Shown in pieces: positions 1-64,000 of a stretch of 64,000 nucleotides of DNA; positions within the stretch are counted from its first letter, which is position 1, and the number at the start of each line of letters is the position of its first letter. The notes below the pieces were generated by a model. The model saw only the letters and a program-made list of their open reading frames with translations, had not been told where the DNA came from and did no database searches. The position numbers and the translations under genes were made by a program. The DNA lies in NCBI RefSeq assembly GCF_031457495.1, contig NZ_JAVDWM010000001.1, forward strand, positions 1,848,001 through 1,912,000, written 5' to 3'. This DNA is from Sphingopyxis sp. BE259 (GTDB lineage Bacteria > Pseudomonadota > Alphaproteobacteria > Sphingomonadales > Sphingomonadaceae).

Positions 1-294
1 GGTTTCGAACGCCCCGAATTGATGCGTATCCTCGACCTCTACGGCCGGATGGTCGCGGCGGGGCATTGGCGCGACTATGCCATGGATTTCCACCGCGACG
101 CCGCCATTTTCTCGGCGTTTCGCCGCGCCGCAGAGCGCCCCGAATATCGCATCGAAAAACGCCCCGCCTTGCGAAGCCGTCAAGGCATGTGGGCCTTGGT
201 CTCCGAAGCCGGGGCGATCTTGAAGCGCGGGGACGAGCTGTCGAACATACTCGCCCCCGTCGAACGCAAACTTATGAAGCTGGTATCGGACTGA
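1..294 (+). CDS. DUF2794 family protein, 5'-truncated by the window edge
   Basis: The reading frame is open from base 1 (G-F-E-R-P-E-L-M-R-I...), so the true start lies upstream and only the last 97 residues are present. The visible part carries the DUF2794 pattern: ILDLYGRMVAAGHWRDYAMD, then FSAFRRA, YRIEK and a closing ILKRG segment. The family is small, cytosolic and of unknown function, found mainly in alphaproteobacteria. The stop overlaps the 3' end of the convergent membrane-protein gene by 23 bases. The family call is from memory of the pattern. Confidence 0.75.
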   Translation, partial: GFERPELMRILDLYGRMVAAGHWRDYAMDFHRDAAIFSAFRRAAERPEYRIEKRPALRSRQGMWALVSEAGAILKRGDELSNILAPVERKLMKLVSD

Positions 295-1345
295 CGGTCC
301 GCGTCGTCGCCGGCAACTGGTTCGCCAGATTGTCGGGCAGCAACCCGACCACCACCGCGCGCGCATTCTGCCAGAAGGCCGACAGCAGCAGCAGCGCCGA
401 ACCGATCACGAACGCAGTCAGCGCGACATTGAGTTCGACCGCGCCAAATTCGCGGAACAACTGGGTTAGTGCGAACAGCACATAGGCGAGCGCGGACACC
501 AGCAAGGCGCGGCGGTCGATCGCCAGCGCGATCAGCCCGAACAGCACATAGATGGCGACGACCATTACTGCCGCGCCGCTGCCGATATCATTGCCTTCGG
601 TGACGCCGAGCAGGTGGAAGATCGGATGCGCGATCATCGGTGCGGCGAGCAGGTGGAGCCAGAAGGCGACGTCGCTGCGCCGCGTCTGACGCACCCGGTC
701 GCTGCGGTCCCACCACATCGCCAGCGCAAACACGCCGATGCCTGCGGTCAGCACCAGCGACATCACCAGCGCGTCGGGGCGCTCCGGCATCCCGGTGATC
801 GACAGCACCAGTGCCACAGCGGTTGCGGCCAGCGCCGCGGTGCCCGCGGCGACGGTGATGGGGACCATGAAACGCTTCCAGTGCGCCCAGGTCGCCGCCG
901 CGGTGATCAGCGCCATCGAACCGAACAGGATCGCACCGACGGTGTCGCCAAGATGATTGCCGAATATTGCTTCGCCATGTTCGAACAGAAAGCCGACCAT
1001 CGTCGCAAAGACACCGCCCGAAAAGGCGAGGACCAGCACGATGCTGGGCAGCGCCATCCGGCGTTGGCGGGTGAAATATTCGGCCAGGAACCACGCCGAC
1101 AAGGCGACGAACGCGCCGCCGAGCGCGGTGTGGATCGACTGGCCGATCCACGCGACCGCGACGAGCAGGATGACCGCCGCGATACTGACGAAAATATCAT
1201 TGAAACCGGTGATCAGGCGGAAGGATTCCTCATCCGCACCGGGGGTGGAGCGGACCGACGCGATGTGCGACCGGAATGCCGTGGCGGCCTCCGGTGTCAA
1301 AACCTTCGCATCGACCGCAGCTTGCAGGTCGCTTTCACTATACAT
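272..1345 (-). CDS. Multi-pass inner-membrane protein of unknown function
   Basis: This 357-residue protein has a soluble acidic N-terminus of about 45 residues (S-E-S-D-L-Q-A-A-V) followed by about ten hydrophobic segments, the first near residues 52-70 in a FNDIFVSIAAVILLV context. I do not recognise a named family; N-termini like this occur in uncharacterised alphaproteobacterial membrane proteins. The ATG start is preceded by AAGGACGA, a plausible ribosome binding site. It converges on the DUF2794 gene and is followed upstream by an intergenic repeat. A transporter or sensor role cannot be argued from the sequence. Confidence 0.7.
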   Translation of the reverse strand: MYSESDLQAAVDAKVLTPEAATAFRSHIASVRSTPGADEESFRLITGFNDIFVSIAAVILLVAVAWIGQSIHTALGGAFVALSAWFLAEYFTRQRRMALPSIVLVLAFSGGVFATMVGFLFEHGEAIFGNHLGDTVGAILFGSMALITAAATWAHWKRFMVPITVAAGTAALAATAVALVLSITGMPERPDALVMSLVLTAGIGVFALAMWWDRSDRVRQTRRSDVAFWLHLLAAPMIAHPIFHLLGVTEGNDIGSGAAVMVVAIYVLFGLIALAIDRRALLVSALAYVLFALTQLFREFGAVELNVALTAFVIGSALLLLSAFWQNARAVVVGLLPDNLANQLPATTRTVSPIPAS

Positions 1346-1461
1346 CGGGGTCGTCCTTGTTAGACCGATCCCCTTGCCCCGCCGCCGCTATGCCATGGGC
1401 GTGTTGCTGTGTCAATACAGTGTGGCGCCTGCATGCGCGAACCAGGTTGTTGCACCACACT

Positions 1462-1546
1462 TCGTCATGCCGGGCTTGACCCGGCACCCGCCTTTCTTCT
1501 CTCAAAGAGAAGGCAGGCCCCGTATCAAGTCCGGGGTGACGATAGA
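1462..1546. repeat. Palindromic intergenic repeat, family 1
   Basis: It starts TCGTCATGCCGGGCTTGACC and ends with the complementary arm GTCCGGGGTGACGATA. It belongs to the family found at least seven more times in this window (for example 14451, 15344, 32778, 60503). Here the two arms flank a pyrimidine-rich centre. It sits between two minus-strand genes. Confidence 0.8.
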
Positions 1547-1557
1547 AATAGGGGCGA

Positions 1558-2460
1558 TCACCCCAGCGCCATCAACGCCTTCATGACATTCATCGACTGT
1601 TCGCTGCCCGACTGCGGCACGATCTCTCCGCTGCGATCGACAATCTGCTCCCACGCTGCGGCGACGCCCTCAGGGGTGCGCTCGCCTTCGGGCAGGGCGA
1701 CGCCGGGGGTCATCGTGACATAGGCGGCGTGATACGCGCCCGCGCCTGCACCGATGATCATGTTGGTCGGTGCGTCTTCGCTGACCAGATAGAGCGCAGC
1801 AGGCACGACATTTTCGGGGGTGAATTTCTCGAACAATTCGGCGGGAAAAATATCCTCGGTCATCCGCGTGCCCGCGACCGGCGCGATCGTGTTGCAGCGG
1901 ATGTTATATTTTGCGCCTTCCAGATGCAGCGTCTTGGTCAGCCCGGCGAGGCCCAGCTTTGCCGCGCCATAATTGGCCTGCCCGAAATTGCCGTATAGGC
2001 CGGTCGATGATGCCGTCATCAGGATGCGGCCATAGGCCTGTTCGCGCATCAGATCCCAGCACGCCTTGGTGACATTGGCGCTGCCCGACACATGCACCTT
2101 CAGCACCAGGTCGAAATCCTCGGGCTCCATCTTGGCAAAACTCTTGTCCTTGAGGATGCCCGCGTTGTTGATCAGGACATGGACGCCGCCCCAGGCTTCC
2201 TTCGCCTTGGCGACCATTTCGACCATCTGGTCATATTCGGTGACGCTGCCGCCGTTCGACATCGCGGTGCCGCCCGCGGCCTTGATTTCCTCGACCACCT
2301 GCAAGGCGGCGTCCGAATGGCCGGTGCCGTCGCGCGATCCGCCCAGATCGTTGACCACCACCTTCGCCCCGCGCCGCGCCAGTTCGAGCGCATAGGCACG
2401 GCCCAGGCCCCCGCCGGCGCCGGTGACAATGGCAACACGCCCGTCAAATTTGATCGTCAT
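1558..2460 (-). CDS. Short-chain dehydrogenase/reductase (3-hydroxyacyl-CoA dehydrogenase-like)
   Basis: A 300-residue SDR enzyme. The nucleotide-binding motif TGAGGGLGRAYA is near residue 13, NNAG near 97 and the active-site block YGAAK near 166, with the expected serine upstream in TASSTG. The R-G-A-K-V-V-V-N-D-L-G-G stretch after the first fold is typical of the dehydrogenase part of peroxisomal-type multifunctional enzyme 2, so oxidation of (3R)-hydroxyacyl-CoA in fatty-acid breakdown is likely but unproven. The C-terminal 50 residues extend beyond a basic SDR. I chose the ATG at 2460, behind GGGAGACC; the frame stays open 54 bases further upstream without a better start. Confidence 0.82.
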   Translation of the reverse strand: MTIKFDGRVAIVTGAGGGLGRAYALELARRGAKVVVNDLGGSRDGTGHSDAALQVVEEIKAAGGTAMSNGGSVTEYDQMVEMVAKAKEAWGGVHVLINNAGILKDKSFAKMEPEDFDLVLKVHVSGSANVTKACWDLMREQAYGRILMTASSTGLYGNFGQANYGAAKLGLAGLTKTLHLEGAKYNIRCNTIAPVAGTRMTEDIFPAELFEKFTPENVVPAALYLVSEDAPTNMIIGAGAGAYHAAYVTMTPGVALPEGERTPEGVAAAWEQIVDRSGEIVPQSGSEQSMNVMKALMALG

Positions 2461-2562
2461 GATGGTCTCCCGCATGGGGCTGCCCCCAAAAGGGTTGCCC
2501 GAAAAAACTGACACGTCCTTAGCCGCTCACGCTTCGCAGGCAAGGGGGACAAAAAATGACGA

Positions 2563-2635
2563 CTGAAACATAAATGTCATCCAAATGACGTGCATCTGTC
2601 ACGTAAGCGTCATAGCAGCGCCACCAGTTTGTCAC
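2563..2635 (+). promoter_or_regulatory. Phased PhoB-binding array (Pho boxes) upstream of the porin
   Basis: Seven-base half-sites recur at exact 11-bp steps: CTGAAAC at 2563, ATGTCAT at 2574, ATGACGT at 2585, CTGTCAC at 2596 and GCGTCAT at 2607, with TTGTCAC at 2629, which is two steps further on. PhoB binds direct repeats of CTGTCAT with this 11-bp period. The 2596-2613 pair matches the box upstream of pstS (CTGTCAC-N4-ACGTCAC). phoB itself lies next door. The outer half-sites are weaker than the central pair. Confidence 0.78.
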
Positions 2636-2659
2636 CTTTCCCAACGGAGCAAATCCCTC

Positions 2660-4018
2660 ATGCGCCACGCCCTGACCGCCGCCCTGCTGGCGACGTCCAT
2701 GTTCTGCCTGCCCACGACCGCGCACGCGCAGGCGATGACGGCTGCCGAAGCGGCGCAGCTGCGAGCCGAACTGGCGGCGTTGAAGGCGCAGGTGCAGACG
2801 CTGGAAACCCGGCTCGATGCCGCGACCGCGCAGCCGACGCCTGCGCCTGCGCCGACGACCGTGCCGCCCTCGGTGACCGCCAAACCCGCGACCGAGATCA
2901 GCTGGAAAGGCGCCCCCGAAATCAAGACCGCCGATGGCTGGAGCTTCAAACCGCGTGGCCGCGTTCAGCTCGATATGGCGTCGGTCGATGCGCCCGCCGG
3001 GGTGACCGGCATCCGCGGCGGCCTCGCGACCGAGTTCCGCCGCGTCTATTTGGGCGTAGATGGCAAGATTCCCGGCGGCATTTCCTACCGCGTCGAGGCC
3101 GACATCGCGAACAGCGAGGTCGAACTGACCGACGTTTACATGAGCTATGGCACCGGTCCGCTGACGGTGACCGCGGGGCAGGTCAAACCCTTTTGGGGGC
3201 TCGACGACATGACCAGCGACCTGTTCACCAGCTTCATGGAACGCGCCGCGTTCGTCCAGGCGTTCGGCTTCGAACGCCGCGTCGGGCTGTCGGCGCAGTA
3301 TAAGGGCAAGGCGCTGCTGGTGCAGGGCGGGGTATTCGGCGACAACGCCCGCGACCTGCTCAGCGACAGCAACCAGAGCCTCAGCGTCGACGGCCGCATC
3401 GTGTTCATGCCCAAGCTCGGCGAAACGCAGCTCCACCTTGGCGCGTCGGGCCATTGGCGCGACCCAAACGATCCCGCCGCGACTGCGCGCTACCGGGCGC
3501 GGCCGTTCGTCCACACCACAGACGTGCGGCTGGTCGACACCGGCTTGCTCGATGTGCAGAGCGAACGCGGCGTCGGGCTGGAAGGCGCGGTGATCGCCGG
3601 TCCGTTCCACGTCGCGGGCGAAGCCTATTGGCAGACACTGAAACGCAGCGGAGCCGCCGACCCGACCTTCTTTGGCGGCTATGCCGAGGTCGGCATGGTG
3701 CTGACCGGCGGCGACGCGCGCGGATATAAGGATGGCGCGTTCGACCGGCTCAAGCCGTCAAAGCCGATCACCGCGGGCGGCATCGGCGCGATCGAGATCA
3801 ACGCGCGCTACGACCATCTCGACCTCAATGACGGGCCGATCGTCGGCGGGCGGCAACAGGCGGCGCTGATCGGGCTGGTGTGGGCGCCGATCGACTATAT
3901 CCGCATTACCGCCAACTACGGCAAACTGTGGATCGACGATGCGCGCGTCGCGACCGCGACGGGGGATCGCGATTATACGGCAGATACGTTCGGGCTCAGG
4001 ACACAGATCGATTTTTGA
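2660..4018 (+). CDS. Phosphate-selective porin O/P family outer-membrane protein
   Basis: A 452-residue outer-membrane porin with a signal peptide ending at A-H-A-Q-A (about residues 1-24), a short coiled coil rich in A-E-L-A-A-L-K-A-Q-V (about 30-60), a Pro/Ala linker, and an OprO/OprP-type beta-barrel ending in the aromatic residue F, as expected for BAM recognition. The family passes phosphate or other anions; this substrate is inferred from the Pho boxes at 2563-2635 and from the convergent pst-pho operon. Start chosen at the ATG directly before the signal peptide, behind GGAG. The frame continues 75 bases upstream, but that part reads through the Pho array. Confidence 0.88.
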   Translation: MRHALTAALLATSMFCLPTTAHAQAMTAAEAAQLRAELAALKAQVQTLETRLDAATAQPTPAPAPTTVPPSVTAKPATEISWKGAPEIKTADGWSFKPRGRVQLDMASVDAPAGVTGIRGGLATEFRRVYLGVDGKIPGGISYRVEADIANSEVELTDVYMSYGTGPLTVTAGQVKPFWGLDDMTSDLFTSFMERAAFVQAFGFERRVGLSAQYKGKALLVQGGVFGDNARDLLSDSNQSLSVDGRIVFMPKLGETQLHLGASGHWRDPNDPAATARYRARPFVHTTDVRLVDTGLLDVQSERGVGLEGAVIAGPFHVAGEAYWQTLKRSGAADPTFFGGYAEVGMVLTGGDARGYKDGAFDRLKPSKPITAGGIGAIEINARYDHLDLNDGPIVGGRQQAALIGLVWAPIDYIRITANYGKLWIDDARVATATGDRDYTADTFGLRTQIDF

Positions 4019-4064
4019 TCTGCAACGCTGCTTTGGGGTGGGGAGCTGCCATACCCCACCCTCG

Positions 4065-4143
4065 TCATTCCCGCGAAAGCGGGAACCCAGGGACAGGCCC
4101 GCGGACGCACGCTCTGGATCCCCGCTTTCGCGGGGATGACGAA
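4065..4143. repeat. Palindromic intergenic repeat, family 2
   Basis: Arms TCATTCCCGCGAAAGCGGGA and the complementary CCCCGCTTTCGCGGGGATGA enclose about 35 bases. It lies between the convergent porin and phoB genes and can fold on either strand, so it may also serve as a bidirectional transcription end. This is a different family from the GACTTGATCCGGG repeats. Confidence 0.8.
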
Positions 4144-4185
4144 TTCAAGAAATGCGGACCATCCGCAATCGGGCGCGTCCAGTCC

Positions 4186-4884
4186 TTAGCCAGCCTTCCC
4201 CGAATCCAGCGCATAACCCGCCGACCGTACCGTCCGGATGATGTCGCTCGTCCCCGGCAGGTTGATCGCTTTCCTGAGCCGCCGGATATGAACATCGACG
4301 GTCCGCAATTCGATGTCGCTGTCCTGGCCCCACACGCTGTCGAGCAACTGGCCGCGCGAGAATACCCGGCCCGGATGTTCCATGAAATGGCGTAGCAGGC
4401 GGAATTCGGTCGGCCCCATATTCACTGTCTGGCTATTGCGGGTCACCTTGTGCGCCACCGAATCCAGCTCGATGTCGGCATAGGTCAGCAGCTCGCCGGC
4501 CAGCGCGGGGCGCAGGCGGCGGAGCACCGCCGACACACGCGCAACCAGTTCGCGCGGGCTGAACGGCTTGGTGACATAATCGTCGGCGCCGGTTTCCAGC
4601 CCGCGGATGCGGTCCTCTTCCTCGCCGCGCGCGGTCAGCATGATGATCGGCACGTTCGCCGATTTCGGATTGCGGCGCAGGCGGCGGCACACTTCGATGC
4701 CGGGCAGGCTTTCGATCATCCAGTCGAGCAGGACGATGTCGGGGACACGCTCCTCGACCAGCACCAGCGCCTGTTCGCCGTCGGGCGTTTGCCGGACCGA
4801 AAAACCCTCGCGTGCGAAATGCCAGACGATGAGTTCGGCGATCGCCTCGTCATCCTCGATCAGCAGCAGGTCGGGCTGCGGCAT
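4186..4884 (-). CDS. phoB: PhoB phosphate-regulon response regulator
   Basis: A 232-residue OmpR/PhoB-type regulator. The receiver domain (about 1-120) has the acidic pair in LLIEDDEA, the phospho-acceptor Asp in VLLDWM and the conserved Lys in YVTKPFSP; a winged-helix domain (about 130-228) contains ELRTVDVHIRRLRKAI. Once phosphorylated it activates Pho-box promoters such as those at 2563 and 10371. Its ATG overlaps the phoU stop (TGATG), which suggests translational coupling. The usual partner kinase gene phoR is not downstream; the operon ends here. Confidence 0.95.
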   Translation of the reverse strand: MPQPDLLLIEDDEAIAELIVWHFAREGFSVRQTPDGEQALVLVEERVPDIVLLDWMIESLPGIEVCRRLRRNPKSANVPIIMLTARGEEEDRIRGLETGADDYVTKPFSPRELVARVSAVLRRLRPALAGELLTYADIELDSVAHKVTRNSQTVNMGPTEFRLLRHFMEHPGRVFSRGQLLDSVWGQDSDIELRTVDVHIRRLRKAINLPGTSDIIRTVRSAGYALDSGKAG

Positions 4885-5603
4885 CAGCCTTGCTCCTGCT
4901 CCGCGGCGCCATCTTCGGGCTGCTCGCCGCGCTCGCGTTCCTCCATATGTTCGCCGGTCACGACATAATAGACCATCTCGGCGATATTGGTCGCATGGTC
5001 GCCCATCCGTTCCAGATTCTTGGCGACGAACAGCAGGTGGGCGCTTTCCGAAATATATTTCGGATTTTCCATCATGAAGGTCACGAGGGTGCGAAAGATG
5101 CTGTTGTAGAAATCGTCGACATTCTTGTCGCGCACCGTCACCCGCACCGCGAGTTCGGCGTCGCGCGCCGCAAAGCTGTCGAGCGCGTCGTGGATCAGTT
5201 CGGCGACGATCGACGACATCGACATCAGCAGCGGGATCGCCTCGATCGACCGCGTCTGGTCCATCAGCGCGACGCGCTTGGCGATGTTCTTGGCATAATC
5301 GCCGATGCGTTCGACGACCGACACGATCTTCAGCGCCGCGATCATTTCGCGCAGATCATCGGCCATCGGCGCGCGCAGCGCAATCGTCTGCACCGCTAGC
5401 TGCTCGACTTCGCTTTCCAGCGCGTCGATCTTCTTGTCGTCGCGCACGACCTGCGCCGCCAGGTCGAGGTCGCCCTTGTGGAGCGCGGTCATCGCCTGGA
5501 GCAGCGCCTGTTCGGCGCGCCCGCCCATCTCGCTGATCAACCCGCGCAGGCGGTTGAGGTCTTCGTCGAAGGCTTTGACCGTATGATCGTTCGTTAATGC
5601 CAT
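4884..5603 (-). CDS. phoU: PhoU phosphate-signalling accessory protein
   Basis: A helical cytosolic protein of 239 residues with the two PhoU repeats; each carries the E-x-x-x-D metal-binding pattern (for example VVERIGDYAKNIAK and NLERMGDHATNIAEM). PhoU links the Pst transporter to the PhoR kinase and represses the Pho response when phosphate is plentiful. I chose the ATG at 5603; a GTG one codon earlier is equally possible. It lies 25 bases after pstB and is coupled to phoB. The acidic tail rich in E and Q is longer than in E. coli PhoU. Confidence 0.94.
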   Translation of the reverse strand: MALTNDHTVKAFDEDLNRLRGLISEMGGRAEQALLQAMTALHKGDLDLAAQVVRDDKKIDALESEVEQLAVQTIALRAPMADDLREMIAALKIVSVVERIGDYAKNIAKRVALMDQTRSIEAIPLLMSMSSIVAELIHDALDSFAARDAELAVRVTVRDKNVDDFYNSIFRTLVTFMMENPKYISESAHLLFVAKNLERMGDHATNIAEMVYYVVTGEHMEERERGEQPEDGAAEQEQG

Positions 5604-5628
5604 CACTGTCGTCCTGTTGCGCTACGGA

Positions 5629-6417
5629 TCAACCGTAACGGCCGGTGATATAATCCTTGGTGCGTTCCTGCTTCGGGTTGGTGAAGATGTCGGTGGTCTT
5701 GCCATATTCGACCAGCGTCCCGAGGTGGAAGAATGCGGTGCGCTGCGACACGCGGGCCGCCTGCTGCATATTGTGCGTGACGATCACGATCGCATATTTG
5801 CCGCGCAGTTCGTGGATCAGTTCCTCGATCTTGGCGGTCGCGATCGGGTCGAGCGCCGAACAGGGCTCGTCCATCAAAATGACCTCGGGATCGACGGCGA
5901 TCGCGCGCGCGATGCACAGCCGCTGTTGCTGGCCACCCGACAGCGCGGTGCCGCTTTCGAGCAACCGGTCCTTGACCTCGTCCCACAGCCCGGCGCGAAC
6001 CAGCGCGCGTTCGACGATGACATCCAGGTCGGCCTTGCTCGGCGCCAGCCCATGGATGCGCGGGCCGTAACCGACATTGTCATAGATCGACTTGGGGAAG
6101 GGGTTCGGTTTCTGGAACACCATCCCGACGCGCGCGCGCAGCTGCACCACGTCCATCGACGGCGCATAGATATCCTCGCCATCCAGCTCGATGCGGCCGG
6201 TGACCTTCGCGCTGGCGACGGTGTCGTTCATCCGGTTGAGCGAACGCAGGAAGGTCGACTTGCCGCAGCCCGACGGGCCGATGAAGGCGGTGACCAGGTC
6301 GGTGCCGACGTCGATCGACACATTGTTGATCGCCTGTTTGTCGCCGTAGAATACGTCGACGCCGGCGGCCTTCATCTTGGGATCGGCGATGGTTAGATCG
6401 TCTTGGGTCGTTGCCAT
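5629..6417 (-). CDS. pstB: PstB phosphate-importer ATP-binding subunit
   Basis: A 262-residue ABC ATPase with Walker [10 protein letters not shown], a Q-loop in [15 protein letters not shown], signature LSGGQQQRL, Walker [14 protein letters not shown] and switch His in VTHNM. The pattern [12 protein letters not shown] near the start and the K-P-N-P-F-P motif are specific to PstB. It powers phosphate uptake through PstC and PstA. Start taken at the ATG at 6417; a GTG at 6432 that overlaps the pstA stop would add five residues and cannot be excluded. Confidence 0.96.
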
Positions 6418-6428
6418 AATCGTCAGAC

Positions 6429-7685
6429 TCACCAGCGTTTTTCGAATTTGTTGCGAAGATAGATCGCAAAGGCGTTCATCGACAGCAGCACGATAAGCAG
6501 CACGATGATCGCGGCGGAGGTTTTCTCGACAAAGCCCCGGTCGACTTCGTCCGACCAGAGGAAGATCTGCATCGGTAGCACCGTCGACGGCGAACAGACA
6601 CCGCCCGGCACGTCGCCGATAAAGGCGCGCATCCCGATCAGGAGCAGCGGCGCGGTTTCGCCCAGCGCGCGCGCCATGCCGATGATCGTGCCGGTCAGGA
6701 TGCCGGGGAGAGCGAGCGGTAGGACGTGGTGGAACACCACCTGCACCGGGCTGGCACCCACGCCCAGCGCCGCATCGCGGATCGACGGCGGCACCGATTT
6801 GATCGCGTTGCGGCTGGCAATGACGATCACCGGCATCGTCATCAGCGCCAGCGTCAGCCCGCCGACCAGCGGGCTCGCCTGGCAGATGCCGAACCAGTTG
6901 ATGAACACCGCGAGCGCGAGCAGGCCAAAGATGATCGACGGCACCGCGGCCAGGTTGTTGATCGACACCTCGATCAGGTCGGTCCAGCGGTTCTTTGCCG
7001 CATATTCTTCCAGATACAGCGCCGCAAGCACGCCGGTGGGGAAGGCGATCAGGAAGGCGATAAAGATCGTCAGCACCGATCCCTTCAATGCGCCCCAGAT
7101 CCCCGCCACCGCGGGATCGGTCGCGTCGGCGTTCTTGAAGAAAGGCCAGTGGATGCCGGTCGACAGCTTGCCGTCCTTCTCCAACGCATCGACCTTGGCG
7201 CCCAGCGCGCCGCGCGCGCCTTCCTTCGCCATGATGTCGACCGCGCTGTCGGCGGGCAATTCGAACACCGTTTCGCGGTCGAGCAGCGCCGGATCAGCCT
7301 TGATCGCGCTGCGAACCTCTTTCCAGGCGTTCTCCGAAATCAGCTCCGACCCGCCATCTCCCAGCGCCTCGTCAGCGGCAAAGGCGACGATGTCGGCCAG
7401 CCCGGCGTTGGCGATCACCTGATCGGCGTCCGCATCGCCCAGCCGCGCTTTGTCGACGGTCAGCGGCATCGCCTTGAAATCGATCGGCACCGCGACATTG
7501 GTATAGGTAAAGCCGCGCGCCCCGTTGCCGACCATCACGAACAGCAGGAACGCGAGGAACGCGCCTGACAGCAGCACCGCGCCCAGCCCGATGAACTTGA
7601 ACCGGCGTTCGGCGGCATAGCGGCCCGCGATGCGTTTCTGCATCGCCGCGCTTTTCCAGTCGGTCGGGGCGGTATTCCTATTCAT
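6429..7685 (-). CDS. pstA: PstA phosphate-importer permease
   Basis: A 418-residue inner-membrane permease. After one N-terminal membrane segment (about residues 30-52) comes a periplasmic domain of about 150 residues, then a block of about five segments with the binding-protein-dependent transport signature ([21 protein letters not shown]). The large periplasmic loop is typical of alphaproteobacterial PstA and makes it longer than the E. coli protein (about 296). Its ATG overlaps the pstC stop by eight bases (ATGAATAG), so the two are probably coupled. Confidence 0.94.
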
Positions 7686-9054
7686 AGGCTTCGCGATACT
7701 TTTTGACGATCCGCAGCGCGGCGATGTTGAGCAGCAGGGTGACGATGAACAGCACCAGCCCCAGCGCAAAGGCGGCCAGCGTCTTGGCGCTGTCGAATTC
7801 CTGGTCGCCGGTCAGCAGCTTGACGATCTGCGCGGTCACCGTCGTGACGCTGGCAAAGGGATTGGCGGTCAGGTTCGCCGACAGGCCCGCGGCCATCACC
7901 ACGATCATCGTCTCGCCGATCGCGCGGCTGACCGCGAGCAGGATGCCGCCCATCACGCCGGGCAATGCGGCGGGGATCAGCACCTGGCGGATCGTTTCGT
8001 TCGGCGTCGCGCCCAGCGCCAGCGATCCGTCGCGCATCGCCTGCGGCACCGCGTTGATGCTGTCGTCGGCCATCGACGACACGAACGGAATGATCATCAC
8101 CCCCATCACGATGCCCGCCGCCAGCGCGCTTTCGGTCGACGCGTTGGGGATGCCCAACATCACCGCAAATTCGCGCAGCGCGGGCGCAACGGTCAGCGCC
8201 GCGAAATAGCCATATACGACGGTCGGCACCCCGGCCAAAATCTCCAGGATCGGCTTGACCCAGCGGCGCACGACCGGCGCGGCATATTGGGTCAGATACA
8301 CCGCGGTCATCATCCCGATGGGAATGGCGACGATCATCGCGATAATCGCGCCGATCAGCACCGTGCCCCAGAACAAGGGGATGCCGCCGAACGTATCATC
8401 GACCGGCGCCCCGCTGGTCGGCGCCCAGTTGGTCCCGAACAGCAGCTCGGCGGGCGAGACCAGCTGAAAGAAGCGGATCGATTCGAACAGCAGCGACAAG
8501 ACGATGCCGAAGGTCGTCAAAATCGCGACGAGCGACGCCACCAGCAGCACCGCCATGACGATCCGCTCGACCCGCGTCCGCGCCCGGAAATCGGGTTTGA
8601 TGCGGGTAAAGGCATAGAGCCCGCCCGCCAGCGCCAGCGCCAGCATCGCCGCAATCCCGATCCACGCATATTTGTGCGCCGCATCGGCATAGGGCTGGAC
8701 CAACGGCGCCGCGGCGGGCAGCCGCACCGCCTCCTGCTGCCCCAGCGCCACGCTGCGCGCATCGGACAAGATCGCCCCGCGCTCGAACCCGAACGACGGC
8801 AGCGATTGCGCTGCCTCGCTCGCCAGCACCTGATTGGTGATCAGCCCCGGGGACACCGACGACCACACCGCCAGAAACAGCGCCGCGGGCGCGAACAGCC
8901 ACAGAGCGACATACCAGCCATGATATTGCGGCCGCGAATGCAGCTTGGTCCCCGCGCGCCCCGCCAGCAGGTTCGACCGCTGCCGCCCGGCAATCCAGCC
9001 GATCAGCGCAAGGCCCGCGATGAGCAATAACAGGGCGGCGGCGTTGAAGGTCAC
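7678..9054 (-). CDS. pstC: PstC phosphate-importer permease
   Basis: A 458-residue permease starting at GTG, seven bases after an AGGA ribosome binding site. Residues 1-140 form an alphaproteobacterial extension with membrane segments at about 5-22, 50-68 and 130-150. The C-terminal transport domain carries the signature A-L-G-A-T-P-N-E-T-I-R-Q-V-L-I-P-A-A-L-P-G. It pairs with PstA to form the phosphate channel. It follows pstS after a 171-base gap holding a stable palindromic repeat, which may let PstS be made in excess of the membrane subunits. Confidence 0.94.
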   Translation of the reverse strand: MTFNAAALLLLIAGLALIGWIAGRQRSNLLAGRAGTKLHSRPQYHGWYVALWLFAPAALFLAVWSSVSPGLITNQVLASEAAQSLPSFGFERGAILSDARSVALGQQEAVRLPAAAPLVQPYADAAHKYAWIGIAAMLALALAGGLYAFTRIKPDFRARTRVERIVMAVLLVASLVAILTTFGIVLSLLFESIRFFQLVSPAELLFGTNWAPTSGAPVDDTFGGIPLFWGTVLIGAIIAMIVAIPIGMMTAVYLTQYAAPVVRRWVKPILEILAGVPTVVYGYFAALTVAPALREFAVMLGIPNASTESALAAGIVMGVMIIPFVSSMADDSINAVPQAMRDGSLALGATPNETIRQVLIPAALPGVMGGILLAVSRAIGETMIVVMAAGLSANLTANPFASVTTVTAQIVKLLTGDQEFDSAKTLAAFALGLVLFIVTLLLNIAALRIVKKYREAYE

Positions 9055-9080
9055 TTGGTCCTCATCCGGCTATAACCTTC

Positions 9081-9162
9081 GTCATTGCGAGCGAAGCGAA
9101 GCAATCCAGGGCGGTTTACGCAAACTCTGGATTGCCGCGTCGCTACGCTCCTCGCAATGACG
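9081..9162. repeat. Palindromic repeat, family 3, between pstS and pstC
   Basis: Arms TCATTGCGAGCGAAGCGAAG and CGCTACGCTCCTCGCAATGA are complementary apart from a few positions and also share CAATCC/GGATTG inner arms. It is the only copy of this family seen here. As an RNA hairpin inside the pst transcript it could protect the pstS message from 3' decay; that role is inferred by analogy with REP elements. Confidence 0.8.
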
Positions 9163-9225
9163 ACCAAGAAAAAACCGGTGACCGGCACGGGCCGAAACCC
9201 GCCCCGGTCACCAGCGGGGGGAAAC

Positions 9226-10287
9226 TTACTTCAGCTCGGCACCGTTCAGCACCGTCATGCCCGTGCCGTTCGCCGCGGCCACATCCGCAATCGCCTTTGG
9301 CGAAACGATCAGCCCCTTGGCGTTCAGATAGCCGCCGTCGCTCGCGCCCTTCAGGAACTCGGCGACAAACTCGGCCAGCCCGGGGACGACGCCGACATGC
9401 GCTTTCTTGATATAGATGAACAGCGGGCGCGAACCCGGATAGCTGCCGTCGGCGATCGCGGCATAGCTGGGCGCGACGCCCTGCACCGGCACCGCCTTGA
9501 TCTTGTCCTTGTTCGCATCGAGATACGAAAAGCCAAAGATGCCCAGGCTGGTCGGGTTCTTGTCGAGCTTCGAGATGATGAGGTTATCATTCTCGCCCTG
9601 CTCGACATAGAAGGGCGCACCGCGCAGCGCGGTGCAGGTCGCCTCATGCTTGTCCTTGTCGCTGTCCTTCAGCGCCTTCATTTCGGGGTTCGCATCGCAG
9701 CCGCGGCCCAGGATCAGCTCCTTGAACGCGTCATAGGTACCGCTGGTCGACGGCGGGCCGAACACCGAAATGGCGACGGCGGGCAGCGCCGGGTTTACGT
9801 CTTTCCACGTCTTGGCGGTGTTGGGCTTGCCATAGGGGTTCGCGGCCAGCGCCTTGTACACATCTTCTTCGGTCAGTTTGAAGCCAGGGCCGCGCGTTGC
9901 TTCGCCCAGCGCGATGCCGTCGATGCCGATCTGGACTTCGACGATATCCTTGACGCCATTGGCAACGCAGGTGTCGAATTCCTTTTTCTTGATCCGGCGC
10001 GATGCGTTGGCGATGTCGGGGGTGTCGCCGCCGACGCCCGAACAGAAACGCTCGAAACCGCCACCGGTGCCGGTGCTGTCGATCTTCGGCGTCTTGTTGC
10101 CCGTCGCTTCGGCGAATTTTTCACCGACCGCAGTGGCAAAGGGATAGACCGTCGACGATCCGACGGCGCTAATATAATCGCGCGCGCCGCCACCCGACGA
10201 AGCCTGATCCTGACAGGCGGAAAGCGCCAGCGCGCACACGGCGGCGCCAACGACGCCAAGGGTGCGGGGCGCGAATTTCTGAGCCAT
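9226..10287 (-). CDS. pstS: PstS periplasmic phosphate-binding protein (predicted lipoprotein)
   Basis: A 353-residue substrate-binding protein. The N-terminus has a signal peptide with lipobox L-S-A-C near residue 24, so it is probably membrane-anchored. The phosphate-binding hallmarks are SAVGSSTVYPF and, further on, TGTGGGFERFC, FGPPSTSGTYDAF and a late F-G-F-S-Y segment. It delivers phosphate to PstC and PstA and is the first gene of the operon. The start is preceded by a Pho box about 85-100 bases upstream (10371-10388 on the minus strand). Confidence 0.95.
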   Translation of the reverse strand: MAQKFAPRTLGVVGAAVCALALSACQDQASSGGGARDYISAVGSSTVYPFATAVGEKFAEATGNKTPKIDSTGTGGGFERFCSGVGGDTPDIANASRRIKKKEFDTCVANGVKDIVEVQIGIDGIALGEATRGPGFKLTEEDVYKALAANPYGKPNTAKTWKDVNPALPAVAISVFGPPSTSGTYDAFKELILGRGCDANPEMKALKDSDKDKHEATCTALRGAPFYVEQGENDNLIISKLDKNPTSLGIFGFSYLDANKDKIKAVPVQGVAPSYAAIADGSYPGSRPLFIYIKKAHVGVVPGLAEFVAEFLKGASDGGYLNAKGLIVSPKAIADVAAANGTGMTVLNGAELK

Positions 10288-10370
10288 GGAAAATCCTGTT
10301 GATGGGGGTCGTTACCGAACCAAGCCACCACCCCCGCGGCGACTCGCTGAGCGCCATTTGGGGGTTTTGT

Positions 10371-10388
10371 GTGACGTGTTTGTGACAG
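10371..10388 (-). promoter_or_regulatory. Pho box for the pst-pho operon
   Basis: Read on the minus strand the site is CTGTCAC-AAAC-ACGTCAC, two direct half-sites with an 11-bp period, about 85 bases upstream of the pstS start. It is nearly identical in form to the strongest porin box (CTGTCAC-GTAA-GCGTCAT), including the unusual CG in the second half-site. Confidence 0.82.
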
Positions 10389-10391
10389 GGA

Positions 10392-10409
10392 TTGTCATGG
10401 AAGTGTCAT
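10392..10409 (+). promoter_or_regulatory. Second Pho-box-like site, oriented the opposite way
   Basis: On the plus strand the sequence is TTGTCAT-GGAA-GTGTCAT, again two half-sites 11 bp apart, with a degenerate third (GTGTCC) just after. It is three bases from the pst Pho box but points away from pstS, toward the gene at 10510. It could activate that gene, be left over from a displaced neighbour, or simply extend PhoB binding. Confidence 0.55.
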
Positions 10410-10509
10410 GGAGTGTCCGGCCACCTGTCCCCTTTGAGGCTTGGTTTGAAATTCATGGAGCTATCAAATCAACCGTGTATTGTTGCTTTGAATTAATGAG
10501 GGGAGTCCA

Positions 10510-13053
10510 ATGGATTTTAATCAGATACCAATGCCGTTTAGGGCTCCTGCTTCAGACGATCCTTTCCGAATTTTCTCATCTTTGCCTCGCGTTGGCAATG
10601 TCCCAAATGATCTTTGGCACGGCCAAGCCCAGGCGTTGGAACAGTGGAAGGTTCTTCGCGATCAATCCGACATCTTGCTGTCTCTAAATACAGGCGCAGG
10701 GAAAACTTTGGTTGGCCTGTTGATAGCGCAAAGCCTCGTAAATGAAGGCGTCGATAACGTCGTCTATGCATGTCCTACGAATGATTTGGTGATTCAAACT
10801 GCGAAGCAGGCCATGAATTTTGGCATGTCTGTCACCACAAGAATGGAAGGTCGTTACAGCAACTCAGAATTTGAACTTGGAAACTCATTCTGCATTACAA
10901 GTTACTCGTCCATTTTCAACGGCATGAGTAGCATAATTAAGAATCATTTTCCGGGGGCCGTAATATTTGATGATGCCCATGTAGCAGAAGCGGCAATTAG
11001 AGACTCGTTTACCCTTGAAATCCGCGCAGATAGGGATGGTGATCTTTACAGTAAAGTCGCCGGGCTCTTTCTAGGATATTTTCAGCGATCTAACAGAGAA
11101 AATCGGTATAGAGATGCCATAAATAATGCGCCTGGAGCAAAAAAGTTAGTACTTGTCCCTCCCGACGCTGTTTATGAAAATCGCGAAATGGTAGAAGCAC
11201 TGTTTCGCGCGCACCTAGACACGAGCAAGCTAGATCATAAATTTCCGTATGAGCATCTCAAAGATCATTTAGGTCTATGTTCATTTGTTTTTAGATCCGG
11301 CGTTTTGCAAGTCGCTCCACCATTCTTACCTAGCTTGGCTTTGGACATATTTCGACGCAAAGTTCGGAGGATTTACCTCTCAGCGACATTGAAAAACAAA
11401 GCTGATGTCGTGCGGGCGTTTGGCCGCAAACCAGATCACATCATCGAGCCAAATAATGATGCCGGTAACGGCGAAAGATTGATATTGTTTGAGAGGTTTT
11501 TATCTAATAATTTGAAGATTGAGCCATCTTTTATTCAAGGAATAAGCTCGAAGATAAAAACTCTGATTGCTGTCCCGAGCTATTTTGCAGCTTCACGGTG
11601 GGCGAGCGTTGCATCGCCTCCACCGAAAGATGAGTTTAGCTCTAAGCTTGACGCATTTCGTTCCGCGGATTCGGGTTGCTTTTTATTGGTCTCCCGCGTC
11701 GACGGAATCGATCTCCCGAATGATACTTGCAGGCTAATGGTTATTGACGGGATACCCGTCGGATCGTCGCTCGTTGAGCGTTATCAGCACGAGGTGCTAT
11801 CAATAGACAATTTTATTTCTTCGCGAATGGCTAACAGAATTGTTCAGCTTTTTGGCCGGATTAATCGTGGAAGGAGCGACTACGGCGTATTCATTATCAC
11901 AGGCAACGATATCAATATGTGGCTTGGACGGCGAAAGAACGTGGCTCGGCTTCCCAAGCTCCTCCAGAGCCAAATCCTGCTTGGTCAGACCGTTCAAAAC
12001 TCGATGAATATTCGTAGCTTGGCTTCATTTTCGGAATTGACCGCTAAAGTTCTGCTTAGCGTTCCCAGAGATCAAGGCTGGTTGAATTTCTACACTCAGT
12101 TTCTCGAGGCTGATCAGATTGAAGTCAATATTACGACTGCTGCGGAAAAGGCGGAACAGCGTAATCTCCTAGCTGCGCAAGCAGAAGCGGAGGCTGCTAA
12201 AAATATTTGGATGGGCAACTATGATCAAGCCCGATTGGCACTCGATGAAATTGTCACAGAGGTTTCTCGCTCTGATTCTCGATATGCTGGTTGGTTGAAC
12301 CTTTGGATCGGTGGATGCTTGTTCGCTTCCGGTGAAACGCAGGACGCGTCAGTGTACTTTAATCGCGCCAAAAGTCAGACGGGTGACGGCCTCATTATCT
12401 TGGATCGAGGTCAAGCGGGCGCGATCGAGGGCGAGGATGGTCTGACCGAACCTCAGCGCCGTATTTTGGCTTTGGTTTCAGGAAGTAGAGACAGTTTTAA
12501 TCGACGTATCAGTAAATTCAACACAGACCTTCTCTGCCTTGATGGTGGAAGTCCAAATCAAGTCGAAGAAGCGGTTCGTGCGCTTGGCGAAGCTCTAGGC
12601 TTTACGAGTACTCGGCCTGATAATGACCGCGACGTCGGCCCTGACGTATTGTGGATCGATGATTCCTGTCAGCAAGGCTTTGGCGTGGAGTTGAAGACGG
12701 ACAAGGAAAGGGACTCGCTGCTAAATAAGGATGAGATAGGACAATCACTTAACAACCATCTCTGGATGGATAGAGAGATGGCGGGACATCAAAACCTTGG
12801 TCTTGTTATCGTAGGAGATTTTGCTGGCCATACGCCGCAGTCCACTCCGTCGGATGCTTTGTTTATGGCTAAATTGCCAATCTTCAGCTCTATTAGAGAC
12901 GAGTTCGTTGCGATGCTCCATACCTGTTATGGAATGGCAGAAAGCTCAAGGAAAGAGTGGTTAAAATCGGGCGGATTCAAAGAATTTTCGTTAGAGAACG
13001 TGGCGGGTCGACTGAAGCAACTCAGCCTTGTGCAGAATGCGTTAAATCATTGA
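10510..13053 (+). CDS. Superfamily 2 helicase with C-terminal PD-(D/E)XK nuclease; candidate defence protein
   Basis: An 847-residue protein I cannot assign to a named family. Residues 60-66 are Walker A (NTGAGKT), 89-96 motif Ia, 154-157 the DEAD-box variant DDAH, 290-293 motif III (LSAT), 394-403 a motif V-like stretch and 446-455 motif VI (QLFGRINRGR). Residues 555-625 look like two TPR-type helical pairs. Residues 685-770 form a likely nuclease: GPDVLW with Asp712, then VELKT with Glu727 and Lys729, followed by a Gln-containing helix. The gene is much poorer in G+C (about 45-50%) than its neighbours and uses A/T-ending codons freely, so it is probably acquired. An ATG behind GGGGAG is the start. 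There is no partner gene, so it would act alone. Anti-phage activity is inference. Confidence 0.8.
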   Translation: MDFNQIPMPFRAPASDDPFRIFSSLPRVGNVPNDLWHGQAQALEQWKVLRDQSDILLSLNTGAGKTLVGLLIAQSLVNEGVDNVVYACPTNDLVIQTAKQAMNFGMSVTTRMEGRYSNSEFELGNSFCITSYSSIFNGMSSIIKNHFPGAVIFDDAHVAEAAIRDSFTLEIRADRDGDLYSKVAGLFLGYFQRSNRENRYRDAINNAPGAKKLVLVPPDAVYENREMVEALFRAHLDTSKLDHKFPYEHLKDHLGLCSFVFRSGVLQVAPPFLPSLALDIFRRKVRRIYLSATLKNKADVVRAFGRKPDHIIEPNNDAGNGERLILFERFLSNNLKIEPSFIQGISSKIKTLIAVPSYFAASRWASVASPPPKDEFSSKLDAFRSADSGCFLLVSRVDGIDLPNDTCRLMVIDGIPVGSSLVERYQHEVLSIDNFISSRMANRIVQLFGRINRGRSDYGVFIITGNDINMWLGRRKNVARLPKLLQSQILLGQTVQNSMNIRSLASFSELTAKVLLSVPRDQGWLNFYTQFLEADQIEVNITTAAEKAEQRNLLAAQAEAEAAKNIWMGNYDQARLALDEIVTEVSRSDSRYAGWLNLWIGGCLFASGETQDASVYFNRAKSQTGDGLIILDRGQAGAIEGEDGLTEPQRRILALVSGSRDSFNRRISKFNTDLLCLDGGSPNQVEEAVRALGEALGFTSTRPDNDRDVGPDVLWIDDSCQQGFGVELKTDKERDSLLNKDEIGQSLNNHLWMDREMAGHQNLGLVIVGDFAGHTPQSTPSDALFMAKLPIFSSIRDEFVAMLHTCYGMAESSRKEWLKSGGFKEFSLENVAGRLKQLSLVQNALNH

Positions 13054-13380
13054 TCCTCGTCACCGGCCACGTCATCCTGACCCCCGAGCATCGCGAGCGC
13101 ATGATCGCGCTCGGCGCCGCGCATAGCGCGCGGTCGCGCGGCGAGGCGGGGTGTCTGGCGCACAACTGCCATATCGATGTCGAACAGTCCGACCGCCTCG
13201 TCTTTGTCGAGGAGTGGGCGGATATGGCCGCGGTGCGCGCCCACTTCGCGGTCCCTGCATCGGGCGCCTTCGTCGCCGATCCCGGATCGAGTCCGGGATG
13301 ACGTGCGCGCCCTCTCACCCCAGCCGCCGGTGATGCGGATGTTCTCGGGCGAAGATGTGACGGCGCGGGTGGTGGGATGA
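13050..13380 (+). pseudogene. Antibiotic biosynthesis monooxygenase (ABM) domain gene broken by a small repeat
   Basis: From TTG at 13050 the frame reads ILVTGHVILTPEHRERMIAL and runs to SGAFV, a good match to small ABM-fold quinol-monooxygenase-like proteins of about 95 residues. At about 13274 a mini palindrome of the GATCCCGGATCGAGTCCGGG family interrupts it, giving a false end A-D-P-G-S-S-P-G. Beyond the repeat, in the +1 frame, the expected tail resumes (V-R-A-L-S-P-Q-P-P-V-M-R-M-F). The insertion of about 28 or 31 bases therefore split the gene. Its first codon overlaps the stop of the helicase gene, so the start may also have been altered by the island. Confidence 0.7.
13274..13303. 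repeat. Mini palindromic repeat (family 1) inside the ABM gene
   Basis: The core GATCCCGGATCGAGTCCGGG, followed by ATGACG, is the minimal arm pair of the dispersed family 1 repeat without the usual central spacer. Protein similarity continues on both sides in different frames, which dates the insertion after the gene existed. Confidence 0.7.
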
Positions 13381-13427
13381 CAGGATTTTCCCCTCCCGCT
13401 TGCGAGAGTGGCTTTTTGCCTCTTTCG

Positions 13428-13524
13428 TCATCCCGGACCCTTCGACTGGCTCAGGACAGGCTTGATCCGGGATCCATAGCAACGCGCGAAGTCATGGACG
13501 CCGGATCAAGTCCGGGGTGACGAG
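13428..13524. repeat. Family 1 repeat with a piece of another repeat nested in it
   Basis: The left arm TCATCCCGGA is interrupted at 13438-13460 by 23 bases (CCCTTCGACTGGCTCAGGAC and AGG), after which the arm continues as CTTGATCCGGGATCC. The inserted segment resembles the inner part of the repeat at 40807-40934 (TCCTGAGC, CAGTCGAAGGG). The right arm ends GTCCGGGGTGACGA. Apart from this repeat and the element at 13551-13735, I see no gene between 13381 and 13870. Confidence 0.75.
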
Positions 13525-13550
13525 CGAGGGAAGGCTCAGGCCGGGTATCG

Positions 13551-13735
13551 ATGTAGGAAAATAACCGCTTTCCTACATTATTCCGCTGTGCCAGCCTTCA
13601 CTCCGGCTCTTTCAAATCATCGACAAAAGCGGTTGCCGCCCGGCGTGCGGACACCTCCCTGCGACGGATTGTCCCGCGCGCGGCAGGGTGACGGCGAAAC
13701 AGCGCGTAAGGCTGAACTTTGCTGAACTTTGGACC
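13551..13735. other. Unclassified dispersed element, copy A
   Basis: It starts with a perfect 10-bp inverted repeat (ATGTAGGAAA at 13551-13560 and TTTCCTACAT at 13569-13578), has TTCACT at 13597 and a GACGG-GAAA block near 13690, and ends with a tandem pair of CTGAACTTTG (13712-13731) followed by GAC. The same landmarks recur in order at 43461-43636. No coding frame with protein character lies inside. Its nature is unknown: a non-coding RNA, a promoter module or a mobile-element remnant are all possible. Confidence 0.5.
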
Positions 13736-13870
13736 AACATCGCGCCCGCCGCCGTCCTTTGCCGCACTGCTCAGCCGCGCGCGGGCTTGATCGGGCGCCG
13801 CGTTCGGATAGGGCAGGGCAATCGACCCCGGATCGCGCCGGGATGACAGGGGTGTCGCGCCGGGGGGCCT

Positions 13871-14422
13871 ATGAGCGGGTTTGAATTCATCTTTTCGCTG
13901 TTCGGGCTGATCCTCGGCCTCGCGCTGGCCGAGGGGCTGGGCGGGCTGGCGCGCGCGCTCAAGGCCAGCCACCGCGTCCGCATCGGCTGGCCGACCGCGC
14001 TGCTTGGGCTGTTCGTGTCGTGCGACGTTGTTACCTTCTGGAGCTATGGCTGGGCGCTGCGCGACACATTGCCGCTGACCTGGCCGGTGCTGTTCGGCGG
14101 CTTCGTCGTCACCGCGCTTTATTATGTCGCCGCATCGCTGGTGTTTCCCGACGATCCGGAGGGATGGAGCGACCTCAACGCGCATTTCGACAAGCATCAC
14201 CGCAAGGTGATTGCGGGGGTGTTCCTGTGCAATGTCGTGTTGGTGGCCACCGTCGCGTGGCTGGTCGGCATGCCCGCCCCGACCAGCTTGCGCGCGATCA
14301 TCATCGCTTGGAGCTTTTTCCCCGTCGCGCTGCTCGCGATCGCGGCAAAGGACCGCCGCGTCGTGCTCGCCTGTCTCGTCTGGCTGATCGCGCTCTACCC
14401 GCTGTCGGCCGTGTGGCATTAG
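13871..14422 (+). CDS. Small multi-pass membrane protein, unknown function
   Basis: A 183-residue protein with about five or six hydrophobic segments (about residues 5-25, 42-62, 70-90, 117-137, 143-160 and 164-180) separated by short charged loops such as KASHRVR and the acidic D-D-P-E-G-W-S-D-L-N. No family recognised. The ATG lies directly after GGGGGGCC. A long antisense frame covers the same DNA, but its product is a low-complexity Arg/Gln/His mixture, so I take the plus strand as coding. A mini repeat of family 1 lies just upstream at about 13825-13851. Confidence 0.72.
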   Translation: MSGFEFIFSLFGLILGLALAEGLGGLARALKASHRVRIGWPTALLGLFVSCDVVTFWSYGWALRDTLPLTWPVLFGGFVVTALYYVAASLVFPDDPEGWSDLNAHFDKHHRKVIAGVFLCNVVLVATVAWLVGMPAPTSLRAIIIAWSFFPVALLAIAAKDRRVVLACLVWLIALYPLSAVWH

Positions 14423-14450
14423 GCGGAGGCGGAACAACCACCCCAAATTC

Positions 14451-14523
14451 GTCATCCCGGACTTGATCCGGGATCCATGCGGCGGTGTGGTTATGGACCC
14501 CGGGTCAAGCCCGGGGTGACGAT
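14451..14523. repeat. Palindromic repeat, family 1
   Basis: TCATCCCGGACTTGATCCGG opens the element, and CCCGGGTCAAGCCCGGGGTG with ACGATG closes it, enclosing about 18 bases of unique centre. It lies between two convergent genes. Confidence 0.82.
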
Positions 14524-14551
14524 GAAAGGGAAGAGGGGCGGCCGCCCGCGC

Positions 14552-15235
14552 TCACTCCGCCGTCACCCACGCGCCGCCCTGGCGCCGGTACACCAGCGGT
14601 GATACCGACCGATTGGCGTCGTCGAACTGGGCTTTGACAAAGGCGGGCAGTTTGGCGCCGATGTCCGCGGCGCGCGCGTCGGCAACGATCAGCACATCGT
14701 CCGACGGCACCGCGACCAGCAGATTGCCGCCCAGCGCCGCATCAAGCGCGTCCCACCCGTCGGCAAGGATCAGGCTGGCGAGATAGTCCATCTTGGGCAC
14801 CATCACGACACCCCCCGCCACCGCCTCCGCGGGCGGCAGCGACGGCAGGATCGCCAGCACCTGACGACGGCCGAGCGCCATGATCTCGTCCTGCGTGACC
14901 TTGTACAGCTTCAGGTCGCGCAGCATCCATGGCTTGCTGGTGGTCGGCTGGTCGGCGACAAGGATCAACTCCAGCCCCTTGGCAAAGGGCCTGGTAAAGA
15001 TGACATCGTCGGCGTTGGCGCCTTGCTCGACCAGAATTTGGTTCCGATAAGCCGTCGAGCCGGCTTCGCGGACGACCAGCCGCAGACTGCGCAAGATGCG
15101 CTCATGCTCGGCGTCGGCCTGGGCGCGTGCGGCGGCTTCATCGACCGGCTGCGCCGCCGCCTGCCCGTTGCCGGCGCCCATCAAACCAGCCGCAAAGCCG
15201 ATCGCCTTGCCGAAAATCGATTTGCCAGCCGCCAT
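14552..15235 (-). CDS. DUF1444/YtpQ-like cytosolic protein
   Basis: A 227-residue protein. After a short Ala-rich N-terminus comes a charged helix (about 30-55). The second half follows the YtpQ/DUF1444 order: a Y-K-V-T-Q-D-E-I segment, an L-x-x-L-P turn, a K-M-D-Y-L-A-S-L-I-L block and NLLVAVPSDDVLIVADAR near the end. The family has no settled function. Start set at the ATG at 15235; upstream frame would read through the intergenic repeat. It lies upstream of no obvious operon partner and reads toward the membrane-protein gene. Confidence 0.62.
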   Translation of the reverse strand: MAAGKSIFGKAIGFAAGLMGAGNGQAAAQPVDEAAARAQADAEHERILRSLRLVVREAGSTAYRNQILVEQGANADDVIFTRPFAKGLELILVADQPTTSKPWMLRDLKLYKVTQDEIMALGRRQVLAILPSLPPAEAVAGGVVMVPKMDYLASLILADGWDALDAALGGNLLVAVPSDDVLIVADARAADIGAKLPAFVKAQFDDANRSVSPLVYRRQGGAWVTAE

Positions 15236-15343
15236 CGGTCCGCTCCTTACTGCAAAGGCGGACAGCCTTAGCGCCGTGCCGAGATGGGCGGAACGGCGGA
15301 CAAAGCACCGGGTCACGAAGGCTGGCGGTACCCTCACCACCGT

Positions 15344-15417
15344 CACCCCGGGCTTGACCCGGGGTCCAAGCAACCCAGGTGGTCATGGATCCCGGGTCAA
15401 GCCCGGGGTGACGATAC
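15344..15417. repeat. Palindromic repeat, family 1
   Basis: TCACCCCGGGCTTGACCCGG and GGTCAAGCCCGGGGTGACGA form the arms around about 30 bases. The element lies between uvrA and the DUF1444-like gene, both on the minus strand. Confidence 0.82.
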
Positions 15418-15474
15418 AGGGAAGGGGGAGACGATGCCAGGAGGTGCGAAGAAGCGGGGGAGGGGCGACGCCCT

Positions 15475-18366
<2,892 letters not shown>

Positions 18367-18377
18367 GGGTGGGATAT

Positions 18378-18392
18378 GTTCCAGATTTGTTC
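18378..18392. promoter_or_regulatory. LexA (SOS) box of uvrA
   Basis: GTTC-CAGATTT-GTTC matches the alphaproteobacterial LexA operator GTTC-N7-GTTC exactly. It lies 12-26 bases upstream of the uvrA start codon, where LexA could block transcription or leader passage. Confidence 0.8.
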
Positions 18393-18529
18393 TTGAGGCG
18401 CAAGAGGCGCGGTGTTGGTGAGATAGTGACGCGACAATGCTACCACAATGGAACAAATTTGGCGTTTTGGTCCTATACCCGCGGAGCAGTCAGCGTTTCT
18501 CTCCGCGCTTCCAAAGGGGGGAGGCCAAT

Positions 18530-19978
18530 ATGGTTGGTGGGTACATGCGTTCGGCCGCAATGGCGGCAATTCTGTCTTCTTTTGCCCTAAGCGGCTGCAC
18601 GACCCGCTTGGCCGTCGTGCCATTGACCGGGACGGCCACCCCGGTGGGCGCGCCGTTTCCGCTCTATTTTGATCAGTTTCGTGTCTCGATAAATTATCAG
18701 CTGGCTAAATGCGATTCAGACTTGGTCATCAAGACGTCGGTCGAGGTCGTCGAGCGGATCCGGTCGGCGGATCCGGAGCATAGCTATGTCATCGATCCGA
18801 ACAGCCTTGCCGCGTTCAATAAAACGGCGGAGGCAGTGATCAAATATTTTCCAAACGGCATGCCGTCCTCGATAAACGCGAAGGCCGACGACCGCACGGC
18901 TGAAATTGTCGGGTCGCTGATCAAGTCGGCCGCGGGTGTTGCCAAGCTGGTCGCTGGTGGCGGGGGCATGACCGCCGCCGTTGCCTGTACGGCCGATGCC
19001 GACACCGCGATCAAGGAACTCGATCGCCTGGCCCAGTTGGTCAAGACTAGAAGCGGAGCGGTGAAGAGCGCGCAAGAGGTTTTTGACAAGCGAAAGGCGC
19101 AAATTGATGCTGCGGGCGCGGCCGTACCCGCCGCGTTGCGGAAGCAATTTGCCCAGGACTATATGGCATTACAGGGGGCATTGCAGGGGCTCGCCGATAG
19201 CAAAAAATCGCTCGACGCCGCCAAGAAGGCACTGAGTGTCTCGGTTGCGCTGAACTGGCCGCAGAATGGCATTCTGATGTCCGAAGAAATCGTGCCGACG
19301 AGCGATCAGCTCGCGCCGCTGTTCGACAAATGGCTCAAGGGCGGCGCAGCGTCGGTTTCGATCAACCCGGCCGATCTCACCGCTATGGCGGTGAAGCTGG
19401 AAATCGAGGCGGAGCAGCCGAACAGCCCCTATGTGCAAGCTGGTGGATCGCGAACGTTGCCCGCGGCCGATCTTGCCAAGGGCATTCCTTATCGTAACCC
19501 CCATTGGGGGCTGATGCGCGTGCGAACGAAGAACGAGAAGGGCGCGTGGGAAATTGCCGAAGAGAAGCGTTACGAGTTCCTGCAACTCGGCCGCGTTTTT
19601 GTCCTGCCTTGCGTCAGCAAACCTTTGACGTCGATCAGCTGTAATTTGGCGTTCAACGAGAATGGCCGGGTCAGCGAGGCAGGGACGACGAACAGCAAGG
19701 CGCCCGGCGAAGTCGCGGCGGGCTTGTTTAGCACTGCTGTGACCGAAGTCGCTGGCGTGAAAACGGCGCTGGATGGTCGCGCGCTGAAAGAAAAGCAGGA
19801 CGACCTGGCCCTATTGGAAATCGATGCAAAGATCGCGGCGGCGCGCAAAGCGCTAGTGACGGCGCCGCCGACGCAAAAGCAGCAATGGGAAGACGAGATC
19901 GCGATGCTGGACGCCGAACGTCGGTTGATCGAAGGGCGGCGGGCACTCGACGCGGTCAAAGGCCCGGTAGAGCCCTAA
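18530..19978 (+). CDS. Predicted lipoprotein with helical region, partner of the papain-like peptidase
   Basis: A 482-residue protein of no recognised family. The signal peptide M-R-S-A-A-M-A-A-I-L-S-S-F-A-L-S-G-C ends in a clear lipobox, so it should be a lipoprotein. A region at about 150-250, rich in K, A, Q and E, looks like a long helical hairpin; a second helical stretch with L-L-E-I-D-A-K-I-A-A-A-R ends the protein. Start set at the ATG at 18530 because GGGGGGAGG stands just before it; the ATG five codons later is an alternative. The TAA overlaps the next gene's ATG by one base, so the two are coupled. G+C is a little lower than in the flanks. Confidence 0.75.
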   Translation: MVGGYMRSAAMAAILSSFALSGCTTRLAVVPLTGTATPVGAPFPLYFDQFRVSINYQLAKCDSDLVIKTSVEVVERIRSADPEHSYVIDPNSLAAFNKTAEAVIKYFPNGMPSSINAKADDRTAEIVGSLIKSAAGVAKLVAGGGGMTAAVACTADADTAIKELDRLAQLVKTRSGAVKSAQEVFDKRKAQIDAAGAAVPAALRKQFAQDYMALQGALQGLADSKKSLDAAKKALSVSVALNWPQNGILMSEEIVPTSDQLAPLFDKWLKGGAASVSINPADLTAMAVKLEIEAEQPNSPYVQAGGSRTLPAADLAKGIPYRNPHWGLMRVRTKNEKGAWEIAEEKRYEFLQLGRVFVLPCVSKPLTSISCNLAFNENGRVSEAGTTNSKAPGEVAAGLFSTAVTEVAGVKTALDGRALKEKQDDLALLEIDAKIAAARKALVTAPPTQKQQWEDEIAMLDAERRLIEGRRALDAVKGPVEP

Positions 19979-20754
19979 TGCCCGCACCGCTCGACATTTC
20001 CGCACCGGCTGAGACGACGACCGTCGATCGCTTTGCCGCTTTTGTCGATCCTTCGGACGCCAATCCGGCTCAATTCAAATATTCTCGGCCTTTCAACCAT
20101 TGGTCTGAGTCCAGCCTCGTTGAACAGCGTTTCGACTGGCGCACCCGGGGGATGAGCTTTGTGCAACGGGCGCAGGGAACGGCGAACGTTTGCACGAGCT
20201 ATGCAACCGCCGCGATGGCAGAGGCGCGTTGGCAAATGCGGCGCAACCAGACCATTCGGCTGGCAGGCGGCTATGTTCATTGCTGCTTGCTCGGGATCAG
20301 CGATCCACTACAGGGCGCGAATCCAGAAGCGGCAGCGCGTGCGGCGACGGCCAACGGGCTTGCGAAATCCGGGACGGATGGACCGCCGCTATCTGCTCAA
20401 CAATGCCAGACGCTCGGCCAGGATCGTATCGGGGTGACGGGGTCTGAATGGGTGGCGCCCGGAACGCCGATGCTCAATGCGCTGGTCAGGCACGGCCCGA
20501 TGGTCGTCGAAATGAACGTGCCGCCCAATTTTCCGGATCTCCGTGGGCACGATATCTATGCGGCGGCGATCGATCCGGCGACCGCGAAGCGGCACAGCAT
20601 GCTGCTTGTTGGTTATGATTATCCCGCGCGTACCGGTTTTCTGCTGAACAGCATGGGCGCGCAATGGGGGAACGGCGGCTTCCTTCATGTTCGCTTCGGG
20701 GCAGGCGGCGTGCTGGATCATTTTTACGCCATGCAGATCGGCGTGGCTGCCTGA
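19978..20754 (+). CDS. Papain-like (C1A) cysteine peptidase
   Basis: A 258-residue protein. The order Q66 and C72 (in QGTANVCTSYATAAM), H206 (in KRHSMLLVGYDYP) and N224 (in LLNSMGAQWGNGGF) is the papain oxyanion Gln, nucleophile, His and Asn set, with the N-S-x-G-x-x-W-G-x-x-G-F block intact. There is no signal peptide and no propeptide; the N-terminal 50 residues read P-A-P-L-D-I-S-A-P. It is translationally coupled to the lipoprotein gene upstream (TAATG). The substrate is unknown; cleavage of the partner or of envelope proteins is a guess, and lack of an export signal is odd if the partner is periplasmic. Confidence 0.78.
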   Translation: MPAPLDISAPAETTTVDRFAAFVDPSDANPAQFKYSRPFNHWSESSLVEQRFDWRTRGMSFVQRAQGTANVCTSYATAAMAEARWQMRRNQTIRLAGGYVHCCLLGISDPLQGANPEAAARAATANGLAKSGTDGPPLSAQQCQTLGQDRIGVTGSEWVAPGTPMLNALVRHGPMVVEMNVPPNFPDLRGHDIYAAAIDPATAKRHSMLLVGYDYPARTGFLLNSMGAQWGNGGFLHVRFGAGGVLDHFYAMQIGVAA

Positions 20755-20896
20755 ACCTTTCTCCATTTCCACCAACTTCCCAATGTCTTCGACCAGCGGC
20801 ATTCGCTGCGCTTGACCCCTCCGCTGTGCAGGCGGACAGTTTGATCATGGCCGTTGTCCGGTTTCGGGCGACGCGGGGACATGAGGAGACTGGGGA

Positions 20897-22969
20897 ATGA
20901 TGAAATATCTGGGCGGGGCCGCGAGCCTGGCGATCGCGATTGCGCTGTCGGCAACGCCGGCGCTGGCGCAGGATGCCGCGCCGATGACGTCGCTGATCAG
21001 CGGCGCGGAAGAAGCATCGGCCGATGCTGAATCGCTGCAGGCCCTGACCTTCGGCGCCTGGGGCGTTGATCTAGCCGCGCGCGATCCCGGGGTGAAGCCG
21101 GGCGATGATTTCGACAAATATGCCAATGGCGGCTGGTTCGCGCGCACCGAAATTCCGTCGGACCAGGCGTCGGCAGGGGTCGATTACGACGTTTACAACC
21201 TGACCCAGCGCCAACTGCGCGCGGTCGTCGCCGGGGCACCCGCATCGAGTCAGGTCGGCGGCCTGTATCAAAGTTTCATGGACGAGGCGCGCGTCGACGC
21301 GCTCGGCGCCAAGCCGCTGCTCGCCGACGTCGCCGCTGTCGCAGCGATCAAGGACAAGGCCGAAATGGCCCGCTTCATGGGCGGCACCCAAGGGACGTTC
21401 GGCGCGACGATCGTCAGCGGCGGCCCCTATGCCGACACCGCCGACCCGACGGTCAATGTGCTGTGGCTGGGGCAGGCGGGTCTGGGCCTGCCCGAACGCG
21501 ATTATTATCTGACCGACGGCTTCAAGCCGCAGCGCGATGCGTATCGCGCCTATATCGCACGGACGATGAAGATGGCCGGCAACGCCGATCCTGAAAAGGC
21601 GGCCGACGCGGTGCTGGCTTTCGAGACGGAAATTGCAAAGGTCAGCTGGGCAATCGCCGACCGCCGCGACATCGGCAAGATCAACAACCCGATGTCGTCG
21701 GACGAGCTTGCGGCCTATGCACCCGGGCTCGATTGGGGCGCGTGGTTCGCGGGTGCGGGGATTGCACCGCAGAAACGCATCATCGTCAACGAAAAGACCG
21801 CGGTGCGCGACATTGCGGCGCTTTACGCCAAGACCCCGCTGGACACGATCAAGCTGTGGCAGCAATTCCACGTCGCCGACAATGCGGCACCCTATCTGTC
21901 CAAGCCGTTTGTCGACAGCCGGTTCGAATATTCCAAGGCATTGAGCGGGGTTTCTGAGCTGCGGCCGCGGTGGAAGCGCGGGCTGACGCTGGTCGATGGC
22001 AGTTTGGGCGAGCTGGTCGGTGAAACTTACTCGGCGCAATATTTCCCCGCGAGCGCCAAGGCAAAGATGGAGGTGTTGGTCGCCAATCTGAAGCTGGCGA
22101 TGGGTGACCGTATCCGCGCCAACAGCTGGATGGCGCCCGCGACGAAGGAGGCCGCGCTGGCCAAGCTGGCCAAGATGGACGTGATGGTCGGCTATCCCGA
22201 CAAATGGCGCGATTATACGGGGCTCAAGATCGATCCGGCGGACCTCTATGGCAATGTGAAGCGCAGCGCAGCGTTCGAATATGCCTATGGGCTGGCCGAT
22301 CTGAACCAGCCGGTCGATCGCAAGAAATGGGCGATGAACCCGCAAGAAGTGAACGCCTATAATGGCGGGCTGGAAAACAAGATCGTGTTTCCGGCGGGCA
22401 TCTTGCAAGCGCCCTATTTCAGCGAAAGCGTCGATGACGCGGTCAATTATGGTGCGATCGGCGCGGTGATCGGCCACGAGATCATCCATGGCTTTGACGA
22501 TCAGGGGCGCAAGATCGATGCCGACGGTGCGGTGCGCGATTGGTGGACTGCCGAAGATGCGGCTAAGTTCGATGCCGCCGCGAAGGCGTTCGGCGCGCAA
22601 TATGCGACCTATGAAGCCGCACCCGGAGCGTTCATCAATCCCGACCTGACGATGGGCGAAAATATCGCCGATCTGGCGGGGCTGGAGGTTTCCTATGACG
22701 CCTATCGGCGGTCATTGGGCGGCAAGCCGGCGCCGGTGATCGACGGGCTGACCGGCGATCAGCGCTTTTTTCTGGCGTTCGCGCAGGCGTGGCGGACGAA
22801 GCAGCGCGAGGATGCGATCAAGCAGCAGGTCGCGAGCGACCCGCACAGCCCGGCGCGGTGGCGCATCATCGGCCCGGTGCGGAACGTCGACGCGTGGTAC
22901 AAGGCGTTCAGCGTCCAGGCGGGCGCGAAATATTATCTGAAGCCCGAGGACCGCACGCGCATCTGGTGA
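20897..22969 (+). CDS. M13 family zinc metallopeptidase (neprilysin/PepO-like)
   Basis: A 690-residue secreted endopeptidase. The signal peptide ends at A-L-A-Q-D (about residue 23). The active site is HEIIH in VIGHEIIHGFDDQG (about 530), with the third zinc ligand in ENIADLAGLEVSYDAY (about 590) and the NAYN motif in V-N-A-Y-N-G-G. The late R-x-x-x-P-V-R-N segment is also typical. It probably degrades peptides in the periplasm; oligopeptide use is consistent with the other peptidases and the POT transporter here. The start is the second codon of an ATGATG pair or the first; both follow GGGGA. Confidence 0.93.
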   Translation: MMKYLGGAASLAIAIALSATPALAQDAAPMTSLISGAEEASADAESLQALTFGAWGVDLAARDPGVKPGDDFDKYANGGWFARTEIPSDQASAGVDYDVYNLTQRQLRAVVAGAPASSQVGGLYQSFMDEARVDALGAKPLLADVAAVAAIKDKAEMARFMGGTQGTFGATIVSGGPYADTADPTVNVLWLGQAGLGLPERDYYLTDGFKPQRDAYRAYIARTMKMAGNADPEKAADAVLAFETEIAKVSWAIADRRDIGKINNPMSSDELAAYAPGLDWGAWFAGAGIAPQKRIIVNEKTAVRDIAALYAKTPLDTIKLWQQFHVADNAAPYLSKPFVDSRFEYSKALSGVSELRPRWKRGLTLVDGSLGELVGETYSAQYFPASAKAKMEVLVANLKLAMGDRIRANSWMAPATKEAALAKLAKMDVMVGYPDKWRDYTGLKIDPADLYGNVKRSAAFEYAYGLADLNQPVDRKKWAMNPQEVNAYNGGLENKIVFPAGILQAPYFSESVDDAVNYGAIGAVIGHEIIHGFDDQGRKIDADGAVRDWWTAEDAAKFDAAAKAFGAQYATYEAAPGAFINPDLTMGENIADLAGLEVSYDAYRRSLGGKPAPVIDGLTGDQRFFLAFAQAWRTKQREDAIKQQVASDPHSPARWRIIGPVRNVDAWYKAFSVQAGAKYYLKPEDRTRIW

Positions 22970-22985
22970 TCCTGCGGTTGCAGCC

Positions 22986-24554
22986 TCAGGATGAGGCGGG
23001 GGCGGTTTCATGCCGTCCCCGCACCGCTATCACGGTCAGCGACAACGCCGCGCCGATGATAACGAACAGCGCAGGAAAGCCGCCGAGCACCGACATCATG
23101 CGGATGCCGTCGATCCCGCCGCTGGCTACCAACACCAGCGCGACCAGTCCGACGGTGATGCCCCACACCGCCTGCACCGCCAGCGGAGCTTCTGGCGCGT
23201 CGGGGGTGATGCCGCGCGTCGACAGCGCGCTCATCGCCGAGACATTGGCGTCGGCGCCCGCGACATAGGACAGAAAGATCGCGAACAGCACGACCGCGGC
23301 GACGCCCGGTCCGCCGCCGAGCGCGCTGAACAAGCGGAACAATACGGGGTCTGGCCCCTCTGCGGTCAGGATCGCGTAAAGGCTGGCGCCGCTTTGCTGG
23401 TCGAGTGCGATCGTTGCCCCTGCGATCGCGGTCATCCACACCGCACCGAACAGCGATGGCAGGATCAGATTGTAGAGGATGAAGGCGCGGACGCTGTAGC
23501 CGACGGCGAGGCGGCCGAGAAACAGGGCGGTGACTGGCGCCCATGCGAACCAGTTGGCCCAGTTGAAAATCGTCCATTGCCGGTGCCAGCCGGTATCGAC
23601 GTCGAGGCCCAGGTTGCGCGGGATGAAGGTCTGGACATAGTCGACCCCGCCGCGCAGCGCGAGGCCGAGCATCTGGGCGGTCGGTCCGGCGATCAAAACA
23701 AAGGCGATGATCGCAAAGAACAGCCAGGTGTTGAGCACCGAAAGCCCGGCGATCCCCTTTTGCAGGCCGGTGGCGGCGGAGATCAAGAAGCTGCCGACGA
23801 TCGCAGCGGCGATCGCCCAGCGCAGCGTAGTACCGCCGACAAAGCCGCCGATCCCCTCGACCCCGCCCGCCAGCGCCAGAATGCCCGCGCCCAGCGAAGC
23901 CGCCATGCCGGCGACAAGGGCGTAGAGGCAGATGATGTCGATGCCGGTGCCAACCGGGCCATGCGCGCGCTCGCCAATCAGCGGCACGAACAGCGACGAC
24001 AGGCTGAACGGTTCGCAGCGGTTGTAATAAACGAGTGCAAAGGCCAGCCCGGCGACAGTGTAGATCGCGTAGGGCGTCAGCGTCCAATGCAGGAACATCG
24101 TCGACATCGCGAAGGTCGCGGTGGCATCGCTGCCTGGCGTCAGCCCCAGCATCGCGGGCGGATCGTTAAGATGAAACAGCGGTTCGGCCGCGCCCCAGAA
24201 CAATATGCCGGTCGCGATGGTGGAGCAGAGCGTGACGGCAAACCAGCGCCAGCGGCTCAGGATCGGTTTCGCTTGCGGTCCGCCGATGATCCGCCCGCCC
24301 AGCGGCGAGATGGCGATCCCCGCAAGCAGCGCCAGAAAGGCCAGCCCGGACCAAGCGAACAGCGGCGAGAAATGGCGCAGAATCCAGTCGTTGATCGCGG
24401 TTTCGGCGGCGAGCACCGCTGCGCCCTGCCACAGGCTCAGGGTCACCGCGGCGAGCAGGATGGCCAGCGGAATGAAAAAGACGGGACGATTGAGCGGATG
24501 CTTCGACGATACTGGCAAAGGACGGGCCGATCGGGCAGGATGAAGGGGTAACAT
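22986..24554 (-). CDS. BCCT family transporter (betaine/choline/carnitine-type)
   Basis: A 522-residue inner-membrane carrier with about twelve hydrophobic segments. The family signature is visible as NWANWFAWAPVTALFLGRLA followed by G-Y-S-V-R, and FWGAAEPLFHLNDPP gives the conserved glycine-rich unwound region. BCCT carriers move quaternary ammonium compounds with sodium or protons; this one lacks long cytosolic tails, so osmosensing is not indicated. Which substrate is unknown. I used the ATG at 24554; the frame extends 40 codons further but that part overlaps the divergent small gene. It converges closely on the M13 peptidase gene. Confidence 0.85.
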   Translation of the reverse strand: MLPLHPARSARPLPVSSKHPLNRPVFFIPLAILLAAVTLSLWQGAAVLAAETAINDWILRHFSPLFAWSGLAFLALLAGIAISPLGGRIIGGPQAKPILSRWRWFAVTLCSTIATGILFWGAAEPLFHLNDPPAMLGLTPGSDATATFAMSTMFLHWTLTPYAIYTVAGLAFALVYYNRCEPFSLSSLFVPLIGERAHGPVGTGIDIICLYALVAGMAASLGAGILALAGGVEGIGGFVGGTTLRWAIAAAIVGSFLISAATGLQKGIAGLSVLNTWLFFAIIAFVLIAGPTAQMLGLALRGGVDYVQTFIPRNLGLDVDTGWHRQWTIFNWANWFAWAPVTALFLGRLAVGYSVRAFILYNLILPSLFGAVWMTAIAGATIALDQQSGASLYAILTAEGPDPVLFRLFSALGGGPGVAAVVLFAIFLSYVAGADANVSAMSALSTRGITPDAPEAPLAVQAVWGITVGLVALVLVASGGIDGIRMMSVLGGFPALFVIIGAALSLTVIAVRGRHETAPASS

Positions 24555-24648
24555 GGCGCTTGCCCGCGGCGACGTCAATTCGATGTCGGGAACGCCCCAC
24601 CGGGCCGGGCGTTGGAGCGGCAGAGTATCAAATTGCAGGAGAGCTTCG

Positions 24649-25059
24649 ATGACAAGAATGACTTTGGCGGCCACTACGGCGCTGGCGCTGCTGGGTGCGG
24701 CGCAGGCCGCGGCCTTTCAGGCGCCGACCGAGACCCCGGCCACTGCTACCGCGACCGCAAAGAAACTGCCCGACGGCACGACGGCGGAGGAACGGTCCAA
24801 CACGGCGCGGCTGAATGCCGAGCAGGCATCGCGGGCCAAGGCGGAGACCGTGACCTATGAACAGGAAGTGTCGGCCGCCGCGCAACAGGTCGCGCATGAT
24901 CAGAGCGAGTTCGCCGAAGAAACCGCCGTTTACGAAGCCGAAAAAGCCCGCGTTGCTGCAATGTCGGCGGAAGAGCGGATGAAGTGGGAGGCGGACGTCG
25001 CGGCGTGCAAGGCCGGCGACACGACGCGTTGCGCCAAACCGGTGACGCCACCGCGCTAG
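24649..25059 (+). CDS. Small exported protein, unknown function
   Basis: A 136-residue protein with a signal peptide (M-T-R-M-T-L-A-A-T-T-A-L-A-L-L-G-A) cut near A-A-A-F. The mature part is polar and helical, with runs such as EERSNTARLNAEQASRAKAE and a Pro-rich tail, and has two Cys near the C-terminus (AACKAGDTTRCAK). AGGAGAG stands six bases before the ATG. No family recognised. Confidence 0.7.
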   Translation: MTRMTLAATTALALLGAAQAAAFQAPTETPATATATAKKLPDGTTAEERSNTARLNAEQASRAKAETVTYEQEVSAAAQQVAHDQSEFAEETAVYEAEKARVAAMSAEERMKWEADVAACKAGDTTRCAKPVTPPR

Positions 25060-25066
25060 CCTGTCT

Positions 25067-25570
25067 TTATGCCGACGGCGGCGGCCGCATTGTGTCTGCC
25101 GGCGCCTCGTCGGCGGTCAACGGACCTGCCGCGATCGCATCCACTGGAGGCGCGGCGATCGGCGTCGGCGGTTCGGGATCGGGAAAACGGCCGCCGTACT
25201 TATAGTCGTCAATCGGGTCCGCCGTCCGTGGCGGGATGATGTCTACCGCGCCAAGATCGCGAAACTCATTGCTCATCCGCTGCTCACGGTCGGCGCGCAG
25301 CTTGGCGCTCACGCCGTAGCTATCTGGGCAGTCCAAGCAGGGCGGGGCGCCTCCGTCCGCCGCATTTTGTGAATCGGGATTGGCGCTGAGGCCCGAAAAA
25401 GACACGGTCGCGGCGGCACGTTTTTCGGCAAGAGGCTCAGCGACGATGTCGCCAAGGATGACTCCGCCGATTGTCCCGGCGATCGCGACGATCGACCAGC
25501 GGGCCAATCTGTTCGCGCGCGATCGATCCTTGCCTGATCGAGTCGCGATGAAAGATAATTTCGGCACCAT
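25067..25570 (-). CDS. Single-span membrane protein, unknown function
   Basis: A 167-residue protein: basic N-terminus (R-S-G-K-D-R-S-R-A-N-R-L-A-R), one membrane segment W-S-I-V-A-I-A-G-T-I-G-G-V-I-L at about residues 25-42, then a soluble Pro/Asp-rich tail with C-L-D-C. It probably faces the periplasm. No family seen. It converges on the small exported protein gene eight bases away. Confidence 0.55.
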   Translation of the reverse strand: MVPKLSFIATRSGKDRSRANRLARWSIVAIAGTIGGVILGDIVAEPLAEKRAAATVSFSGLSANPDSQNAADGGAPPCLDCPDSYGVSAKLRADREQRMSNEFRDLGAVDIIPPRTADPIDDYKYGGRFPDPEPPTPIAAPPVDAIAAGPLTADEAPADTMRPPPSA

Positions 25571-25744
25571 TACACAATTTGGTCATGTCGAAGTGTCTGG
25601 CGCAAGTCTGGCGCCACGAAATTACCCGTCCGTCGTCGGTTCGTCGATGGGTGAGCCGCCTTCGTCCGTAAATCGAGCCGCCGTTTGCGCCGATCGATCC
25701 AAAGGCGATTCTGATGACGTCTAGGGAGTATCACCCTTTTGCGG

Positions 25745-25793
25745 GATGCGGGAGCCTCGGTCTCCCCGGTCCGGAGCTCTCGTGTCCCGCATC
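25745..25793 (+). other. Leader hairpin upstream of the UrcA-family gene
   Basis: GATGCGGGA at 25745-25753 and TCCCGCATC at 25785-25793 are perfect 9-bp complements about 30 bases apart and lie 25 bases before the start codon. They would form a stem in the 5' leader. The centre is GC-rich and may fold further. A role is not evident. Confidence 0.45.
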
Positions 25794-25817
25794 ATACCCC
25801 CAAGAGAGGACTCCCCC

Positions 25818-26174
25818 ATGGCGAAACTTTCCCTGATCCTGCTGAGCGTGCCGGTGGCGTGCATCGGCCTGAGTGTTCCGGCGGCTGCCGAGGATGAATT
25901 TGGCGAACGACGGAGCGTCGTCGTGCCTTATCATGACCTGAATCTGGCCAGCGTCGAAGGCCGCGACCGGCTGAACGCGCGGGTCAAGTCGGCCGTGCTT
26001 TCGGTGTGCAACAGCCGCCCGCACTATCGGCCCACGCTGCAAGAGCGCGCGCAGTCCCAAATTTGCGAGAAGGCGACGATGGCCGATGCCAATGTCAAAC
26101 TGGCGGGGCTGCTGAATGGCGGCGGCACCCGGCTGGCCGATCGCGGTCAGACGATATTCGTGTCCGCACCCTGA
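25818..26174 (+). CDS. UrcA family protein
   Basis: A 118-residue exported protein. The signal peptide ends V-P-A-A-A-E. The mature part has the UrcA pattern: V-V-V-P-Y-H-D-L-N-L-A-S-V-E-G, then R-L-N-A-R-V-K-S-A, and two Cys (V-C-N-S-R and I-C-E-K). UrcA proteins are small periplasmic proteins common in sphingomonads, of unknown function. GAGAGGA stands before the ATG, and a strong intrinsic terminator follows the gene. Confidence 0.8.
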   Translation: MAKLSLILLSVPVACIGLSVPAAAEDEFGERRSVVVPYHDLNLASVEGRDRLNARVKSAVLSVCNSRPHYRPTLQERAQSQICEKATMADANVKLAGLLNGGGTRLADRGQTIFVSAP

Positions 26175-26200
26175 GGGCCGCGTTGCCCGTTGGCGAAAGG

Positions 26201-26238
26201 CGGTCATGCCCCGATGATGGGCATGGCCGTTTTTTTTT
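26201..26238 (+). terminator. Rho-independent terminator
   Basis: CGGTCATGCCC (26201-26211) pairs with GGGCATGGCCG (26219-26229), with a seven-base loop, and nine T follow. It lies 27 bases after the UrcA-family stop, and just past the 3' end of the convergent LytTR regulator gene. Confidence 0.9.
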
Positions 26239-26243
26239 GTCGC

Positions 26244-26975
26244 TCAGGCGTGCATGATCGCTTTGACGTCGTGCAGATAGGTGCGGCCGATGCGGTGAAC
26301 GCCGCCTTCGCCCAGATCGACGCTCCACGCGCCATCACCATGATGTTTCAGCCCGACGATCCCGTCGCGGCGCACCATTTTCGACCGGTGGATCCGCATG
26401 AACTGATCGGGGTTCATCCGCGCTTCCAAGGATTTGATCGTCTGGTGGATCAGCCAGCTACGCGCGCCAAGGTGTAGCCGCATGTAGTCGCGCTCAGCCT
26501 CGATCAGGTCGACTTGGCCCGCGTCTATCCGCAGCATTTCGCCGCGGTTCTGGACCCAGAATTCGTTGATCCATTTGCTCTTTTGCGTTGGCGCCCGTTC
26601 GGTCGCGCGCCATTCGCGGACCCGCGTCAGCGCCCGCGCCAGGCGTTCGGGTGATACCGGTTTGAGCAGATAATCGACTGCCGCGACGTCGAACGCCGCA
26701 ACCGCATATTGGTCGAACGCGGTGACGAAAATCACTGCGGGGGGATTGTCGAGCCGGTCGATCGCGGCGGCAACCTCCAGCCCGTTGAGGTCGGGCATCG
26801 CAATGTCACAAAGGACGAGATCGGGCGCGAGGGCGTCGACCATGCGGAGCGCGGAGGCACCGTCGCTGGCGGTACCGACCAGCGACACCCCGTCCTGTTG
26901 GCCGGTCAGGATTTGCAGTCGCTCGATCGCCAGCGGTTCGTCATCGACGATCAGGGTGCGGAGCGTCTGGATCAT
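26244..26975 (-). CDS. LytTR-type response regulator
   Basis: A 243-residue regulator: receiver domain (about 1-120) with LIVDDEPLA, phospho-acceptor Asp in VLCDIAMPDLNG and Lys in YLLKPVSPERL; then a LytTR DNA-binding domain (about 140-243) with R-D-Y-M-R-L-H-L and F-M-R-I-H-R-S. It is the partner of the sensor kinase just upstream; its ATG overlaps the kinase stop (TGATG). Targets unknown; no direct clue nearby besides the MATE exporter upstream. Confidence 0.92.
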   Translation of the reverse strand: MIQTLRTLIVDDEPLAIERLQILTGQQDGVSLVGTASDGASALRMVDALAPDLVLCDIAMPDLNGLEVAAAIDRLDNPPAVIFVTAFDQYAVAAFDVAAVDYLLKPVSPERLARALTRVREWRATERAPTQKSKWINEFWVQNRGEMLRIDAGQVDLIEAERDYMRLHLGARSWLIHQTIKSLEARMNPDQFMRIHRSKMVRRDGIVGLKHHGDGAWSVDLGEGGVHRIGRTYLHDVKAIMHA

Positions 26976-28150
26976 GGGCAGGATGTCTCTCGTGATAGCG
27001 GCAGCCACAGCGAAACGACAAAGCCGCCCTCATCAGAGGGGCCCCATTCGCACCCGGCGGTGGGGCCATAGCGGGTCAGCAGCCGTTCGCGAACATTGCC
27101 GAGGCCAAGGCCGGTGCCCGACGCAGGCGAAGGCGCCTTGGCGTCGATGTCATTGTCGATCCGCAATACCAGCAATCCGTATTCGGCGCTGGCGTGCAGG
27201 CGGATGGCGATTTTGCCCTTGGTCGGCGCAACGCCATATTTGATCGCATTTTCGATGATCGGTTGCAGGATCAGCACCGGGACGCACGCATTTTTCAGTT
27301 CGTCGGGGATCGTTACCTCGACCTGCAAGCGGTCGGGGAAACGCGTCTGTTCGATATCGAGATACAGGCGTTGCAGTGCGATCTCTTCGTCCAGACTGAC
27401 CAGCTGTTCGGGGTCGATCGCCAGGCTTGAGCGGAGGAAGGACGACAGGTTCATGATCATCGTCTCGGCCTCGCTTTTCGAACCTTTGAGGACAAGGGTC
27501 GACAGCGAATTGAGGGTGTTGAACAGGAAGTGCGGATTGACCTGGTAATGCAGCGCCCGCAGCTGGGCATTTTTGGCCTCGAGCCGGAAATGATTGGCGC
27601 GCCGTTCGACCGCGCGCATTTCATTTGCATAGCCGAAAGCGACATAGAGCGCGGCCCATACGGCAAAAAAGAAATACCAGCGAATCGAGCTGTCGAGGAT
27701 CAGTACAGTTTCCCAGGCGCCGGGATATTTCGCCTGCATTTCTTCGATGATCTTGGCCGCTTCGGAAACCGGGAACCAGTAATAAAAAACCAGCAAATTG
27801 ACCGATGCATAGACGATGACGAGCGGCACCGCGGCGCCGAGAGCCGCCGCCAGGCGGGCGCCGAAACTTTGCGGCTGGGCGCGCTGTAGCAATTGATACA
27901 GCACGAATGTGCACAGGATGCCCGCCACGACGACAATGCCGCGCCGCCCCGCGGAGGACCATTGTTCGGGCACCCCGGTCAGCAGGCCGAGACCGGTGGT
28001 GATCAGGAAATAGATCAGCCACATCGCGATGATCGAGCCGATAGCAACGCGCGGATTGACGCGGGCGTCCGACGCGCGCCAGTCGGGCGCTGCCGCCAGC
28101 ATTTTGGCGCGCTGGTCGCGCAGCGTGTCTTTGCGAAGAGTCATGTTCAT
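26972..28150 (-). CDS. LytS/YehU-type membrane histidine kinase
   Basis: A 392-residue kinase. Four membrane segments (about 35-55, 65-82, 100-118 and 150-170) are followed by the His_kinase domain: ALHYQVNPHFLFNTLNSLST, where the first His near 215 is the likely phospho-acceptor, then the ATP-binding N box I-I-E-N-A-I-K-Y-G and the glycine-rich G-T-G-L-G-L-G-N-V-R-E-R. It phosphorylates the LytTR regulator downstream. Start at ATG 28150 (a second ATG two codons on is possible). The signal sensed is unknown. Confidence 0.9.
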   Translation of the reverse strand: MNMTLRKDTLRDQRAKMLAAAPDWRASDARVNPRVAIGSIIAMWLIYFLITTGLGLLTGVPEQWSSAGRRGIVVVAGILCTFVLYQLLQRAQPQSFGARLAAALGAAVPLVIVYASVNLLVFYYWFPVSEAAKIIEEMQAKYPGAWETVLILDSSIRWYFFFAVWAALYVAFGYANEMRAVERRANHFRLEAKNAQLRALHYQVNPHFLFNTLNSLSTLVLKGSKSEAETMIMNLSSFLRSSLAIDPEQLVSLDEEIALQRLYLDIEQTRFPDRLQVEVTIPDELKNACVPVLILQPIIENAIKYGVAPTKGKIAIRLHASAEYGLLVLRIDNDIDAKAPSPASGTGLGLGNVRERLLTRYGPTAGCEWGPSDEGGFVVSLWLPLSRETSCP

Positions 28151-28241
28151 TGCGCCTGCTTTAGCGTCAATCCCGGCAGGAAGGCTAGCAGACACCGGGC
28201 CGCCAGTCGAAGCGGCGCGCGCTTTGGTCGAAAGCCCAACG

Positions 28242-29693
28242 TCAGCCCGCAGCGGGTTGGGGGAGCGCACGGCGCCAGTGGCCGCGCCGATACACGGCCC
28301 AAGCCATCGCCAGCGACGCGAGCGACGAGAGCGGAAAGCTCCACCAGATCGCGTCGGCGCCGAGCGTCGGATACGCGAAATAATAGATACCGAAGCGGAT
28401 CGGAAACATCGATAGCGCCAGGATGATCAGCGGCGGCACAACCGACCCATTGGCGCGCAAGGTGCCGATGATGACGATGGTGGTGCCGAAGGGCAGGAAG
28501 GTCCAGGTCGCGATATACTGGATATGCCGCGACACTTCGATCGCTTCGCTGCCGCTCCCCAGGAACAGCGCGAGCGCAGCATGATCGAACAGCAACAGCA
28601 TCGCGATCAGCACCCCGGTCATCGCCAGATTGATCGTGATGCCGCTGTTGGTGATCGTCGATACGCGGTCCCAGCGCTGCGCCCCGATATTCTGCGCCGC
28701 CATCGCGCTGACCGCGGCGCCGACCGCGAGCGCGGGCATCTGGATGTAATTCCACAGCTGGAGCGTAGCGCCATAGGCGGCAGCGGTGACGAGCCCCTCG
28801 CGGTTGACCAGCCCGACCATGACGAGGCCCGCGCCCGAAATCACCAGCATCTGCGCGCCCATCGGCAGCCCGCGCGCGATAATGAAGCGCAGTTCACGCC
28901 AGCTGGGCGCCAGATAGGCGAGTTCGCGGCCGCGCAGACGGAGCGGATGATCCTTGACGTAAAACCAGATGATCATGCCGATCAGGCTGATCGTCCCGGC
29001 AATCGCGGTCGCCAGCGCGCTGCCCGCGATGCCGAGGCGCGGAACGGGGCCGAGCCCGAGGATCAGCACCGGGTTCAGCACAATGTCGATCACGACGGTC
29101 AGTACCATGAAGCGCAGCGGGGTGACCGCGTCCCCGGCGCCGCGCGAGGCCATCATCAGCGTCACCGAAATCATGCTGGCGGGGATCGCGACAAAGGTGA
29201 CGCGGAGGTAGTCGTGCGCCAGCGCAAAGGCTTCGGGCGGGGTTTCGAGCAGGCGCAATATCGCGTCGGATGTGAACCAGCCGACGATCGCGATGACCAC
29301 CGCGAACAGCGCGGCCAGACCGATTGCGCCGCCTGCTGCGCGGCGTGCGGCATCGATGTCGCCGCGCCCGATCGCTTGCCCGATCAGCACCGTCGCCGCC
29401 ATGCCAAAGCCGAAAAAGGTCGCGAACATCAGGAACATGATGATGTTGGCATTGGCGGTCGCGGCGAGCGCGCTGTTGCCCAGAAACTGCCCGACCCAGA
29501 TCGAATTGACCGAACCCGAGAGGGTTTGAAGGACGTTCGAGGCGAGCGTCGGGAGCGCAAAGATGATCAGCGTTTTGGCGATCGGCCCGCTGGTCAGGTC
29601 CATCCCGCCGCGCGCCGTCTGGCGCGGGGGGACTGGCGCCGAAGCGGGGTCGCTGGCGACGGCGACGGGGGTGGGGGTGACGTTTTCGGTCAA
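28242..29693 (-). CDS. MATE family multidrug/toxin exporter
   Basis: A 483-residue inner-membrane antiporter with twelve hydrophobic segments in two six-segment halves and a MATE N-terminus (DLTSGPIAKTLIIFALPTLA). The start is uncertain. TTG at 29693 follows GGGGAGGATCG, a good ribosome binding site that is itself part of the adjacent repeat; ATG at 29603 would give the shorter form that begins M-D-L-T-S. Substrate unknown. Confidence 0.87.
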   Translation of the reverse strand: MTENVTPTPVAVASDPASAPVPPRQTARGGMDLTSGPIAKTLIIFALPTLASNVLQTLSGSVNSIWVGQFLGNSALAATANANIIMFLMFATFFGFGMAATVLIGQAIGRGDIDAARRAAGGAIGLAALFAVVIAIVGWFTSDAILRLLETPPEAFALAHDYLRVTFVAIPASMISVTLMMASRGAGDAVTPLRFMVLTVVIDIVLNPVLILGLGPVPRLGIAGSALATAIAGTISLIGMIIWFYVKDHPLRLRGRELAYLAPSWRELRFIIARGLPMGAQMLVISGAGLVMVGLVNREGLVTAAAYGATLQLWNYIQMPALAVGAAVSAMAAQNIGAQRWDRVSTITNSGITINLAMTGVLIAMLLLFDHAALALFLGSGSEAIEVSRHIQYIATWTFLPFGTTIVIIGTLRANGSVVPPLIILALSMFPIRFGIYYFAYPTLGADAIWWSFPLSSLASLAMAWAVYRRGHWRRALPQPAAG

Positions 29694-29696
29694 ACG

Positions 29697-29832
29697 ATCC
29701 TCCCCGGAACGGGGAGGGGGACCATCCGCAGGATGGTGGAGGGGGCTCGCGTCCTCACGCAGCGTTGCGGTCGGACGCCAACCCCTTCCGTCAGCCGTTC
29801 CGGCTGCCACCTCCCCGCGAGCGGGGAGGAAT
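29697..29832. repeat. Palindromic repeat, family 4
   Basis: The element opens with TCCTCCCCGGAACGGGGAGG, carries the inner hairpin ACCATCCGCAGGATGGT, and closes with CCTCCCCGCGAGCGGGGAGG. It lies between valS and the MATE gene and donates the putative ribosome binding site of the latter. Confidence 0.75.
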
Positions 29833-29844
29833 GGGCGTGATCGC

Positions 29845-32706
29845 TCACCCCAGCCTTGCCAAGGCAGCGGTCAGGCGGTCGGCCTCGGCTTCTTTCGCAG
29901 CATGGTCGGCGCGCGCTTTTTCGACCGCTTCGGGCTTGGCGCGTTCGACGAACGACGGGTTGTTGAGGCGACCCGCGAGACCATCGCGTTCCTTCGCCGC
30001 GGCGGCGAGCGCCTTGGTCAGGCGGTCGCGTTCGGCGGCGATGTCGATGACGCCTTCGAGGGGGACGGTGATCGTTTCGCCCTCGACGACGAGTTGGGCC
30101 GAAGCGCCTGCCGGTGCGGGATCGAAGCTGACGTCCTCAAGTCGAGCGATACGCAGAAGCGCTTGGTACCCCGCATTCACGCGAGGTTGCAGACTGACAG
30201 GGAAGTGGGCGATTAGCTTATCGCCCGGCTTGATCCCCAATTCCGTTCTGGCGGATCTAACTTCCTTGATGACCGCAACGAGCCAGTTGATCTGAGCGCT
30301 TGCTTCAGCGTCCACTTCAGCTCCCGGCATCGGCCAGTTGGCGGTGATGAGCGGATGGTTAGGCCGGTCGCCCATGGCATGCCAAAGCTCCTCGGTGACG
30401 AAGGGCATGAAGGGATGCAGCAACACTAGTATCTGATCGAGAACCCAGCCTGCCACTCGCCGAGTTTCATCGGCCATCGCGGGTTGGAACTGAGCATCTT
30501 CATTCAGCGTCGGCTTAATCAGCTCAAGATACCAATCGCAGAAGCGATCCCACGCGAAGCTGTAGATCGTATTAGCGGCCTCGTCGAAGCGATAGTCGGC
30601 GAACGCCCTGTCCATAGCGGCTACGGTATTCGCGACTTCGCCAATGATCCAACGATTGACCGGTAGCACGGCGTCGGGAGCCTTGATGTCCTTTGACGCC
30701 GAAATGCCATTGGCTTCGCAGAAGCGCGCGGCGTTCCACAGCTTGGTTGCGAAATTGCGGTAGCCCGCGAGGCGCGCGTCATCCATCTTGATGTCGCGGC
30801 CCTGGCTTTCCATCGCCGCCATGAAGAAACGCAGTGCGTCGGCGCCATATTGGTCGATCAGCCCGAGCGGATCGACGACATTGCCCTTCGACTTCGACAT
30901 CTTGGCGCCATCGGGCGCGCGGACGAGGCCATGAAGATAGAGCGTCTTCCACGGAACATCGCCCATGAACTCCATCCCCTGCATCGCCATGCGCGCATCC
31001 CAGAAGAACAGGATGTCGAAACCGGAAATGAGGACGTCGTTGGGGTAATGGCGTTTGACAAGGTCAGTGTCCTCGGGCCAGCCGAGAGTGGCGAAGGGCC
31101 AGAGGGCGGAGGAGAACCAGGTGTCGAGGACGTCCTGATCCCGCACTAAGTGCACGTCTGCCGGATTGAAAGTGTCCGAACGGGTCGCTTTTTCAAACTC
31201 GCCGAAACTATCATGAAAAACGATCTGCTCTGGATCCCAACCTTCTGCCTTATAGTGCATCCACGCTATTTGCTCGGCCTCTGTTTCATCAGTGGCGACG
31301 AAATGTGTGTCTGGCGATATCGCGTAGGTTTGCGGAGTATAGTCCAAGCGAAGCCCACCATTGGCTGCATCTGGCCCATACCAAGCCGGAATCCGGTGGC
31401 CCCACCAGAGCTGGCGCGAGACGCACCAGGGCTGGATATTCTCCATCCAGTTGAAGAAGGTCTTTTCCCACGTCTTGGGGACGATGTTTATGCGCCCGTC
31501 GCGCACCGCGGCCATCGGCGGCTGCGCGAGCGTTTCGGCGCCGACATACCATTGGTCGGTCAGCCAGGGCTCGATCACCACGCCGCCGCGGTCGCCGAAG
31601 GGCGTCTGGATCGTGCGCGGCTCGGCGTCATGCTCGGCGCCGTCCTTGTCGACATGCGGGATCAGGAAGCCCGCTTCCTTCATCCGCTGCACGACCAGTT
31701 CGCGCGCGCCGTCGATGCCATCGCGCTTGAAGCGGTGAAGGCCGAGATACTCTTGCGGGATCAGCCCGTCGCTCGTCTGGATCACATTCGCGTCGCCGTC
31801 GAACATGTTGAGCATCTCGGCGGGTTTGAAGCCCGCGCGCTTGCCGACGTCGAAGTCGTTGAAATCATGCCCCGGCGTGGTTTTCACCGCGCCCGAACCC
31901 AGTTCGGGATCGGCATGTTCGTCTGCGACGATCTTGAAGCGGCGCCCGGTGATCGGCTGGAGAATGTCCTTGCCGATCACGCTCTTGTAGCGCGCGTCGC
32001 CCGGATGCACCGCGACCGCCATGTCGGCGAGCATCGTTTCGGGGCGCGTCGTCGCGACCACGATATGATCGCTCCCGTCATCGAGCGTCATGCCGTCGGC
32101 GAGCGGATATTTGAAATGCCAGAAGCCGCCCTGCACCTCGTGCGTCTCGACCTCGAGATCAGAGATCGCAGTCTTGAGCTTTGGGTCCCAGTTCACGAGC
32201 CGCTTGTCGCGGTAGATCAGCCCCTTTTTGTGGAGGTCGACGAACACCTTGACCACCGCGGCGGTGAAATGCGGGTCCATCGTGAACTGTTCGCGTGACC
32301 AGTCCATCGAGCAACCGAGGCGGCGGAGCTGGCCGGTGATCTGGCCGCCACTTTCCGCCTTCCACTGCCACACCTTGTCGATGAAATCTTCGCGGCTGTA
32401 GTTGGTGCGCTTGTCCTGCTGTGCCTCCAGCTGGCGTTCGACAACCATCTGCGTCGCGATGCCGGCGTGGTCCATGCCGACGACCCACAAGGCATCCTTG
32501 CCGCGCAGCCGTTCGTAGCGGACGAGCACGTCCTGCAATGTGTTGTCGAGCGCATGGCCGATGTGCAGCGCGCCGGTGACGTTCGGCGGCGGGTTGACGA
32601 TCGTGAAGGGCGTGGCGTCGGGGCGGTGCGGGCGGAACAGCCCGCGGCTTTCCCATGCGTGGGCCCATTTCGCCTCGATTGCGGCGGGATCGAATGTTTT
32701 TTCCAT
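29845..32706 (-). CDS. valS: Valyl-tRNA synthetase
   Basis: A 953-residue class I synthetase that charges tRNA-Val. Visible are [15 protein letters not shown] (HIGH motif, about 40), [14 protein letters not shown], the editing domain with the [10 protein letters not shown] block, [12 protein letters not shown] (KMSKS, about 605) and a C-terminal coiled coil ([11 protein letters not shown]). Length is normal. The ATG at 32706 begins M-E-K-T-F-D-P. Base composition is uneven: 30125-30720 and 31141-31390 are near 51-57% G+C with different codon choice, while the rest is near 65%, suggesting recombination within the gene. Confidence 0.97.
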
Positions 32707-32777
32707 CGGCATAATGCGCCGCGCTTTGCCAGCCATGGTGCGGCGCGGCAAGGGGGCAATGGCGCTGTTCTCCACCA

Positions 32778-32856
32778 TCGTCACCCCGGACTTGATCCGG
32801 GGTCCATCGCCGCCTGCGCAGCTATGGATGCCGGATCAAGTCCGGCATGACGATGC
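32778..32856. repeat. Palindromic repeat, family 1
   Basis: TCACCCCGGACTTGATCCGG and CCGGATCAAGTCCGGCATGA form the arms. It lies between valS and the S9 peptidase gene, both on the minus strand. Confidence 0.82.
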
Positions 32857-32863
32857 TGCGATG

Positions 32864-34939
<2,076 letters not shown>

Positions 34940-35119
34940 GAAAGCGGTTTAGCGTTGCGGCGGGCGCGTTCAAGCCCGTTCGTCATTTGCCGGTCGCGGA
35001 CGCTGCCACCCGGGACTGCCGCCGACAAGCCGAGCTTGGGGTCAGGAAATTCGCGTCGGCAACGGTCTTTCGTTGCATCCGCTAACCTTCTTTTAACCAG
35101 CCAACTCCACCACTAGTCC

Positions 35120-35575
35120 ATGGCCATTTTTGGACAATTTCTTCCCGCGGCATCCGGTGGCGATCAACGTCAGGATGTGCGCCGAAAGCTGAGCCTGCTG
35201 GCCCGCGGCGTGAAACCCGATGGCACCGGCGTAGAGGTGCAGATTCACAACATCTCTGGCACCGGGCTGCTGTTTGAAAGCGATATCAAGCTGACGGCCT
35301 GCGACCGGATCGAAATCGAGCTGCCTCACGGTGGAGACATCACGGCCGTCGTCATCTGGGCCAGCGGGCGTTTGTTCGGATGCCAGTTCGAAGGGCCGGT
35401 ATCGCCCGCGACGCTGAGCGCCGTGGAACTGAAAAGTGCGATTGCCCCGGCACCTGACCCGTCGCGCGACGCGCCGCCAGCGGACGTCCGGGACCTTATC
35501 CATCGCAGTCGCGAGCAGATCGCACGCGCCGCCGGACTAAGCGTCGACAGGGTCCGGATGATCGTTGAATATTGA
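35120..35575 (+). CDS. PilZ domain protein (c-di-GMP-binding candidate)
   Basis: A 151-residue cytosolic protein. The PilZ ligand motifs are present: R-Q-D-V-R-R near residue 17 (RxxxR) and H-N-I-S-G-T-G-L near 53 (D/N-x-S-x-x-G), so it can be expected to bind c-di-GMP. After the barrel (to about 105), a C-terminal segment S-R-E-Q-I-A-R-A-A-G-L-S-V-D-R-V looks like a helix-turn-helix, unusual for a stand-alone PilZ protein. Its partner is unknown. The HD-GYP protein at 51269 is the only c-di-GMP-turnover candidate in the window. Confidence 0.85.
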   Translation: MAIFGQFLPAASGGDQRQDVRRKLSLLARGVKPDGTGVEVQIHNISGTGLLFESDIKLTACDRIEIELPHGGDITAVVIWASGRLFGCQFEGPVSPATLSAVELKSAIAPAPDPSRDAPPADVRDLIHRSREQIARAAGLSVDRVRMIVEY

Positions 35576-35578
35576 TCG

Positions 35579-35596
35579 AAAATCAGACCTGATTTT
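35579..35596. terminator. Short bidirectional terminator-like hairpin
   Basis: AAAATCAG (35579-35586) and CTGATTTT (35589-35596) are perfect complements, leaving A- and T-runs at the base on both strands. It lies between the convergent pilZ-domain and amidohydrolase genes. The stem is short, so efficiency is uncertain. Confidence 0.45.
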
Positions 35597-35602
35597 AAGG
35601 CA

Positions 35603-36886
35603 TTAGCGGACGATCACGCCGCCCTTCATCACATGATCGATCTTTTCCAGGACGGTGATGTCCGTTAGCGGATCCGCCTTCACCGCGACCATGTCGGCAA
35701 ACCGGCCCGGCACGATTGCCCCGACATCGTCGCGACCCATCTCGATCGCGGCGCGGCCGGTGGCCGATTGGATCGCCTGCATCGGGGTCATGCCATATTT
35801 GACCATATAGCGGAACTGACGCGCGTTCAGTCCGTGCGGATAGACGCCAGCGTCGGTGGCATATCCGATGTTGACCCCCAGGGCGACAGCCCGCCGAAAG
35901 GCGGCGCGCTGGGCGTCGGTCGTCTCGCGGTTCTTGCGCAGATATTCGGCAGGCCAGCCCTCCTTCGTGCCAACATCCTCGATGTAATCGCCGTTGTAGA
36001 TGTCCATCGCCAGCCAGGTGCCGTGCCGCTTGGCCAGCCGCAGCGTCGCTTCGTCGGCCAGGCTGGCGTGTTCGATGCTGTCGACCCCGGCGGTGATTGC
36101 GTTCTGGATGCCAATGGCGCCATGGGCGTGGGCGGTAACCCTTTTGCCGCGCGCATGAGCAACCTGCACGATCGCGCGCAACTGAGCGACGGTCAGCTCG
36201 GGTGCCCCGGGTTCGGTGCCGATCGCCAGCACCGCGCCGGTGGCGATCGTCTTGATGAAATCGGTGCCTTGGTCGAGCAGATAGGTCGTCTTCGCCGCGG
36301 CTTCCTCGGGCGTCGCCGCGACCCCTAGGCGCAGGTCCGGCGGCAGTTGATCGTTCGGAACGACGCCGTTCAGTTCGCCGCCGCCTTTCGGAATGGTCAG
36401 ATAGGCACCCGCGACCCACATCCGTGGTCCCGGGACATCGCCGCGCTCGATAGCGTTGCGCAGCGTCACGTCGGTGAGCCCACGATAGGTGCCGACGTCG
36501 CGCACGCTGGTGAAGCCCGCGTCCAGCGTCACGCGGGCGTTGCGCGCGCCGACCAGGACGGTTTCGGCGGGCGACGCCTTGATCGGGGCTGCCAGATCGG
36601 CGCTCTGGCCTAGATCGGCGAGGTGGGTGTGGAGGTCGATCAGTCCAGGTAGGACGGTGAGGCCCGACCAGTCGAGCCGCGTCGCGCCCGCGGGGGTCGC
36701 GCCACACGGGCCGACCGCCTTGATCCGCTCGGCCTCGATCGTGATGCACTGGCCGGTGCGAACATCGTTGGTGACGCCGTCGATCAGCCGTCCGGCCTCG
36801 ACATACAGCGTCGCTGCCGACGCCGGCAACGCGGCGAGCGCCCCCGCAAGCGCTGCGATCAGATGGCCGTGTCGAACGCGTTGCAC
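35603..36886 (-). CDS. Exported amidohydrolase family protein
   Basis: A 427-residue metal-dependent hydrolase. Ligand motifs are in order: D-L-H-T-H near residue 80, F-I-K-T-I-A-T-G near 210, V-T-A-H-A-H-G near 250, S-I-E-H-A-S near 273 and Y-A-T-D-A-G near 340; this set is like that of Xaa-Pro dipeptidase-type members. I set the start at GTG 36886, giving M-Q-R-V-R-H-G-H-L-I-A-A-L-A-G-A-L-A-A-L, a good signal peptide; no ATG fits. The start overlaps the end of the zinc peptidase gene by 28 bases, so the two are likely co-transcribed. Confidence 0.83.
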   Translation of the reverse strand: MQRVRHGHLIAALAGALAALPASAATLYVEAGRLIDGVTNDVRTGQCITIEAERIKAVGPCGATPAGATRLDWSGLTVLPGLIDLHTHLADLGQSADLAAPIKASPAETVLVGARNARVTLDAGFTSVRDVGTYRGLTDVTLRNAIERGDVPGPRMWVAGAYLTIPKGGGELNGVVPNDQLPPDLRLGVAATPEEAAAKTTYLLDQGTDFIKTIATGAVLAIGTEPGAPELTVAQLRAIVQVAHARGKRVTAHAHGAIGIQNAITAGVDSIEHASLADEATLRLAKRHGTWLAMDIYNGDYIEDVGTKEGWPAEYLRKNRETTDAQRAAFRRAVALGVNIGYATDAGVYPHGLNARQFRYMVKYGMTPMQAIQSATGRAAIEMGRDDVGAIVPGRFADMVAVKADPLTDITVLEKIDHVMKGGVIVR

Positions 36887-37764
36887 TGGCGCGGATCCCC
36901 CGATTGCAGGCCGCGGCGCAGCCACGTCATGCGCTGTTCGCTGGTGCCGTGGGTAAAGCTCTCGGGGACCGGACGCTGGCCCGCCGAGCGCATCAGCGTG
37001 TCGTCGCCGATCGCGTTGGCGGCGCGCATCGCTTCTTCCATGTCGCCCGCTTCCATCACCGGCTGGCCCGCGCTGGTCTTGGCGCGTGCGGCCCAGACAC
37101 CCGCATAGCAATCGGCCTGCAATTCCATGCGAACTTGCAGCGCATTGCCCTCCGCCTGCGAAGCACGCCCTTGTGCCTGGCGAACCTGGTTCGAAATTGC
37201 ACTGATCGTCTGGATATGATGGCCGACTTCGTGCGCGATGACATAGGCCTGCGCTGCATCGCCCGCGGCGCCGAATTTCTGTTCGAGCTCGCGAAAAAAG
37301 CTGGTGTCGAGATAGACGCCCTGGTCGGCCGGACAATAAAATGGACCCATCGCGGCTTGCGCGGCGCCGCAGGCGGAACTGTTGCGTTCGGTGAAGAAGT
37401 TGAGCGTCGGCTTCTGGTAACCGCTGACCAGCCCTTCCCACACGGTGTGTGTCGATCCGAACACGTTGCAGGCAAAGCGTTCGGACGCCGTGTCGCAGGC
37501 GACGTTCGCGCCGCCGCGGCTGTCGGCCATCGGATCGGCACTCCCGCCGCTGCCGCTGAGCAAGCTGGCGCCCGGACCGAGCAGGAAAAAGGCCGCCGCG
37601 CCGATCAGCAGGATCGTGCCGCAGCCCATCTTGCGCCCCAGCAGCATCGGCAGGAACCCGATCAGCAGTCCGCCAAGGCCGCCACCACCCCCGCCGAAAC
37701 CCCCGCCACCGCCGCGGCCAAGGTCACGAATATCGTCGCCGGGATCATAATCGTCGAGGCGCAT
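36859..37764 (-). CDS. YpfJ-type neutral zinc metallopeptidase family protein
   Basis: A 301-residue membrane-anchored protein. A Gly-rich N-terminus (about 10-30) leads to one membrane segment (about 33-60), then the domain with the zinc motif AHEVGHH near residue 175 and the downstream ligand region Q-V-R-M-E-L-Q-A-D-C-Y-A-G. The family (YpfJ/KPN_02809) is called a metallopeptidase from its motif only. Start at ATG 37764 (M-R-L-D-D-Y-D-P-G-D-D). It overlaps the amidohydrolase gene downstream. Confidence 0.88.
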   Translation of the reverse strand: MRLDDYDPGDDIRDLGRGGGGGFGGGGGGLGGLLIGFLPMLLGRKMGCGTILLIGAAAFFLLGPGASLLSGSGGSADPMADSRGGANVACDTASERFACNVFGSTHTVWEGLVSGYQKPTLNFFTERNSSACGAAQAAMGPFYCPADQGVYLDTSFFRELEQKFGAAGDAAQAYVIAHEVGHHIQTISAISNQVRQAQGRASQAEGNALQVRMELQADCYAGVWAARAKTSAGQPVMEAGDMEEAMRAANAIGDDTLMRSAGQRPVPESFTHGTSEQRMTWLRRGLQSGDPRQCNAFDTAI

Positions 37765-37917
37765 GGGGGTCTCCGCCGTTAAAGTGTCTGTTTGGACTAG
37801 GGTGTTACAGCAGCGGCGGGCAATTGAAAGAGGCTTCGCGAGCAACGCGGCGCTTGCAATCATTTGTGCTGCGGCGCACCAATCGCGCGATCGCGGACCA
37901 AAGGAGCCCCCGAGTCC

Positions 37918-39075
37918 ATGCCACGCCGTGCCGCCACCCCCGCGCTTCCGCTGCCCGACCTCGTCGTGCTTGTACTGCAGGGTGGCGGTGCGCTTGGGGC
38001 GTTTCAGGCGGGGGTCTATGAGGCGCTGATCGATCTAGGCATCGAGCTCGACTGGGTGGCGGGAATTTCGATCGGCGCGGTCAACGCCGCAATCATCGCG
38101 GGCAATCCGCGCGATCAGGCAGTGGGCAAGCTGCGCGAATTCTGGGACGGGGTGTCCTCGGCGCTGCCCACGCTGCCGACCGCCGACAATGACTGGGCGC
38201 GCGAGTGGACGCATATGCTGGCGGCTGGACAAGTCGCGGCATTTGGCGTGCCCGGATTTTTCACCCCGCGCTGGCCGCCGCCGAGCTTTGCCGATCGGCA
38301 GACGCCCGAGGCGGTGAGCTTTTACGACACGGCGCCGCTGGTCCAGACGCTTGACCGGCTGGTCGACTGGGACCGGGTGAACAAAGGGAATGTCCGCCTG
38401 TCGGTTGGCGCGGTGGCGGTCGAGACCGGCAATTTCCGTTATTTCGACACCAAGGTCGATACGCTCGACGCGCGGCACATCTTGGCATCGGGCGCCTTGC
38501 CGCCCGGACTGCCGCCGGTCGAGATCGACGGCACCTGGTATTGGGATGGCGGGCTGGTGTCGAACACTCCGCTTGAACATGTCGTCGATGCCGCGAAAGA
38601 GGATATGCTGGTGTTCCAGGTCGACCTGTTCCCCGCGCGCGGCGAGCGGCCGCACGATATGGAAGAAGCCTGGTCGCGCGAGAAGGATATTCGCTATTCC
38701 AGCCGCACTCGGCGGATTTCGGACGGGCTGGTGCGGCGGCGCAAGGAGCATCGGTTGATCGACCGGATGCTGGCGAAACTGCCGCCGGAGTCGCTCGCCC
38801 TGCCCGAGGTCAAGGCGGTGCAGCGGATGGTCGATTGCAAGGCGCTGAACGTTGTCCAGCTGATCCATCAGCCGCCCAAATGGCAGACCGGGGCGCGCGA
38901 TTTCGAATTTTCGCGCTCGACGATGGAAGTCAATTGGGCGCTGGGTCATGCCGCGGTCGAAGCCGCGATGAAGGACGGCCATCTGCTCGCCGACAGCATC
39001 GCCGAAGGCCGCTCGGGCAGCTTCGCGGTGCAATCCGACGCCCTGCGGCCCAAGGCCGACCCCGACATCAGCTGA
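37918..39075 (+). CDS. Patatin-like phospholipase family protein
   Basis: A 385-residue enzyme with the patatin fold: oxyanion loop QGGGALGAFQAG near residue 23, nucleophile Ser in GISIGA near 55, and catalytic Asp in Y-W-D-G-G-L near 205. A C-terminal part of about 100 residues resembles the DUF3734 extension found in members next to hydroxybutyrate dehydrogenases. It ends 27 bases before the 3-hydroxybutyrate dehydrogenase gene, which supports a role around polyhydroxybutyrate or its monomers. The ATG begins P-R-R-A-A-T-P. Confidence 0.87.
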   Translation: MPRRAATPALPLPDLVVLVLQGGGALGAFQAGVYEALIDLGIELDWVAGISIGAVNAAIIAGNPRDQAVGKLREFWDGVSSALPTLPTADNDWAREWTHMLAAGQVAAFGVPGFFTPRWPPPSFADRQTPEAVSFYDTAPLVQTLDRLVDWDRVNKGNVRLSVGAVAVETGNFRYFDTKVDTLDARHILASGALPPGLPPVEIDGTWYWDGGLVSNTPLEHVVDAAKEDMLVFQVDLFPARGERPHDMEEAWSREKDIRYSSRTRRISDGLVRRRKEHRLIDRMLAKLPPESLALPEVKAVQRMVDCKALNVVQLIHQPPKWQTGARDFEFSRSTMEVNWALGHAAVEAAMKDGHLLADSIAEGRSGSFAVQSDALRPKADPDIS

Positions 39076-39102
39076 TACTCCCCCACCGAAAGGATTCCCA
39101 AA

Positions 39103-39888
39103 ATGCGTCTCAAAGGAAAAACCGCCCTTGTAACCGGATCGACCTCTGGCATCGGGCTCGGCATCGCCAAGTCGCTGGCGGGCGAAGGGGCGAATGTCAT
39201 CATCAACGGGTTCGGCGATGCCGCGGCGATCGAGGCCGAGCGCGTCGCGCTCGAAGGCTTGAGCGGCGGCAAGGCAACATATGACGGCGCCGACCTGACC
39301 AAGGTCGAGGCGATCGCGGAGATGTTCGCGCGCGCCGACGCCGACATGGGCGGGGTCGATATTCTCGTGAACAATGCCGGGACGCAGTTTGTGTCGCCGA
39401 TCGAGGATTTTCCGGTCGAAAAATGGGATTTGATTCTGGCGCTCAACCTGACGTCGGCGTTCCACACCATTCGCCACGCGGTGCCGGGGATGCGCAAAAA
39501 GGGGTGGGGCCGGATCATCGGCACCGCGTCAGCGCACTCGATCGTCGCCTCGCCGTTCAAATCGGCCTATGTCGCCGCCAAGCACGGGCTGGTCGGGTTG
39601 ACCAAGACGGTTGCGCTGGAAGTTGCCGATGCCGGGATTACCGCGAACTGCATCAGCCCCGGCTATGTCTGGACCCCGCTGGTCGAGGGGCAGATTCCCG
39701 ACACGATGAAGGCGCGCGGGATGACGCGCGAGCAGGTGATCAACGACGTCCTGCTGGCCGGCCAGCCGACCAAGCAGTTTGTGACGGTCGAACAGGTCGC
39801 GGCGCTGGCGTCGTTCCTGACCCGCGACGAAGCGGCGAACATCACCGGCGCGAACCTGAGCGTCGATGGCGGCTGGACCGCGGCCTAA
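39103..39888 (+). CDS. bdhA: 3-hydroxybutyrate dehydrogenase
   Basis: A 261-residue SDR enzyme that oxidises (R)-3-hydroxybutyrate to acetoacetate with NAD. Evident are TGSTSGIGLGIA near residue 11, NNAG near 92, S-A-H-S with Y-V-A-A-K-H-G-L-V-G (active site about 160), and the family-typical tails I-S-P-G-Y-V-W-T-P-L-V and KQFVTVEQVAALASFL. It follows the patatin gene in the same direction, as in many proteobacteria. Confidence 0.92.
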   Translation: MRLKGKTALVTGSTSGIGLGIAKSLAGEGANVIINGFGDAAAIEAERVALEGLSGGKATYDGADLTKVEAIAEMFARADADMGGVDILVNNAGTQFVSPIEDFPVEKWDLILALNLTSAFHTIRHAVPGMRKKGWGRIIGTASAHSIVASPFKSAYVAAKHGLVGLTKTVALEVADAGITANCISPGYVWTPLVEGQIPDTMKARGMTREQVINDVLLAGQPTKQFVTVEQVAALASFLTRDEAANITGANLSVDGGWTAA

Positions 39889-39891
39889 GCC

Positions 39892-40061
39892 TTCCTTCTC
39901 CCCTTGCGGGAGAAGGATAGGGAGGCTTGTGAGCGCAGCGAACTAGCGGGACTTGGGTGAGGGGTTGCGAGCCGAAGGCTCGCAACCCCTCACCCAGCTA
40001 CGACTAGGCAGCAAACTGCCAACTCTGCGCAACCCTCTCCCGCAAGGGGAGAAGGAAAGGT
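39892..40061. repeat. Composite palindromic repeat, family 5
   Basis: Outer arms CCTTCTCCCCTTGCGGGAGA and TCTCCCGCAAGGGGAGAAGG are perfect complements about 125 bases apart. Inside lies a second perfect hairpin, GAGGGGTTGCGAGCC with GGCTCGCAACCCCTC. The whole element of about 170 bp could form a cruciform. Each outer arm is also self-complementary (CCCCTTGCGGG). It separates bdhA from the DUF4893 gene. Confidence 0.82.
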
Positions 40062-40125
40062 GGCCTTGAGCATTTTCCTTCCCCCTCCTAAGGTTAATGC
40101 AACCGTATCAGGGGAGAGACGGAGA

Positions 40126-40779
40126 ATGACGGGTCGCACCAATTATATTTTTGCCATGGCGCTGGGATTGACGGCGGCGGGGTGCCAGTCGGTGCCGGTC
40201 GTGCCGCCACTGCCGCCGTCGGCCGCCGACGAGCCGCCCGCATCGGGCAGCTGGCGCGCCACCGCGACCGATGCCGATAAAGAGCGGATTCGCGGCTGGT
40301 ACAGCAGCTGGGAAGCGGCGCTCGCCGATGCGCGGGCGAAGGGCTATGGCGCCGAGATCGACCGCGAAGGCGTGCTGCTGCAACCGATGGCGGCGCTGCC
40401 CAATGCGCATCTGCCCGCGGGCGATTATCGTTGCCGCACGATCAAGATCGGCGCCAAGGGACGCGGCGGGCTCAGCTATATCGCCTATGGCTGGTTCCGC
40501 TGCCGCGTCGCACCCGAACAGGGACTGTCCAGCCTGACCAAGCTCACCGGGTCGCAGCGCCCCGTCGGGCTGATCTTTCCCGATCATCTCAAGCGCCAGG
40601 TCTTCCTTGGCACGCTGGAACTGGGCGACGAGAAGATGGCGGTCAACTACGGCAGCGACCGGATGCGCGACATGGCGGGGATGGTCGAACGGATCGGCGA
40701 CAATCGCTGGCGACTGGTGCTGCCCGCCCCGGCGTATGAATCATTGGTCGACGTGATCGAATTGGTGCCGGGGGGCTGA
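40126..40779 (+). CDS. DUF4893 domain lipoprotein
   Basis: A 217-residue predicted lipoprotein: signal peptide with lipobox T-A-A-G-C near residue 21, a Pro-rich linker, then the DUF4893 domain (about 50-215) with R-G-W-Y-S-S-W-E-A-A-L-A-D-A, D-Y-R-C-R-T-I-K-I-G and W-F-R-C. The family is common in sphingomonads and of unknown function. The ATG is preceded by GGAGA. Confidence 0.8.
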   Translation: MTGRTNYIFAMALGLTAAGCQSVPVVPPLPPSAADEPPASGSWRATATDADKERIRGWYSSWEAALADARAKGYGAEIDREGVLLQPMAALPNAHLPAGDYRCRTIKIGAKGRGGLSYIAYGWFRCRVAPEQGLSSLTKLTGSQRPVGLIFPDHLKRQVFLGTLELGDEKMAVNYGSDRMRDMAGMVERIGDNRWRLVLPAPAYESLVDVIELVPGG

Positions 40780-40806
40780 TCGCCATTTGAGAATAAGTCT
40801 TTACGC

Positions 40807-40934
40807 CCGTTCGTGTCGAGCGAAGTCGAGACATGCTTGAGGCGCGCTACGCTGCGGGGTGTCTCGACTTCCGGCAAATGCCGAAAGTTTATCCTGAGCG
40901 CCCACAGGGCAGTCGAAGGGCTCGACACGAACGG
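40807..40934. repeat. Palindromic repeat, family 6
   Basis: Outer arms CCGTTCGTGTCGAGC and GCTCGACACGAACGG are perfect complements; GAAGTCGAGACA and TGTCTCGACTTC form an inner pair. The right part has TCCTGAGC and CAGTCGAAGGG, which reappear as the insert within the repeat at 13428. It lies just upstream of the M20 hydrolase gene. Confidence 0.82.
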
Positions 40935-40969
40935 ATTAGGTTAGGCTCATAACAGCTTGATACGGGGGA

Positions 40970-42301
40970 ATGACGATGCAGAAGTTATGGACAGGCGCCG
41001 CCGCACTGGCGCTCGCGCTATCGGTCACCGCCCCCGCAGCGGCCCAGCAGCTTGGCGGCGAGGTGCAGAAACAGATGCCGTCGCTGATGAAAATCTATGA
41101 CGACCTGCACGCCAATCCCGAACTCAGCTTCATGGAGGTGCGTTCGGCGGGCATCCTCGCGGCGGAGGCGCGAAAGCTGGGGTTTACGGTGACCGAAAAG
41201 GTCGGCGGCACCGGCATCGTCGCGGTGATGAAGAACGGCCCCGGACCGGTGGTGATGGTCCGCGCCGACATGGACGGCCTGCCGGTAACCGAACAGACCG
41301 GGCTGCCTGGCGCGTCGAAGGTGCGCGTGACCACGGCGGAGGGCGTCGAGACCGGGGTGATGCACGCGTGCGGCCACGACACGCACATGACCGCTTGGGT
41401 CGGCGTCGCGCGGCTGATGGCGGCGAACAAGGCGAACTGGTCGGGGACGCTGGTAATGATCGGCCAGCCCGCCGAAGAGCGCGGCGCGGGCGCGCGCATG
41501 ATGCTGGAGGACGGGCTTTATACCCGTTTCCCCAAGCCGCAATATGCGCTGGCGTTCCACGATGCGGCGCAGTTTCCCGCCGGGATGATCGGCTATACCC
41601 CGGGCTATGCGCTCGCCAATGTCGATAGCGTCGATATCCTGGTGAAGGGCGTCGGCGGCCACGGCGCCTATCCGCAGACGACGAAGGATCCGATCGTGCT
41701 GGCAAGCCGCATCGTCGGCACGTTGCAGACTTTGGTGTCGCGCGAGATCAGCCCGCTCGACAGCGCCGTGGTGACCGTCGGCAGCTTCCACGCCGGAGCG
41801 AAGCATAATATCATTTCCGACGAGGCGCGGCTGCAACTGACCGTCCGCAGCTATTCCGACGAAGTTCGCAACCATTTGCTCGACGGGATCGCGCGGATCG
41901 CGAAGGGCGAGGCAATTGCGGCGGGAATTCCCGACGAAAAGATGCCGGTGGTCAGCGTCGCCAAGGACGAATTCACCCCCTCGACCTTCAACACCCCCGA
42001 TTTCACCGAGGACATGGCGGCGTATCTGAAAACCAGTTTTGGCGAGAAGCGCGTGATGCAGATCCCGCCGGTGATGGGCGGCGAAGATTTCGGCCGCTTC
42101 TCGCGCGACGACAAGGATATCAAAAGCCTGATCATCTGGGTCGGCGGCGTCCCGCAGGCCGAATATGACGCGGCGAAAAAGGAAGGCCGGACCCTGCCGA
42201 GCCTGCACTCGCCTTTCTGGGCGCCCGAAGCGGACAAGGTGATCGCGACCGCGACCGAGGCGCTGACGGCGATGGCGATGAAGTTGATGGGGAAGAAGTA
42301 G
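40970..42301 (+). CDS. M20 family amidohydrolase (hippurate hydrolase-like)
   Basis: A 443-residue exported metallohydrolase. The signal peptide ends A-P-A-A-A-Q-Q. Metal-site motifs are M-H-A-C-G-H-D-T-H (about 128), the Glu pair in Q-P-A-E-E-R-G-A-G (about 167) and a late H in S-L-H-S-P-F-W. The dimerisation domain starts near 205 (V-K-G-V-G-G-H-G-A-Y-P). It probably removes an acyl group from an amino acid or small peptide in the periplasm. GGGGGA stands before the ATG. Confidence 0.9.
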   Translation: MTMQKLWTGAAALALALSVTAPAAAQQLGGEVQKQMPSLMKIYDDLHANPELSFMEVRSAGILAAEARKLGFTVTEKVGGTGIVAVMKNGPGPVVMVRADMDGLPVTEQTGLPGASKVRVTTAEGVETGVMHACGHDTHMTAWVGVARLMAANKANWSGTLVMIGQPAEERGAGARMMLEDGLYTRFPKPQYALAFHDAAQFPAGMIGYTPGYALANVDSVDILVKGVGGHGAYPQTTKDPIVLASRIVGTLQTLVSREISPLDSAVVTVGSFHAGAKHNIISDEARLQLTVRSYSDEVRNHLLDGIARIAKGEAIAAGIPDEKMPVVSVAKDEFTPSTFNTPDFTEDMAAYLKTSFGEKRVMQIPPVMGGEDFGRFSRDDKDIKSLIIWVGGVPQAEYDAAKKEGRTLPSLHSPFWAPEADKVIATATEALTAMAMKLMGKK

Positions 42302-42439
42302 AGCGAACGACCGAAAACCGGACGGGTGCGGCGCCGACGGTATGACGAGCGATTGGCGTGTTCGTTTGCTCAGATCGTCCTGTCGTGTCCCAAATAAATT
42401 GGGATGGACCTCATCCTGAGGCTGTGGTCAGCAAATGAT

Positions 42440-43261
42440 ATGTCCGCGAAAGAACATACGCTCGGCTTGTCCGCATATCTTAATGAACGGGAACTGGAAA
42501 TCCTTCGGCTGTTGGCGGCCGGACATACGGTAAAGACCATTGCCGCGCGTCTGGGCCGCTCGGAAACATCGATAAACGAGCGTTTACGTGCCGCCCGCCG
42601 CAAGACCGGACTTGGCAGCAGTCGCGAATTGGCGCGACTTTTGGACGCCCAGGAAATTTGTGACGAAAAAATCGATCTTCCGACGCAGCACTTCAACGTG
42701 GAGAACTGGCCGCACACCGGAACCATCGGGGTTCGGGGTTCGAAAGGAATCATCGTCATGTTCTTCTCCATATCCACGGTCGCCGCGGGACTCCTTGTCG
42801 CTTCCGTCCCCTCGGTCGATCAGGTCGCCACGCCGAACGGCGCCTACAGTACATCTTCGGACCAACGGCCGCTGGCCGGAAGCTGGTTGCTCGACGCATC
42901 GCTCATCCCGGAAAAGCAGCGCCCTCGACGGGTGACGATTGATTTCCGCCCATCACAGGACGGAAAATGGACGACACTCGTGGAGATTGTCGGGCCCGAC
43001 GGCTCCAGCAAGCGGGCGGAATCCACGGCTGCGCTTGATGGCGTTCCCGTGCCGATCACCGGCAATATGGGTTTCGACACCGTTGCCCTGCGCCAGCCGG
43101 CGCCTGGCACGTTGGTAATGACGTTGGGGAAGGACGGAACCCGGGTATCGACCCGTGTCTATACTGTCGCCAAGGATCAAAAATCGATGACGGAGACGAT
43201 TGTCTGGACTGCCGACAATCTTCCAAAACTGGAAACGACCCACTTTACCCGTATGGATTGA
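42440..43261 (+). CDS. LuxR-type HTH regulator with membrane span and extracytoplasmic domain
   Basis: A 273-residue protein with an unusual order. Residues 10-75 are a LuxR/GerE helix-turn-helix (LNERELEILRLLAAGHTVKT, I-A-A-R-L-G-R-S-E-T-S-I-N-E-R-L-R-A-A-R-R). Residues about 103-122 are a membrane segment (I-I-V-M-F-F-S-I-S-T-V-A-A-G). The rest (about 140-273) is a beta-rich domain beginning L-A-G-S-W-L-L-D, likely periplasmic. DNA binding at the inner face and sensing outside is a ToxR-like plan, but with a LuxR head. Start chosen at ATG 42440; the one at 42404 is possible. Ligand and target unknown. Confidence 0.75.
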   Translation: MSAKEHTLGLSAYLNERELEILRLLAAGHTVKTIAARLGRSETSINERLRAARRKTGLGSSRELARLLDAQEICDEKIDLPTQHFNVENWPHTGTIGVRGSKGIIVMFFSISTVAAGLLVASVPSVDQVATPNGAYSTSSDQRPLAGSWLLDASLIPEKQRPRRVTIDFRPSQDGKWTTLVEIVGPDGSSKRAESTAALDGVPVPITGNMGFDTVALRQPAPGTLVMTLGKDGTRVSTRVYTVAKDQKSMTETIVWTADNLPKLETTHFTRMD

Positions 43262-43282
43262 TCGTGGCCTAGCTTGCCGCGA

Positions 43283-43371
43283 AGCGGGACCCCGGATCAA
43301 GTTCGGGGTGACGAAAGAGAACGCGGCTCCCCCCAACGTTGTTACCCCGGGTCAAGCCCGGGGTGACGATG
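43283..43371. repeat. Family 1 repeat, two partial copies
   Basis: A right arm (ACCCCGGATCAAGTTCGGGG) and a complete short palindrome (TACCCCGGGTCAAGCCCGGG with GTGACGATG) lie about 40 bases apart. Between 43262 and 43929 I see no protein-coding gene; the stretch holds this repeat, the dispersed element at 43447-43636, and the promoter and leader of the DUF465 gene. Confidence 0.7.
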
Positions 43372-43446
43372 GTTTTTTGTCGCAAGGTTGGGTCTGAAGA
43401 GCTGGCACCGCGCGCGCCAAGCCAGCCGATCCTATATTGCACACCC

Positions 43447-43636
43447 GGCCCGCGCGGGCCTTTCCTACATCACCCATTTGTGGTTCACTTTGTCCGATGA
43501 TCAGCCTGATGAGTCTCTCGGCATCCCGTCGTGACGGCCCGGCCAACGGGCGCGCCGCAGCGCATTAAGGGCGCCTGACGGAGAGAAATACCAAAGCGCG
43601 CGCCTCATTGGGCTGAACTTTACTGAACTTTGGACT
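43447..43636. other. Unclassified dispersed element, copy B
   Basis: It opens with a perfect 14-base palindrome GGCCCGCGCGGGCC (43447-43460), followed at once by TTTCCTACAT (43461-43470). Then come TTCACT (43484), a GACGG-GAAA block near 43577 and the tandem CTGAACTTTA, CTGAACTTTG (43613-43632) plus GAC. The landmarks, their order and their spacing match copy A at 13551-13735, while the sequence between them has diverged. No coding frame is apparent. Confidence 0.5.
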
Positions 43637-43737
43637 GTGCCAACCCGCTGCTCCCATCGCGATCGCGCTCGAACGGCCGTCTTGCGAGCCCTTGGCGCCA
43701 GGCCGCACAGATTTTGCGCCAATATGACGGGTGCGGT

Positions 43738-43764
43738 CTTGAAACCGTCACATGCCCCACCTAA
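43738..43764 (+). promoter_or_regulatory. Heat-shock sigma-32-like promoter
   Basis: CTTGAAA at 43738-43744, an 11-base spacer, then CCCACCT at 43756-43762 fits the sigma-32 pattern CTTGAAA-N11-16-CCCATnT with one or two changes. It would start a transcript with a leader of about 165 bases before the DUF465 gene. The call rests on sequence alone. Confidence 0.5.
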
Positions 43765-43800
43765 GTCGGTCTCATGCGGGCCGGGCCCCTCTGGCGTCGG

Positions 43801-43929
43801 CGGGATGTTTCCCGTCACGTGATGTCGGACCGCATCGGGTGACACCGATGCTCTGGGCCTACCTCCCCCCTACACCCGGGTCCAGCATCGGCGTCACCTG
43901 CTTGATTTTCAATCAGGAGGCCCATTTTC
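43801..43929 (+). promoter_or_regulatory. Structured 5' leader with ROSE-like hairpin over the ribosome binding site
   Basis: Three foldable parts lie in a row. CGGGA-TGTT-TCCCG forms a hairpin at 43801. GGTGACACCGATG (43838) pairs with CATCGGCGTCACC (43886) with one mismatch, and inside it CTGGGCCT (43853) pairs with GGGTCCAG (43878), around a C-rich loop. Finally CCTGCTTGATT (43897-43907) pairs with AATCAGGAGG (43911-43920), masking the ribosome binding site with one bulged G, as in ROSE RNA thermometers. GCATCGG and CCGATGC (43832-43851) offer an alternative hairpin. A thermosensor is inferred. Confidence 0.5.
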
Positions 43930-44112
43930 ATGACGCTTAATCCCAATCTCTATCGGCTCACCCTGCTGCATCGCCAGCTGGACGAGGCGGCGCGGCGCGA
44001 GGCGCGGCGGCGCGGGGCCGATCCCTTTCGGCTGCTGCGGCTGAAAACGCTGAAGCTGGCGGTCAAGCGGCGCTTGGCGGCGCTGTCGCTGCGTCCGGCG
44101 CTCGCGCGCTAA
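43930..44112 (+). CDS. YdcH/DUF465 family small protein
   Basis: A 60-residue basic helical protein. The pattern Y-R-L-T-L-L-H-R-Q-L-D-E-A-A-R-R-E near residues 8-25 followed by D-P-F-R-L-L-R-L-K-T-L-K-L-A-V-K-R-R matches YdcH/DUF465, a family of short coiled proteins of unknown role. The ATG follows AGGAGG at nine bases. It is the first gene after the heat-shock-like promoter and the structured leader and lies 72 bases before the terC gene, so the two may share a transcript. Confidence 0.7.
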   Translation: MTLNPNLYRLTLLHRQLDEAARREARRRGADPFRLLRLKTLKLAVKRRLAALSLRPALAR

Positions 44113-44115
44113 TTT

Positions 44116-44135
44116 CTTCCAATCGAGACTGGAAG
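44116..44135 (+). other. Small hairpin between the DUF465 and terC genes
   Basis: CTTCCA and TGGAAG are complements around ATCGAGAC. The rest of the 72-base gap has a GC-rich fold (CCGCCGGGGCGGC) and AGGGACA as the terC ribosome binding site. No yybP-ykoY-type aptamer landmarks were found. Confidence 0.35.
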
Positions 44136-44184
44136 CGTCGTCCCGCCGGGGCGGCGCCTTCTGGCGTTACCAGGGACAATCACC

Positions 44185-45171
44185 ATGGAATTTCTGTTTG
44201 CCGACTGGCTGGGCACCCCGGCCTGGTTCTGGCTGGCGTTTATCGCGCTAGTCGTGGCGCTCACCGCCTTTGACCTTGGCATCCTGAATAAAGAGAACAA
44301 GGAGATGGGGATCGGTGAGAGCTTGAAGCTCTCGGCGCTCTATATCGGCATCGCGATGGCGTTCGGCGCCTGGGTCTGGGCCGCGAAGGGCGGCGAGGCG
44401 GGGCTGCAATATTACACCGGCTTCTTCATCGAAAAGGCGCTGTCGATTGACAATATCTTTGTCATCTCGCTGATCTTCGCCACCTTCGCGATCCCGCCGC
44501 GCTACCAGTATCGCGCGCTTTTGTGGGGTATCGTCGCGGTGATCGTGCTGCGCGGGATCATGATCGCGGGCGGTGCGGCGCTGGTCACCGAATATGAATG
44601 GCTGCTCTATGTGTTTGCCGCCTTCCTGGTGTTCACGGGCATCAAGATGCTGTTTGCGGGCGAAAAGCCGATGGACGTCGCGGGCAATCCGGTGGTCAAA
44701 TGGCTGTCGCGGCACATCCCGATCACGAACGAGCTGCACGGTGAAAAGTTCTTTGTGCGCGTCCCCGATAGCAAGACCGGGAAGCTGGTGCTGGCGGCGA
44801 CGCCGTTGTTCCTCGCGCTCGTCGTGATCAACCTCGCGGATCTGGTATTCGCGGTCGACAGCGTCCCGGCGATCTTTGCGATCACCACCGATACGTTCAT
44901 CGTCTATACGTCGAACATCATGGCGATCCTGGGGCTGCGCGCGCTGTATTTCGCGCTGTCGGCAATGGTGCACCGCTTCCATTACCTCAAATATGCGCTG
45001 GCGCTGGTGCTGGTGTTCATCGGGTCGAAGATCTTCGTCGCCGATTTTATCCTGGGCGGCGACAAATTCCCGCCGCTGGTCAGCCTCGGCGTGACCGTCG
45101 CGCTGATCGCGGGCGGCATCATCTGGTCGCTGGTCAAGACCCGCGAGGAGGAAGAAGTCCTGCCGCAATGA
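44185..45171 (+). CDS. TerC/Alx family integral membrane protein
   Basis: A 328-residue protein with about nine membrane segments and the TerC acidic motifs: EKALSIDNIFV near residue 88 and F-A-V-D-S-V-P-A-I near 230, with the early F-D-L-G-I-L-N near 29. TerC/Alx proteins are implicated in manganese export and metal loading of exported proteins, and in tellurite or pH response. It follows the DUF465 gene in the same direction and may be heat-controlled through the shared leader. Three hairpins follow its stop. Confidence 0.92.
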   Translation: MEFLFADWLGTPAWFWLAFIALVVALTAFDLGILNKENKEMGIGESLKLSALYIGIAMAFGAWVWAAKGGEAGLQYYTGFFIEKALSIDNIFVISLIFATFAIPPRYQYRALLWGIVAVIVLRGIMIAGGAALVTEYEWLLYVFAAFLVFTGIKMLFAGEKPMDVAGNPVVKWLSRHIPITNELHGEKFFVRVPDSKTGKLVLAATPLFLALVVINLADLVFAVDSVPAIFAITTDTFIVYTSNIMAILGLRALYFALSAMVHRFHYLKYALALVLVFIGSKIFVADFILGGDKFPPLVSLGVTVALIAGGIIWSLVKTREEEEVLPQ

Positions 45172-45186
45172 CGCGATAACGAAAAT

Positions 45187-45275
45187 GTCCGCCGGAGGCC
45201 TTGCGGCTTCCGACGGACAGGCTTTCCTCCCCAGGAAAGCAGTGGAGGCGCGGGGGCTGGGTCGCTAGCCCCCGC
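45187..45275. terminator. Cluster of three hairpins between convergent terC and aceA
   Basis: Stem 1 pairs GTCCG-CCGGAGGCC with GGCTTCCG-A-CGGAC (45187-45218). Stem 2 is perfect, GCTTTCCT with AGGAAAGC (45221-45240). Stem 3 is perfect, GCGGGGGCT with AGCCCCCGC (45250-45275). No long T-run follows any of them, so they may act as ends for both transcripts without being classical terminators. Confidence 0.6.
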
Positions 45276-45326
45276 ACCAAGCGGGGTGGCGCGAGCGGGT
45301 GCAACGGGCCGCCCGCGCCGATCTCG

Positions 45327-46919
45327 TTATGCGGCGAACTGGTTCATCGTGTTGTCCTTGCCAGCGGCCTTCAGAGCCGCTTCGCCAGCGAAATATTCCT
45401 TATGGTCGTCGCCGATGTCGCTGCCCGACATGTTCTGGTGCTTGACGCAGGCGATCCCCTGGCGGATTTCTGCGCGCTGGACGCCCTTGACGTACCCCAG
45501 CATCGCCTCGTCGCCGAAATATTCCTTGGCGAGATTGTCGGTCGACAGCGCCGCGGTGTGATAGGTTGGCAGGGTGATCAGGTGGTGGAAGATGCCCGCC
45601 CGCTTCGCCGAATCGCGCTGGAAAGTACGAATGCGATTGTCGGCTTCGTCGCCAAGCGCGGTGCCGTCGTAATCGACGCTCATCAGCTTGGCGCGGTCAT
45701 AGGCGCTAACGTCCTTGCCCTCGGCCTGCCAGGCGTCGAACACCTGCTGGCGGAAGTTCAGCGTCCAGTTGAAGCTCGGCGAATTGTTGTACGCGAGCTT
45801 TGCGTTGGGAACGACTTCGCGGATGCGGTCGACCATGCCGGCGATCTGTTCGATGTGCGGCTTTTCGGTCTCGATCCACAGCAGGTCGGCGCCGTTCTGC
45901 AGGCTAGCAATGCAATCCATGACGCAGCGGTCCTCGCCCGTGCCGGGGCGAAACTGATAGAGGTTCGAGGGCAGGCGCTTCGGGCGCATCAGCTTGCCAT
46001 CGCGGTTGATCAGGACGTCGCCGGGGTTGCCCGCGCCGTCAACCTCTTCGCAATCGAGGAAGCTGTTATATTGGTCGGCGAGGTCGCCGGGCTCTTTCGA
46101 GAAAGCGATCTGCTTGGTCAGCCCCGCCCCCAGGCTGTCGGTGCGGGTGACGATGATGCCATCCTCGACGCCCAGTTCCATGAAGGCGTAGCGGCAGGCG
46201 CGGATTTTCGCGATGAAATCCTCGTGCGGTACGGTGACCTTGCCGTCCTGGTGGCCGCACTGCTTCTCATCCGAAACCTGGTTTTCGATCTGGAGCGCAC
46301 ACGCGCCGGCCTCGATCATCTTCTTGGCAAGGAGGTACGTCGCCTCGGCATTGCCGAAGCCCGCGTCGATGTCGGCGATGATCGGCACAACGTGCGTTTC
46401 GTGGTTGTCGATGCTTGCCTGAATCTGCTTCGCCTTCAGCTCGTCGCCTTCAGCGCGCGCGGCGTCGAGTTCGCGGAACAAGCCACCCAGCTCGCGCGCG
46501 TCAGCCTGGCGCAGGAAGGTGTAGATTTCTTCGATCAGCGCCGGAACGCTGGTCTTTTCGTGCATCGACTGATCGGGCAGCGGGCCGAATTCGCTGCGCA
46601 GCGCGGCGATCATCCAGCCAGACAGATAGATGTAGCGGCCCTTGACGTTGCCGAAATGCTTCTTGATCGAGATCATCTTCTGCTGCGCGATAAAGCCGTG
46701 CCAGCAGCCGAGCGACTGGGTGTAATTCGCGGGGTCGGCGTCATAGGCGGCCATGTCGGCACGCATGATGCGCGCAGTATAGCGGGCGACGTCGAGGCCG
46801 GTGCGGAACTTGTTCTGGGCGCGCATGCGGGCGATGCTTTCGCCGCTGATGCCATCCCATGTGCCGTCGTAATCGCGGATGAGGCGGCCTGCCTGTGCCA
46901 TGTCTTCCTGGTAACCCAT
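45327..46919 (-). CDS. aceA: Isocitrate lyase
   Basis: A 530-residue enzyme of the glyoxylate cycle that splits isocitrate into succinate and glyoxylate. The catalytic Cys lies in E-K-Q-C-G-H-Q (near residue 220), a slight change from the usual K-K-C-G-H, with downstream W-I-E-T-E-K-P and N-S-P-S-F-N-W blocks in place. The length matches the larger single-chain form known from alphaproteobacteria. It lets the cell grow on acetate and fatty acids. The regulator gene at 47060 is divergent and its family controls this enzyme elsewhere. Confidence 0.95.
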   Translation of the reverse strand: MGYQEDMAQAGRLIRDYDGTWDGISGESIARMRAQNKFRTGLDVARYTARIMRADMAAYDADPANYTQSLGCWHGFIAQQKMISIKKHFGNVKGRYIYLSGWMIAALRSEFGPLPDQSMHEKTSVPALIEEIYTFLRQADARELGGLFRELDAARAEGDELKAKQIQASIDNHETHVVPIIADIDAGFGNAEATYLLAKKMIEAGACALQIENQVSDEKQCGHQDGKVTVPHEDFIAKIRACRYAFMELGVEDGIIVTRTDSLGAGLTKQIAFSKEPGDLADQYNSFLDCEEVDGAGNPGDVLINRDGKLMRPKRLPSNLYQFRPGTGEDRCVMDCIASLQNGADLLWIETEKPHIEQIAGMVDRIREVVPNAKLAYNNSPSFNWTLNFRQQVFDAWQAEGKDVSAYDRAKLMSVDYDGTALGDEADNRIRTFQRDSAKRAGIFHHLITLPTYHTAALSTDNLAKEYFGDEAMLGYVKGVQRAEIRQGIACVKHQNMSGSDIGDDHKEYFAGEAALKAAGKDNTMNQFAA

Positions 46920-46984
46920 CGTCTTTGTCCTTGAGAGGAGGTGATGGGTGGATACTGGCGAAGGTGCCGCGGAAAGTGAAAAGC

Positions 46985-47038
46985 TTTGTCAATAATATTT
47001 GTCAAATATGGTCTATCGGTGTAAATCGGCGTGTAAAT
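46985..47038. promoter_or_regulatory. Candidate operator between aceA and its regulator
   Basis: Two direct repeat pairs lie in an AT-rich island: TTTGTCAA at 46985 and 46998 (13-bp period) and GTGTAAAT at 47019 and 47031 (12-bp period). They stand between the divergent starts of aceA (46919) and the RamB/ScfR-like regulator (47060), the expected place for autoregulation and aceA control. Confidence 0.55.
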
Positions 47039-47059
47039 TAGTAAAGAAAGTTACAGGCG

Positions 47060-48448
47060 ATGGCGGAGCGACGGGTGTTTGCGGGGCCGGCGGTGCGCAA
47101 GGTGCGGCGCGAGGCGGGGATGACGCAGGCGGCGATGGCCGAGTCGCTGGATATTTCGCCAAGCTACCTCAATCTGATCGAGCACGGCCAGCGGCCCTTG
47201 TCCGCGACGGTGATCGTCAAGCTGGCCGAGCGCTTCGGCTTCGATGCCGCGACGCTGGGCGTCGATGCGGTGCCGGGCGGCGCGGCGGGGCTGCGGCGGC
47301 GGTTGTCCGATGCACGCTTTGCCGATCTGGGGATCGGCGCGCAGGAGGTCGAGGAGTGGCTGGCAGCCGCGCCGACGACCGCCGCGGCCTTTGCCCGCCT
47401 GTTCGATGCGGCGCCCGAAGCGGGCGCGGCTTTACAGGAAGAAGCGCCCGAAGTTGCCGCGGTGCGCCGCGCGATCGAGAAATGGCGCAATCATTTCGCC
47501 GATCTGGACGCGAAGGCCGAGGAGCTGGCCGACGAACTGCGGCTGGCGGGCGGCGACCTTTATGGCACGATTTCCGAGCGTTTGCGCACCCGGCATCAGC
47601 TGGGCATCCGCATCCTGCCGTCGGACGTGATGCCCGATCGCCTTCGCTGGCTCGACTGGCACGCGCGGCAACTTATGCTGAGCGAATTGCTGCGCCCCGC
47701 GTCGCGCACATTCCAGGCGGCGGCGACGCTGGCGCAAATCGAGGCGAAGGCCGAGATCGACGCGCTGGTTGCGGGCGCCGAATTTGCCGAGAGCGCAGCA
47801 GCGCGCCTGTTCGAGCGGCATCTGGTCCACTATTTCGCCGCGGCCCTGATGATGCCGTACAGCCGCTTCCTGCGCGCCTGCGATGCGACGGGATACGACC
47901 TGCTGCTGCTCCAACGGCGTTTCGGCGCGGGATATGAGCAGGTCGCGCACCGCCTGACGACGCTGCAGCGCGTCGGGGCGCGCGGGCTGCCCTTCTTCAT
48001 GCTGCGCATCGACCGCGCGGGGCAGGGCAGCAAACGCTATGCCGGGGCGAGCCAGTCGCCGCTGGTTGACGGCGATACGCGCTGCCCGCTGTGGGGCGTC
48101 CACGAAGCCTTTGCGCGCCCCGGCGAAGTGATCGCCGATCTGGTCGAGCTGGAGGACGGGTCGCGATGGTTCACGCAATCGCGCAGCGTTGCGGCGCCGG
48201 GGGCGACTGGCAGCGGGACGCCTGCGCGCTTTGCGGTGTGTGTCGGGGTCGACGCGAAGGTCGCGGCGCCCTTGGTCGCGGCGCGGGGGATCGACCTGAT
48301 GCGCAGCCCCGCAACCCCGATTGGCCTAGGATGCCGCCGCTGCACGCGCACCGGATGTGTGCAACGGTCGATGCCGCCGCTGGGCCGGCCTTTGCGGTTC
48401 AGGGATGGCGAGCGCGGGGTAAGTGCGTTCGATTTTGCGGGCGATTGA
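47060..48448 (+). CDS. RamB/ScfR-like regulator of acetate metabolism
   Basis: A 462-residue XRE-type regulator. Residues 8-65 are a helix-turn-helix (V-R-R-E-A-G-M-T-Q-A-A-M-A-E-S-L-D-I-S-P-S-Y-L-N-L-I-E). A middle ImmA/IrrE-like part follows, with F-A-E-S-A-A-A-R-L-F-E-R-H-L-V-H-Y-F-A-A-A-L-M-M-P, and a C-terminal DUF2083-type part has paired Cys (G-C-R-R-C-T-R-T-G-C). This 'short-chain fatty acyl regulator' layout is that of RamB, which represses aceA in Corynebacterium. Divergence from aceA strongly suggests the same role here. Confidence 0.86.
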   Translation: MAERRVFAGPAVRKVRREAGMTQAAMAESLDISPSYLNLIEHGQRPLSATVIVKLAERFGFDAATLGVDAVPGGAAGLRRRLSDARFADLGIGAQEVEEWLAAAPTTAAAFARLFDAAPEAGAALQEEAPEVAAVRRAIEKWRNHFADLDAKAEELADELRLAGGDLYGTISERLRTRHQLGIRILPSDVMPDRLRWLDWHARQLMLSELLRPASRTFQAAATLAQIEAKAEIDALVAGAEFAESAAARLFERHLVHYFAAALMMPYSRFLRACDATGYDLLLLQRRFGAGYEQVAHRLTTLQRVGARGLPFFMLRIDRAGQGSKRYAGASQSPLVDGDTRCPLWGVHEAFARPGEVIADLVELEDGSRWFTQSRSVAAPGATGSGTPARFAVCVGVDAKVAAPLVAARGIDLMRSPATPIGLGCRRCTRTGCVQRSMPPLGRPLRFRDGERGVSAFDFAGD

Positions 48449-48464
48449 GGGGGGGCGGCGAGCC

Positions 48465-48833
48465 CTAGTCGGATGCGAGCGCAATTGCCTCGATTTTGAT
48501 CCGGAAACCGAAATGCAGCGGCCCTGTTGGCACCACGCTCCGTGCCGGACGCACTGGGCCGAAGAATTGGCCATAGACCTCGTCGAGTTCGGGCCAGTCG
48601 CCCATGTCGCTGAGATAGACGGTCGTTTTGACCACCTGCGACAGGTCGGCCCCCGCCTCGCTGAGGACCGACTGCAAATTGGCCAGCGCTTGCTGCGCCT
48701 GTTCCTTGAACGACGCGCTGGCCAGCGACGTGGCCCGGCCCTGTCGCCGCGGCAGCTGGCCCGAAGTGAAGATCAGGCCAGCGCCGCGCGTGAACGGCGA
48801 ATAATGCGGGGAGCGGACATTTGGCGACGTCAT
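48465..48833 (-). CDS. RidA family protein
   Basis: A 122-residue cytosolic protein of the YjgF/YER057c/UK114 fold. R-S in P-A-R-S-V-V-P (near residue 95) supplies the conserved Arg that binds the imine substrate, with K-I-E-A-I-A-L closing the domain. RidA proteins hydrolyse reactive 2-aminoacrylate-type enamines or imines; subgroup not determined. It converges on the RamB-like gene, 16 bases away. Confidence 0.87.
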   Translation of the reverse strand: MTSPNVRSPHYSPFTRGAGLIFTSGQLPRRQGRATSLASASFKEQAQQALANLQSVLSEAGADLSQVVKTTVYLSDMGDWPELDEVYGQFFGPVRPARSVVPTGPLHFGFRIKIEAIALASD

Positions 48834-48938
48834 ACGATGACTCCAGACTCGATCGGGCGCGATGCCCTTCGTTCTGGGGAATATCGCGTGCGCGGGGCAT
48901 GCGACATTCCCAATCGTCCAGGCGCGCCCGATTTGGCG

Positions 48939-51083
48939 TCAGGCGAGATCGCGCACCTTGGCTTCGCGTGCCCAATGGCGCCGCGTGCCGACCTTGGCGA
49001 AGCTATCAAGTGCGACGACGCCGCCGTCCTTTTCCACGCTTGCCTTGTCGAGCAGGATCCGGGTCGCCTCGTCGTGCGCGATCGTCTTGCAATGGCCGAA
49101 AGCGTCCATGAACCACTGCACCGCGGCGCCCTGTTTCGACAGCAGCACTGCCTGTTCCTCAGTCAGGATCGACGCGACCGCGTCGAACAAGACCGACGGC
49201 GATCCGGCGAGCTGGCCGTCGGCCTTGAGCGTGCCGCCCTTGACTTTGATACCGCCGACCTTGGGCGCGACGAGGAAAGCGGTGCCGCCCGCCTTTTCGA
49301 TCGCGGCTTTTAGCGCGTCGATTGCGGCCTTGTCCGATCCTTCGGCAAAGAGGATGGCGACCTTGCGGCCTTCCATCGTGTCGTCGGCATTCTTCTGGAT
49401 CGACAGCGCGTCGGAGGGTTTGAGATCGACGGGCGCGCGCGCCGCCTTTTCCTTGGCCGGAAGGTCGATGGCGAGGCCGTCGGCGACGCGCTTGGCAAGG
49501 TCGTCGTCGATGTTGCGCAGCTGGCCGACGACGCGGACGCGCACATGGTCGAGTGTCACCTTCGACAGTTCGAACACCAGCGCCGAGGCAATATGCGCTT
49601 GTTCATTTTCTGTCTGCGACAGGTAGAACATCCGCGCCTGGCTGAAATGATCGGCGAAGAGTTTGGCGCGTATGCGCAGTTTCTGCGTCGGGTCGTTGCG
49701 TTCATCGTTGGTGGCAAAGGTGCGGAAGCCGGTCGCCGCACTGGCGCGCGGCCCGCCGTTCTCGCCTGCTTCGGCCAGACTGTTGGGCTCGTAATTGGCG
49801 CGCCCGGTCGGAACCAGCGTCTGCATCATCCCGTCGCGCTGGAAATTGTGGAACGGGCATTTGGGCGCGTTGATCGGGATCTGGTGGAAATTGGTCGTAC
49901 CCAGCCGCGACTTTTGGGTGTCGAGGTAGGAGAAGAGACGGCCCTGGAGCAGCGGATCGTTGCTGAAGTCGATACCGGGGATGATGTTCGACGGCAGGAA
50001 GGCGACCTGTTCGGTTTCGGCAAAGAAATTGTCGATATTGCGGTTGAGCGTCATGCGGCCGACGATCTCGACCGGTACATCTTCTTCGGGGATCAGTTTG
50101 GTCGCGTCGAGTACGTCATAGGGCTGTTTGGCGGCAAAGGCTTCGTCGAAGACCTGCACGCCCAGATCCCACGCGGGGAAGTCGCCCGCGTCGATCGCCT
50201 CGAACAGATCGCGGCGGTGGAAATCGGGGTCGGCACCGGCGATCTTGACCGCCTCGTCCCATGTTGTCGACTGGATGCCGAGCACCGGCTTCCAGTGGAA
50301 TTTGACGAATTTGCCGTCACCCTTCGCATTGACGAGGCGGAACGTGTGGACGCCGAACCCCTCGATCATGCGCAGGCTGCGCGGGATCGTGCGGTCGGAC
50401 ATCGCCCACATGATCATGTGCATCGCCTCTGGCATCAGGCCGATGAAGTCCCAGAAGGTATCGTGCGCGCTGCCCGCCTGCGGATAGCCGCGGTCGGCCT
50501 CCATCTTGACGCTGTGGACGAGGTCGGGGAATTTCATCGCGTCCTGGATGAAGAAGACCGGGATGTTGTTGCCGACCAGGTCCCAATTGCCGCTGTCGGT
50601 ATAGAGCTTGACCGCAAAGCCCCGCACGTCGCGCGCCGTATCGACCGACCCGGCGCCGCCGGCGACGGTCGAGAAGCGGACAAAGACGGGGCAGGTAGCG
50701 CCCGCAGTCTGGAGGATCGACGCGGTTGTCAGTCCCGGGATCGCTTTGGTGCATTCGAACACACCATGCGCGCCCGAGCCGCGGGCGTGAACGATGCGTT
50801 CGGGGATGCGCTCATGGTCGAAATGGAAGATTTTTTCGCGGAGGACAAAATCCTCGAGCAAGGTCGGGCCGCGTCCGCCTGCGCGCAGCGAGTTCTGGTT
50901 GTCGGCGATGCGATGGCCGAAGTTGTCGGTGAGATAGGCGGCGGGGTCGGCGTCGGCCGAGGCGGTTTGGTGGAGCTCTCCGCCATTGCCGTGCTCGGTC
51001 GCGAAGGCCGACTGTCCGGCGCCGGGCTGGTGATCGTGCAGCTGGTTGTCGGTGGCGGGCGAGGGGGCAGGTTTTTTGGGCAA
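48939..51083 (-). CDS. katE: Large-subunit (HPII-type) catalase
   Basis: A 714-residue haem catalase. The active-site His stands in [12 protein letters not shown] near residue 90, and [24 protein letters not shown] follows. The proximal Tyr lies in R-L-F-S-Y-L-D-T-Q. Beyond residue 560 is a DJ-1/PfpI-like domain ([11 protein letters not shown]) typical of HPII. It removes hydrogen peroxide, as in stationary phase. I chose TTG at 51083 because GGAAGGAACGA stands before it; a TTG 13 codons earlier lacks such a site. Confidence 0.93.
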
Positions 51084-51268
51084 GGGTCGTTCCTTCCGCC
51101 GCGGAAGGCGACACTCTATCAACCCGCCGCACCAGACGCGGTTGCATCAGCGGCGGGCAAAGTTTGCATGGCTTGCAGACTTGGGTGCGGTCTCCGCTAA
51201 AATATCATCCATTCCGGACGTTAATCGAATGTCGGGTCTGTCGCAGCCACCCGAACAGGACCGGACCC

Positions 51269-52558
51269 ATGTTGCTTCATCTCAAACCCGAACAGGTCGA
51301 AATCGGCATGTTCGTCGATGCGTTCGACGGGCGGTGGATCGATCATCCGTTCTGGCGCAGCCGGTTTCTGATCGAGACCGCTGACCAGTTAGCGCGGATC
51401 CGGGCATCGGGGGTCAACGCCGTCATCGTCGATCGTAGCCGCAGCCGGATGGCAACCGACGCCGCCGCCGACGTCATCCTTCCCGACGATCGCCGCCAAT
51501 CGGCGCGCGGCCTGGCCCCGCCGTGTCCCGGTGTCGAACGGCGGCGCGCAAACATCTTTGCGCCGCCGCCGGGCGAGCATCCGGTGCGCCCGGCAAGTTA
51601 CGCGCAGGAGCGCCGCCGCGCCGAGCGGCTGATCGCAAAATCGAAGCAGGCAGTGGTCGATCTGTTCGGCGCCGCGCGGATGGGCCGCGCGGTCGAGGCG
51701 CGGCGGATGGCATCGCTGGCCGAGGCCGTCGGCAAATCGATCACCCGACAGTCACGCGCCATGATCGACTTGGTGCGGCTGAAACAGAAAGACGAATATA
51801 CCTATCTCCATTCGGTCGCCGTCTGCGCGCTGATGATCAATTTCGCCCGTCACCTGAAGCTGGATGAGGCCGAGGTACAGGCGCTGGGGGTAGCGGGGTT
51901 ACTGCACGACGTCGGCAAGGTCGCGATCGCCGACGATGTGTTGTTCAAGCCCGGCAAGCTGACGACGTGCGAACGCAGCGCAGTCGAGGTTCACCCCGAG
52001 GCAGGCCACGCGTTCCTGATGAAGTCGCAGGACATTCCGGCGGCGGCGTTCGAAGTGTGCCTGCGCCACCACGAAAAGATGGATGGCACGGGCTATCCGG
52101 GCGGTTTGAGCGGCGAGGCGTTGTCGCTCTATGCCCGGATGGGGGCGATTTGCGACGTGTATGACGCGGTGACGTCCGACCGGCCGTATAAGGCGGCGTG
52201 GACGCCGTGCGAGGCGTTGACTGCGATGCAAGGCTGGGCCGGACATTTCGACCCGCATCTGCTCGACCAGTTCGCCGACAGTCTGGGAATTTTTCCGACC
52301 GGCACCTTGGTGACGCTGTCGAGCGGAATGCTGGCGATCGTCGTCGGCAGCGCAGGCGCGGCGGGCGAGACGATCATCGTGCGGGTGTTCTTTGACTGCG
52401 ACTTGCTGGCGGAATGTGCGCCGTCCGATCTTGAAATCGGGCCGGCGCCGCGCGAGCCGCGGATCATGGGCCGTGCCAGTCACAAATTCTGGCGCTTCGA
52501 CGATTGGCCTGCAACGGCGGCGCGGGTGCTTGCCGAGCCGGTCTCGCCCACCGCTTGA
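51269..52558 (+). CDS. HD-GYP domain phosphodiesterase with DUF3391
   Basis: A 429-residue protein. Residues 1-120 are DUF3391-like (L-K-P-E-Q-V-E-I-G-M-F-V). The HD-GYP domain (about 170-340) has L-L-H-D-V-G-K-V-A, H-P-E-A-G-H, R-H-H-E-K-M-D-G-T-G-Y-P-G-G and D-V-Y-D-A-V-T-S-D-R-P-Y-K, so all metal and GYP residues are present and it should degrade c-di-GMP. It ends 12 bases from the convergent manC gene. Proximity to the polysaccharide cluster fits c-di-GMP control of that pathway. Confidence 0.92.
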   Translation: MLLHLKPEQVEIGMFVDAFDGRWIDHPFWRSRFLIETADQLARIRASGVNAVIVDRSRSRMATDAAADVILPDDRRQSARGLAPPCPGVERRRANIFAPPPGEHPVRPASYAQERRRAERLIAKSKQAVVDLFGAARMGRAVEARRMASLAEAVGKSITRQSRAMIDLVRLKQKDEYTYLHSVAVCALMINFARHLKLDEAEVQALGVAGLLHDVGKVAIADDVLFKPGKLTTCERSAVEVHPEAGHAFLMKSQDIPAAAFEVCLRHHEKMDGTGYPGGLSGEALSLYARMGAICDVYDAVTSDRPYKAAWTPCEALTAMQGWAGHFDPHLLDQFADSLGIFPTGTLVTLSSGMLAIVVGSAGAAGETIIVRVFFDCDLLAECAPSDLEIGPAPREPRIMGRASHKFWRFDDWPATAARVLAEPVSPTA

Positions 52559-52570
52559 AAGCGGAAAAGG

Positions 52571-53605
52571 CTATTCGCGGGCCTTGGCAGCGGCGCGAAC
52601 GTCCTGCGAGCGCGACAACGGCATGACGAGGATGTCGTCGCCGTCGACGATCACCGCAATATCATTGATGCCGACCAGCGACACGCGCTTGGCGCCCGCG
52701 CGGACAAGATTTCGCTGGCTGTCGTGCAGAAAGGCGTCGCCGGTCACGGCGTTGTCGGCCGGGTCCTTTGACGCGAGCCTGTGGACCGCCTGCCAGCTGC
52801 CGAGGTCGGACCAGCCCATCGCGGCGGGGACCACGGCGACGCGGTCGTCCTTTTCCATTACGGCATAATCGATCGAGTCGGAGGGCGCCTCTGCGAAGCG
52901 GACGGCGTCGGCATAGAGCGCGTCGCCGTCGGGCCGCCCTGCAGCGACGGCGCGGTCAGCGGCCTCGAAGATCGCACGGCAGTGGGTCAGCATCGCATCG
53001 TGCATCCGCCCGGCGCGGAACAGGAAGATGCCGGCATTCCAGCTGTAGCCGCCCGCGGCCAGCATCGCCTGCGCCTCGGCCAGCGGCGGCTTTTCGATAA
53101 AGCGACCAACCGCAAAACCGTCTTCGCCCAGCGCCGCGCCATTGGCGATATAACCAAAGCCGGTCTCGGGGCCGTCCGGTGCGATGCCGAACGTCACGAT
53201 CCAGTCCTGCTGCGCCAGCCGTGCGCCTTTGGCGATCGCGGTATGAAAGGCGGGGACGTGAGCGATGACATGATCGCTGGGCATCACCAGCAACAGCGTG
53301 TCGGCATCGGCGCGGGCGACCGCAAGCGCGATGGCTGCGGCAGTGCCGCGTGGCATCGGTTCGACGATCAAAGCGGCTTCGCGTTCGCCCATCTGGTCGT
53401 GCACTGCGGGGACATGGGCGTCGCCGCACAGGATGATCGGCGGCAAAAAGGCGGCGCTGGCGGGGATACGCTGCATCGTCTGCTGGAACAGGCTTTGCGC
53501 GCCGGTCAGCGGCAGGAACTGCTTGGCGCGGTCGCCCCGCGATTCGGGCCACAGCCGGGTTCCGGCTCCACCGCACAGGATAAGGGGTTGGATCATCACG
53601 GTCAT
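52571..53605 (-). CDS. manC: Mannose-1-phosphate guanylyltransferase
   Basis: A 344-residue nucleotidyltransferase that makes GDP-mannose. The GTP-binding motif is L-C-G-G-A-G-T-R-L-W-P near residue 10, then R-G-D-R-A-K-Q-F-L-P-L-T; F-I-E-K-P-P near 165 and Y-S-W-N-A-G-I-F-L-F-R near 190 complete the family set. It lacks the isomerase part of bifunctional enzymes. ATG at 53596 is an alternative start. It stands divergent from the glycosyltransferase gene and probably feeds the exopolysaccharide made there. Confidence 0.92.
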   Translation of the reverse strand: MTVMIQPLILCGGAGTRLWPESRGDRAKQFLPLTGAQSLFQQTMQRIPASAAFLPPIILCGDAHVPAVHDQMGEREAALIVEPMPRGTAAAIALAVARADADTLLLVMPSDHVIAHVPAFHTAIAKGARLAQQDWIVTFGIAPDGPETGFGYIANGAALGEDGFAVGRFIEKPPLAEAQAMLAAGGYSWNAGIFLFRAGRMHDAMLTHCRAIFEAADRAVAAGRPDGDALYADAVRFAEAPSDSIDYAVMEKDDRVAVVPAAMGWSDLGSWQAVHRLASKDPADNAVTGDAFLHDSQRNLVRAGAKRVSLVGINDIAVIVDGDDILVMPLSRSQDVRAAAKARE

Positions 53606-53731
53606 CGCGCTGGTCTATCGCCTCCGGCGGCGCTGGTCACCCCCGCTCGGGCAAATGGCAAGTGTAAAATTAACCGACAGTTGACGCCTCGACTGTAGTA
53701 TCAGGCGGTCGAAAGGGCTGTGTGATTTTCC

Positions 53732-55120
53732 ATGTTCCGGCTGTTCAAACATTATGTCCCGCACGCCGTCGTCTGGCTGGCGCTGATCGAGTTCCTCGCG
53801 CTGCTCGGCTCGGCGGAGGGGGCGTGGCATCTTTACGCGCATCAGGCGGGCTTTGACGCGGGTCCGTTGGCCGACCGATGGTTGCCGTTGGCGACCTTTG
53901 CCGTGGCCAACTCGCTGGCGATGATGGCGACCGGCATGTATGGGAACGAGGGGCTGCGTTCGATGCGCTTTGCCACCGCGCGCCTGCTTGCAGCGATTTC
54001 GCTCGGGGTGATTTTTCTCTCGGTGCTCGGCTTTCTGTTGCCGACCGCGACGCTGTGGCGCGCGAACAGCCTGTATGCGATGGCGCTGGCGATTGCGGCG
54101 CTGTTCGTCATTCGCCTGGCGCTGACCCAGTCGGCGGGAACCGAGGCGTTTCGTCGCCGTATCCTGGTGCTGGGCGCCGGGCCGCGCGCGGCGCGACTGG
54201 CGGCGCTCGCCAACGAGCCGGGCAGCGGGCTGGAGATGGTTGGCTTTATCGCGATGAGCGATGCCGAAAAGGCGGTCGCTGGCGCCATCCCGCGTCAAAC
54301 GATCCCCAATCTGTCCGATCATGTCGTCACGCTGCGCGCCGGCGAGGTCGTGCTGGCGCTTGAGGAACGGCGCAACGCGCTGCCGCTGAACGATCTGCTC
54401 CGCGTCAAGACGACGGGGGTCCATGTCAACGACATCGCAAGCTTTATCGAACGCGAGACCGGGCGTGTCGATCTGGCGACCACCAACCCCAGCGGGCTGA
54501 TCTTTTCCGACGGATTTTCGGCGGGGCAACGTATTTCCAAGGTCGGCAAACGGTTGTTCGACATATTGGCCAGCGTGGTCGTGCTGGTCGTTGGCCTGCC
54601 GCTGATCATCATCGCCGGGATTGCGGTGATGTTCGACAGCCGCGGGCCGGTATTTTACCGCCAGCCGCGCGTCGGGCTGTTCGGCGAACCCTATGATATT
54701 TTCAAGATTCGTTCGATGCGCACCGATGCAGAGGCCGAGGGCAAGGCGATCTGGGCGAGCGAGAATGATCCGCGCGTCACCCGCGTCGGACGGATCATTC
54801 GCAAACTGCGGATCGACGAACTGCCGCAGACCTGGTGCGTCCTGAAGGGCGACATGAGCTTTGTCGGGCCGCGCCCCGAACGGCCGAGTTTCGTGGAAGA
54901 ACTCGAACAAAAAATGCCGTTCTACGCCGAACGGCACATGGTGAAGCCGGGGCTGACCGGGTGGGCGCAGATCAACTATCCCTATGGCGCGTCGGTCGAG
55001 GATGCGCGGGTCAAACTGGAATATGATCTGTATTACGCGAAAAACTATTCGCCCTTTCTCGACCTGTTGATCCTGTTGCAGACAGTGCGGGTCGTGCTGT
55101 GGCCTGACGGCGCGCGCTGA
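53732..55120 (+). CDS. Polyprenyl glycosylphosphotransferase, PEP-CTERM/exosortase-associated (EpsB2-type)
   Basis: A 462-residue membrane enzyme that places the first sugar phosphate on the undecaprenyl carrier. Four N-terminal membrane segments (about 12-130) and a Rossmann-like region (about 145-240) precede the bacterial sugar-transferase domain (K-R-L-F-D-I-L-A-S near 270, then FKIRSMRTDAEAEG, RKLRIDELPQTWCVLKGDMS and G-P-R-P-E-R-P). The MFRLFKHYVP start matches the TIGR03013 group linked to PEP-CTERM systems. It leads the prsK-prsR-prsT genes. Confidence 0.9.
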   Translation: MFRLFKHYVPHAVVWLALIEFLALLGSAEGAWHLYAHQAGFDAGPLADRWLPLATFAVANSLAMMATGMYGNEGLRSMRFATARLLAAISLGVIFLSVLGFLLPTATLWRANSLYAMALAIAALFVIRLALTQSAGTEAFRRRILVLGAGPRAARLAALANEPGSGLEMVGFIAMSDAEKAVAGAIPRQTIPNLSDHVVTLRAGEVVLALEERRNALPLNDLLRVKTTGVHVNDIASFIERETGRVDLATTNPSGLIFSDGFSAGQRISKVGKRLFDILASVVVLVVGLPLIIIAGIAVMFDSRGPVFYRQPRVGLFGEPYDIFKIRSMRTDAEAEGKAIWASENDPRVTRVGRIIRKLRIDELPQTWCVLKGDMSFVGPRPERPSFVEELEQKMPFYAERHMVKPGLTGWAQINYPYGASVEDARVKLEYDLYYAKNYSPFLDLLILLQTVRVVLWPDGAR

Positions 55121-55122
55121 TC

Positions 55123-57239
55123 ATGCTCGGTGGGGTGTCGGAAATTCTGTCGGTGTTGGCCTTGGTCGGCTTTTCAGCCGCCACGCTGTGGTTGCTGGCG
55201 CGGCCATCGGCGCGGATGTCGGCGTTGATGCCGACGCCGTGGATGCTGACGGTCGCGGCCGGCGCGACCGCACTATGGTGTGCGCCCCTCGCCTTGTTCG
55301 GACCCGGATCGTCGCAGGCGATGGTGGCGCAGGCGCTGCGTGACCTCGCGATGCTGGGCTGGCTGAGCACGACTTTCTGGTCATCGGGGGCGCCGATGTC
55401 GCGGCCGCTGCGGCTGATCCTGCGGATGCTGGTGACGATTTGCCTGCTGACGCTGGTGCTGGGCGCCGCGGCGCATTGGCGGGCCGGCGCAGCGGCGGCG
55501 CCGTGGATGACGCCGACGATGACCTTTGCGGCGATGATCGTTGCCACCGGCGGACTGTTGATCGTCGATAGCGGAGTCCGCCATGCCAGCGCCGGATTGC
55601 GGACGCCGGTGATGGCGGTTGCCGGTGGCTTTGCCATGCTGTGGGCGTATGAATTGAACGTTCAGCTGATCGGGGCGCTGACCGGCAAGAGCGCATCGAC
55701 GTTGATCCAGTTGCTGCCCGCGGTCGTGCTGCTGATGTTGCCGACCTATATTGTCGCGGCGATGGATATCGGGCGCGAGCGGATGCAATTGTCGCGGACC
55801 GCGGCGATGCGAACGCTGATCCTGCTGGGCGCAGCGGCGTATCTGGTCGTCATCGGGCTGACCGGCGCGATCGCGCGGCTGATCGGCGGCGATTATGCCG
55901 AACTGGCGCAGGCGGCCTCGCTGGTCGTGGCGCTGGGCACCGGGGGCTTGCTGATCGTGTCGGCGCGCGTGCGCGCGTGGCTGTCGGTGATGATCACCAA
56001 ACATCTTTTCGAGCATCGCTACGACTATCGGACCGAATGGATGCGCTTTACCGCGACTTTGGGTCATGGCGCCAACGGCGATGGCGGCGAGGACGATCGC
56101 AACTTGCATCGCCGCGTAGCCAAGGCGCTGGCCGAACTGACCGGCAGTCCCGGCGCGTTGCTGATGCTGCCGGGGGCCGGAGGCAGCTTTCGGGTCGCCG
56201 AGCAATGGCATTGGCCGATCGATGCCGAAGCGGAGGATGCGACATTGTCGTTGCGATCGGCATTCATGTTGCAGGAGACGCGGCACATCGTCGACCTGGA
56301 CGCCGAGCGTCGGGGAAAGTCAGCGCAGAATGCAGCGGACGACAATCTTGCCATCCCCGACTGGCTGATCGCCGACACCCGGGCGTGGGTCGTGGTGCCG
56401 ATTCTGCATTTCCAGCGCATGATCGCGGTCGCCGTGCTGCACCGCCCGGCGGTATCGCGCGCCTTGGACTGGGAAGATCTCGACGTGCTGCGCATCGCGG
56501 GGCAACAGGCGGCGAGCTATTTGGCCGAATCGCAAAGCCAGGAGGCGCTGTCGGAGGCGCGGCGGTTCGACGAATTCAATCGCCGCTTTGCCTTCATTAT
56601 GCACGACATCAAGAATCTGGCGAGCCAGATTGGCCTGCTCGCGCGCAACGCCGAACGCCACGCCGACAAGCCCGATTTTCGTGCCGACATGGTCGAGACG
56701 CTCAAGATTTCCGCCGGGCGGCTGAGCGACTTGTTGGTCCGGCTGGCGCCGCGCGCGCGCGGACCGGCGGCGGAGGCCGGGCGGGTCTTGATTGAGCCGA
56801 TACTGAACGAGATCGCCGCCGAGGCGCTGCCGCGCCGGGCGCTGTTCGTCGGGTGCCAGGCCGGTCTGTCGGCGTGGGGCGATGCCGGGTCGATCCGGCA
56901 GATTGTTCAGCATCTGGTCGCCAATGCAATCGATGCCTCGGACGTCGGCATCCCGGTGCAGGTGGTGGCGGTCGCCGAGCATGGCCGGGCGCGGATCGAC
57001 GTGATCGACCAGGGCAGCGGCATGACACGCAGCTTCATTCGCGACGAGCTGTTCAAACCTTTTGTGTCGACGAAGGACGGCGGCTTTGGCCTGGGCGCGT
57101 TCGAAGCGTTGCAGATCGCGCAGGCGATGGGCGGCGCGATCGACGTCGAGAGCGAGCCGGGAAGAGGCAGCAGTTTCACCCTGTGGTTGCCGCTGGCCGA
57201 CGCGCGGAGTGACGCGAAACTGATGAAAGCCGTAATGAG

Positions 57240-57243
<4 letters not shown>
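55123..57243 (+). CDS. prsK: PrsK, PEP-CTERM system histidine kinase
   Basis: A 706-residue sensor kinase. About eight membrane segments occupy residues 5-290, then a GAF-like domain (about 320-470), then the kinase core with the H box F-A-F-I-M-H-D-I-K-N-L-A near 490, N box H-L-V-A-N-A-I-D-A-S and G boxes D-Q-G-S-G-M-T and G-G-F-G-L-G-A-F-E-A. The plan matches PrsK, partner of PrsR. It starts three bases after the transferase stop and overlaps prsR by ATGA. Confidence 0.92.
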
Positions 57244-58619
<1,376 letters not shown>

Positions 58620-60464
58620 ATGACGCCGGGTCGCGCCTGGACAAGCACGCTGCTGATCGCGGTGGTGCTGGCCGGATGCGGCTACGCGCGTCCCGACGCG
58701 CCGCGTCAAGGCTTCGCCGAGCGCCGCGCCGAATTGCAGACGGCGATTGCCGATAATCCGCAGGCGATTGCGGCGCGCGTCGAACTGGCGCGGGTCGCGA
58801 TCCAGCTGGGCGACGGCGTCGGTGCCGAGGCGGCGGTAAAGGGCGCGCTCAGCGCGGGCGGCAATGCGGCGGCGCTGCGCCCGCTGCTGGCGCGCGCCTA
58901 TGCGATGCAGGGGGAGGGGCAGCGCGCGCTGGAGACGATCGACGCCGGGCCAATCATTCCCGAAATGATCGGCGAGGCGGCATGGGTCGCGGGCGATGTT
59001 CATCTAACGCGCGGCGACCTTGACGCAGCGCGCGATGCCTATGACCGGGCGGTGCGCGACCTGCCGCGCAATTCGGCGCTGTGGGTCGATGTCGCGCGCT
59101 TTCGCGGCGCCAATGCCGACACCGCGGGCGCCCGCGATGCGATCGATTACGCGATCGAACTCGACAAGGCGAATAGCGGCGCATTGGCGTATAAGGCCAA
59201 TCTGATCCGCACCGAAGATGGGCTGACCGCGTCGCTCAAATGGTATGATCAGGCGCTGGCGGCCGATCCCGACAACGCCGACGCGCTGATCGACCAGGCC
59301 GCGACGCTGGGCGATCTGGGGCGTTACCGCGATATGCTGACCGCGCTGCGCCATGCCGCGACGATCGTCCCGCGCGATCCGCGACTGTTTTACCTGCAAG
59401 CGGTGCTTGCGGCGCGGGCCGAAAATTATCGGTTGGCGCGCAGTCTGTTGCAACGCACGCGCGGCGAGCTCGACAATTTGCCGGGGTTCATGCTGCTGAG
59501 CGCTATCGTCGAGCTGGAACTGGGCGGTGAGGCGGTGGCGGCGACATGGGCCGACCGGCTGCTGATCGAACAGCCCTATAATCTCACGGCGCGGCGCATC
59601 TTGGCGGTCGCCAACTGGGCTGATGGCGACGCGGACGGCGCGATCGAGGCGCTGCTGCCGATCGTCGACCGCCCCGATGCCGACAGCTGGTCGCTGTTGC
59701 TGGCGGCGCGGGCCGCGAGCGAATTGGGGCGGCGCGGCGAAGCGGGTGATTTTCTGGCGCGGGCGGCGACGCTGAGCCGCGGCGAGGCACTGCCGTTCGC
59801 GCCGAGCGATGACTATGGCGTGTTGACGCAAGCCGCCGATGCCGCGCCGCTGAACCCGGCGGTCGCGATCCCGGCGGTTGCCGCCGACATCTTGCGCGGC
59901 AATAGCGCGTCGGCGATCGCCCGCGCCGCGCAGTTGCGCGACGCCAATCGCGGGGTCGCCGACGCCCATATATTGCTGGGCGATGCCGCGCTGGCGGGCG
60001 GGCGGTTCGATCTGGCAGTGCAGGCGTATCGCACGGCGCGCGACCTCGATGCGAGCGAACGCACGACGTTGCGGCTGGCCAACGCGCTGTTCCGCGCCGG
60101 CGATGCGGCGGGATCAGGTGCCGCCATCCTGGCGCTGCGCGACAGCCAGCCATCGAGCATCGCCGCCGACCGGCTTGCCGGGCATCTGGCGATGGACATC
60201 GAACATTGGGACGAGGCGATCGCGCATTTCGAGCGCGTGCGGCGCCGCATTGGCGACCGCGATGCCGTAGTGCTGCGCGAGCTGGCGCGGGCGTGGGCGG
60301 CAAAGGGCGACACCGACCGCGCGCTGCCGCTGATCGACCGGGCATATCGGTTACAGCCGTTGAATGGCGGGGTGATGGCGTTTTATGCGGATTTGCTGGA
60401 GCGGCGCGGCGACGGGCAGGCGGCGGCGGATTTGCGCGAGAAAGCCGCGCAGGCCGGGCGATAG
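58620..60464 (+). CDS. prsT: PrsT, PEP-CTERM system TPR-repeat lipoprotein
   Basis: A 614-residue predicted lipoprotein: signal peptide with lipobox V-L-A-G-C near residue 19, then about a dozen TPR-like helical pairs. Examples are A-R-D-A-Y-D-R-A-V-R-D-L-P and A-L-P-L-I-D-R-A-Y-R-L-Q-P. The plan is that of the TIGR02917 group, which is shorter here than the ~900-residue typical members. The ATG follows the prsR stop directly. It probably scaffolds polysaccharide export at the envelope. Confidence 0.88.
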   Translation: MTPGRAWTSTLLIAVVLAGCGYARPDAPRQGFAERRAELQTAIADNPQAIAARVELARVAIQLGDGVGAEAAVKGALSAGGNAAALRPLLARAYAMQGEGQRALETIDAGPIIPEMIGEAAWVAGDVHLTRGDLDAARDAYDRAVRDLPRNSALWVDVARFRGANADTAGARDAIDYAIELDKANSGALAYKANLIRTEDGLTASLKWYDQALAADPDNADALIDQAATLGDLGRYRDMLTALRHAATIVPRDPRLFYLQAVLAARAENYRLARSLLQRTRGELDNLPGFMLLSAIVELELGGEAVAATWADRLLIEQPYNLTARRILAVANWADGDADGAIEALLPIVDRPDADSWSLLLAARAASELGRRGEAGDFLARAATLSRGEALPFAPSDDYGVLTQAADAAPLNPAVAIPAVAADILRGNSASAIARAAQLRDANRGVADAHILLGDAALAGGRFDLAVQAYRTARDLDASERTTLRLANALFRAGDAAGSGAAILALRDSQPSSIAADRLAGHLAMDIEHWDEAIAHFERVRRRIGDRDAVVLRELARAWAAKGDTDRALPLIDRAYRLQPLNGGVMAFYADLLERRGDGQAAADLREKAAQAGR

Positions 60465-60502
60465 CGGGAATGGCTGGTTACGACTGGTGACTGGCCTAAA
60501 CT

Positions 60503-60598
60503 GTCGTCATCCCGGACTTGATCCGGGATCCATTCGCCCTCTCAGCATAGGGCGGTGCAACGCCGCATGGACCCCGGATCGAGTCCGGGGTGACGAAA
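60503..60598. repeat. Palindromic repeat, family 1
   Basis: TCATCCCGGACTTGATCCGG and CCCGGATCGAGTCCGGGGTG with ACGAA form the arms around a centre of about 40 bases, the longest in this window. It separates prsT from the convergent GntR gene. Confidence 0.82.
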
Positions 60599-60637
60599 AT
60601 ATGAGGGCAGCTCCCCACTCCAACAACGCCCAAATGA

Positions 60638-60985
60638 TCAGGCCTCGGTCAGATCCAGCAACGTCCGTGCGTCAAGCCCGATGCGGCGCATCTGGTCGGC
60701 GACCGGCGGCCAGACATTCGCGAGGAAATCGGCGCGCATCAGGCCGCGCAGGCGTTCGGTGGCGCCGGGGGCGACAAACATGCCGACGCCGCGCTTGACC
60801 GTGACCAGCCCTTCGTCCTGAAAGGTCTGATACGCTTTGGCGACGGTGAGCGGATTGGCGCCTTCTTCGGCGGCGAGCGAGCGGACCGACGGGAGCATGT
60901 CGCCGTCGCGAAAATTGCCGTCGAGGATCGCGTTGGCGATGACATCGCGCAGACGCTGATATACCGGTTTCGATTGATCCAACAT
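60638..60985 (-). CDS. GntR family regulator, YtrA type
   Basis: A 115-residue one-domain regulator. The winged helix is visible in P-V-Y-Q-R-L-R-D-V-I, G-D-M-L-P-S-V-R-S-L-A, N-P-L-T-V-A-K-A-Y-Q-T-F and L-V-T-V-K-R-G-V-G-M-F-V, followed by a short helical tail for dimerisation. YtrA-type members usually repress an adjacent transporter operon, but no ABC exporter is next to it here; its targets are unknown. Confidence 0.9.
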   Translation of the reverse strand: MLDQSKPVYQRLRDVIANAILDGNFRDGDMLPSVRSLAAEEGANPLTVAKAYQTFQDEGLVTVKRGVGMFVAPGATERLRGLMRADFLANVWPPVADQMRRIGLDARTLLDLTEA

Positions 60986-61056
60986 GCCGCTTTAATGCCA
61001 TAAGACAGCAGCACAGTCAAATGCCGGTTATTACAAAGTCTGGCAATATGGCGTAA

Positions 61057-61641
61057 CTAAATTTCCCAAGCGCGAACAACGTCGTCATATTCGGGGCGTG
61101 GCCGTTCGTCGAGATCACGGGACGGCGAGCCGATGAAGAAATAGCCGACAATCATGTCGCCGTCGCCCGCGTCGAACGCTGAGGCGACCTGCGGGTTGTA
61201 GGCGGCCCAACCGGTCAGCCAGCTGCCGACGAAGCCGTGGGCGTGCGCGGCGTGGAGCAGGTTCATGCCGACCGCGCCGGCCGACATCTGCTGTTCCCAC
61301 ACCGGGATCTTGCTGTCCTTCACGGGCGTCGACAACAGCACGAGCAGGCTGGGCGCCTGATGCGCGAACTGATCGAGCGCCGACAGATCTAGCCCGACGG
61401 CGCCGGGATTTTCTTGCACCCATGCCGACTTGAGCCGCGCCGCGAACGTGTCGCGCTGGTCTGCCGCAACGGTGACGATGCGCCATGGGGCGAGCTTGCC
61501 ATGGTCGGGCGTGCGCAGCGCCAGGGCGATGATGTCGCGCAATTGGGCCGCGTCGGGACCCGGGGCAACCATGTCGCGCGCCTTGCCCGAGCGGCGGGTG
61601 GCGAGGTGAGCGCGGAGCGAGGTGGTGTCGTTGAACATCAT
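61057..61641 (-). CDS. Nitroreductase family protein (YdjA-like)
   Basis: A 194-residue flavoenzyme. The R-R-S near residue 15, D-H-G-K-L-A-P-W-R near 47 (FMN contact) and G-S-W-L-T-G near 140 are as in small YdjA-type nitroreductases. Such enzymes reduce nitro or quinone compounds with NAD(P)H; the native substrate is unknown. The ATGATG start follows AGGAAC. The frame stays open 41 codons upstream without a better start. Confidence 0.85.
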   Translation of the reverse strand: MMFNDTTSLRAHLATRRSGKARDMVAPGPDAAQLRDIIALALRTPDHGKLAPWRIVTVAADQRDTFAARLKSAWVQENPGAVGLDLSALDQFAHQAPSLLVLLSTPVKDSKIPVWEQQMSAGAVGMNLLHAAHAHGFVGSWLTGWAAYNPQVASAFDAGDGDMIVGYFFIGSPSRDLDERPRPEYDDVVRAWEI

Positions 61642-61814
61642 GTTCCTGTGGCGGCGCGGCGGCGGGCGCGCAAGCCCGATTCGCGGGCCCTCATGCGATG
61701 GATCGATGGTTTCCCGCGTAATTAGATTCTTCCCATACGCAATTTTCGCGCTAGGTTGCCCCATTCGCGCGGCGGGGAGCCGCGCCCACGATAAATGGGA
61801 AAAGGGACGCTTTG

Positions 61815-63437
61815 ATGAAAGATGTAAGCCTCTGGCAAGAGGGCGACTGGATCGCGGTAATCGCGCTGGTCCTATTGGGGGTCTTTCTGACCGTCGGCGC
61901 GTTGATCGCGACCAGCAGGAAGCCCGAATTCGCCGGCCACCCCAAAGGCCTTTACATGCTGTTCTTTGCCGAAATGTGGGAGCGTTTTTCCTATTACGGC
62001 ATGCGCGCCATCCTGATTTTCTACCTGACCCAGCACTGGCTGTTCAGCGACAGCAAATCCAGCCTGATCTACGGCGCCTATACCAGCCTGGTGTATATCA
62101 CCCCGGTGCTCGGCGGCTATCTGGCCGACCGCTATCTGGGCCAGCGCAAGGCGGTGCTGTTCGGCGGCGTGCTGCTCGCCGCAGGGCATAGCTTGATGGC
62201 GGTCGAGGGCGTCGGCGGACAGAATGATCCGACGATCAACGTGTTCTGGGCGGCGCTTGCCTTCATCATCGTCGGTTCGGGTTTCCTGAAAGCCAATATC
62301 TCGGTGATGGTCGGCCAGTTGTACAAGCTGACCGATACCCGCCGCGACAGCGCCTACACGATCTTTTACATGGGCATCAACGCTGGCGCCGCGCTCGGCA
62401 CCATCCTCGTCGCCTATCTGGGGCAGACGATCGGTTGGGGTTTCGGCTTCGGGCTCGCCGGTATCGGGATGCTCGCCGGTCTGGTGGTTTTCGTGTTGGG
62501 CAAGAAAGCGCTGCACGGCGCGGGCGAAGCCCCGCGGGTGCTCGCCAAATCGCGTGAGTTCACCATCTATGGCATCGGCTTTGCCGCGGTCGCGGTGATC
62601 TGGGCGCTGGTGCAGTATCAGGACATCATCCAGTCGCTGCTCGCGGTGTCGGGCGTCGCGCTGCTCGGTTATGTCCTTTATGAGAGTTTCAAGCTGGAAA
62701 AAGAGCCGCGCGAGCGCATGTTCGCGATCCTGTTCCTGATCAGTCTCAACCCGCTGTTCTGGGGCTTGTTCGAGCAGGCGGGCGGATCGATGAACCTGTT
62801 CACTGACCGCTTCGTCGACCGCGGCGGCGTTCCGGCGGGGATCTTCCAGTCGATCAATCCGATCATCATCATCCTCGTCGCGCCGCTGTTTGCTGCGCTG
62901 TGGGGCTGGCTGGGCAAACGCGGCACCGAACCGTCGGCTCCGGCCAAATTCGGACTGGCGCTGGCGCAGATGGGCTTGGCCAATCTGGTTTTGGTGTGGG
63001 GCGCCGAAGCCTATGGCGTCGCCGCAATGACGCCGGTGCTGCTGGTGTTCGCTTATTATTTCTTCGCCACTACCGGCGAGTTGTGCCTCAGCCCCGTCGG
63101 GCTTAGCGCGATGAACCGCCTGGCCCCGACGTTCCTGGCGTCGCTGATCATGGGCGCGTGGTTCTACATGACCGCGGTCGGCAATTTCGTCGCCGGCAAG
63201 ATCGGCGAGGCGACCGGCGGCCATGATGGCCAGATGACCAAGCAAGGCTTGCTCGACATCTATGAACTGTTTGGCTGGATCGCGATCGGCGCCGCAGTCG
63301 CGGTGCTGCTGGTCAGCCCGATCGTGAAGCGGTGGATGCATCTCGACACGCTGCGCGACCGCGACGAGGTTGCCGGGGCAGGCGAGCTCGGCGAACCGCA
63401 GGCCGCGGGCGTTCATCCCGAACCCAAGGGAGCATAA
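61815..63437 (+). CDS. POT/PTR family peptide transporter
   Basis: A 540-residue proton-coupled oligopeptide importer with about fourteen membrane segments. The family's E-x-x-E-R-F-x-Y-Y-G motif is present (A-E-M-W-E-R-F-S-Y-Y-G-M-R near residue 53), as is the PTR2 signature F-Y-M-G-I-N-A-G-A-A-L-G near 180. ATG at 61815 follows AAAGGGACG; a TTG one codon earlier is less likely. It lies four bases before an exported amidohydrolase gene and fits the peptide-use theme of the window. Confidence 0.93.
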   Translation: MKDVSLWQEGDWIAVIALVLLGVFLTVGALIATSRKPEFAGHPKGLYMLFFAEMWERFSYYGMRAILIFYLTQHWLFSDSKSSLIYGAYTSLVYITPVLGGYLADRYLGQRKAVLFGGVLLAAGHSLMAVEGVGGQNDPTINVFWAALAFIIVGSGFLKANISVMVGQLYKLTDTRRDSAYTIFYMGINAGAALGTILVAYLGQTIGWGFGFGLAGIGMLAGLVVFVLGKKALHGAGEAPRVLAKSREFTIYGIGFAAVAVIWALVQYQDIIQSLLAVSGVALLGYVLYESFKLEKEPRERMFAILFLISLNPLFWGLFEQAGGSMNLFTDRFVDRGGVPAGIFQSINPIIIILVAPLFAALWGWLGKRGTEPSAPAKFGLALAQMGLANLVLVWGAEAYGVAAMTPVLLVFAYYFFATTGELCLSPVGLSAMNRLAPTFLASLIMGAWFYMTAVGNFVAGKIGEATGGHDGQMTKQGLLDIYELFGWIAIGAAVAVLLVSPIVKRWMHLDTLRDRDEVAGAGELGEPQAAGVHPEPKGA

Positions 63438-63440
63438 GCG

Positions 63441-64000
63441 ATGGTCCGGGGCGTGAAGGGCAGCCTGCTGGCTGCGGTGTCGCTGGTGCTTGTCGGCTGT
63501 GCGGCAACTGGCAAGGAAACGGCTTCGGCGGGCGACAAGCCCGCCGCGACCGAAAAGCCGGTCAAGTTTAACAAGGATCCCTATCCGTCGACCTATCGCC
63601 CCTATGGCGGGCGGCCGACCGCGGTGCGCGGCGTTACCATCTTTGACGGCGAAGGCGGCCGCATCGACAATGGCGTGGTGCTGTTTGCGAAAGGCAACGT
63701 CGAGGCGGTCGGCGGCGCCGACACCGCGATCCCGGCTGACTTCGACGTGATCGACGGGACCGGCAAGTTCGTCACCCCCGGAATCATCGACATCCACAGC
63801 CATCTCGGCGACTATCCCTCGCCCAGCGTTGAGGCGCATTCGGACGGCAACGAGGCGACGTCGCCGACGACCCCCGAAGTGTGGTCCGAACATAGCGTCT
63901 GGCCGCAGGATCCGGGGTTCAGCCGCGCGCTGGCGAATGGCGGCGTCACCGCGCTACAGGTGCTGCCGGGCAGCGCCAACCTGATGGGCGGGCGCTCGAT
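63441..64000 (+). CDS. Amidohydrolase family lipoprotein, cut by the window end
   Basis: The first 186 residues are present. A signal peptide with lipobox L-V-G-C (near residue 20) gives a predicted lipoprotein. The N-terminal beta-sandwich and first metal motif D-I-H-S-H (near 118) are visible, then G-G-V-T-A-L-Q-V-L-P-G-S-A-N-L. The metal-dependent hydrolase superfamily is clear but the substrate is not. It follows the POT gene after three bases and is probably in the same operon. Confidence 0.85.
   Translation, partial: MVRGVKGSLLAAVSLVLVGCAATGKETASAGDKPAATEKPVKFNKDPYPSTYRPYGGRPTAVRGVTIFDGEGGRIDNGVVLFAKGNVEAVGGADTAIPADFDVIDGTGKFVTPGIIDIHSHLGDYPSPSVEAHSDGNEATSPTTPEVWSEHSVWPQDPGFSRALANGGVTALQVLPGSANLMGGRS

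Follow-up and report, generated by a model that had tools for sequence, protein, structure and literature searches.

What does a single AT-rich gene encode that lies next to pstS in an otherwise GC-rich stretch of the Sphingopyxis sp. BE259 chromosome, and what kind of place does it occupy? We analysed the surrounding 64,000 nucleotides (contig NZ_JAVDWM010000001.1, positions 1,848,001 to 1,912,000; hereafter the window), to whose first letter all coordinates refer. A sequence-only reading of this DNA had described a stand-alone gene of foreign composition that joins an SF2 helicase, a TPR-like middle and a PD-(D/E)XK nuclease in one chain, and had proposed it as an undescribed defence system.

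A foreign helicase–nuclease gene

10510..13053, + strand: hna homologue (PADLOC PDC-S28), 847 aa (ORF, PADLOC match, fold match)
10687..10707, + strand: Walker A NTGAGKT, residues 60–66, HEL1 (sequence, homologue alignment)
10969..10980, + strand: motif II DDAH, residues 154–157 (sequence, homologue and family alignments)
11377..11388, + strand: motif III LSAT, residues 290–293 (sequence, homologue alignment)
11845..11874, + strand: motif VI QLFGRINRGR, residues 446–455, HEL2 (sequence, homologue and family alignments)
12019..12477, + strand: helical TPR-shaped middle, approximately residues 504–656 (model secondary structure)
12553..12930, + strand: PD-(D/E)XK nuclease core, approximately residues 682–807 (model secondary structure; Hna monomer match reaches residue 845)

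Translation of the open reading frame gave 847 codons from an ATG start with zero internal stops, and the sequence GGGGAG lies ahead of the start at 10500–10505. With a GC content of 0.469, the gene accounts for the lowest of the window's 64 one-kb bins (11001–13000; 0.458 and 0.484); the bin at 10001–11000 is next-lowest (0.526), and the remaining bins range from 0.593 to 0.695. The proposed foreign composition is thus borne out, the lack of a partner gene is likewise supported, and a search of the 3.67-Mb genome of the strain returned a single match to the gene.

All motifs, as well as D712, E727 and K729, were found at the residues named in the sequence-only reading. When the window protein was aligned with 58 of 120 listed homologues (1027 matches among 7997 scored), the motif and nuclease residues were invariant except for A63, L290, T293 and I451, which were nearly so. 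Pfam (E up to 10) assigned ResIII (51.2 bits), DEAD (36.4) and Helicase_C_2 (30.6), all over cut-off, and one further match that fell short of its cut-off; families of TPR or nuclease type were absent at this threshold. An AlphaFold2 model (mean pLDDT 88.4, pTM 0.86) places successive helices in a TPR-like shape at approximately residues 504–656 and a helix-strands-helix-strand order around D712, E727 and K729. Folded alone and without an alignment, the C-terminal 205 residues yielded a useless model (pLDDT 34.5), so that the nuclease fold is taken from the full-length prediction. Structure prediction had been suggested as a check of the sequence-only reading, and the full model indeed predicts a nuclease-type order of elements at the C-terminus. 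Together with the Pfam helicase families, it supports the architecture that had been noticed: an SF2 helicase, a helical TPR-like middle and a C-terminal PD-(D/E)XK-type domain in one gene.

The gene product belongs to the Hna family

PADLOC identified the window protein as the phage-defence candidate PDC-S28, with 970 bits to model PDLC04987 (residues 1–840 of 847) and 464 bits to the second PDC-S28 model, PDLC04986; the best model outside PDC-S28, typeIV_DinG, reached 46.6 bits. The sole PDB sequence match at E ≤ 0.001 was an 845-residue chain (10UJ, 9YHN, 9YKJ; E 1.6e-58), followed at E ≤ 1 by four weak helicases. According to the available text of PMC13381803, these entries represent Hna of Sinorhizobium meliloti, a helicase–nuclease mediating abortive infection. 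Hna was first reported in 2023 (Sather et al.), and its structure and mechanism were published in 2026 (PMC13381803). Over a 143-residue piece, the PDB chain shows full identity to pSymA of S. meliloti 1021, where the founder frame (L065:5827-8364) encodes 845 aa and carries the nine residues mutated in that study at matching numbers.

The founder likewise matches ResIII, DEAD and Helicase_C_2, but its PADLOC scores are in reverse order (1020 bits to PDLC04986, 400 to PDLC04987). Because of these mirrored scores and of the BLASTP match between the two proteins (27% identity, 226/834 columns, E 1e-62), we regard them as one family in two branches, both of which fall under the PDC-S28 label, with no difference between PDC-S28 and the window protein found. 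Hna chains were also the best fold matches of the window model (Foldseek ranks 1–3, VIA ranks 1–2), and the match to the Hna monomer extends to window residue 845; the overall rmsd to the 9yhn monomer is high (25.7 Å), and VIA warns that the part beyond residue 567 is barely tested by its rows. The window gene resembles S. meliloti hna as a single gene of about 845 codons encoding SF2 HEL1 and HEL2 domains followed by a PD-(D/E)XK domain, with the same nuclease residues, three Pfam families in common and the best fold match. We conclude, with a probability of about 0.93, that it encodes an Hna-family protein, that is, a one-gene abortive-infection defence, the activity being assigned by homology.

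A branch separate from the founder

12640..12645, + strand: P711-D712, counterpart of S. meliloti Hna P712/D713 (pairwise and family alignments)
12688..12696, + strand: E727-L-K729, counterpart of S. meliloti Hna E727/K729 (family alignment)

A family alignment was built from the window protein, the founder, ten other plasmid members, members from the order and 13 database homologues. Here, the founder nuclease residues P712, D713, E727 and K729, for which mutants are described in the available text of PMC13381803, align with window P711, D712, E727 and K729, and Q39 aligns with Q39. As three pairwise window–founder alignments put the E-x-K pair two residues off, the E727/K729 correspondence is drawn from the family alignment. 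Founder residues T30, D31 and P34 (dimer loop) and R36, positions of dimer and ATP-site mutants in the same text (R36 jointly with Q39), are not kept in the window protein, which reads N-V-P-N-D-L-W at the dimer-loop region and retains Q39. At the position where the founder type shows GPLRPxQ, NDLWxGQ stands in the window's branch.

In a tree of 32 rows, good support united the six founder-type rows in one group and the four of pTi type in another. The window protein paired with P0002 (74% identity), and the program warned of long branches. Window and founder occupy separate branches, the long branches leaving the deep part of the tree unsure. Two rows from one genus member (G016; wrong frames, chosen as the longest of the region) were left out of the tree, and the seven other order rows entered alignment and tree as stop-to-stop frames with untrimmed start.

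The window protein thus differs from S. meliloti Hna in its branch, its 27% identity and its dimer-loop/Q-motif region, as well as in genomic setting: the founder gene is carried on the megaplasmid pSymA, the window gene on the chromosome between pstS and a small gene. These differences raise the question of whether the window protein is a diverged sister type, with fold and nuclease unchanged and a different switch (dimer interface, ATP handling, phage trigger). The two PADLOC models with mirrored scores, the branch-specific NDLWxGQ against GPLRPxQ and the separate tree branches all point this way, although catalytic motifs, length and fold are common to both branches and loop differences need not alter the mechanism. 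The HEL1 dimer loop varies among the aligned Hna-like branches and may not be a family-defining feature. We give a sister type somewhat less than an even chance; it would refine Hna membership and not exclude it. The system itself is a known one, of which the gene represents another branch.

Hna relatives are rare in the order

Across the order, 8 of 296 genomes matched at E ≤ 1e-25, the window's own included. Two of the eight carry an altered nuclease residue: in these distant Hna-like order members (L162, L164), the column of the catalytic Lys is occupied by His (EAHS). Within the genus, long matches were confined to one of 35 genomes (G016), at two places, the others having a short helicase match or none. 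The two Hna-like places of G016 (regions L073, L074 and L075) lie elsewhere on its chromosome, and a different gene occupies its pstS slot. Apart from G016 and, in G047, a single match of 90 residues, the matches in 51 of 60 relatives covered a stretch around residues 372–467 and lay mostly in frames of about 900 aa, which identifies a general helicase; they were therefore rejected as Hna and excluded from the count. A scan of genome contigs with six peptide patterns of the window Hna found no relative. Among plasmid records, 231 matched, 165 of them covering at least 80% of the query and all below 60% identity, while phage records gave one match, in a 501-kb Salmonella record.

This patchy presence (7 of 295 other order genomes, and one of 35 in the genus beyond the short helicase match) bears on whether the protein could be a housekeeping DinG/XPD-like repair helicase or exonuclease. 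The helicase domains do resemble DinG and XPD, and the available text of PMC13381803 itself compares Hna to ExoDinG; the window protein shares the XPD-like helicase fold of DinG, ExoDinG, CasDinG and XPD. However, its nuclease is C-terminal, typeIV_DinG scores 46.6 against 970 bits, the GC content is foreign, and the site is empty or otherwise filled in relatives.

The iron–sulphur site of XPD comprises four cysteines. Between Walker A and DDAH, the window protein has only C88 and C128, which are too few for such a site; Hna, too, is without the cluster cysteines. A housekeeping role therefore appears highly improbable.

An undescribed defence system has an equally slim chance: the source names seen for homologues are general (e.g. 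'DEAD/DEAH box helicase family protein', 'hypothetical protein'), but the full-length match to PDC-S28 and to the solved Hna places the gene in a characterised defence family. From the sequence-only interpretation, the architecture, the foreign composition, the lone gene and, through kinship to Hna/PDC-S28, the defence role are supported, while the claim of novelty falls.

Mechanism expected from S. meliloti Hna

In the available text of PMC13381803, S. meliloti Hna is a 3′–5′ exonuclease of single-stranded DNA that ATP restrains in a dimer; a phage single-stranded-DNA-binding protein (SSB) releases the nuclease, which is taken as the basis of abortive infection. According to the accessible part of PMC12445080, resistance is restored by hna on its own, and modest shifts in its expression matter. 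By analogy, the window protein is most likely an ATP-restrained 3′–5′ exonuclease of single-stranded DNA that a phage factor, for example SSB, sets free. Its two XPD/DinG-like helicase domains would bind ATP and hold a nuclease-restrained dimer; upon infection, a phage product (SSB in the studied case) would free the protein, whose C-terminal PD-(D/E)XK domain would digest single-stranded DNA from 3′ ends, and the infected cell would die or stall without phage progeny. We infer the nuclease strongly from the founder and the switch (ATP, dimer, trigger) more weakly. The literature covered, partly in excerpt, contained no functional test (phage resistance, nuclease, trigger) of the window's Hna branch.

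A short variable slot beside pstS

9226..10287, − strand: pstS, bordering gene on the left (our naming, based on sequence and operon context)
10371..10388, − strand: Pho-box-like site CTGTCACAAACACGTCAC, facing pstS (14/18 to a Pho-box consensus)
10392..10409, + strand: Pho-box-like site TTGTCATGGAAGTGTCAT, facing the slot, at its left edge (14/18 to a Pho-box consensus)
10413..13050, no strand: variable slot, no counterpart in the related genomes compared (comparison of relatives)
13050..13301, + strand: small ABM-like monooxygenase gene, right border (name is our reading; its TTG start overlaps the hna stop)

For the pstS flank, 43 of 60 relatives gave a DNA match. Inspection of ten of these regions showed left homology to stop at window positions 10397–10415 in all ten and right homology to resume at 13045–13051 in eight; by eye, the frames between the borders differ, and one interval measures 303 bp. 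The two regions lacking a right-hand match (L070, L076) contain frames that we read as IS3-like transposases.

A pstS scan supplied a larger set of 80 loci, 52 of which were taken as Sphingopyxis-like and 28 as belonging to other genera. Both edges were present in 40 of the 52; of the 12 dropped, 11 showed no DNA match to the right-hand gene and one had its left match truncated. In the 40 loci, left homology stops at 10397–10418 (36 of them at 10409–10415), and right homology resumes at 13051 in 31 and no more than six bases from it in the other nine. The interval spans −10 to 2432 bp, compared with 2.6 kb in the window, and its mean GC content is 0.474 over the 36 loci with more than 300 bp. 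As a control, the pstC–pstS gap measured 64 to 302 bp in 49 measurable loci. In the 28 loci of other genera, a relative of the right-hand gene was absent from the stretch compared around pstS.

An integrase-type attachment site was rejected, as no repeat common to both edges was seen by eye. Selection accounts equally well for the sharp edges, given the Pho-box-like site at the left one and the start codon at the right one. One locus, L137, is apparently cargo-free: its Pho-box TGTCAT is joined directly to the right-hand gene at approximately codon four, which looks like a deletion between short TCAT repeats.

Like the core-genome defence hotspots described for P. aeruginosa (PMC10250203) and E. 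coli (PMC10121019), in the parts of those papers available, the slot combines a fixed place with changing defence genes. Unlike those hotspots, it measures no more than 2.4 kb across the 40 loci and 2.6 kb in the window, with mostly one to three genes. No paper on a pstS-side slot appeared among the literature entries listed (titles and abstract openings, exclusive of preprints and most subscription papers), and the slot is the part of the finding that did not appear there.

Diverse cargo includes candidate defence genes

Frames of 90 aa or longer occur in 34 of the 40 loci and total 57; they were picked mechanically and may include a few non-genes. All-against-all BLASTP showed the cargo to be mostly unrelated (seven related pairs at E ≤ 1e-5). 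Single Pfam scans of 30 chosen cargo proteins gave a family above cut-off for 18, below cut-off only for four and none for eight, with no recombinase family among them. Among 20 cargo proteins scanned singly with PADLOC, nine matched at E ≤ 1e-3 (one marginally) and 11 did not; a joint PADLOC scan of all 57 frames listed 25 of 314 families, many being general AAA models. Defence-type families occurred in 13 of the 34 filled loci, where counting AAA_15/AAA_21 and HipA_2 as defence-type is our judgement. The defence-type families were:

L078: AAA_15 with weak PIN
L079: AAA_15 with HNH
L087: AAA_21 with weak DUF4435
L102, L115: AAA_15
L112: AAA_21 with RloB
L089: Beta protein
L104: type II methyltransferase
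L107: Drt8 reverse transcriptase
L142: SIR2 with STAND
L082: Schlafen AlbA_2
L100: HipA_2
L105: DitA

Among the other filled loci, L088 and L101 have DUF7946 and L118 has DUF4747, others having no family.

Six loci (L088, L101, L118, L114, L090 and L099) encode proteins with DUF7946/7947, DUF4747 or no Pfam family and represent candidate defence genes. As 34 of 40 loci are filled and 13 carry defence-type families and others no family, the slot amounts to a short list of candidate defence genes.

Possible coupling to the phosphate response

Pho-box-like sites recur at the left edge. Across the 40 loci, top scores against the consensus were 14–17 of 18 for slot-facing and 13–15 for pstS-facing sites, values that are not independent because the flank is homologous among loci; as a random control, 15 of 1000 window stretches reached 13. 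The right-hand gene starts with TTG in the window, overlapping the hna stop at 13050–13053, and with ATG in most relatives. A last cargo gene facing away from pstS ended within 25 bases of this start in 15 of 19 loci, whereas one facing pstS lay that close in 1 of 15. With 19 last cargo genes pointing away and 15 toward pstS, orientation is unbiased and gives no support to a strict, Pho-driven expression slot. Neither promoter-like nor terminator-like sites exceeded their frequency in shuffled sequence.

A broader reading of the pstS-side interval is an undescribed, genus-wide Sphingopyxis exchange slot for single small defence cassettes recombined via their flanks, the away-facing ones being read from the Pho box. 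The cassettes, carrying no mobility genes themselves, would be exchanged through recombination within the conserved flanks. Those facing away from pstS would be transcribed from the conserved slot-facing Pho box into the downstream small gene. We consider this combined reading tentative and, on balance, unlikely.

For the family, the window's branch, with its different dimer loop, offers a natural point of comparison in asking how Hna is restrained and triggered. The slot could matter more, being short, sharply bounded and placed between two conserved genes; if the exchange reading were true, the resident defence, here Hna, would be tied to phosphate starvation.
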